Below are positions 1-35,542 of a stretch of 35,542 bases of DNA, in pieces. Each line of letters opens with the position of its first letter. The stretch's first letter is position 1. Under the pieces are notes generated by a model. That model was not told where the DNA came from and did no database searches. It saw nothing but the letters and a program-made list of their open reading frames with translations. The stretch is from Acidocella sp. (GTDB lineage: Bacteria > Pseudomonadota > Alphaproteobacteria > Acetobacterales > Acetobacteraceae). Location: positions 1 to 35,542 of the forward strand of contig NZ_JABEVC010000058.1 of assembly GCF_013044125.1 (NCBI RefSeq), written 5' to 3'. Made by a program: the position numbers and the translations under genes.

Positions 1-1067
1 ACGGCGTAGCGCCCGAGACCGCGCTGGCCGCCGCCACCTCCCGCCCTGCGGAGGCGATGGGCCTAGCTGACCGTGGGCGGCTCGCGCCGGGCCAGCGGGC
101 GGACATCATCTGGTGGGGGGACGATTTTTCCGTGCAACGGGTGTGGACCGCCGGGTCCGCCACCCCCACGCGGGCCATGCCGCGCGGCACCGAGGCGGCG
201 CGGGCGGAACTGGCGGATCTCGACGAACGGCCGGCGCTGGAAATCGTCAGGGTTTTTCTGGCGCAGGAGGCGGCGGCGCAATCCGCGCTGAACGCCGTGG
301 CCCCCGCCCTGGCCGCGCTGGCCGATGCGGTGGCGGCAAGACTGCGGGCCGGCGGGCGGCTGTTTTATGCCGGGGCCGGAACCTCCGGGCGTCTCGGCCT
401 GCTGGATGCGGTGGAATGCGGGCCGACCTTCGGCCTGCCGCCGGGGGTCATCATCGCCTTGCTGGCCGGCGGCACGGAAGCATTCATTCAGGCGGCGGAA
501 GGTGCCGAGGACGACACACAGGCCGGCGCTGCCGCGCTGCGGGCGCATAATTTCACCGCCGCCGACGCGCTGGTCGGCATCGCGGCCTCCGGCGCCACGC
601 CCTTCACCCTGGCCGCGGTGCGCCATGCGCGCGGGCTCGGCGCGCTCACCGGGGCGATTGTGAACAACCCCGGCTCCCCTCTGGCCGAAGCGGCAGAGAT
701 CGCTGTGCAGATCGCCTCCGGCCCAGAGGTGATCGCCGGTTCAACCCGGCTCTCCGCCGGCACCACGCAAAAAATCGCGCTCAATATCCTCTCCTCCACG
801 GTGATGCTGCGCCAGGGCAAGGTGTTCGGCCCCTACATGGTGGACATGCGCGCCACCAACGAAAAACTGCGCCGCCGCGCCCTGCGCATGACCATGGACA
901 TCACCGGCGCTAATGAAACCGCCGCGCGCATTGCACTGGCGCAGTGTCATGACCATGTGAAGACTGCGGCGCTGATGCTGTTGCGCGGCCTAACGGCGGC
1001 AGTGGCTACGCAAAAACTCGAATCGGCAGAATTTTCTTTACGGCGAGCGCTGAACGCGGAAGAATAG
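1..1067 (+). CDS. NagA-MurQ fusion protein, 5' end outside the window
   Basis: The reading frame is open from base 3 through the window edge, so the ORF-track start at 57 is internal. The first ~50 visible residues match the C-terminal end of N-acetylglucosamine-6-phosphate deacetylase (NagA), including the typical RLAPGQRADI segment and a final VQRVWTAG strand. After a linker of about 10 residues the frame continues, without a stop, into a complete N-acetylmuramic acid 6-phosphate etherase (MurQ) of about 296 aa. The MurQ part shows the sugar-phosphate isomerase (SIS) signature GAGTSGRLG, the following VEC glutamate, and a later AEGAEDD segment where the second catalytic glutamate is expected. 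MurQ splits MurNAc-6-P into GlcNAc-6-P and lactate, and NagA deacetylates GlcNAc-6-P, so the fusion joins consecutive cytosolic recycling steps. An internal ATG at 177 could start MurQ alone, but no ribosome binding site is visible before it. Confidence 0.88.
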   Translation, partial: GVAPETALAAATSRPAEAMGLADRGRLAPGQRADIIWWGDDFSVQRVWTAGSATPTRAMPRGTEAARAELADLDERPALEIVRVFLAQEAAAQSALNAVAPALAALADAVAARLRAGGRLFYAGAGTSGRLGLLDAVECGPTFGLPPGVIIALLAGGTEAFIQAAEGAEDDTQAGAAALRAHNFTAADALVGIAASGATPFTLAAVRHARGLGALTGAIVNNPGSPLAEAAEIAVQIASGPEVIAGSTRLSAGTTQKIALNILSSTVMLRQGKVFGPYMVDMRATNEKLRRRALRMTMDITGANETAARIALAQCHDHVKTAALMLLRGLTAAVATQKLESAEFSLRRALNAEE

Positions 1068-1088
1068 GGCAGGAGGGAACGCGTAAAA

Positions 1089-1607
1089 TTGGCCAGTAAA
1101 CTCATCACCTTCGCCAAGGCGATTGACGATTTCATTATTGACCGGGCGTTGCAGCCGGTGGTCAATCTGGCCGGGCAATTATTTGCCATCCCGCTCTACA
1201 CGGTGGCCAAAGTCTGTACCGTGCTCGGCGCCGGGGTGGGGGTGGTGTGGGTTCATCGGTTCGATACGTTTCCCGGCACCGATTTCTACCAGGACGTCTT
1301 CAGCCTCGGCATCATGGTCCTCGCCACCTTCCTGCAAATACGCGCGCATGAGGCCCGCGAGCCGAAGCATCAGGCATTCATGCCCGCCGCCCGCGTCACC
1401 GGCCTGCTGTGGCGTACCCTCTGGCTGCTGGATCTGGCATCCTTTCCCTTCCAGCTCCCGGTTGAAGGGCGCGAGCAACTGGCATTCAACTTCGTCTGGA
1501 CCTTGTTGGTCGTGCTGCCCTACTGGATCATCTGCTGCCGCCGTCCGCCGCCCCCGGTGGAACGCCGCGCGATGGTCTTCGCGCCGGTGCCGATCTCGGT
1601 GCGGTAA
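1089..1607 (+). CDS. Hypothetical membrane protein, 172 aa
   Basis: I do not recognise the family. The start is a TTG; an AGGAGG sequence lies 12 nt upstream (1071-1076), immediately after the murQ stop, so the gene is probably cotranscribed with nagA-murQ. No ATG is available near the N-terminus. The protein has hydrophobic segments at about residues 30-55 (LAGQLFAIPLYTVAKV), 70-85 and 130-150 (FNFVWTLLVVLPYWIICC), suggesting two to four membrane spans, and a proline-rich, basic tail. Nothing shows a catalytic role. Codon use and GC content match the neighbours. Confidence 0.7.
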   Translation: MASKLITFAKAIDDFIIDRALQPVVNLAGQLFAIPLYTVAKVCTVLGAGVGVVWVHRFDTFPGTDFYQDVFSLGIMVLATFLQIRAHEAREPKHQAFMPAARVTGLLWRTLWLLDLASFPFQLPVEGREQLAFNFVWTLLVVLPYWIICCRRPPPPVERRAMVFAPVPISVR

Positions 1608-1671
1608 ATTTCTGGCGCGACGAATCGGCCGTTTTATGGTTTGTTCCGCGTAATCACAAAAGGATCAACCG

Positions 1672-2076
1672 TTGAAACCGCCTGAAGTCGTCAAAAAACT
1701 GCCGCTGGATAAAATATCCAGGATCAACGATACGATCGCCATCCGCTCGAACCAGATTTTCGCGACTATGGGGTTTTTCTGGTTCTGCCTGGTATTTTCC
1801 CTGTTGCCGCTGAAATGGCCGGCCGCAATGCCCTTCGTGCAATACGCCAGCTCCGGCGTCTTGCAGCTTGTGGCCCTGCCGTTACTAGGGGTGGGCACCA
1901 TCCTGGCCGCGCGCTCCTCGGACAAACTGGCCAAGGAGCAGCACGACGCAGTGATGGAAACCGTGCAGGATATGCAGATTTTAATGGCCGAGCTGCACCA
2001 GCTGCACCTGGAGCTTCACGCCAAGGTGGATGAAGCCCTGGCTGGCGGCGAACCCGAAACGGCGCAGCTGGGTTGA
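1672..2076 (+). CDS. Small membrane protein with C-terminal coiled coil, 134 aa
   Basis: This gene also starts with TTG, preceded by AAAGGA at a spacing of about 8 nt. The N-terminal ~35 residues are polar. Two hydrophobic spans follow (MGFFWFCLVFSLLPL and SGVLQLVALPLLGVGTIL), and then a heptad-like helix rich in Leu, Met, Glu and His (MQILMAELHQLHLELHAKV), probably a cytoplasmic coiled coil. The two-span-plus-helix layout resembles several small unnamed bacterial membrane proteins, but I cannot assign a family. It lies 64 nt after the preceding membrane protein, on the same strand, and convergent with the 2085-3086 gene. Confidence 0.7.
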   Translation: MKPPEVVKKLPLDKISRINDTIAIRSNQIFATMGFFWFCLVFSLLPLKWPAAMPFVQYASSGVLQLVALPLLGVGTILAARSSDKLAKEQHDAVMETVQDMQILMAELHQLHLELHAKVDEALAGGEPETAQLG

Positions 2077-2084
2077 GCCCCGCC

Positions 2085-3086
2085 TCAGGCGGCTTGCGGC
2101 ACCAGTGAAGCGTGGCTCCGCACATCCAGCCGCACCAGCGTTTGGTTGAGCAGGATATAGGCGATCTCCCCGAACGTGACCGGCCCGATGAAGCCGCCCG
2201 TGGTTTTGCCCTCCAGCGAAGCATATAAATAGTTCAGGATGCAGTTGAAGGAGAGCCCCGCGCCGCTTTCCTGCTGGGCGCAGTACATGCCATAGGCCGC
2301 CGGATAATCACCAACCGGCGCCGCCAGGCGGTACACCAGCCCGGCCATCACGGGGGCGTAGAATGTCACCGTTTCCGCCTGCGCCTCCTGGAAGGATACG
2401 TTGATCATCGCCCCGGCGTAGTTGCTCACCAGCGGCAGGCTGGGGTCGGCGTGAATCTCGCGCAGATATTGCGCGAAGTTGCGCTCCACCCCGTTCACGG
2501 TGCAGCTCTCTGCCGTAAAGCCGCTTTGTGGGAAGCTGATGTCATCGCCCGTTCCCTGGTGGAAGAGGTTGATGATATCGGCTTCCGCGAACAGGCCGTC
2601 GGCCAGGGCGGCATGCATGACCAGAACGGCATTATCATGAACCTCGCCGGTCATGCCGTTAACCGCGACAGGCGCCACCTTGCCGATCTCGGCGAGATCA
2701 ACACCCGTCACCCAGCCGACGAGCGGCTGCTGGTACAGATGCGGCAGGTCCGGCGCCTCGATGGCAAAGCGCTGGTGCGCCTCGCTGAAGGCTGGGACCA
2801 GCACATAGGAGAACCCCTGGTCAAATCGCCCGGCGGTGAGCTGCGCCAGCTCCCCCGGGGCGATTGCGCCAATGCGGCAATCCGCGGCACCTTCGATGAT
2901 CGTGCAGAACACATGTTCATGGTCGCGCAGCCCGCCCTGCGCGGTCATGAAATAGGGGGTTGAGCCGCCGATCCAGCGTCCCCGCGGCAATGCGGTGAGG
3001 GCTCTGGGGCTGCCGGCGATAAGCATAATGCTTCCGGCTTCGATGAATGACACCGCCTGTGCGATGGTGAGGAGGCTGTTTTGCAT
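2085..3086 (-). CDS. Conserved protein of unknown function, 333 aa
   Basis: The protein has no signal peptide or clear membrane span and is probably cytosolic. Features include an N-terminal GSIMLIAGSPRAL segment and GRWIGGSTPYFMT. The C-terminal half has a FIGPVTFGEIAYILLNQT segment that looks like a conserved core. It may be one of the DUF6976-type proteins, but this is from memory and uncertain. It starts 14 nt after the stop of the 69-aa gene at 3101-3310 on the same strand, so the two form a likely operon. The start chosen is the ORF-track ATG, which fits the short gap; the ribosome binding site is weak. Confidence 0.72.
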   Translation of the reverse strand: MQNSLLTIAQAVSFIEAGSIMLIAGSPRALTALPRGRWIGGSTPYFMTAQGGLRDHEHVFCTIIEGAADCRIGAIAPGELAQLTAGRFDQGFSYVLVPAFSEAHQRFAIEAPDLPHLYQQPLVGWVTGVDLAEIGKVAPVAVNGMTGEVHDNAVLVMHAALADGLFAEADIINLFHQGTGDDISFPQSGFTAESCTVNGVERNFAQYLREIHADPSLPLVSNYAGAMINVSFQEAQAETVTFYAPVMAGLVYRLAAPVGDYPAAYGMYCAQQESGAGLSFNCILNYLYASLEGKTTGGFIGPVTFGEIAYILLNQTLVRLDVRSHASLVPQAA

Positions 3087-3100
3087 GGAATGGTTCCGTT

Positions 3101-3310
3101 TCAGAGTGCTGGGAGGTCGCGCGCGGCAAACGCATTGGCCAGAAAAAACTGGTGCAGTTCGGTGGCGGATTTGCCGAGCCGGCCAGGGTCCAGGCGCACG
3201 TCATCACGCAAGCGCTTGAGCAGCAGCCTGGTTGCCAGGGATGAAACTTGGGGTTCGGCCCCTGTAAGCGCGCGTTGCCAGCGGGGGTCCGTTTTCGCGG
3301 GGATCGACAT
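3101..3310 (-). CDS. Small conserved hypothetical protein, 69 aa
   Basis: A short basic protein (MSIPAKTDPRWQRALTG...) with a predicted helical core rich in Leu and Arg (ATRLLLKRLRDDV) and a second helix ending LHQFFLANAFAA. It has no membrane span or known catalytic motif. It lies directly upstream of the 333-aa gene on the same strand with a 14-nt gap, so the two are probably coexpressed and may interact. The codon pattern fits the neighbours, and no better ORF overlaps it on the other strand. Confidence 0.6.
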   Translation of the reverse strand: MSIPAKTDPRWQRALTGAEPQVSSLATRLLLKRLRDDVRLDPGRLGKSATELHQFFLANAFAARDLPAL

Positions 3311-3378
3311 CTCTCGTGCTCCGTTTTTCTTGAACGGGACGAGTCTAGCGCCTAAAACTCACTAAATGATTAGCAAAT

Positions 3379-3409
3379 CCGCCCCTCGCTCCATATGGGC
3401 AAGGGGCGG
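3379..3409 (-). terminator. Hairpin downstream of malate synthase
   Basis: An 8-bp inverted repeat, CCGCCCCT and AGGGGCGG, surrounds a 15-nt loop just after the glcB stop codon. On the minus strand it is followed by ATTTGCTAAT, which is not a proper U tract, so it may be a weak or factor-assisted terminator. Confidence 0.45.
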
Positions 3410-3415
3410 CAAGCT

Positions 3416-5578
3416 TCACCCCGCGGCCTTCGCCTCGCGGCGGCGGCGGGTCAGCACGAACTCGGTATAGCCGTTGGGCTGGTTGCGGCCCTCGAACACC
3501 AGCTCGCAGGCGGCGGCGAAGGCCGGGCCATCATAGCCGGGGGCGAGCGGCTTATACGCCGGGTCGCCGGCGTTCTGCTGGTCCACCACCAGCGCCATGC
3601 GCTTGAGGGTTTCCATCACCTGTTCCTTGCTCGCGATGCCGTGGTGCAGCCAGTTGGCGATATGCTGCGAGGAGATGCGCAGCGTCGCGCGGTCTTCCAT
3701 CAGCGCCACATCGTGAATATCCGGCACCTTTGAGCAGCCCACCCCCTGGTCCACCCAGCGCACCACATAGCCGAGCAGCCCCTGCGCGTTGTTGTCGAGC
3801 TCCTGCTGCACTTGCGCGGGGTTCCAGTTCGGCCGGTCAGCCAGCGGAATGGTCAGCAGGTCTTCCAGCCTGGCGGGCGGGCGGGATTTTAGCTCGTCCT
3901 GGCGTGCGAACACGTCCACCGCATGGTAGTGCAGCGCGTGCAGCGTGGCGGCGGTGGGCGAGGGGACCCAGGCGGTGTTGGCGCCCGCGCGCGGGTGCGC
4001 GATCTTCTGTTCCAGCATCGCCGCCATTTGGTCGGGCGCGGCCCACATGCCCTTGCCAATCTGCGCGCGCCCCTGCAACCCGCATTCCAGGCCAAAGTCC
4101 ACGTTGCGGTCCTCGTAGGATTTGATCCACGGCTGGTTCTTGAGATCGCCCTTGCGCAAAAATGCCCCGGCCTCGATGGAGGTGTGGATCTCATCGCCCG
4201 TGCGGTCGAGGAAGCCGGTGTTGATGAACACCACGCGCGACTTCGCCGCCGCGATGCATGCCTTCAGGTTGGCGCTGGTGCGGCGCTCCTCGTCCATGAT
4301 GCCCATTTTCAGCGTGTTGGCGGGCAGGCCGAGCAGTTTTTCCACCGCGCCGAACAGCGCCACCGCGTTGGCCACCTCCTCCGGCCCGTGCAGTTTGGGC
4401 TTCACGATATAAACCGAGCCGGTGCGCGAGTTGCGCCGTGCGTTAAGGTCATGCATCGCGATCAGCGAGGTGATCACCGCATCGATGATGGTCTCTGGAA
4501 CCTCGTTGCCCTGCGCGTCGAGAATCGCATCGGTGAGCATATGGTGGCCGACGTGGCGCACCAGCATCAGCGAGCGGCCGTGCAGGCTGAGCGTGCCACC
4601 GTCCGGCGCGGTGTACACGCGGTCCTGGTTCAGCTTGCGCTCGAATGTTTTGCCGCCTTTCTCCACCGGCGCGCTGAGCGTCCCTTGCATCAGCCCGAGC
4701 CAGTTGCGGTACACATCCACCTTGTCCTGCGCATCCACCGCGGCAACGCTGTCCTCGCAATCCATGATCGTGCTGATCGCCGATTCCATGATGATGTCGG
4801 CCACCCCGGCCGCGTCATCCCGGCCGATGGCGTTCTGCGGGTTGATCACCAGCTCCGCGTGCAGATTATGGTTCTTCAGCAGCACGCCCTTGGGCTGGCC
4901 GGGCTCGCCGGTGTAGCCCGCGAACTGCGCGCCATCCTTCAGGCCAACCTCGCCGCTGGGCAGCACCACGGCCAGGTGCCCGTTATGTACGCGGTAAGCC
5001 TGCGCATCGGCATGGCTGCCATCCGCCAGGGGGAAATGCGCGTCGAGAAAGGCGCGCCCGCGCGCCACCACCAGCGCCGCGCGGGCCTTGTTCAGCCCCC
5101 CGGCGGATCTGGCGGCGCCTTCGGTCTCGGGGATCGCATCGGTGCCGTACAGCGCATCATAAAGGCTGCCCCAGCGCGCATTGGCGGCATTCAGCGCATA
5201 GCGGGCGTTGCTCACCGGCACCACCAGTTGCGGCCCGGCGATATGCGCGATCTCATCATCCACCCGGTCCGTATCCACGGTGAAGGGCGCGGGGTCGGGC
5301 AGCAGATAGCCGATTTCGCGCAAAAACGCCTGATACGCGGCGGGATTGTGCGGCTGGCCCTTGTGCGCCAGATGCCAGGCGTCGATTTGCGCCTGCAGCG
5401 CGTCGCGCTTGGCCATCAGCGTGGCGTTTGTGGCCGAGAATTCCTTGATGACAGCCGCGAAACCGGCCCAGAAGGCGGCCGGGTCAACTCCGGTGCCGGG
5501 CAGCGCCTCGTTCACCACGAAATCATATAAAACGCTGGCGGGGCGGATACCGTTGGCCGGGGTGCGGGCGTCGGACAT
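3416..5578 (-). CDS. glcB: Malate synthase G
   Basis: Condenses glyoxylate and acetyl-CoA to malate in the cytosol (glyoxylate cycle or glycolate use). The 720-aa length is right for the monomeric G isoform (about 720 aa) and too long for the A form (about 530 aa). Recognisable stretches include the N-terminal [13 protein letters not shown] region, the [13 protein letters not shown] segment of the TIM barrel, [14 protein letters not shown] and [14 protein letters not shown]. The C-terminal domain has [20 protein letters not shown] and [12 protein letters not shown]. The ORF track opens 45 codons upstream, but the ATG at 5578 begins [10 protein letters not shown], is preceded by GGAG at 9 nt and gives the family length. 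Isocitrate lyase is not in this window. Confidence 0.96.
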
Positions 5579-5711
5579 TTTAGCGGACTCCTTAACTGTT
5601 GTTTTCCTATGTCTGATGCCGCAAGGAGACGTCTGAAAGCAAGGGGGCGCAAATTTGGCGCACCCGGCGCCGTGCTGTAGTCTCGCCGGGTAATCAGGGG
5701 TGCGGCTTGGC

Positions 5712-6620
5712 ATGCGTTATGTAGCGGCGTTTCGAACCTACACATGGGACGACGGGGTAGCCACGCTGGCCCGCCGGTTTTTTGCCGCCACCCCGGCCGC
5801 CCGCCAGGTGGTGCTGGCCGATGAGACGCGCGGCCCGCTCGGCATCACGGGCTATGAGGTGATCTCCCACACCGAGGACACCTCAAACCTCGGCCTGCTG
5901 GTGTACCCGGCGGGCAATTCACTCTGGTATAATGTCGATTATGGCCTCTACATCCTGCGCGCCGCCCTGCCGGGCTATGATTATTACCTGACCTCGGAGT
6001 CAGATCTCGCGGTCAACACCCCGCTTGATGCCGTCGTGCACACAGTTGCGGCGCGCCAGACGGACATCGTGGCGCATTGGGTCGGCCCCGCCACGCCGGC
6101 CTGGGAATGGTACACCACCGCCGCGGGAATGTTTGAGCAGTCCATGGCCTCGCTGTTGTTTTTCATGATCCTCTCGGCCCGCGCCATAGACCTGCTATTC
6201 TACATGCGCCGCGCCCTCACGGTCGAATTTCAGGCCGGCCGCTTGGCATCCTGGCCGTTCTGCGAGATTTTCGTGCCAAGCCTGTTGCGTCAGGCGGGCA
6301 TGAGCTTCGCGGAAATCGGCGAATTCGCGGATACGGAAAACCTGCGCCTGCGCCCGCGGCTGTTGTTGAGCGAGGCAGCCGCCAATCGTCCAGGCTCGCT
6401 GGCGCATTCGGTGCTGGCCCGGCCCGCCTATATAAGAGCCGTCATTAAGGAACACCCGCCGCGCGACTGGTTTGCTCCTGGCAGCGCCCTGCGCCATGCC
6501 CTGCGGGAGATTCCAGCCGCCGAATACGCGCCGTTGCTCTGCGCGGCATTTGTCCAGGCGGGCGAGGGCGAGGAGCTGGCGCGGTTCATGCAAGCCTCTC
6601 AGAGCGCTCCGCCGGGATGA
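5712..6620 (+). CDS. Putative glycosyltransferase-like protein, 302 aa
   Basis: The family is not certain. The sequence opens with a beta-strand-like [14 protein letters not shown], and carries an acidic SESDLAVN motif at about residue 100 in the place where GT-A glycosyltransferases have a metal-binding DxD. Aromatic and hydrophobic stretches ([34 protein letters not shown]) are compatible with a peripheral membrane enzyme. I chose the ATG at 5712, with AGGGG 11 nt upstream, over the GTG at 5700. The gene is convergent with the glycosyltransferase at 6599-7981 and the two overlap by 22 bp, which suggests, but does not prove, related roles in surface polysaccharide synthesis. Confidence 0.6.
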
Positions 6621-7981
6621 GTCATGGCGCCGAACACCTCGACCTGATCCAGATGCAGGTAGTCGCGTCCCAGCAGCGTAACGCGCACAAACCGCGCCCA
6701 GGCGGCGCCGGGGCCAGCCCAGACAAAGGGCGCGCCTTCAATGCCGCCCACCACTTCGTCATCTTCCTTGCGCGCGACCTCCGTCCATGAAGCGCCGTCA
6801 ATGGAAACGCTCAGGCTGAAATTCCTGAACCGGGCGGCCGTGTGGTCGTCGGTATTATAGATGTGGATTTCGTGGATCGTGGCGAAACCGCCGAGATCCA
6901 CCTGCCACCAGGGATTGTTCTCAAAATCGGTGTGGAATTTGCGCACGCCGTCAATCATGCCGCTGGCAGCGCCGCCTCTGGAGGCTGCCTTGGCGAGGAA
7001 TTCGGGGTCGGCGAGGTAGGAGCTTTGGCTGGTTGGTTTGCCGCGGGAGAGCAATTGGCCGCGCTGTTGGGCCAGTACGTCGGTCCGGGCGGCGCCAGCG
7101 AGCAGGGCTTGCCAGAAATCAGCCAGCCGGCGGTCCTCGATGGCATTCACGCTGTTGATGAAGCCGCGTAAACGCGGCTCATCCGCCGCCAGCTGGCCCC
7201 AGATTTTCTCGCCGGCGAAATTGCCCTTCAGCCCACGCGCCACGCGCTCGGCAAAGGCCTGTTCGGAGCGAAAGGCGTAATGGTGGACCATGGCGGTGGC
7301 GAAAAGTCTCTCCTGCCGAGGCGGATGGCGGGCGAACGCCGCCGCACCGGCAGGAAAATCGGCGTAATATCCAGCCATATCCTCCCCCAGCACATTCACC
7401 GAGCGGATCGGCCGGGCGAGATATTCATCCAGCCGGTGGACGAAGGAGTTGTCCAGGCACTTTTGGAGAAGCTGCGGATCGTTGAAGACTGTGCTGCGCG
7501 CTACATATTTGGTGAGAGGGTGCATCAGGGCTTCGCGCCGCGTGTAGGATTCCAGCACCGGGCGGTCCGGCGGCGTCTTGTGACCGTTGGGACCGAAGAA
7601 CACCCAGTTGAACAGCACGCAGTCGGCCACCGGGGCAAGCGGCGCGATGAACTGGGCGATGCTCTGGCCCGGCGGCAGACGGATGAATTCGTCGAGGTCG
7701 AGAAAGCTGATCCATTCTGCGGCGTGTTGGTCGTGTGCCAGAAAGTGCAGCATCATTTTGCGATGTTGCCCCTGGTCGGGATAAGACCGAAAGGTGACGA
7801 AGGGTGCCGGGCCCTGGGTGAAGGGCAGCACCGTCTCATAGAGCGCGCGCGGATCGTCGTCGTTGCAGTAGAGATAGACATGCTCGAAGCCGATGGCGCG
7901 GTGGTAGTTTAGCCACTCCACGGCGTAGCGAGTCTCCCAGCGCGCGCAGGCGGCAATCACGAAGCGGTACTTACGCGTCAT
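6599..7981 (-). CDS. Glycosyltransferase with C-terminal F5/8-type C (discoidin) domain, 460 aa
   Basis: Two domains are visible. Residues about 1-260 resemble the bacterial family-2-like/GT92-like glycosyltransferases: MTRKYRFVIAAC, then NEWxxYHRAIGFEHVYLY-type sequence, and an acidic LDLDEFI metal-site motif followed by FNWVFFGPNGH. Residues about 320-455 form a coagulation factor 5/8 type C (carbohydrate-binding, galactose-binding-like) domain, with GKPTSQSS at its start, NPWWQVDLGG in the middle and RFVRVTLLGRDYLHLDQVEVFG at its end. The start at 7981 is supported by AGGAGG about 11-12 nt upstream; the ORF track extends 68 codons further without such a site. The substrate is unknown. There is no signal peptide, so the sugar-binding domain would act in the cytosol. 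Confidence 0.82.
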   Translation of the reverse strand: MTRKYRFVIAACARWETRYAVEWLNYHRAIGFEHVYLYCNDDDPRALYETVLPFTQGPAPFVTFRSYPDQGQHRKMMLHFLAHDQHAAEWISFLDLDEFIRLPPGQSIAQFIAPLAPVADCVLFNWVFFGPNGHKTPPDRPVLESYTRREALMHPLTKYVARSTVFNDPQLLQKCLDNSFVHRLDEYLARPIRSVNVLGEDMAGYYADFPAGAAAFARHPPRQERLFATAMVHHYAFRSEQAFAERVARGLKGNFAGEKIWGQLAADEPRLRGFINSVNAIEDRRLADFWQALLAGAARTDVLAQQRGQLLSRGKPTSQSSYLADPEFLAKAASRGGAASGMIDGVRKFHTDFENNPWWQVDLGGFATIHEIHIYNTDDHTAARFRNFSLSVSIDGASWTEVARKEDDEVVGGIEGAPFVWAGPGAAWARFVRVTLLGRDYLHLDQVEVFGAMTHPGGAL

Positions 7982-8385
7982 TGGCCGTGCCGCCCTCCTG
8001 TCTGCGGCGCCATTCTGCCCGAGGCAGCCGCCCTCCGCCAGCCGGGCGTTCCACGCAGGGCAGGGGCTAACCCCCTTGCGGATGCGCGCTATTTCCGCCA
8101 TCAACAACCCCAGGTGTTCGACTAAGAGCGGGTTTTGGCCTTTTCCGGCCGTTTCCGCCACCCGAACCCCGAGGAATACCCACATGGCCTGGCGCGCAAG
8201 CCCCGGCCTACGAGATCAAGGACCGATGACCGCTCTGCCGACCGACTTTATTTTTTTCCGTTCGGATATGGCGTGGCTCCGGTCTGCACCCCTTAACTTA
8301 CATCAAAATCGCGGCGTCGCGGCATTGAGAGCCATTACAGGCTCCTGGCTGCCCGCGGATGCCGCGCATCGGAGCTCCCATTTAA
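7982..8385. other. Intergenic region upstream of rne (404 bp)
   Basis: This stretch separates the divergent glycosyltransferase and rne genes and must hold both promoters. A T-rich patch (TTTATTTTTTT) occurs near 8248-8258 and may unwind easily. RNase E genes in enterobacteria have a structured, autoregulatory 5' leader, so a long rne leader here would be reasonable, but I see no fold that I could name. The ORF-track frames crossing it look like chance extensions. Confidence 0.4.
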
Positions 8386-11043
8386 ATGACCAAAAAAATG
8401 TTAATCGACGCCAGCCACGCGGAAGAGACGCGCGTGGTGGTACTGGACGGCAACCGGCTTGAGGATTTCGACGTCGAGACCGCCAACCGCAAGCAGATAA
8501 AAGGCAATATCTACCTCGCCAAGGTTATCCGGGTCGAACCCAGCCTGCAGGCGGCCTTCGTGGAATACGGAGGCAACCGCCACGGCTTCCTTGCCTTTGG
8601 TGAAATCCACCCTGATTATTACCAGATTCCGGTGGCTGACCGTAAACGCCTGCTCGCCATGCAGGCCGAGGACGAGCGCGAGGAAGCCCGCGCCGCTGAA
8701 GCACACGAGGCGCAGAGCGAAGCCCCCGCGCAGGACGGCGCCTCCGCCGGGACTGCGGAGGAAGCCTCAGATGCGCCCGCCGCGCAGGCGCTGAGCGTCA
8801 CGCCGATTGAAATCATCTCCGCGCCGCCGCCCGAAGAATCTGGCGAGGCCGTGAGCGCACTGGCGGGTGACCTCACTGCCGCCGAGGAAGCCGAGAACCA
8901 CGCCGAAGCCGAACCGGCCAACGGCCACGATGCCGACGAATCCCCCGCCGCCCCGCCGCCGGAAAACCTGGGTGGCGATGGCGATGATGCCGCCGAGGCG
9001 CGCGAGCGCCGCCAGCGCCAGCGCTTTTTGCGCAATTATAAAATTCAGGACGTCATCCACCGCCGCCAGATCATGCTGATCCAGGTGGTAAAGGAGGAGC
9101 GCGGCAACAAAGGCGCTGCCCTCACCACCTATCTCTCCCTGGCGGGCCGCTTCTCCGTGCTCATGCCCAACTCGCCCTCCGGCGGCGGCGTTTCGCGCAA
9201 GATCACCTCGGTGGCTGACCGCCGGCGCCTGAAGGAAGCCATGGCCGAGCTGGACGTGCCCGATGGCATGGGGCTGATCGTGCGCACCGCCGGCGCCAAC
9301 CGGCCCAAGCCCGAGATCAAGCGCGACTGCGAATACCTGCTCCGCCTGTGGGACGACATCCGCGAGCGCACCATGGAATCCGTGGCCCCGGCGCTCATCT
9401 ACGAGGAAGCCAGCCTGATCAAGCGCACCATCCGCGATGTTTACACGCGCGACGTGGAGGAAGTGCTGGTCGATGGCGAGGAGGGCTTCAAGGCCGCGCG
9501 GGACTTCATGCGCATGCTCATGCCCAGCCACGCTAAAAAGGTGCAGCTGTGGACCGAGGGCCAGCCGCTGTTCGCCCGCTACCAGGTGGAAGCCCAGCTC
9601 GACGCGATGCTGAACCCGATCGTGCAGCTTCGCTCGGGCGGTTATATTGTCATCAACCAGACCGAGGCGCTGGTCGCCATCGATGTGAACTCCGGGCGCT
9701 CCACCCGCGAGCGCAGCATCGAGGACACCGCCCTGCGCACCAACCTGGAAGCCGCCGAGGAAGTGGCCAAGCAGCTGCGCATGCGCGATCTGGCGGGGCT
9801 TATCGTCATCGACTTCATTGATATGGAGAGCCGCAAGAACAACACGGCGGTCGAGCGTAAGCTGAAAGACTCGCTGAAGAACGACCGCGCCCGCATCCAG
9901 ATCGGCTCGATCAGCCATTTCGGCCTGATGGAGATGAGCCGCCAGCGCCTGCGCCCCTCGCTCACCGAGGCGTCACTCATCACCTGCCCGCATTGCGTGG
10001 GCATGGGCTATATCCGCAGCCCCGAGAGTGCGGCGCTGCATATCCTGCGCGCCATCGAGGACGAGGGCGGCAAGTTCCGCGCCGCCGAAATCGCCGTGGT
10101 GCTGCCGCCGGAAATCGCCTTCTACCTGTTCAACCACAAGCGCGAGCGGCTTTCCGCCATCGAGGCGCGTTATGCCATGCGCGTGGTCTTCACGCCTGAT
10201 TCCACGATGACCGGCACCAGCTTCCGCATCGAGAAAATCCGCGCGCAGACGATCACCGCGCCGGTGGTGGCGCCTGCCTCCTACACCGGGCCGATCACCC
10301 CGGAGCGCAGCCTGGAGCGCGCCGCCCCCGTGCAGGAAGAGGCCGAAACCGAAGCTGAGGTGGAAGAGGCCGATGCCGACGCGCCGAACGCCAGCGACAC
10401 GGCCGAGGAAGGCGAGCGCAAGCGCCGCCGCCGCCGCCGCCGCGGCAAGCGCCGTGGCGAGAATGGCGCGGAAGTTCCCGCCGCGGGGACAGAAGGCGAG
10501 AGCGCACCCGATGCCGAAGCCGCTCCAGCCGTGGCGGATGACCAGCCGACCGAGATCGACCTCGTGATGGCCGCCGAGTTGGGCGAGCCCGCCGGAGAAA
10601 CAGAGATGCCGGCCGTTGTCGAGGAACCGGCCCCGCGCCGCCGCCGCACCCGTGGCGGCACGCGCCGCCGCCGCACTGGCGAGGATGAGGCGCCGTCCGC
10701 GGACGCTGCCCCAGCTGAACCCGTGTTTGCCGATGTCGCGGATATTTTCGAGGCCGCCGAGCGCGCCGAGGAACAGCGCCTGCGCCTTCGTGATCTGGCG
10801 CAGATGGCGTCCGAGCCGGCAATTGCCCCGCCGGCCCCTGTTCCGCAACAGGCCGTCCCACAGGAAGCAACCGTGGAAGCAACCGTGGAAGCAACCGTGG
10901 AAGCGGCCCAGGCCGCGCCCGCTCCGGCGCAGGCACCTGCAAGCGCCGATGAAACCAAGCGGGAACCCTTGGTCAAGCCGCTTGTCATCAGCGGGGAGGA
11001 TACGCCGGCCGTGGAGAAAAAACGCGGCTGGTGGCGCCGCTAA
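8386..11043 (+). CDS. rne: Ribonuclease E
   Basis: Endoribonuclease that starts mRNA decay and processes rRNA and tRNA precursors, usually as the degradosome scaffold. The 885-aa protein has an N-terminal S1 domain (KGNIYLAKV...GFLAFGEIH) interrupted by an acidic Ala/Glu-rich insertion at about residues 85-210. The RNase H-like and DNase I-like catalytic core has Asp433 (VAIDVNSG) and Asp476 (VIDFIDME), spaced as in E. coli Asp303/Asp346, and a zinc-link CPHC at 534-537. The C-terminal ~250 residues are disordered, with arginine-rich RNA-binding patches (KRRRRRRRGKRRG and PRRRRTRGGTRRRRTG). A conserved basic/aromatic tail ends KKRGWWRR. The start ATG is preceded by GGAG at 12 nt. Large insertions in S1 are known in alphaproteobacterial RNase E. 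Confidence 0.97.
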   Translation: MTKKMLIDASHAEETRVVVLDGNRLEDFDVETANRKQIKGNIYLAKVIRVEPSLQAAFVEYGGNRHGFLAFGEIHPDYYQIPVADRKRLLAMQAEDEREEARAAEAHEAQSEAPAQDGASAGTAEEASDAPAAQALSVTPIEIISAPPPEESGEAVSALAGDLTAAEEAENHAEAEPANGHDADESPAAPPPENLGGDGDDAAEARERRQRQRFLRNYKIQDVIHRRQIMLIQVVKEERGNKGAALTTYLSLAGRFSVLMPNSPSGGGVSRKITSVADRRRLKEAMAELDVPDGMGLIVRTAGANRPKPEIKRDCEYLLRLWDDIRERTMESVAPALIYEEASLIKRTIRDVYTRDVEEVLVDGEEGFKAARDFMRMLMPSHAKKVQLWTEGQPLFARYQVEAQLDAMLNPIVQLRSGGYIVINQTEALVAIDVNSGRSTRERSIEDTALRTNLEAAEEVAKQLRMRDLAGLIVIDFIDMESRKNNTAVERKLKDSLKNDRARIQIGSISHFGLMEMSRQRLRPSLTEASLITCPHCVGMGYIRSPESAALHILRAIEDEGGKFRAAEIAVVLPPEIAFYLFNHKRERLSAIEARYAMRVVFTPDSTMTGTSFRIEKIRAQTITAPVVAPASYTGPITPERSLERAAPVQEEAETEAEVEEADADAPNASDTAEEGERKRRRRRRRGKRRGENGAEVPAAGTEGESAPDAEAAPAVADDQPTEIDLVMAAELGEPAGETEMPAVVEEPAPRRRRTRGGTRRRRTGEDEAPSADAAPAEPVFADVADIFEAAERAEEQRLRLRDLAQMASEPAIAPPAPVPQQAVPQEATVEATVEATVEAAQAAPAPAQAPASADETKREPLVKPLVISGEDTPAVEKKRGWWRR
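10864..10905 (+). repeat. 12-nt tandem repeat inside rne
   Basis: The unit GAAGCAACCGTG is repeated three times exactly and then partly (GAAGCGGCC). It encodes EATVEATVEA in the disordered tail. The pattern looks like slippage and could vary in copy number between strains. Confidence 0.85.
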
Positions 11044-11052
11044 CGCTTAATC

Positions 11053-11092
11053 CTGCCCTTGGCCGGCCCGGTTTGATGCGGGTCAAGGGCAG
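11053..11092 (+). terminator. Hairpin after rne
   Basis: CTGCCCTTG pairs exactly with CAAGGGCAG, and an inner stem (GCCCG with CGGGT) extends it. It lies 10 nt after the rne stop and is followed by CAGCGCTTTTC, only a weak T tract. It is probably an mRNA 3' end or stabiliser; intrinsic termination is uncertain. Confidence 0.5.
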
Positions 11093-11222
11093 CAGCGCTT
11101 TTCTGGCCTATATGTGTGGTGTCTTTCTGGCGGGATAACCGCGTTGTCACTTGAAATACAACCAGAAACAACGAATCTGTAGCGCATGGCCGAACGGCCA
11201 TTTTGAGGAGCGAATAAATTCC

Positions 11223-12005
11223 ATGGCTTATGATCCGAACGCCAATTCCTACCGCACGGCCCAGCCGGGCTATGCCGCCTTTGGCAGCGCCGCGCTGGAC
11301 GCGGGCCTGCGCGCCTATATGCTGCGCGTTTATAACTGGATGGCCTCCGGCTTGGTGCTCACCGGTCTGGTCGCCTTCGGCATCGCGCACACCAGCCTGA
11401 TGAACGCCTTCTACCCTCTGGTGCAGACCGCGAGCGGCGCGATGGTGCGCGCCCCCTCCGGCTTGGCCTATATCAGCATTTTCGCACCCCTGGCCTTCGT
11501 CATGGTGCTCAGCTTCGGCGTCAACAAGCTCTCCACCACCGCCGCACAGGCGCTGTTCTGGGCCTTTTGCGCCACCATGGGCGCCAGCCTGACCAACATC
11601 TTTCTGGTCTATACCCAAACCTCCATCACCGAGGTGTTCTTCGTCACGGCTGGCACCTTCGCCGGCACCAGCCTTTACGGCTACGCTACCAAGCGTGACC
11701 TCACCAGCATGGGCAGCTTCCTCATGATGGGCCTCATCGGCATCCTCATCGCCATGGTGGTGAACATCTTCCTGCAGTCACCAGCGGTCGCCTTCGCGGT
11801 CAGCATCCTCGGCGTGCTCATCTTCACCGGCCTCACCGCGTATGACACACAGCGGATCAAAACCAGCTACCTGCAATACGGCTCGTCCTACGGGGTGGAA
11901 ATGGCCAACAAGCGCAGTGTTTATGATGCGCTGACCCTCTACCTTAACTTCATCAACCTGTTCATGTTCCTGCTGCAACTCTTCGGCCAGCGCAACAGCC
12001 GCTAA
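11223..12005 (+). CDS. Bax inhibitor-1/YccA family membrane protein
   Basis: Inner membrane protein of the BI-1 (TMBIM) family, 260 aa with about seven hydrophobic helices. Examples are NWMASGLVLTGLVAFGI, ISIFAPLAFVMVLSF, ALFWAFCATMGASL, FLMMGLIGILIAMVVNIF and AVSILGVLIFTGLTAYDTQRI. The last of these contains the conserved YDTQ segment near the C-terminus, and the protein ends LNFINLFMFLLQLFG. E. coli YccA, in the same family, modulates FtsH, and other members act as pH-sensitive calcium leak channels; which applies here is unknown. I chose the ATG at 11223 (MAYDPNANSY) because the longer ORF starts in a non-conserved region and GAGGAG lies about 12 nt upstream. Confidence 0.93.
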   Translation: MAYDPNANSYRTAQPGYAAFGSAALDAGLRAYMLRVYNWMASGLVLTGLVAFGIAHTSLMNAFYPLVQTASGAMVRAPSGLAYISIFAPLAFVMVLSFGVNKLSTTAAQALFWAFCATMGASLTNIFLVYTQTSITEVFFVTAGTFAGTSLYGYATKRDLTSMGSFLMMGLIGILIAMVVNIFLQSPAVAFAVSILGVLIFTGLTAYDTQRIKTSYLQYGSSYGVEMANKRSVYDALTLYLNFINLFMFLLQLFGQRNSR

Positions 12006-12025
12006 TCCTAATCCAGTCCTTGCTG

Positions 12026-12053
12026 AAACGGCGCCCCACGGGGCGCCGTTTTC
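12026..12053. terminator. Bidirectional intrinsic terminator between the BI-1 gene and thyX
   Basis: A perfect hairpin (AAACGGCGCC pairing with GGCGCCGTTT, 4-nt loop) is followed by TTTTC on the plus strand and by TTT on the minus strand. It sits between two convergent genes, 20 nt after the BI-1 stop and 15 nt before the thyX stop, so it can serve both. Confidence 0.85.
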
Positions 12054-12067
12054 GTTACCGCCCGAGC

Positions 12068-12970
12068 CTACCGCCCGAGCGCCGCCAGCATCTCGGCCCA
12101 TTCGCGCTTGGAGAGCCCGGAGCCGGCCTGTTCCACCGGCTCATCGGCCAGCAGCTTCTTCAGCACCGTCATCATTTTCGCCGAAAACGTCACCGCGCCC
12201 AGCCGGTAATCGCAGAACGCACCGTAGGAGAGCGGAACCCAGGCTTTCACCGTCTCCATCATCGCTTCGGCATAAACCCTTATCTCATATTGCGCATGGC
12301 TGTCGGCGCGCAGGCGCAGAAAGTGGAAGAGGTTGTGTAAATCCGTCTTCCAATACCATTGCGTATAGGTGTTCAGCGTCAGGTTCATGCGTGCCAGCTC
12401 GCGCGCCAGGCCGGTCTCCTCGCCCAGCATCTCCTCGTAATGGCCGTAGGTCTGCTCCGCGTCCGCGCGCAGCAGGTTGAGCACCCGCTCCGCGGTTGGC
12501 TGATCCAGCACTTCGCCACGTCCTTGCCGGTTGTCTGCGGACTGCGCGGCCAGCTGCCCGGGGGCGGGGATGTAGTAATCCTTGTCCAGAATCGAGTAGC
12601 GCGCCGAATATTCGTTCACATTCGCCGTGCGATGGCGAATCCACTGCCGTGCCACGAAAATCGGCAGTTTTACATGGAATTTGATCTCGCACATCTCAAA
12701 CGGCGTGGAGTGGTGGTGGCGCATGAGGTAGCGGATCAACCCTTCGTCCTCCAGCGCCTTGCGCGTGCCGCGCCCGTAGGAGACCCGCGCGGCCTGCACC
12801 ACGGCGGAATCGTCGCCCATGTAGTCCACCACCCGGACAAACCCATGGTCCAGCACCGGAATGGCGGTGAAGAGCATGGCCTCCAGCGCCGGCACGGTGG
12901 GGCGCAGCGTCGGCGTCGCGCCGGCCCGCGCGGTTTCTATCTCGGTTTTCTGCTCCAGCGTGAGGGTCAT
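12068..12970 (-). CDS. thyX: FAD-dependent thymidylate synthase
   Basis: Makes dTMP from dUMP using methylenetetrahydrofolate and reduced FAD; it is unrelated to ThyA. The diagnostic ThyX motif RHRxxxxNExSxRY is present as [14 protein letters not shown] at residues 112-125. Upstream, ARVSYGRGT and [13 protein letters not shown] fit the FAD and dUMP binding regions, and [19 protein letters not shown] near the C-terminus is also conserved. At 300 aa it is slightly longer than the shortest homologues (about 220 aa) and typical of alphaproteobacterial ones. The gene stands alone between a bidirectional terminator and the ssrA promoter region. Confidence 0.97.
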
Positions 12971-13004
12971 GAATCTCTCTCTTTCATATCCCTCATAACG
13001 CGCC

Positions 13005-13010
13005 TATATA
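13005..13010 (+). promoter_or_regulatory. Possible -10 element for ssrA
   Basis: TATATA lies about 35-40 nt before the start of the acceptor piece of the tmRNA. The sequence 17 nt upstream, TTTCAT, is a poor -35 match, so this is a weak prediction from position and composition only. Confidence 0.25.
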
Positions 13011-13039
13011 GGTTCTGCCAGCTTGCTGGCTATGGTGAT

Positions 13040-13345
13040 AAATGGTGCGTGGAATAATCGTTGTGGACCCGGGGGCAGTACCCGGCACCTCCACCAACTA
13101 TTCTGGGCGGCCCGATTCAGACTACGCGCTCGTGCGCTTCGTCATCGGGACGCCTCGGGTTATTTGGGGGTGAAACAGGCTCGACACGCGTGGTAAAGAC
13201 CCACCTTTTGCCCGGCATTGTACCGCCGTTATCGGGCTATAACTTAAATGCGAACGATAACAACGTAGCATTCGCGGTCGCTGCCTAAACAGCAGCTAAG
13301 CGCGGTTCGGGGGGCACCGGGCAACAGAAGCCCCCCACTTTCTTC
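13040..13345 (+). ncRNA. ssrA: Permuted two-piece tmRNA
   Basis: Rescues stalled ribosomes by acting as tRNA and then as mRNA. The gene is circularly permuted. The acceptor piece comes first and ends CACCTCC-A-CCA at 13086-13096, with a T arm CCGGG/GGCAGTA/CCCGG. A spacer of about 69 nt (13097-13165) follows, and then the coding piece, starting GGGGGTGAAAC at 13166. GGGGGTG pairs with CACCTCC over 7 bp (one G-U), rebuilding the acceptor stem, and CACGC at 13185-13189 pairs with GCGTG at 13047-13051 as helix 2. The tag frame starts at GCG 13250 and reads ANDNNVAFAVAA, then TAA at 13286-13288; with the charged alanine the tag is AANDNNVAFAVAA. A pseudoknot stem GGGGGGC/GCCCCCC lies at 13309-13336. 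The outer ends of both pieces are approximate. Confidence 0.93.
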
Positions 13346-13414
13346 GCGGCTTTCCGGAAACCTGGCGCCATGCAAGGCCGCCGTGGATAAAACTTGGGGA
13401 CACAAAACCTGGAC

Positions 13415-13443
13415 AAAAAAAAGGCGGCGCATGCAGCGCCGCC
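13415..13443 (-). terminator. Strong intrinsic terminator on the minus strand
   Basis: Read on the minus strand: GGCGGCGC, loop TGCAT, GCGCCGCC, followed at once by eight T residues. It terminates leftward transcription, either from ispF (about 190 bp upstream) or from a separate small RNA. On the plus strand the hairpin is followed only by AAGTTTA. Confidence 0.85.
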
Positions 13444-13580
13444 AAGTTTAGGGAGGAAACGTCCAAGAAAGCAGGAGAGCAAGCTCATCCTGCTGAAGCC
13501 TTTATATGCGGGGAGACGCCTCCGCCGCAACAAACTTTTGCGCAGCGCAGCAATGCGATTTAGCGTAGGAGAATGCATTG
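13415..13580 (-). ncRNA. Candidate small RNA or ispF 3' UTR
   Basis: The 190 bp between the ispF stop and the terminator encodes no convincing protein. On the minus strand it contains a strong hairpin at 13470-13494 (arms AGCAGGA and TCCTGCT, inner GAG/CTC stem), a linker rich in pyrimidines (TTTCCTCCCTAAAC) and the terminator hairpin with U8. Stem-loop, single-stranded linker and terminator is the usual layout of an Hfq-type trans-acting RNA, but no promoter could be identified. The alternative is a long ispF 3' UTR. Confidence 0.35.
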
Positions 13581-13633
13581 CTTTTCATTGCTCACGCCGT
13601 TGAAGTCATGATGCTGCATCATCATGCCGCCTT

Positions 13634-14116
13634 CTATGCGGGCACCAGCACGATCACCGCCGCCTGCGCCGCGATGCCTTCGCCCCGGCCGGTGAATCCA
13701 AGCCGCTCGGTGGTCGTCGCCTTCACTGAAATCGCCTCGATCCCTACGCCGAGCAGCTCCGCCAGCCTCGCGCGCATCGCCGGCGCGTGCGGGGTTATTT
13801 TCGGCCTCTCGCAGATGATGGTGACATCCGCATTGGCGAGCCTGCCCCCCCGCGCGGCGATCCGCTCCGCCGCATGGCGCAGAAAGCGCGCGCTGTCGGC
13901 GTCTTTCCATGTGTTCTCGGAGGGGGGGAAATGCCGCCCGATGTCGCCTTCAGCCAGCGCGCCATAAATCGCGTCGCACAGCGCATGGATGCCCACATCG
14001 GCATCCGAATGCCCAGCCAATCCCTTCTCGAAGGGTATGTTCACGCCGCAGATGATCATGGGGCGTCCTTCCGCCATGGCGTGAACGTCAAACCCGGTAC
14101 CGATGCGCGGAATCAT
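13634..14116 (-). CDS. ispF: 2-C-methyl-D-erythritol 2,4-cyclodiphosphate synthase
   Basis: Fifth step of the MEP isoprenoid pathway: converts CDP-ME 2-phosphate to MEcPP and releases CMP. The 160-aa length is normal. The metal ligands of the family are visible as GFDVHAM near the N-terminus and the His of GHSDADV. The conserved [10 protein letters not shown] and the C-terminal [21 protein letters not shown] are intact. The start at 14116 (MIPRIGTGF) has GGAGAG 6 nt upstream. The ORF track shows this protein as the end of a 609-aa frame, which is an accidental upstream extension antisense to dusB. In many alphaproteobacteria IspD and IspF are fused; here IspF is separate and ispD is not adjacent. 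Confidence 0.95.
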
Positions 14117-14239
14117 GCCAGTCTCTCCCATATAATCCGCCGCAGATGTGAAGCCGCCATGGTCTGCCGTCAACCATGCCCCGGATTTGTCCAATAGGTG
14201 ATTGCGTCCGCCGCGCGTGGCGGGTAGTTTGCCCAAATC

Positions 14240-15295
14240 ATGAGCAATGCTTCGCCCCCTCTGATTAAGCCGATCACCCTGGGGAGCGGGCCGCGTGCGG
14301 TCACGCTGGAAACCCCGGTCATCCTGGCGCCGCTTTCCGGCGTCATCGACCTGCCGTTTCGCGCCCTGGCCAAATCGCTCGGCGCTGGTCTGGTGGTCTC
14401 CGAGATGATCGCCTCCTGGGCTATGGTGCGCGAGAACCGCAATACCATGCGTATGGCCGAGGTGGTGGCCGGCGGCGGCCCGTCCTCGGTGCAGCTTGCC
14501 GGCTGCGAGCCTGATGCCATGGCCGAGGCCGCGCGCATCGCGGTGGCCAACGGCGCGGACCTTATCGACATCAACTTCGGCTGCCCGGTGAAAAAGGTGG
14601 CGGTCGGCCAGGCCGCCGGCTCCGCGCTGATGCGCGATGAAGTCCTGGCCGGTAAAATCCTTGCCGCCACCGTGCGGGCGGTGGATGTGCCCGTCACCCT
14701 GAAAATGCGCATGGGCTGGGACCATAACAGCCTGAACGCGCCCACCCTGGCGCGCATCGCTCAGGATACGGGCATCGCCATGGTCACTGTGCACGGCCGC
14801 ACCCGCCAGCAGTTCTATGAGGGCGTGGCGGACTGGGATTTCATCGCCCGCGTCAAGGCCGCGGTCCAAATCCCCCTCATCGTCAATGGCGACATCACCT
14901 CCGGGCCAAAAGCCGCCGAGGCGCTGCGCCGCTCGGGGGCTGACGGCGTGATGATCGGCCGCGGCGCCTACGGGCGCCCGTGGTTCCTTAAGCAGGTGGC
15001 GGATTATCTGCGTACCGGCGAACTCCCCGCGCCGCCAACCCTGGCCGGGCAGAAAGAAATCCTCCTGCGCCACTACGCCGCCATCCGCGCGCATTTCGGT
15101 GAAAAGGGCGGTGTGCGCCTCGCGCGCAAACATGTCTCCTGGTATAGCCACGGGCTGCGCGGTTCGGCCGCCTTCCGCGCGCAGATGAACCGGCTGGACA
15201 GCGGCGCCGCGGTGGAAGCGCTGATCGACTCCTTCTACGACCCGCTGATCGAATCCGGCTTCATCCGTCAGGACGAAATGGCCCTGGCGGCGTGA
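14240..15295 (+). CDS. dusB: tRNA-dihydrouridine synthase B
   Basis: FMN-dependent enzyme that reduces uridines in the tRNA D loop; the orthologue in Rhodobacter was named nifR3 because it precedes ntrB. The TIM-barrel protein has 351 aa. Conserved features are an N-terminal [16 protein letters not shown], the active-site [10 protein letters not shown] with its cysteine, [20 protein letters not shown] and the phosphate-binding VNGDI and [16 protein letters not shown]. It is divergent from ispF (123 bp between starts) and ends 22 nt before ntrB, so it is probably the first gene of the ntr operon. Confidence 0.95.
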
Positions 15296-15317
15296 CCGTT
15301 TACGCGAGAAGCGCAAA

Positions 15318-16466
15318 ATGAGCGGCATCAGAAAGGCCTTCGGCATGGTTAAACGTAAACCGGGCATGGCGCGCGAGCTCCGGGTCGATCCGGCGCATAT
15401 TCTCGACGCCTTACCCCTGGCCGTCGCCGTGCTGGACGAGAACGACATCTTCTGTTCGGTCAACTACGCGGCTGAGGAGTTCTTCGGCTCCTCCAAGGCA
15501 TTGCTGCTTCACAGTAATCTGTATGACATTCTGCCGCCGGACCACCCGCTCTTCCTGCTGCTGGAACGCGCGCGCCGCGCCGGCGTTACTGTCGCCGAAC
15601 ATGATATGATCCTGGAAGGCCCGCGCCTGCTGCGCCGCGGCTGCTCCGTGCAGGCCGCGCCCTTGCCCGAGGTCGCGGGCTGCGTGGTGCTCACCTTGCA
15701 GGACGAATCGGCCGCCCGCGCGCTGGACCAGCAGATATCTGCCCGCAACGCCGCCCGCAGCATCACCGGCATGGCCGCGATTCTCGCGCATGAGGTCAAA
15801 AACCCGCTGTCAGGGATCAGGGGTGCCGCGCAATTGCTGGAGGCCAGCGCCCCGCCGGACGACCGCGAGCTGGCCGTGCTCATCCGCGACGAGGCCGACC
15901 GCATCCGCGCCATGGTCGAGCGCATGGAAACCTTCGGCGAGAAAAAGCTGGAGCGCCAGGCGGTCAACATCCACCGTGTCCTGGAGCATGTGCGCAAGCT
16001 GGCCCTTTCCGGCTTCGCGCCGCACGTCAAATTCATCGAATCCTACGACCCCAGCCTGCCGCATGTGCAGGGCAGCCGCGACCAGCTCATCCAGGTACTG
16101 CTCAACCTGGTCAAAAACGCAGCCGAATCCATTGACAGCATGGACCGCCCAGACGGTGAAATCCACCTCACCACCGGCTTCCAGCATGGCGTGTGGCTCT
16201 CCGCCACCTCCGGGCGCGCGCGCGCCAATCTGCCCATTTTCGTCTCCGTGCGCGACAACGGCCCCGGCATCCCCGAGGACATCCGCCGCCACCTGTTCGA
16301 GCCCTTCATCACCACCAAGGCCGCGGGCAGCGGGCTTGGGCTGGCGCTGGTCGCCAAAATCGTCGCTGACCACGGCGGGTTGATCGACGTGGACAGCCGC
16401 CCCGGCCGCACCGAATTTCGTATCCATCTGCCCGTCTACGAAGACCCCCCGGAAAGTAACCATTGA
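15318..16466 (+). CDS. ntrB: Nitrogen regulation sensor kinase NtrB
   Basis: Cytosolic two-component histidine kinase that phosphorylates or dephosphorylates NtrC according to PII (nitrogen) status. The 382-aa protein has an N-terminal PAS domain (about 25-130, [17 protein letters not shown]). Its dimerisation and phospho-acceptor domain has His158 in [20 protein letters not shown], and the ATPase domain has N box [12 protein letters not shown]1 DNGPGIP, F box LFEPFITTK and G2 GSGLGLAL. There are no membrane segments, as expected. It has a GAGAAG ribosome binding site. Its TGA shares a base with the ntrC ATG (TGATG), indicating translational coupling. Confidence 0.95.
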
Positions 16467-17923
16467 TGAGCACCGTGCCAACCGTTCTGATCGCCGATGA
16501 CGACCGCTCGATCCGCACAGTGCTGACCCAGGCGCTGGGCCGCTCGGGTTACCAGGTCCGCGCCACCTCCTCGGCGGCCACGCTGTGGCGCTGGGTGGAG
16601 GACGGCGAGGGCGATGTCGTCATCACCGATGTCATCATGCCCGATGAGAACGGCCTGGACCTCATCCCGCGCATCAAGCGCATCCGCCCCGAGCTGCCGA
16701 TCATCGTCATGAGCGCGCAATCCACCCTCACCACCGCGGTGCAGGCCACCCAGCGCGGCGCGTTTGACTATTTGCCCAAACCGTTTGACCTGGGTGAGCT
16801 CCTCGCTGTGGTGGACCGTGCGCTCAAACAGCCGGTCTATGCCGCGGGCGGCGCACCCGCGCCCAAACTCTCAGCCGATGACAACCTGCCCCTGATCGGC
16901 CGCAGCCCGGCGATGCAGGAAATCTACCGCATCATCGCCCGCCTCACGACCACCGATCTCACCGTGATGATCAACGGCGAATCCGGCGCCGGCAAGGAAC
17001 TCGTCGCCCGCGCCCTGCATGATTACGGCCGCCGCCGCGCCGGCCCCTTCGTCGCCATCAACATGGCCGCGATCCCGCGTGAACTCATCGAGAGCGAGCT
17101 CTTCGGCCATGAGCGCGGCGCCTTCACCGGCGCCACCAACCGCCATATCGGCCGCTTCGAGCAGGCCGCCGGCGGCACCCTCTTTCTGGATGAAATCGGC
17201 GATATGCCGCCCGAAGCCCAGACCCGCCTGCTGCGCGTGCTGCAGGAGGGCGAATTCACCACCGTCGGCGGCCGCCAGCCCATCCGCGCCAACGCCCGCA
17301 TCGTCGCCGCCACCCACCGCGACCTTCGCGCCCTCATCCGCTCCGGCCAGTTCCGTGAGGATCTGTTCTACCGCCTCAACGTCGTGCCCATCCGCCTGCC
17401 GCCCCTGCGCGAGCGCCCGGATGACATCCCCGTGCTGGCGCAGCACTTCCTCAACAAGGCGCAGAGCGAGGGCTTGCCCGGCAAAACCATTGACGCGCCA
17501 GCCATGGCCATGCTCTCGGCCTACCGCTGGCCCGGTAACGTGCGTGAGCTGGAAAACCTCATCCGCCGCCTCGCCGCGCTGGTGCCGCAACCGGTCATCA
17601 CCGAGGCGGTTCTGGCGCAGGAACTGGCCGGCTACACCATCGCCGAGGAACCCCAGCCAGCCTCGGGCGATGATGCCGAAACCATGGCCGCGGTGGTGGA
17701 GCGCCACGTCGCCCGCCTCCTCGCCGCCATCCGCGAGTCCGGCGAGGAGGGCGTGCTCTACGAACGCGCCCTGGCCGAATTCGAGCGCCCCCTTATCCGC
17801 ATGACCCTGGCGGAAACCAGGGGCAACCAGATCCGCGCCGCCGCTCTGCTCGGCCTCAACCGCAACACGCTGCGCAAAAAAATCCGCGAGCACGGCATCG
17901 GCGTGCACCGCCGGGTGGGCTGA
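16466..17923 (+). CDS. ntrC: Nitrogen regulation response regulator NtrC
   Basis: Sigma-54 enhancer-binding activator of nitrogen assimilation genes. Receiver domain (about 1-125) with acidic pocket IADDD and phospho-acceptor Asp at about 55 (VITDVIMP). The AAA+ domain has Walker A GESGAGKE, the sigma-54 contact loop GAFTGA intact, and Walker [12 protein letters not shown]. The C-terminal Fis-type helix-turn-helix is [27 protein letters not shown]. The ORF track starts one codon earlier at TTG; the ATG at 16466 overlaps the ntrB stop and is preceded by GGAAAG, so I use it (485 aa). The TGA overlaps the ntrY ATG in the same way. Confidence 0.95.
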
Positions 17924-20145
17924 TGCAGAACCCCGGTTCAACGCGGCGGACCCTGCGCGCCTCGTTTCTGGATATCATGCTGGGCCGGGTCTCGACCCTG
18001 CTGGTCGCCTCCGTGGCGCTGCTCCTCGGCATCGCCTCGTTCGCCATCCTGGCCGGACGGGTGAAGCTGGATGTGCATTCCGGCGTCGCAATCGCGTTGA
18101 TGGTGGCGGATTTCGCGGCGCTGCTGCTGCTCATCATCCTGCTGGTCGGGCGCGTGGTGCGCGTGGTGCTGGAACACAGGCGCGGCGCCGCCGGGGCGCG
18201 GCTGCATGTGCAGCTGGTGTTCCTCTTCGGCGGCGTCGCCGCGGTGCCCGCCATCCTGGTGGCGGTGTTCGCCATCGTCTTCTTCAACTTTGGCATCCAG
18301 GCCTGGTTCAACCAGCGGGTGCAAACCGCACTCGATGAGAGCAATCAGGTCGCCCAGGGCTACCTCGCCGAACATGACAACGACATCCGCCTCGACGCCC
18401 TGGCCATGGCCAATGATCTCTCCCAGAACGGCTCGGTGTTCTTTGGCGACCCCAACGAGTTTGCCCGCTACCTGGTCAACCAGGCTACCGTGCGCGGCCT
18501 CACCCAGGCGGTCATCTTCGAGCCGCTGAACGGCGAGATCGTCGCCTCCGCCGGGCTGTTCGCGGGCTTCGCCGCCTCGGTGCCCGGCCAGCGCCAGATC
18601 GCCCTGGCGCAAACCGGTCAGGTGCCGGTGTTCAGCCCGCATGGCGGCACGGTGGAGCAGGCGGTCATCAAGCTCGACATTACCCCGCCCATGATGCTGA
18701 TGATCGAAAAGCCGATCGACCCCGCCATTCTCGACCATGTGAGCAAGACCGAGCAGGCGGTGGCGGAATACCAGAGGCTCTCCAAAAACCGCGCCGGGCT
18801 GGAAATCTCCTTTGCGCTGGTCATCGCCATTCTCTCGTTGCTGGTGCTCTCGGCCCTTATCGGTTTCGGCCTGGTCATCGCCAATCAGATCGCCAAGCCG
18901 ATCGGCCATCTGATCCGCGCGGCGGAGAACGTGCGCGCGGGTGATCTCTCCGTGCGCGTGCCCGAGCGGGACACGGGCGATGAGATGGCCGGCCTCTCGC
19001 GCGCCTTCAACCGCATGACCGCCCAGCTCGCCGCCCAGCGCACGGAGCTGATGGACGTCAACGGCCAGCTCGACGCGCGGCGGCGTTTTACTGAGACCGT
19101 GCTGGCCGGCGTCTCCGCGGGCGTCATCGGGCTGGACAACAAAGGCCGCATCGAGCTGCCTAACCGCGCCGCTTCTGAGCTGCTGCGCATCGGCCTGGAG
19201 TCGGAAATCGGCCAGTATCTGGTCGAAATCGTACCCGAATTCGAGGGGCTCATCAACGCCGTGATGGCCAATCCCGAGCGCCCGGTGACAGCGGAAATCG
19301 AACACGGCCCTGCAATGCACAAGCGCGTGCTGCTGGTGCGCATTGGCGCGGAAATGAAGGCCGGCGAGCCGGACGGCTTCATCGTCACCTTTGATGACGT
19401 GACCGAGCTGCTCTCCGCCCAGCGCAAGGCCGCCTGGGCCGACGTGGCCCGGCGCATCGCCCATGAGATCAAAAATCCGCTCACCCCCATCCAGCTTTCC
19501 GCCGAGCGCCTGAAGCGCCGCTTCACCAAGGAGATCACCTCCGACCCCGAAGGCTTCTCCCAATGCGCCGACACCATCGTGCGCCATGTGGGCGATATCG
19601 GCCGCATGGTTGACGAATTCTCCACCTTCGCGCGCATGCCCGTTCCGGTGATGCGCGAGGAGTCGCTGGAGCGCATCGCGCGCGAGGCCATGGTGCTGCA
19701 GCGCGTCGCGCATCGCGAAATCAACTGGGACATCCGCATCGATGCCTCCCTGCGCGCCATCTGCGACCGCCGGCTCATCGGCCAGGCGCTCACCAACCTG
19801 CTCGCCAACGCGGCCGATGCGGTGGCCATGCGCCCCGGCGCCAGCCATGTTACCCTCAGCCTTACTGCCCAGGGCGATAACGCCGTGCTGAGCGTGACCG
19901 ATGACGGCATCGGCCTGCCCGAGACCGACCGCACCCGGCTGACCGAACCCTATGTGACCCATAAGCCAAAAGGCACGGGGCTTGGTCTTGCCATTGTCCG
20001 CAAGATCATGGAGGACCATGGCGGGCGGCTGGAGCTTGACCAGGTGGCCGATGGACCAGGCGCCATCGTCAGCCTCATCCTGCCCGCGCTGCCGGTTAAG
20101 CCTGAAGGTACAAGCCATGATGTTAAGGAGTTGCCCGCGACATGA
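17923..20145 (+). CDS. ntrY: Membrane sensor histidine kinase NtrY
   Basis: Inner-membrane kinase of the second nitrogen/redox two-component pair NtrY-NtrX. The 740-aa protein has three N-terminal hydrophobic helices (VSTLLVASVALLLGIASFAIL, IALMVADFAALLLLIILLVG, LVFLFGGVAAVPAILVAVFAIVF), a periplasmic sensor region and a fourth helix at about 290-320. A HAMP linker (IGHLIRAAENVRAGDLSVRV), a PAS domain and the kinase core follow. His514 lies in IAHEIKNPLTPIQLSAERL, and the N box (TNLLANAADAV), G1 (DDGIGLP) and G2 (GTGLGLAIV) are intact. It overlaps ntrC by one base and ntrX by 4 nt (ATGA). Confidence 0.95.
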   Translation: MQNPGSTRRTLRASFLDIMLGRVSTLLVASVALLLGIASFAILAGRVKLDVHSGVAIALMVADFAALLLLIILLVGRVVRVVLEHRRGAAGARLHVQLVFLFGGVAAVPAILVAVFAIVFFNFGIQAWFNQRVQTALDESNQVAQGYLAEHDNDIRLDALAMANDLSQNGSVFFGDPNEFARYLVNQATVRGLTQAVIFEPLNGEIVASAGLFAGFAASVPGQRQIALAQTGQVPVFSPHGGTVEQAVIKLDITPPMMLMIEKPIDPAILDHVSKTEQAVAEYQRLSKNRAGLEISFALVIAILSLLVLSALIGFGLVIANQIAKPIGHLIRAAENVRAGDLSVRVPERDTGDEMAGLSRAFNRMTAQLAAQRTELMDVNGQLDARRRFTETVLAGVSAGVIGLDNKGRIELPNRAASELLRIGLESEIGQYLVEIVPEFEGLINAVMANPERPVTAEIEHGPAMHKRVLLVRIGAEMKAGEPDGFIVTFDDVTELLSAQRKAAWADVARRIAHEIKNPLTPIQLSAERLKRRFTKEITSDPEGFSQCADTIVRHVGDIGRMVDEFSTFARMPVPVMREESLERIAREAMVLQRVAHREINWDIRIDASLRAICDRRLIGQALTNLLANAADAVAMRPGASHVTLSLTAQGDNAVLSVTDDGIGLPETDRTRLTEPYVTHKPKGTGLGLAIVRKIMEDHGGRLELDQVADGPGAIVSLILPALPVKPEGTSHDVKELPAT

Positions 20146-21539
20146 CTGAAATCCTGATCGTCGATGACGAGCCGGATATCCGCCTGCTGGTCGAAGCCAT
20201 TCTCCGCGACGAAGGCTTCGAGGCCCGCAGCGCCGGCAATTCGGACGATGCGATCGCCGCCTACCGCGCCCGCCGCCCCGCGCTGGTCATCCTCGATGTC
20301 TGGCTGCAAGGCTCCAAGCTGGATGGTATCGGCATTCTCGATGTGTTGCACCAGGAGCAGCCGCGCGTCCCGGTGGTCATGGTCTCCGGCCACGGCACCA
20401 TCGAAACCGCAGTCGCGGCGATCCAGCGCGGCGCGTATGACTTTATCGAGAAACCCTTCAACTCAGACCGTCTGCTGCTGGTCGTGCGCCGCGCGCTGGA
20501 AGCCGCCCGGCTGGAGGCGGAAAACGCCGAGCTGCGCCTGCGTGTCGGCTCCGAGACCAGCCTGACCGGCGAGGGCCACGGCATCGTCAGCCTGAAAGCC
20601 TCGATTGACCGCGTCGCCCCCACCGGCTCGCGCGTGCTCATCACCGGCGCCCCAGGCTCCGGCAAGGAAACCGTGGCGCGCATGATCCACGCGCAATCCC
20701 GCCGTGCCGATGGCCCCTTCGTCGCTCTCAACTGCGCCATCCTCGCGCCCGAGCGCTTCGAGGTGGAGCTTTTCGGCGTCGAGGCCGGGGCTGACCCCCA
20801 CGCCGCCCCGCGCAAGGTTGGCGTGCTGGAACGCGCCCATGGCGGCACGCTCCTGCTCGATGAAGTCGCGGACATGCCTCTGGAAACCCAAGGCAAAATC
20901 GCCCGCGTGCTACAGGAGCAAAGCTTCGAGCGTGTCGGCGGCGGCGCCAGTTCGCGTGTGAAGGTGGACATCCGGGTGCTGGCCTCCACCGCCAAGGACC
21001 TTGCCAGCGCCATCGCCACCGGCCATTTCCGCGAGGATCTCTACTACCGCCTGGCCGTGGTGCCGCTGCGCGTGCCCTCGCTGAAGGAGCGCCGCGAGGA
21101 CATCCCCGCCCTGGCGGCTGATTTCCTTGCCCGCGCGGCTGAAATCTCCGGCCTGCCGCCGCGCACCCTGGGCTCGGATGCCATCGCCGCCCTCCAGGCG
21201 CATGACTGGCCGGGCAACGTCCGCCAGCTGCGCAATATCATGGACTGGCTGATGATCATGCGCTCCGCCGAGACCGAGGTTTTCCGCGCTGAACACCTGC
21301 CCACCGAACTCTCCGCCCACGCCCCTCGCGCCCTGGCCATAGACCCCGCCGCCGATGTCATGGCCCTGCCGCTGCGCGAAGCCCGCGACGTGTTCGAAAC
21401 CCAGTACCTGCAATCCCAGCTCCTGCGCTTTGGCGGCAATATCAGCCGCACCGCCCATTTTGTCGGCATGGAGCGGAGCGCCTTGCACCGTAAGCTCAAG
21501 CAGCTCGGCATCGGCGCCGAGGACCGCCAGCACCCATAA
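20142..21539 (+). CDS. ntrX: Response regulator NtrX, AAA+ domain without GAFTGA
   Basis: Partner of NtrY. The 465-aa protein has a receiver domain with LIVDDEPDIR and phospho-acceptor Asp in VILDVWLQ. Its AAA+ domain has Walker A GAPGSGKE and Walker B GGTLLLDEVADM, and the Fis-type DNA-binding helix pair is GGNISRTAHFVGMERSALHRKL. Where NtrC has [13 protein letters not shown], this protein has ELFGVEAGADPHAAPRKVG, so the sigma-54 contact loop is missing. Loss of GAFTGA has been reported for NtrX in other alphaproteobacteria, which suggests a DNA-binding regulator that does not activate sigma-54 polymerase. The gene ends 18 nt from the convergent kinase gene at 21558. Confidence 0.93.
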   Translation: MTEILIVDDEPDIRLLVEAILRDEGFEARSAGNSDDAIAAYRARRPALVILDVWLQGSKLDGIGILDVLHQEQPRVPVVMVSGHGTIETAVAAIQRGAYDFIEKPFNSDRLLLVVRRALEAARLEAENAELRLRVGSETSLTGEGHGIVSLKASIDRVAPTGSRVLITGAPGSGKETVARMIHAQSRRADGPFVALNCAILAPERFEVELFGVEAGADPHAAPRKVGVLERAHGGTLLLDEVADMPLETQGKIARVLQEQSFERVGGGASSRVKVDIRVLASTAKDLASAIATGHFREDLYYRLAVVPLRVPSLKERREDIPALAADFLARAAEISGLPPRTLGSDAIAALQAHDWPGNVRQLRNIMDWLMIMRSAETEVFRAEHLPTELSAHAPRALAIDPAADVMALPLREARDVFETQYLQSQLLRFGGNISRTAHFVGMERSALHRKLKQLGIGAEDRQHP

Positions 21540-21557
21540 ACAGGCTGGGTGAGCGCT

Positions 21558-23003
21558 CTACCCGCGCCGCGCCGGAAGGGTGATGATGGCCCGCAGGCCG
21601 GGGTTGTTGTTGGCCAGGCGCAATGTGCCGTTGTGCAGCTGCGCCACCGCGGCGACAAGAGCGAGCCCCAGGCCAGACCCGGCGGTTGAGCGCGCCGATT
21701 CCGCGCGGAAGAAGCGCTCCGTGGCGCGGCTGCGGTCCTCTTCGGAAATTCCCGGCCCGCGGTCGGCGATGCAAATCTCGATCAACGCCTCCTCCACCCG
21801 CGCCGTGAAGCGGATGGTCGTTCCGGTGGCGGAGAATTTCAGCGCATTGTCGAGCAGGTTGGCGATCGCCTGCTGCACCAGTTCCCGGTCGCCGAGCAGG
21901 GGCAGGGGTTCATCGATCCTGGTATCCAGGATCAACCCGCGCTCCTCGGCGACGGCGCGATAGAGTTCGTCGATGTCGCGCAGCATCGGCGCGAGGTCGA
22001 TGGCGGCAAAAGCTGAGCGGCGAGACCCCGCCTCTATCTCCGCGATCCGCAGCAGCGCCTCGAACACGCCCACCACGCCGTCCAGGTCCAGCATCGCCCG
22101 CTCGACCGCTAATTGCAGGTCCTCCTTGGTATGGGCGTGCAGCGCCGCATCCTCCAGCCGGGTGCGCGCGCGGGTGATCGGCGTGCGCAGGTCATGGGCG
22201 ATGGCATTAGAGACCTGGCGCACCCCATCCATCAGCCGCGCGATGCGCTCCAGCATGTCGTTGATGATCTCCGCCAACTCATCGAACTCATCGCCGTTGC
22301 CGTGCTTGGGGATGCGCCGCGTCAAATCGCCCAGCGCAATGGCGCGCGTGGTGGTCGATATATCGCGCATCATGCGCCGGAACATCGAGCGAATGAGCAC
22401 CGCGCCCAGCAGGCCGAGAAAAATCATCAGTCCCAGGGCCCAGAGCAGCGCATCGCGCATCACGCCGCGTAGCTGCGCCCTCGCGCTCACATCCCGCCCG
22501 ATCAACAGTTGCTCGCCGCCGCTCAGCGTATAGGCGCGCAGCAGTGAAATCGAGCGTGTCCCCTTGCGAGTTACCGGCAGCTCATACCAGGTGTTGATCC
22601 GGTTGAGCCCGGCGGGCCATTGGTCGAGGTTGCCGATGATATGGTTGCCCAACGGGTCGAGCAGCAGATAAATCCCGTCGCTGTCGCCCGAGTCGGTAAG
22701 CCGGCTGTGAATGGCGTTGATGAGCGAGGGCAGGCCGCCGATCTGGTAATGCTCGTTCAGCGCCGTGGCATCGTTCAGGATCGCGAACTGCACCTGCCGC
22801 TGCAACAGTCCCACCGTGGAGTACCACAGCGAAAACGCCAGCGTGAAGGCGGAGAGCCCGAACACCAGCGCATACGTCACCGCGAAGCGGATTCCGGTCG
22901 AGCGGATCAGCGGCTTCCCCTTGCGCCGGGGCTCGCGGGGCGTTGCGGCTTCCTGGACGGCGCGCGCGCCGGATTCAGCTTCCGAGAGCGGGGTTGTCTC
23001 CAT
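21558..23003 (-). CDS. Sensor histidine kinase with HAMP domain
   Basis: Inner-membrane kinase of 481 aa, probably paired with the OmpR-type regulator encoded just upstream (23-nt gap). It has a proline- and charge-rich cytosolic N-terminus, TM1 at about 37-60 and a periplasmic loop of about 120 residues. TM2 at about 185-204 leads to HAMP (DLTRRIPKHGNGDEFDEL) and the HisKA domain with His270 in NAIAHDLRTPITRARTRLE. The ATPase domain has N box IANLLDNALKFS, G1 DRGPGIS and G2 GSGLGLALV. The periplasmic domain does not resemble a known sensor. The shared operon with an HtrA-type protease suggests envelope stress sensing, an inference. Confidence 0.9.
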   Translation of the reverse strand: METTPLSEAESGARAVQEAATPREPRRKGKPLIRSTGIRFAVTYALVFGLSAFTLAFSLWYSTVGLLQRQVQFAILNDATALNEHYQIGGLPSLINAIHSRLTDSGDSDGIYLLLDPLGNHIIGNLDQWPAGLNRINTWYELPVTRKGTRSISLLRAYTLSGGEQLLIGRDVSARAQLRGVMRDALLWALGLMIFLGLLGAVLIRSMFRRMMRDISTTTRAIALGDLTRRIPKHGNGDEFDELAEIINDMLERIARLMDGVRQVSNAIAHDLRTPITRARTRLEDAALHAHTKEDLQLAVERAMLDLDGVVGVFEALLRIAEIEAGSRRSAFAAIDLAPMLRDIDELYRAVAEERGLILDTRIDEPLPLLGDRELVQQAIANLLDNALKFSATGTTIRFTARVEEALIEICIADRGPGISEEDRSRATERFFRAESARSTAGSGLGLALVAAVAQLHNGTLRLANNNPGLRAIITLPARRG

Positions 23004-23026
23004 TCAGGGCTCCGCCAGCTGCGCCG

Positions 23027-23710
23027 TCACACCTCTTCCGCGCGCAGCATGTAGCCGGCGTTGCGCACTGTATGCAGCAATGGCAGCTCGAACGGCTTGT
23101 CGATCTTCTGGCGCAAGCGCGACACATGCACATCAATCACATTGGTCTGCGGGTCGAAGTGATAATCCCACACGCCCTCCAGCAGCATGGTGCGGGTCAC
23201 CACCTGTCCGGCATGGCGCATCAGATATTCCAGCAGCCGGAACTCGCGCGGCTGCAGATCGATCTTCTGCGTCCCCCGGCGCACGCTGCGTGAGAGCAGA
23301 TCCATTTCCAGGTCGCCCACGCAGAGCTTGGTCGTGGGGCCATCGCTCTTGCCGCGCCGGGTCAGCGCCTCCACCCGGGCCAGCAACTCCGCGAAGGCGA
23401 ACGGCTTGGTCAGATAGTCATCACCCCCCGCCTTCAGCCCCTTCACCCGGTCATCCACCTGGCTCAACGCCGAGAGAAACAGCACCGGCGTTGCGTTGTC
23501 CTGCGCGCGCAAGGTCTCCAGCAGGCGCAGCCCATCAATCCCCCCGGGCAGCATCCGGTCCAGGATGATGGCGTCGAAATTCTCCGAGGCGGCAAGAAAA
23601 AGCCCATCCCGCCCGTTATCGGCATGTTCCACCGTATGTCCCGCCTCGCGCAGGCCCTTCAGAACAAACCCAGCAACGTCCTTATCGTCTTCCACGACGA
23701 GTATGCGCAT
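23027..23710 (-). CDS. OmpR/PhoB-family response regulator
   Basis: The 227-aa length is normal. The N-terminal receiver domain has the acidic pair in VVEDDKDV, the phospho-acceptor Asp in AIILDRMLPG, and the conserved Lys in LTKPFAFAEL. The C-terminal winged helix has LQPREFRLLEYLMRHAGQVVTRTMLLEGVW and a recognition helix region VIDVHVSRLRQKID. It starts 2 nt after the stop of the protease gene and is followed by its kinase, so protease, regulator and kinase form one operon on the minus strand. Confidence 0.94.
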   Translation of the reverse strand: MRILVVEDDKDVAGFVLKGLREAGHTVEHADNGRDGLFLAASENFDAIILDRMLPGGIDGLRLLETLRAQDNATPVLFLSALSQVDDRVKGLKAGGDDYLTKPFAFAELLARVEALTRRGKSDGPTTKLCVGDLEMDLLSRSVRRGTQKIDLQPREFRLLEYLMRHAGQVVTRTMLLEGVWDYHFDPQTNVIDVHVSRLRQKIDKPFELPLLHTVRNAGYMLRAEEV

Positions 23711-23712
23711 CG

Positions 23713-24717
23713 CTATTCTCCCAATTGCACCGGCCTGCGGGCGATAATCACCGGCACGCCGAATATATGTTGATTCTCGCTAATCCCAAGCAGCACCTTA
23801 GTCCCCGGCGCCATGGAGGCAATGGCCCGCGTTAACGCGGTGGCGCCGCCAATCGTGCGGCCGTTCACCGCAACCACCACCTCCCCGGCATTCAGCCCCG
23901 CCCTGGCGGCCGGTCCGCCGGGCTCCACGCCGGTAATGCGCGCCCCCTCTTGCGCGCCGCCGCCGCGGTCCGCCACCGAGATGCCAAGCCACCCGCGCGC
24001 GATCTCGCCATGCGCGATCAGCGCGGCAACAATTGGGCGCGCGCTGTTGCTGGGAATGGCGAAGCCGAGACCCACCGAACCGCCGGAAGGCGAGACAATG
24101 GCTGAGTTTATGCCGATCACCGCCCCCGCCATATTGAACGCCGGCCCACCCGAATTACCGGGGTTGATCGGAGCATCAAGTTGCAGAAAATGGTCGAACG
24201 GCCCGTCGCCAATATCGCGCCCCTCGGCGGAAATAATCCCCAGGGTGAACGAGTTCCCCAGCGCGAACGGGTTGCCCGCGGCCAGCACCCAGTCGCCCAC
24301 CTGCGCGCTGGCGGAGTTGCCCCAGACGGCAACCGGCAACGGGCGGGGTGACGTAATTTTAATGACCGCGATATCGGTCAGATCATCCGCCCCGGCCAGT
24401 TTCGCCGGAAACTGCTCGCCGTCGTTCAGCGTCACCATGATTCGCGCCGCCCCGGCAATCACATGGTCATTGGTGACAATCATCCCATCCCGGCTGACGA
24501 TGAAGCCAGACCCCGCGGCCTCCGCCACCCCGCCCGCCGGACCATGCTTCTCCGGCGTGCCCGGCGCCTGCATCACCGTAATGCCGACCACCACAGGGGC
24601 GACCGCATGCACCAGCGGCGCCAGGGAAGCGGGCGCCCCCATCACCTGTGCGGCTGCCACGCCCCGGGGGCCGAGCAGAAGCGCTGCGAAAATTAACGGG
24701 CCAAAAAAACGCTGCAT
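23713..24717 (-). CDS. Periplasmic HtrA/DegQ-like serine protease with one PDZ domain
   Basis: Secreted trypsin-fold protease or chaperone for misfolded envelope proteins. The ATG at 24717 begins a clear signal peptide (MQRFFGPLIFAALLLGPRGVAAA). The catalytic triad is visible: His in VTNDHVI, Asp in DLTDIAVI, Ser in PGNSGGPAF. One PDZ domain follows (about 240-330, RGWLGISVAD... GPAARAGLNAGEVVVAVNGRTIGG). With 334 aa it is shorter than DegP (two PDZ domains) and resembles DegS in layout, although a cleavable signal is more likely than an anchor. The ORF track begins at a TTG 14 codons upstream; neither start has a strong ribosome binding site, so the exact start is uncertain. It is the first gene of an operon with a two-component pair. 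Confidence 0.9.
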   Translation of the reverse strand: MQRFFGPLIFAALLLGPRGVAAAQVMGAPASLAPLVHAVAPVVVGITVMQAPGTPEKHGPAGGVAEAAGSGFIVSRDGMIVTNDHVIAGAARIMVTLNDGEQFPAKLAGADDLTDIAVIKITSPRPLPVAVWGNSASAQVGDWVLAAGNPFALGNSFTLGIISAEGRDIGDGPFDHFLQLDAPINPGNSGGPAFNMAGAVIGINSAIVSPSGGSVGLGFAIPSNSARPIVAALIAHGEIARGWLGISVADRGGGAQEGARITGVEPGGPAARAGLNAGEVVVAVNGRTIGGATALTRAIASMAPGTKVLLGISENQHIFGVPVIIARRPVQLGE

Positions 24718-25236
24718 TAGTAAGGGACATGCCACCGCCCCCGCACGGGTGCAAGACAACTCTGCGCGTCCACCCGCGCGCCACCCGTTTCAACGGCGGA
24801 TTGTGTACGATAAGCAATGATAGTGTCCTGCCCCTGAAGTCCGCGGCATCTGGCAGCGGACGGAAGGGACGAGCAGGCCACTGAAAACAAAAAGATAGTG
24901 TCCTGCCCCTGAAGTCCGCGGCATCTGGCAGCGGACGGAAGGGACGAGCAGGCCACTGAAAACAAAAAAATAGTGTCCTGCCCCTGAAGTCCGCGGCATC
25001 TGGCAGCGGACGGAAGGGACGAGCAGGCCACTGAAAACATGGCTAGTGTCCTGCCCCTGAAGTCCGCGGCATCTGGCAGCGGACGGAAGGGACAAGCAGG
25101 CCACTGAAAACAAATTAAGTTTCCCGTGAGTGAAGATATTCCGGTGCTGCGAACTCCAGAATCGGAACGATAGCCGTCCGCCGCCAAAAAGCCTATAGTT
25201 GGTTGCGTATCGTTATCCCGTTCAGGAGTTCAGAAT
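24718..25236. other. Intergenic region with tandem repeats (519 bp)
   Basis: This divergent region lies between the protease operon (minus) and the DUF883-like gene (plus). The array at 24821-25114 fills most of it. The remaining flanks must carry both promoters. No convincing protein-coding gene is seen; the ORF-track frames here are the repeats read as protein. Confidence 0.7.
24821..25114. repeat. Four tandem palindromic units of about 70 nt
   Basis: Units begin at 24821, 24896, 24971 and 25044 (periods 75, 75 and 73). The ~70-nt core, starting TAGTGTCCTGCCCCTGAAG and ending CAGGCCACTGAAAACA, is identical in the first three copies and has one G-to-A change in the fourth; the short A-rich joints vary. 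Each unit folds on itself: AGTGtCCTGC pairs with GCAGGcCACT, CCCT with AGGG and GTCCGC with GCGGAC. The near-identity means recent amplification or active homogenisation. The layout recalls clustered REP/BIME elements, but no known family is recognised. Confidence 0.95.
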
Positions 25237-25575
25237 ATGACTGCCAGCCAGATGGATACCGGCCCCGCCGACATCAATTTCCTCAAACACGAGTTCAACC
25301 GCTTTCGCGCCGACCTGGCCGCGATGAAGGCCAAGCTTGGCGCCAACCCCGCCGAGGCGCTGGAGCATTTCAACGCCTATCTGCACAGCGAGGACGTGGC
25401 AGCCCGCCTCGCGGCGCTGGAACACCAGCTGGAAGGTTTTGGCGGCAAGGCAAAAGGCGCGGGCAAGGATGCGGTCTCCCGGCTGGAGAAGGAAGTCACC
25501 GAGCGCCCGGTCACCAGCGTCGCCATTGCCTTCGGCATTGGCCTGCTGGCGGCTAATCTGCTCCGCCACCGGTAA
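25237..25575 (+). CDS. DUF883/ElaB-YqjD-like membrane-anchored protein
   Basis: 112 aa: a mostly helical cytosolic part with coiled-coil character (FLKHEFNRFRADLAAMKAKL and LEHQLEGFGGKAKG), then the hallmark C-terminal anchor EKEVTERPVTSVAIAFGIGLLAANLLRHR. In E. coli the related ElaB, YqjD and YgaM are tail-anchored proteins that bind ribosomes in stationary phase. GGAG lies close upstream of the ATG. The next gene, a small membrane protein, begins 6 nt after its stop, so the two form an operon. Confidence 0.82.
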   Translation: MTASQMDTGPADINFLKHEFNRFRADLAAMKAKLGANPAEALEHFNAYLHSEDVAARLAALEHQLEGFGGKAKGAGKDAVSRLEKEVTERPVTSVAIAFGIGLLAANLLRHR

Positions 25576-25581
25576 CGCCGC

Positions 25582-25971
25582 GTGCCGCTCTCCCGGCATG
25601 TGCGTTTTTATGCCAGAGCCTCGGCGCTATGGGGCGGCATGGGCTTGGCCATGTTGCTCCTGGGCTTTGCCGCCGCCGGGTTTTTCATCGCCGCGTTCTA
25701 CATCTGGCTGGCCGCGCATCTCGCGCCCGCGCAGGCGGCCCTCGTCACCGGCGCGGCGCTGCTGGCCTTGGCTCTGGCCCTCGGCCTCATCGGCGGCGCC
25801 GTGTTGCGCGCCGCCCGCGCGCGTGAGCGCGCCCGGCGGGCCGAATTCAGCCTCACCCTCGGCACGGTGCTGCGCCTGGCCGCCTATCTGGTCCGCCGCG
25901 ACCCCAAAAAAGCAATGATTTTCGCGCTCATCGCCGGCGCGCTGGCGGAGTTTTTCACCGGAGAGACCTGA
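25582..25971 (+). CDS. Small holin-like membrane protein (phage holin superfamily III-like)
   Basis: 129 aa with a GTG start. Two adjacent hydrophobic helices (GGMGLAMLLLGFAAAGFFIAAFYIWLA and ALVTGAALLALALALGLIGGAVL) are followed by an amphipathic basic segment and a third short hydrophobic helix near the C-terminus (AMIFALIAGALAEFF). The same layout occurs in proteins placed in the phage holin III/DUF1469 superfamily, which often accompany DUF883 genes and are not necessarily lytic. The last 17 nt overlap the convergent doc gene. Confidence 0.65.
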   Translation: MPLSRHVRFYARASALWGGMGLAMLLLGFAAAGFFIAAFYIWLAAHLAPAQAALVTGAALLALALALGLIGGAVLRAARARERARRAEFSLTLGTVLRLAAYLVRRDPKKAMIFALIAGALAEFFTGET

Positions 25972-26338
25972 GCAGCCACGCGGCAAAACTGTCCTCGCTC
26001 ATGCCCCCGGTCGCCAGCGCAACCATGTTTTCCACCGCCGCCGCCGCCGAAACATGCAGCTCGATGCCGTTTATTTTTAAAAACAACACGCAGCACGCCC
26101 AGGCGGTGCGCTTGTTGCCATCGAGAAACGCATGGTTTTTGGCAATCCCGAACGCATACGCCGCCCCCATCGCCGTCCAGTCCACCGCCGGATCATAACC
26201 AAATTTGTCCACCGGCCGGTTGAGCGCGCTGTTCAGCAACGCCTCATCGCGCAGGCCATGATACCCGCCATATTCGCGGATCGACTGGTCATGCAGGAAC
26301 AAAACCGCATCCGGCTCCAAAAACGCCGGCGCGCTCAC
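25955..26338 (-). CDS. doc: Doc-type (death-on-curing) toxin
   Basis: 127-aa Fic-fold protein. The motif HAFLDGNKR at 69-77 matches the Doc/Fic signature HxFx(D/E)GNKR. Doc enzymes phosphorylate EF-Tu and block translation. The C-terminal Fic helix differs from true AMPylating Fic, which ends in GNGR. The start is a GTG whose last bases overlap the antitoxin stop (GTGA), so translation is coupled. The stop lies 17 nt inside the convergent holin-like gene. The antitoxin is AbrB-like, unlike the classical Phd. Confidence 0.9.
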   Translation of the reverse strand: MSAPAFLEPDAVLFLHDQSIREYGGYHGLRDEALLNSALNRPVDKFGYDPAVDWTAMGAAYAFGIAKNHAFLDGNKRTAWACCVLFLKINGIELHVSAAAAVENMVALATGGMSEDSFAAWLLRSLR

Positions 26339-26562
26339 CGCTTCGCCAACCCGGCCAGGGCATCAGCCTGTTCGCGCAAAACCTCCCGCGCCGCCGCCAG
26401 CTGCTTCTCCAGCGCCAGATTGCGCTTTACCAGCTTGATCCCATCCGCCAGCTCCACCAGGGTCAACTCCTGCCCGACCTCAAACCCCATCCGCACCCGC
26501 GTCTCCGCCGGAATCGCCACGCCGACGGAGTTGCCTTGTTTTCGAACGGTTACAGTGTCCAT
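26335..26562 (-). CDS. AbrB/MazE-type antitoxin of the Doc toxin
   Basis: 75 aa. The N-terminal swapped-hairpin DNA-binding domain reads TVTVRKQGNSVGVAIPAETRVRMGFEVGQELTLVEL and is a good match to the AbrB/MazE/SpoVT fold. The C-terminal ~35 residues (KLVKRNLALEKQLAAAREVLREQAD) probably form the helix that neutralises Doc. The ATG at 26562 has GGAG about 8 nt upstream, better than the ORF-track start 8 codons earlier. Autoregulation is likely: see the inverted repeat at 26578-26596. Confidence 0.88.
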   Translation of the reverse strand: MDTVTVRKQGNSVGVAIPAETRVRMGFEVGQELTLVELADGIKLVKRNLALEKQLAAAREVLREQADALAGLAKR

Positions 26563-26577
26563 GGGGTTGCTCCGGGT

Positions 26578-26596
26578 GTATGACAAAGCGTCATAC
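26578..26596. promoter_or_regulatory. Candidate operator of the AbrB-Doc operon
   Basis: GTATGAC and GTCATAC form a perfect 7-bp inverted repeat with a 5-nt spacer, 16 nt upstream of the antitoxin start. A symmetrical site overlapping the expected promoter is typical of autoregulated toxin-antitoxin modules; binding is not shown. Confidence 0.55.
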
Positions 26597-26653
26597 TACC
26601 CTGTCCACGCCATCAAGTCGAGTTTTTCCGTGACCAGCACCGCCGCTTGCGCT

Positions 26654-26666
26654 ATTAAATTTTAAT
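26654..26666. promoter_or_regulatory. AT-rich palindrome upstream of parD
   Basis: ATTAAATTTTAAT is a perfect palindrome around its central T, 27 nt before the parD ATG. The TTTAATAC sequence at its right end could hold a -10 element. It may be the ParD operator or just promoter DNA. Confidence 0.4.
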
Positions 26667-26693
26667 ACTTTCTCACATCACCGGACCGCGTCC

Positions 26694-26957
26694 ATGAACA
26701 TCTCCATCTCACTCACGCCCGAACTACTCGGCCTCATCAAGAGCAAAGTGGAGTCTGGCCGCTACACCTCAACGAGCGAGGTTGTGCGCGAGGCTCTGCG
26801 CCTGCTGGAACGCGCCGACGCGCGCGAAGCCGATTCTCGTGCCCGGTTGCGGCAATCCTGGGATGATGGTGTGGCCAGTGGTGACGCCGGGCCGCTTGAT
26901 TTCGCCGGGCTAAAAGTTCTGGCATGTGAAAAACTGGCCGCCTCGTCCAAGGAATAG
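26694..26957 (+). CDS. parD: ParD-family ribbon-helix-helix antitoxin
   Basis: 87 aa. The N-terminal ribbon-helix-helix domain is clear: NISISLTPELLGLIKSKVESGRYTSTSEVVREALRLLE matches the ParD/CC2985 family, with the strand, turn and second helix in place. The acidic C-terminus (SWDDGVASGDAGPLDF) is the usual toxin-neutralising region. It is divergent from the AbrB-Doc module. A complete parE would be expected next, but only a 24-codon remnant is present, followed by an AT-rich HEPN gene. Confidence 0.88.
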   Translation: MNISISLTPELLGLIKSKVESGRYTSTSEVVREALRLLERADAREADSRARLRQSWDDGVASGDAGPLDFAGLKVLACEKLAASSKE

Positions 26958-26958
26958 T

Positions 26959-27033
26959 GTGCCCGTTCTCCGCCTCGCCTTTGCGACCGACGCGGCAGCG
27001 GCGGCGGTTGATGTTTATGACTTTGGAAAATAA
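26959..27033 (+). pseudogene. Probable truncated parE toxin remnant
   Basis: A GTG right after the parD stop opens a 24-codon frame, VPVLRLAFATDAAAAAVDVYDFGK, ended by TAA. The start position and the acidic-to-aromatic VDVYDFG pattern resemble the beginning of ParE toxins (DLxDIYDYG type). The rest of ParE, with its catalytic-site basic residues, is absent. The GC content falls sharply at the end of this frame, so an AT-rich insert probably replaced the rest. Too short for the ORF track, and the assignment is by resemblance only. Confidence 0.45.
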
Positions 27034-27038
27034 TTGAA

Positions 27039-28346
27039 ATGGATAGAGATTTTACGGACAAAACCCTAATTGTCGACCAACTTGGCTATTTCTGGTGGGC
27101 AACAGAAAAGCGTGAATCACGCCTTAAAGCACCGGACTCAGCTGTTCCGGGAAGATTGAGAATTACTGACGACGGTGAGATCGACCTACAATGTCTTGGC
27201 CGATTACCCGAGAGAGAAGTAGAAGATCAAGTTTACAAAGACAACATCTTTGGGGTTCTAGCGGACGGCAATTGGGTAGCCCTCCATCAGTTAAAGCGCG
27301 CTCGGGAGGGATTTTGTTCGCATGGCATATCTCAAGAAGGGTTTTCTGCTGAATACTGTCTGATATCGCAAACCGAGGCTTTTTTTTCCGAATCAAACCT
27401 TTTCGATGAAATGGAGATTAACCTTTCATCTCTGACGAGTTGGTTTACCTCTAATGTTGACTGCAAATACGAAAAAAACGGCGATTTTCATCTCCACTAT
27501 AAACGGCCGACGGACATTGAATTTTGTATTGGTGGAATGCGTATGGTGATAAAATCGGACTGTTCCTTCAATCCTAATGAAGATGGTTCTGAAACCAATA
27601 CTTTTAAGGAGATCAAAAGACTCGTAGTTTCGAATATAGAAACCGTATCATTTAAAAAATATTGGGATATTCTAAATGAATTAGAAAGGCTTTTTCGGCT
27701 GCTTTCTGGGAATGAAATTATCCTACCGTTTCCTGCGCTTCGATCAGCGCAGCATCCATGGTGGGTCAAACTTTATTTGAGACGCCACTCTGTCGATGTA
27801 GATAAATTCAATCAGCGCAATACTCCTTTTTTATATCATGAGATAGAGGCCGAGTTCCCGATCATAGCCCAACGATATTTCAAAACATATGAGCAAATCA
27901 AGGCAGCGTTTATTTTTTATTTTTCGGCAAAATACAATAATGACACCTATCTTGAGTCGAAGTTTTTATTGTTCGTTGCGGCATTGGAGGCTTATGCCGA
28001 TCAAATACTTAATATGTCTAAAAATAAAGATCTGCAAGCAAAGATTCAAAGGTCATTAGAAAAAGCAGTTTCTAAAATTAATCGAAAGACAAAAAATAAA
28101 TTTGCAGAGAAATGCACGGATTACCGCAATTTTTTGTCTCACGGAAACAAGAATTTATTTCAAAACGACTATAGTCTGGATATAGCTTGGAAAACTGATG
28201 GGCTTGCTTTGATTGTTCAGGTGCTGCTTCTAAAGGAAATTGGTTTAGACTCCGCCCGCGTGGAAAACTGGCTACTCACAGGCAATGGCCATACTTCACG
28301 CATACACATATTCCGTGAGGCAGGCTTGTCATTTAACCAAGGGTAA
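27039..28346 (+). CDS. ApeA-like HEPN-domain putative anti-phage protein
   Basis: 435 aa. The N-terminal ~270 residues resemble the ApeA N-terminal domain, with a YFWWATEK strand, VPGRLRITDDGEIDLQCLG and later ISQTEAFFSESNLFDEM. The C-terminal ~130 residues are helical and carry the HEPN ribonuclease motif R-x4-H at Arg363-His368 (RNFLSH), in a DYRNFLSHGN context. HEPN proteins of this type are proposed or shown abortive-infection RNases (ApeA in E. coli defence surveys). The gene is strikingly AT-rich with rare-codon use unlike its neighbours, implying horizontal transfer. It starts 5 nt after the parE remnant, probably under parD control. The assignment is by recall of the family; the target is unknown. 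Confidence 0.78.
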   Translation: MDRDFTDKTLIVDQLGYFWWATEKRESRLKAPDSAVPGRLRITDDGEIDLQCLGRLPEREVEDQVYKDNIFGVLADGNWVALHQLKRAREGFCSHGISQEGFSAEYCLISQTEAFFSESNLFDEMEINLSSLTSWFTSNVDCKYEKNGDFHLHYKRPTDIEFCIGGMRMVIKSDCSFNPNEDGSETNTFKEIKRLVVSNIETVSFKKYWDILNELERLFRLLSGNEIILPFPALRSAQHPWWVKLYLRRHSVDVDKFNQRNTPFLYHEIEAEFPIIAQRYFKTYEQIKAAFIFYFSAKYNNDTYLESKFLLFVAALEAYADQILNMSKNKDLQAKIQRSLEKAVSKINRKTKNKFAEKCTDYRNFLSHGNKNLFQNDYSLDIAWKTDGLALIVQVLLLKEIGLDSARVENWLLTGNGHTSRIHIFREAGLSFNQG

Positions 28347-28376
28347 GGGCGGTGCGCTTCGCGTCCTGGGGAAAAC

Positions 28377-28889
28377 TCACTCAATCGCCACTTTCCCCCG
28401 CGCAATCGCCGCCACACCTGTCCGGCTCACTTCCGCCAGCCCCAGCGGGCGCATCAAATCCAAAAACGCATCCAATTTATCCGTCGCCCCGGTCAGCTCA
28501 AAAATAAAGCTCTCGGTCGAGGCATCAATCACCCGCGCGCGAAACGCATCAGCCAGCCGCAGCGCCTCCTGGCGCGTATTGCCCGTGCCCACCACCTTTA
28601 TCAGCGCCAGTTCCCGCGCCAGATGCGGTCCCTCTTTGGACAAATCAGCAACCTTATAAACCGGCACCAGCCGGCCCAGCTGCGCCTTTATCTGCTCGAT
28701 CACCATCTCCGTGCCCGAGGTCACGACGGTAATCCGGCTTTTTGACCCATCGCGCTCCACCGGCGCCACCGTCAAACTGTCAATATTATAGCCCCGGCCC
28801 GAAAAAAGCCCGATAACCCTGGCCAGCACGCCAGACTCGTTTTCCACCAGCACTGAAATCGTGGCGGAGCGCATATTTGTGTCAGACAT
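28377..28889 (-). CDS. ilvH: Acetolactate synthase small (regulatory) subunit
   Basis: 170 aa, the usual length. An N-terminal ACT domain (ISVLVENESGVLARVIGLFSGRGYNIDSLTV) senses valine and gives feedback inhibition. The C-terminal domain stabilises the catalytic subunit (KVVGTGNTRQEALRLADAFRARVID, ESFIFELTGATDKLDAF). It is cotranscribed with ilvB: the ilvB stop and ilvH ATG share a base (TAATG). It carries out no catalysis alone. Confidence 0.96.
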   Translation of the reverse strand: MSDTNMRSATISVLVENESGVLARVIGLFSGRGYNIDSLTVAPVERDGSKSRITVVTSGTEMVIEQIKAQLGRLVPVYKVADLSKEGPHLARELALIKVVGTGNTRQEALRLADAFRARVIDASTESFIFELTGATDKLDAFLDLMRPLGLAEVSRTGVAAIARGKVAIE

Positions 28890-30733
28890 TATACCAGCGC
28901 CAATCCTGCATCGGTTACACCAGGGTTGCCGCCATTTTTGTGCTCCGGCCCCAGCAACATCTCATTATGTGCGGCCCCTGATGGTATCATCGGGAACACG
29001 TTTTCCTTCTCATCCACACAGATATCGGCGATCACCGGCCGGTCCACAGCGAGCATCTCGGCAATCACCCGGTCCAGGTCCTCCACCTTCTCCGCGCGCA
29101 AGCCCACGGCATGGAAACTCTCCGCCAGTTTCACGAAATCCGGCAACGCCTCCGAGTAGCTTTCCGAATACCGGTTGCCATGCAGCAACTCCTGCCACTG
29201 GCGCACCATGCCCATGTATTTGTTGTTCAGGATGAAAATTTTCACCGGCAGCCGGTACTGCGCCAGCGTGCCCATCTCCTGGATGTTCATTAAAATGCTG
29301 GCCTCGCCTGCAATGTCGATCACCAGCGCATCCGGATGCGCCACCTGCACCCCCATCGCCGCTGGCAGCCCGTAGCCCATCGTGCCCAGCCCGCCGGAGG
29401 TCATCCAATGGTTGGGTTTATCAAACTTGAAGTGCTGCGCGGCCCACATTTGGTGCTGCCCCACCTCGGTGGTGATGAACGTCTCCCGTCCCCGCGTCGC
29501 TTTATAAAGCTGCTCGATCGCGTATTGCGGCTTGATGATGCTGCCGCGCTCACGGTTCTGCGTAAAGCGCAACGAATCCTTCGCGCGCCAGAAATCAATC
29601 TGCTGCCACCATTTGGCGATCGCCTCGCGGTCCTGCTTTCCGGCGTCATTTTTCCACGCCGCAATCAGCGCGCGCAACGTCGCCGCCGCATCGCCAATAA
29701 TGGCCACATCGACCGCGACTGATTTATTGATGCTGGAGGGGTCGATATCGGCATGAATTTTCTTCGAGCCGGGCGAGAACGCATTCAACCGCCCGGTCAC
29801 CCGGTCATCGAACCGCGCGCCGATGTTCAACATCACATCTGCGCCATGCATCACCATATTGGCTTCATAAGTGCCGTGCATTCCCAGCATGCCGACAAAT
29901 TGCGGGTCCGAGGCCGGATACGCCCCCAGCCCCATCAGCGTGGTGGTGCAGGGGAATCCGGTCAGCCGCACGAATTCAATCAGCAGTTTGGCGGCTTCAG
30001 GCCCGGCGTTAATCACCCCGCCTCCCGCATACACAATCGGCCGCTCGCTGCGCTTGAGCAAGGCGATCGCCTCGGCGATGCGCGCCGGGTCAGGCTCGGT
30101 GCGCGGCCGGTAGCTGCGGTGCTGCGCCGTGCTTGCCTCGCTATAGGGCGCGGGATTGATGAGAATATCCTTCGGCAGGTCGATCAGCACCGGCCCCGGC
30201 CGCCCGGTCTTGGCGACATGAAACGCCTCATGCACCACGCGCGTCAGATCCTGCGAGCGTTTCACGAGGTAGTTATGCTTGGTCGCCTGGCGGGTGATCC
30301 CGGTGGTGTCAGCCTCCTGGAAGGCGTCATTGCCGATCAGATGCGTCGGCACCTGCCCGGTCAGACACACCAGGGGGATGCTGTCCATCAGCGCGTCCAC
30401 CAGCCCGGTCACCGCATTGGTCGCGCCGGGGCCGGAGGTCACCAGCACCACGCCCACCCTGCCGGTGGAGCGCGCATAGCCCTCGGCCGCATGCACGGCG
30501 GCCTGCTCGTGGCGCACCAGAATATGCCGGATCGCGTTCTGCTGGAAAATGGCGTCATAAATCGGCAGCACCGCGCCGCCAGGATAGCCGAAAATAACAT
30601 CCACCCCCTGCGCCTTCAGCGCCCGGAGCAGCGCTTGCGCGCCCGATGCCATCATCTCTGTCGTGGTGCCTGTACCCGTGGCGCCTGTACCCGTGGTGAT
30701 TGTACCGTCCATAACGATTCTACCGCCTGCCAT
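28889..30733 (-). CDS. ilvB: Acetolactate synthase large (catalytic) subunit
   Basis: Thiamine diphosphate enzyme making acetolactate and acetohydroxybutyrate, the first common step of Val/Leu/Ile synthesis. 614 aa. The N-terminal domain has FGYPGGAVLPIYDAI and the catalytic glutamate in RHEQAAVHAAEGYAR. The central FAD-binding domain (MLGMHGTYEANMVMHGADVMLNIGARFDDRVTG) and the C-terminal ThDP motif (GEASILMNIQE...NNKYMGMVRQW) are intact. The 25 N-terminal residues are a Gly/Thr-rich stretch encoded by short imperfect repeats; other ATGs at 30712 or 30655 are possible starts. The gene follows miaA on the same strand with a 39-nt gap. Confidence 0.95.
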   Translation of the reverse strand: MAGGRIVMDGTITTGTGATGTGTTTEMMASGAQALLRALKAQGVDVIFGYPGGAVLPIYDAIFQQNAIRHILVRHEQAAVHAAEGYARSTGRVGVVLVTSGPGATNAVTGLVDALMDSIPLVCLTGQVPTHLIGNDAFQEADTTGITRQATKHNYLVKRSQDLTRVVHEAFHVAKTGRPGPVLIDLPKDILINPAPYSEASTAQHRSYRPRTEPDPARIAEAIALLKRSERPIVYAGGGVINAGPEAAKLLIEFVRLTGFPCTTTLMGLGAYPASDPQFVGMLGMHGTYEANMVMHGADVMLNIGARFDDRVTGRLNAFSPGSKKIHADIDPSSINKSVAVDVAIIGDAAATLRALIAAWKNDAGKQDREAIAKWWQQIDFWRAKDSLRFTQNRERGSIIKPQYAIEQLYKATRGRETFITTEVGQHQMWAAQHFKFDKPNHWMTSGGLGTMGYGLPAAMGVQVAHPDALVIDIAGEASILMNIQEMGTLAQYRLPVKIFILNNKYMGMVRQWQELLHGNRYSESYSEALPDFVKLAESFHAVGLRAEKVEDLDRVIAEMLAVDRPVIADICVDEKENVFPMIPSGAAHNEMLLGPEHKNGGNPGVTDAGLALV

Positions 30734-30772
30734 TGCCTAGAGCCGCACCGCTACAGGTTCAGCCCCGGCGGG

Positions 30773-31786
30773 TCAACCGGGGAAATTTATAAAATTAACC
30801 AAATTGCCAATAAAACTTTCCGAAAGTTGCTCAAAACCTGCGATTCTTGATTGTATTATTTGCATATCAGGGGTGCCGGTAAGTTTCTGGTGCTTAAACC
30901 AAGTCATCTGCCGCTTGGTGTACTGGTGCGTCGCCAGCACCGCCCGCGCGGTGGCCTCGCCCAACGTGATTTCGCCGCGCAGATACGCCCCCAGCTCCGG
31001 CACCCCATGCGCGCGCATCAGCGGCAGGCTGGCATCCAGCCCCAGGCTGAGGAAATTCCTCACCTCCTCAACCGCCCCGGCGGCCAGCATCGCGGCGAAC
31101 CGCGCCGCAATCGCCTCGCGCAATACTTCGCGCGGCGGGTCCAGCAAAATCATCCGCACCCGCCAGCCCTCCAGCCGGTGTGTTGTCTGCCGCTGCCATG
31201 CCGCCAGCCCCTGGCCAGTGCCGAGCAGCACCTCATAGGCCCGCGCCACCCGCTGGCTGTCATTGGGTTTCAGCCGCAAGGCCGTCTCGGCGTCCAGCCG
31301 CGCATGCAGCCCCGGCGCGCCAAGCTCCGCGAGCAGCGCGCGCGCCTCGGTGCGCGCCTGCGCTCCAGGCTCGGGCACCTGCGCGATGCCGTTGATCAGC
31401 GCCGAGAAATACATCCCCGTGCCGCCGCACAGAATCGGCAAGCCGCAGTTGTTCATCTCCTCCAGCGCCGCGCCGCGCCACCAGGCCGCATTGGCCGGCT
31501 CCGCCGCCGCGCGCACCCCATAGAGCCGGTGCGGCGCCAGCGCCTCATCCTCGGGCGAGGGCCGCGCCGTGATCAGCCGTAATTCCCGGTAACACTGCAT
31601 CGCATCGGTGTTGATGACCGTGCCCCCCAGCGCGCGCGCCAGCGCCAAGGCCAGCGCCGATTTGCCGCTCGCGGTCGGCCCGGCGAGCACGACGAGAGTC
31701 CTGCCCTGGCGCGCGGCCACCCCGCCAGCCCCGCGCGCTGTGTCCCTTGCCCACTCACCGTTCTCTGTCCTACCAGTCTCGCCCAT
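30773..31786 (-). CDS. miaA: tRNA dimethylallyltransferase
   Basis: Transfers an isopentenyl group to A37 of tRNAs reading UNN codons. The P-loop LAGPTASGKSALA lies at about 33-45; the following NTDAMQCYREL holds the catalytic Asp. ILCGGTGMYFSALING, the Arg/Lys-rich KPNDSQRVARAYEV and the C-terminal ATHQYTKRQMTWFKHQ are standard. With 337 aa it is close to the family norm (about 310) plus an extra N-terminal ~22 residues rich in Gly and Ala. A GTG at 31720 would give a shorter, more typical N-terminus. The ORF-track ATG at 31786 overlaps the divergent serB ATG. Confidence 0.93.
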   Translation of the reverse strand: MGETGRTENGEWARDTARGAGGVAARQGRTLVVLAGPTASGKSALALALARALGGTVINTDAMQCYRELRLITARPSPEDEALAPHRLYGVRAAAEPANAAWWRGAALEEMNNCGLPILCGGTGMYFSALINGIAQVPEPGAQARTEARALLAELGAPGLHARLDAETALRLKPNDSQRVARAYEVLLGTGQGLAAWQRQTTHRLEGWRVRMILLDPPREVLREAIAARFAAMLAAGAVEEVRNFLSLGLDASLPLMRAHGVPELGAYLRGEITLGEATARAVLATHQYTKRQMTWFKHQKLTGTPDMQIIQSRIAGFEQLSESFIGNLVNFINFPG

Positions 31787-32665
31787 GTCCTATATCGTCA
31801 TTTTGGTAGCCAACCGGCAAGCCGGTCCCCTCACTTCAGCCATGGCCGAGCGTGCGCGCGATTTTTGCGCCGGCCAGCATCTCAACTGGCTCAGCCCGGC
31901 GCACGCCGCCGAATTCATCGTCTCCACCCCGCCAGATACCGCCCAGCTCCAGATGGTGCTGGAGCACAAGGCGCTGGATGTGTTCGTCACCAAATTCCGT
32001 GGCCGCCGCAAGGCTGTGCTGGTGGCGGATATGGACAGCACCATCGTCACCGCCGAAACCCTGGACGAAATCGCCGCTTTTGCCGGGCTGAAAGAGCAGA
32101 TCGCCGCCATCACCGCGCGGTCCATGAACGGCGAGATCGACTTCGCCACCGCATTGCGCGAGCGGGTCGCCATGCTCAAGGGGCTGGATATTTCCGCCCT
32201 CGAGCGCACCTGGAGCGCCATCGAGTTCTGCCCCGGCGCGCGCACCCTCATCGCCACCATGCGCGGCTTTGGCGCCACCACGGCGCTGGTCTCGGGCGGT
32301 TTCACCTATTTCACCGCCCGCGTCGCCGCCGAGCTGGGGTTTGACATCCACCGCGCCAACACTCTGCTGGACAACGGCTCAACCCTCACCGGCGAGGTCG
32401 CCGAGCCGATTCTCGACCGTAATGCCAAGCTCGCCACGTTGACCGAGCTGGCGGAAAAACGCGGGGTGAAGCTCGCCGCCACCCTGGCGGTGGGCGATGG
32501 CGCGAATGATCTCGCCATGCTTCAGGCCGCGGGGCTGGGTGTCGCCTATCACGCCAAGCCGGTCGTCGCCGCCCAGGTGAGCAACCGTATTGAACATACC
32601 TGCCTTACCTCTCTATTGTTTGCCCAAGGCTATCCGGCATCGGCATTCAAGGGAGACACAGAATC

Positions 32666-32669
<4 letters not shown>
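31785..32669 (+). CDS. serB: Phosphoserine phosphatase
   Basis: Last step of serine synthesis: dephosphorylates phosphoserine. The 294-aa HAD-superfamily enzyme has motif I VADMDSTIV (with DxDST), motif II in TALVSGGFTYFT, the conserved Lys in KLATLTELAEKRG, and motif III GDGANDLAML. An N-terminal domain of about 70 residues precedes it (MSYIVILVANRQAGPLT), as in many SerB proteins. The chosen ATG at 31785 fits this N-terminus; the ORF track extends 59 codons upstream, antisense to miaA. There is no visible Shine-Dalgarno site. The stop overlaps the frmA start by 4 nt. Confidence 0.95.
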
Positions 32670-33775
<1,106 letters not shown>

Positions 33776-33784
33776 ACAACTCAT

Positions 33785-33812
33785 GTCCGGTGCTCCACGT
33801 GGAGCACCGGAC
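33785..33812. terminator. 28-bp perfect palindrome after frmA
   Basis: GTCCGGTGCTCC and its exact complement GGAGCACCGGAC flank ACGT, 9 nt after the frmA stop. The fold would be very stable, but no T tract follows on either strand, so it may be a factor-assisted terminator, an mRNA 3' stabiliser or a DNA-binding site. Confidence 0.55.
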
Positions 33813-33907
33813 GCAAATCTTCGATAACTAACTGTTAGTAAAAATTAATTTTTTGCTTGCACCCCAATTTGTGCGGGTTTGTATCGAAAAAACAACAAAT
33901 CCGTGAA

Positions 33908-34582
33908 TTACTGCCCGTAGCGCGTCAAAATCGTGCGCAGCGGGTTGGCGCCGGGGTTGGAGCCCTGGCCATCCACGACGATCTGCCGGGCATCGAGCTG
34001 CTGGCCGTAATAGGCTTGCTCCGTACCGGCGTCGTTGGAGAGCACCGAGCCGGAGAGCGAGATCCCGCCATAGAGCCCCTGCGCTTTCGAGAAGGTGAGG
34101 ATATCGGCGTTGATGGCGGTGGACATCGCGCCGCTCACCCCGGCCCCCAGCGTGGCGACGGCAAGCCCCGCATCGGCGCCGAGTTTGAACTGGCTGTTGA
34201 GTATGGCGTTCAACCCGCCGTTCGTCATGATCAGCATCATCACCTCAGCGTTCTGCACGCCGATCTGCAGGCCGAAGCTGCCGCTCCCCATGTTGTAGAA
34301 GGCTGGGTAGGACCAACTGCCATCAGCGGTGCGCGCCACCATCACGCAGCCGCCGCCCTCGCCGCCGATGAAGAATCCGGCGCGGAAAACATCCGGGCAG
34401 ACCACCACGGCCTTGGCCTTGCGCAGGAATGTCTGCGCCTGGCTGCCCTCGGCGCCGCCCATCATATCCTCAACCGCGAGGGTGGAGCTGTCGACCAGGT
34501 GCTGCGGCGTGCTGGCCAGCGCCACGGCGGGTGCGCCAAGCGTGGCGGTGGCGATGGCCATGCCGAGAAGAAAGGTTTTCAT
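33908..34582 (-). CDS. Secreted SYLF-domain (Ysc84-like) lipid-binding protein
   Basis: 224 aa. A signal peptide is clear (MKTFLLGMAIATATLGAPAVALAS), so it is periplasmic or outer-membrane associated. The SYLF domain is recognised from AVVVCPDVFRAGFFIGGEGGGCVMV, WSYPAFYNMGSGSFGLQIG and the DILTFSKAQGLYGGISLSGSVL region. Family members bind phosphoinositides or lipids in eukaryotes; the bacterial role is not well defined. Its start overlaps the stop of the upstream phosphatase by 4 nt, making it the last gene of an operon. Confidence 0.9.
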   Translation of the reverse strand: MKTFLLGMAIATATLGAPAVALASTPQHLVDSSTLAVEDMMGGAEGSQAQTFLRKAKAVVVCPDVFRAGFFIGGEGGGCVMVARTADGSWSYPAFYNMGSGSFGLQIGVQNAEVMMLIMTNGGLNAILNSQFKLGADAGLAVATLGAGVSGAMSTAINADILTFSKAQGLYGGISLSGSVLSNDAGTEQAYYGQQLDARQIVVDGQGSNPGANPLRTILTRYGQ

Positions 34583-35277
34583 GGGGCAACTCCTTGGGTT
34601 TGTTTCGGATGCCGGCGGCGCTCTTCATTTGAGGGCGTATGCGGGGTTGCGCAAGCCGTGGTGGAGAGATGTTCATTAACCGACAAGATACGCCACCCGT
34701 GGCGGTTATGTTCCAGCCGGGTGAGCGAGATATTGTCCACCGAGAAGCAGAGCGCCTGATGCGCGGTGAGGCCAAGCGCATAAGCGCACATCGCGCGGAT
34801 GGCGCCGCCATGCGTGACGATAATGGTGTCACGCTCCGGGGTTGCCAGCAGCCGCTCCAGCCCGGCGCCGGTGCGCGCGATCATATCGGCGAAGTTCTCG
34901 CCTCCCGGCGGGGTTTCCTGCGCGTGGATCGGCCAGAACGGATGCCGCTCTGTGGTGGAACGCGCGTCGAAATCCGAAATCGGCTGGCCCTGGAAACTGC
35001 CAAAATTCTGCTCGACGAAGGCAGGGTCGATCAGCGGCGTCTCATCGGGGTAGCCAGCGCGGACCAGCGCCGCGGCGGTGAGCTGGGTGCGGGTGAGCGG
35101 CGTGCAGATCAGCCGGGCAGGGTGGGGCAGGCGAGCGGCCAGGGCTGCGTAGCGTGGCGCGTCGGCGGCCATGGTCACATCGCACACCGGCACGTCGTTG
35201 GTGCCGTAGAGCTGGGTCAGTGAGTCCGGGTGGACAAGCGCATGACGGATAAGCCAGAAACATTGAGTCAAAATCAT
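34579..35277 (-). CDS. Histidine phosphatase family protein
   Basis: 232 aa. Phosphoglycerate mutase-like fold: the N-terminal catalytic histidine is in FWLIRHALV (RHA where most have RHG), the conserved arginine in SRLICTPLTRTQLTAAAL, and the second catalytic histidine in DTIIVTHGGAIRAM. The fold resembles cobalamin ribazole/PGM-like (CobC/GpmB) phosphatases, but the substrate cannot be told. The start overlaps the ABC permease stop (ATGA), and its stop overlaps the SYLF gene, so all three are coupled. Confidence 0.88.
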   Translation of the reverse strand: MILTQCFWLIRHALVHPDSLTQLYGTNDVPVCDVTMAADAPRYAALAARLPHPARLICTPLTRTQLTAAALVRAGYPDETPLIDPAFVEQNFGSFQGQPISDFDARSTTERHPFWPIHAQETPPGGENFADMIARTGAGLERLLATPERDTIIVTHGGAIRAMCAYALGLTAHQALCFSVDNISLTRLEHNRHGWRILSVNEHLSTTACATPHTPSNEERRRHPKQTQGVAP

Positions 35278-35542
35278 TCCCCGATTGAGATGAGCGCGCC
35301 CCGGACGCGGGCGCGGCGGAATTCAGCCCCGAAAATCACGATGGCCAGCAGCATCCAGCCCAGGTTGAGGGCGGATGCCTGGGCCAGGTCCGGCCAGTCG
35401 GCGGCATGCTGGAACAAGCCCGCGCGCATGCCCGCGAACACATGCGCGGCCGGCAGCACCATGGCCACGGGTTGCAGCCAGCCCGGCAGCGCCGTGGCCG
35501 GGTAGTATACGCAGGCGACCGGGGTGATGCCAAAAGCGATGG
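35274..35542 (-). CDS. ABC-2 type transporter permease, C-terminal part
   Basis: Partial: the frame is open to the window end. The visible ~89 residues end an ABC-2-type permease: a GITPVACVYYPATALPGWLQP segment, a hydrophobic AMVLPAAHVFAGMRAGL helix, then a final ASALNLGWMLLAIVIFGAEF helix and a basic RRARVRGALISIGE tail. Such permeases export drugs, polysaccharides or lipids with an ATPase encoded nearby, which lies outside the window. It heads the operon visible here. Confidence 0.8.
   Translation of the reverse strand, partial: IAFGITPVACVYYPATALPGWLQPVAMVLPAAHVFAGMRAGLFQHAADWPDLAQASALNLGWMLLAIVIFGAEFRRARVRGALISIGE

Follow-up and report, generated by a model that had tools for sequence, protein, structure and literature searches.

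The window, that is, the whole stretch of 35,542 nucleotides of Acidocella sp. DNA that was analysed, carries a HEPN gene of the ApeA type shortly behind a parD gene. With a probability of about 0.75, this gene encodes a stand-alone ApeA-type HEPN abortive-infection effector that was carried as exchangeable cargo beside a toxin-less ParD, and the two genes do not form a conserved ParD-HEPN module. On present evidence the pairing appears to be unique to this locus and, since it was found nowhere else, the adjacency looks like a chance neighbourhood and not like a new hybrid system. The original prediction had read the locus as a HEPN gene inserted into parE and placed under the control of ParD. 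The toxin-less ParD, the co-directional ApeA-type HEPN gene behind it and the defence-type company were retained from that reading, while the insertion into parE and the hybrid module were not. The features are collected in Table 1.

Table 1. Features of the locus, in window positions (aa, amino acids)
Feature	Position	Strand	Support or remark
Fic/Doc toxin gene, 127 aa	25955..26338	-	PF02661 E=1.1e-14; motif HAFLDGNKR intact
MazE/AbrB-type antitoxin gene, paired with Doc	26335..26586	-	PF04014 E=2.1e-6; kept, like doc, in G002 and G009
Variable cargo interval	26599..28375	.	BLAST against sister genomes
Palindrome TATTAAA-T-TTTAATA, candidate ParD operator	26653..26667	.	26 bp before the parD start
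parD antitoxin gene, 87 aa, intact, orphan	26694..26957	+	PF03693, TIGR02606
24-codon ORF, GTG start, ParE identity unsupported	26959..27033	+	Pfam, shuffle controls
ApeA-type HEPN gene, 435 aa	27039..28346	+	Pfam, PADLOC, AlphaFold2 model

The HEPN gene and its predicted protein

An ApeA-like N-terminal domain and a HEPN R-x4-H motif had been proposed for the protein, and the HMM search asked for by the original prediction recovered both domains above their curated cut-offs. ApeA_NTD1 (PF18862) matched residues 16-227 with E=2.7e-16 (60.3 bits, cut-off 25.5), and HEPN_Apea (PF18739) matched residues 322-405 with E=4.6e-9 (37.2 bits, cut-off 24.4). The best match in PADLOC was PDC-S58 (E=6.8e-32), over two stretches of which the better one covered residues 18-341, and the Cas13-ApeA model of PADLOC also matched the protein (E=1.3e-16). 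An alignment of the window protein with 13 relatives was prepared, and all 14 sequences matched both ApeA Pfam models. The predicted catalytic motif R363-x4-H368 was present, and R363, N364 and H368 were invariant across the alignment. The identity of the window protein to the relatives aligned, at most about 26% in this set, was only about 17-28% over all alignments, so that a changed activity is possible, and its HEPN insert region was ~45-50 residues shorter than in most of them. On sequence grounds, the gene is a divergent ApeA/PDC-S58 member.

An AlphaFold2 model was obtained from a 12-sequence alignment, from which two rows derived from plasmid records were left out, and reached a mean pLDDT of 83.5 and a pTM of 0.81. 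In this model the N-terminal half was beta-rich and the C-terminal half helical, with R363-H368 on the helix 349-368. The fold search of PDB and BFVD with the model returned nothing at E <= 0.001, and therefore no structural homologue can be named for the protein; the sequence search of the PDB gave chance-level matches only. No close relatives were detected in IMG/VR viral contigs, in phages or, with the single protein as the query, in GTDB genomes, and the search of GTDB with the alignment as the query yielded seven distant relatives.

The gene begins 5 nt after the 24-codon ORF and is AT-rich, both as originally described. Its GC content was 40% (GC3 0.39), against 59-64% in the neighbouring genes (parD and doc, 61% each; mazE, 64%; ilvN, 59%).

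The orphan parD and the 24-codon ORF

The description of ParD as intact was confirmed: the protein is full length, carries the RHH domain and matched PF03693 (E=5.8e-14, 52.7 bits against a cut-off of 21) and TIGR02606 (E=3e-18). This is the sole ParD of the genome. No ParE (PF05016) was found anywhere in the genome (99.6% complete), and for this reason ParD is regarded as an orphan. No ParE-like segment was found downstream of parD or elsewhere in the window either; a complete ParE elsewhere in the operon, listed beforehand as a point that would count against the hybrid reading, is thus missing from both window and genome. Within the genus, the DNA relatives of the parD segment were its own copy and short fragments only.

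Across the order, 17 of 27 ParD partners were ParE, as counted with a self-made, approximate ParE model and crude ORF calling, and no conclusion here is based on this count. Another orphan ParD before a non-ParE gene was seen on an Azospirillum plasmid (L148:673-1504), where a 58-aa ParD without ParE overlaps the gene of an ATP-binding protein. In a further locus (L007:1498-1929, genome G070), a ParD-like N-terminus is fused in one ORF to an apparent nucleotidyltransferase with the motif GSxARxxxxxxSDxD.

The 24-codon ORF stands where a parE would begin, and this position is the sole pointer to ParE. It had been taken for a ParE cut to 24 codons; the ORF does exist, but it had no Pfam ParE match even at E=10. 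On a model of the ParE N-terminus, built from 14 ParD-linked toxins, it scored 0.7 bits, a value equalled by 707 of 2000 of its own shuffles and reached at 209 of 2180 start codons picked at random from the window. Pfam, the local ParE HMMs and the shuffle controls were all negative, and the ORF was rejected as a ParE remnant. The GC content steps from 0.77 to 0.30 at ~27008, within the ORF, and therefore the parD-like DNA and the HEPN DNA are probably joined there. The truncation of a parE by the arrival of the HEPN gene is unproven.

The cargo site between mazE-doc and ilvN

BLAST homology between the window and the sister genomes ended at 26598, was patchy to ~26638 and restarted at 28376, in ilvN. 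One sister genome, G022, represents the empty site, in which 42 bp replace window positions 25955-28375 between flanks that are 93-95% identical. Since its homology runs to 25954 and then from 28376, doc, mazE, parD and the HEPN gene are all missing from G022. Relative to this genome doc belongs to an inserted block, and doc is also present in G002 and G009 (95-96% identical). In G002, a homology of 96% continued without interruption across doc and mazE as far as 26598 and was followed by an Mrr_cat restriction gene (PF04471, 2.8e-20), the contig ending inside this cargo. In G009, whose upstream flank lies on another contig, mazE-doc (95.6%) is found by ilvN with a DndB-family gene (PF14072, 6.3e-25) in between. 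No integrase was recognised adjoining the cargo site.

Given these sister genomes with an empty site or a different cargo, positions ~26599-28375 constitute a slot for cargo that is bordered by mazE-doc and ilvN, and the genome comparison indicates that this segment is a single swapped cargo and that the region next to ilvN is a small defence hotspot. The variable segment starts upstream of parD; therefore, parD and the HEPN gene share the cargo interval, and the HEPN gene did not land behind a resident parDE common to the sister species. As a ParE remnant lacks statistical support, the insertion of the HEPN gene into parE is regarded as unsupported.

Several additional observations were made at this site and elsewhere in the window. 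The Mrr-type gene in the slot of G002 lies in contig C61 (L132:3304-3826), the final bases of which resemble, by eye, the start of a transposase, and the DndB-family gene in the slot of G009 lies in contig C25 (L087:2590-3807). Just upstream of mazE (window 26579-26595) there is a palindrome, TATGAC-N5-GTCATA, with outer arms kept in G002 and G009, which is probably the MazE-Doc operator. Tandem copies of ~73-75 bp were found in window 24886-25039, at the end of the gene 23813-24817; G022 has a single copy, so that the copy number varies between species. A permuted two-piece tmRNA gene with the tag ANDNNVAFAVAA is located in window 13004-13379.

The relation between ParD and the HEPN gene

The HEPN gene starts 81 nt after the parD stop on the same strand, and no terminator-like site was found on the + strand between the two. 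The 15-bp palindrome of the parD leader, TATTAAATTTTAATA, was the sole exact or one-mismatch match in the window and was found in 0 of 100 shuffles, a test made post hoc after the palindrome had been spotted by eye; it is a candidate ParD operator. The scan for sigma-70 promoters gave no hit on the + strand at parD-HEPN, a result of little weight, since the promoters of Alphaproteobacteria differ. Taken at the level of the sequence, a promoter under ParD control may drive both genes in one transcript.

This arrangement, together with a full-length ParD that has its RHH domain in a genome without ParE, is what would be expected if ParD bound its own promoter or operator and so determined how much HEPN RNase is made from the gene behind it, a toxin-antitoxin regulator thereby controlling an abortive-infection effector. 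Nevertheless, we consider such a hybrid module fairly unlikely, because neither ParD nor ParE was found beside the HEPN gene at any of the 36 other ApeA-type loci (pooled from phylum, family, genus/class, plasmid and GTDB matches, a somewhat redundant set with a few loci cut by contig ends). This was the survey for further pairs that the original prediction had proposed. The ParD profile, run over the ORFs of the ApeA-type loci, matched only the window's own copies. Furthermore, the site holds unrelated cargo in the sister species, ApeA relatives need no RHH partner, and the absence of a + strand promoter in the sigma-70 scan adds a point of little weight. In its explicit form, ParD on the palindrome would repress a bicistronic parD-HEPN transcript, and the loss of labile ParD under stress or infection would lead to more ApeA-type RNase. 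This course of events is unlikely; if true, it would be the first case of an ApeA effector coupled to an RHH antitoxin, put together locally.

ApeA_NTD1 was present in 12 of 399 genomes across the phylum and in 10 of 398 genomes of the family, this genome being counted in both. In two loci of the same genus (L088:1023-5359 and L089:3795-8997), the ApeA-type HEPN gene comes immediately after a large gene for a type IIG restriction-methylase, which it overlaps by a few bases in L088, and a back-up pair of R-M and HEPN is possible there. ApeA-NTD1 with HEPN is a described architecture, embedded in restriction-modification (R-M) operons in epsilonproteobacteria (Anantharaman et al., 2013, PMC3710099), and the placement in L088 and L089 agrees with these neighbours. 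A HEPN gene found in this genome alone and lacking defence company had also been named as a point against the hybrid reading. Relatives were found, and an association with defence genes was observed for ApeA/PDC-S58, with Mrr or DndB-like cargo at the same site in the sister species and the two genus relatives behind type IIG R-M genes.

The orphan ParD and the HEPN gene might also be decaying debris on its way to being lost from a site prone to insertions. The disappearance of ParE is in line with this, and comparable orphan or truncated ParDE loci are a parE cut by an IS in Oscillatoria and the short Azospirillum ParD by the ATP-binding protein gene; however, neither ORF is shortened, and the catalytic and structural columns of HEPN are intact, which makes decay quite unlikely. 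It is very improbable that ParD is the protein antitoxin of the HEPN protein, as it would be if an exchange of the toxin had given rise to a new type II pair. Only the antitoxin-toxin gene order and the short spacing point to this, whereas ParD neutralises ParE through binding and the HEPN_Apea fold is unrelated, ApeA relatives have no nearby ParD gene, and a large N-terminal domain is already part of ApeA itself.

For the preferred reading, a stand-alone effector carried as cargo, the literature on ApeA proteins makes ligand sensing and RNA cleavage without ParD the likeliest mechanism; the summary of Gao et al. (2020) in PMC7699616 describes these proteins as HEPN defence effectors. A preprint cited in PMC13405049 has deoxydinucleotides in its title as the activator. 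The beta-rich N-terminal domain would sense an infection by-product as its ligand, and this would unleash the dimeric HEPN RNase (R363/H368), which would cut RNA and halt the infected cell. Control would be post-translational, inside the HEPN protein, and would have no need of ParD. The parD gene would be an orphan antitoxin gene that either entered this cargo interval or remained there and, at most, would lend the HEPN gene a promoter that ParD may repress.

With this locus, ApeA gains a divergent member, and a small defence hotspot with clean boundaries is described, which in close species is either empty or filled with Mrr, DndB-like or ApeA cargo. A further lesson is that the adjacency of antitoxin and RNase genes can come from cargo exchange and not from module formation.

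Compared with ApeA (Gao et al., 2020; PMC3710099), the window protein is alike in its two-domain order, in both Pfam models over the cut-off, in R-x4-H and in being encoded by a single gene, but it is at most about 28% identical to the relatives found, its HEPN insert is shorter, and its gene lies behind an orphan parD and not behind R-M genes. Its best PADLOC match, PDC-S58, is itself only a candidate family. With the ParDE type II toxin-antitoxin systems the window shares the ParD antitoxin and the candidate operator; in contrast to them, it has no ParE in the window or the genome, and the 24-codon ORF is unrecognisable as ParE. Unlike other bacterial defence-gene hotspots, the window site is very small (~1.8 kb of cargo) and lies by mazE-doc and ilvN, with no integrase recognised adjoining it, but it is alike in that, among closely related species, the one site is found empty and with three distinct defence-type cargos.
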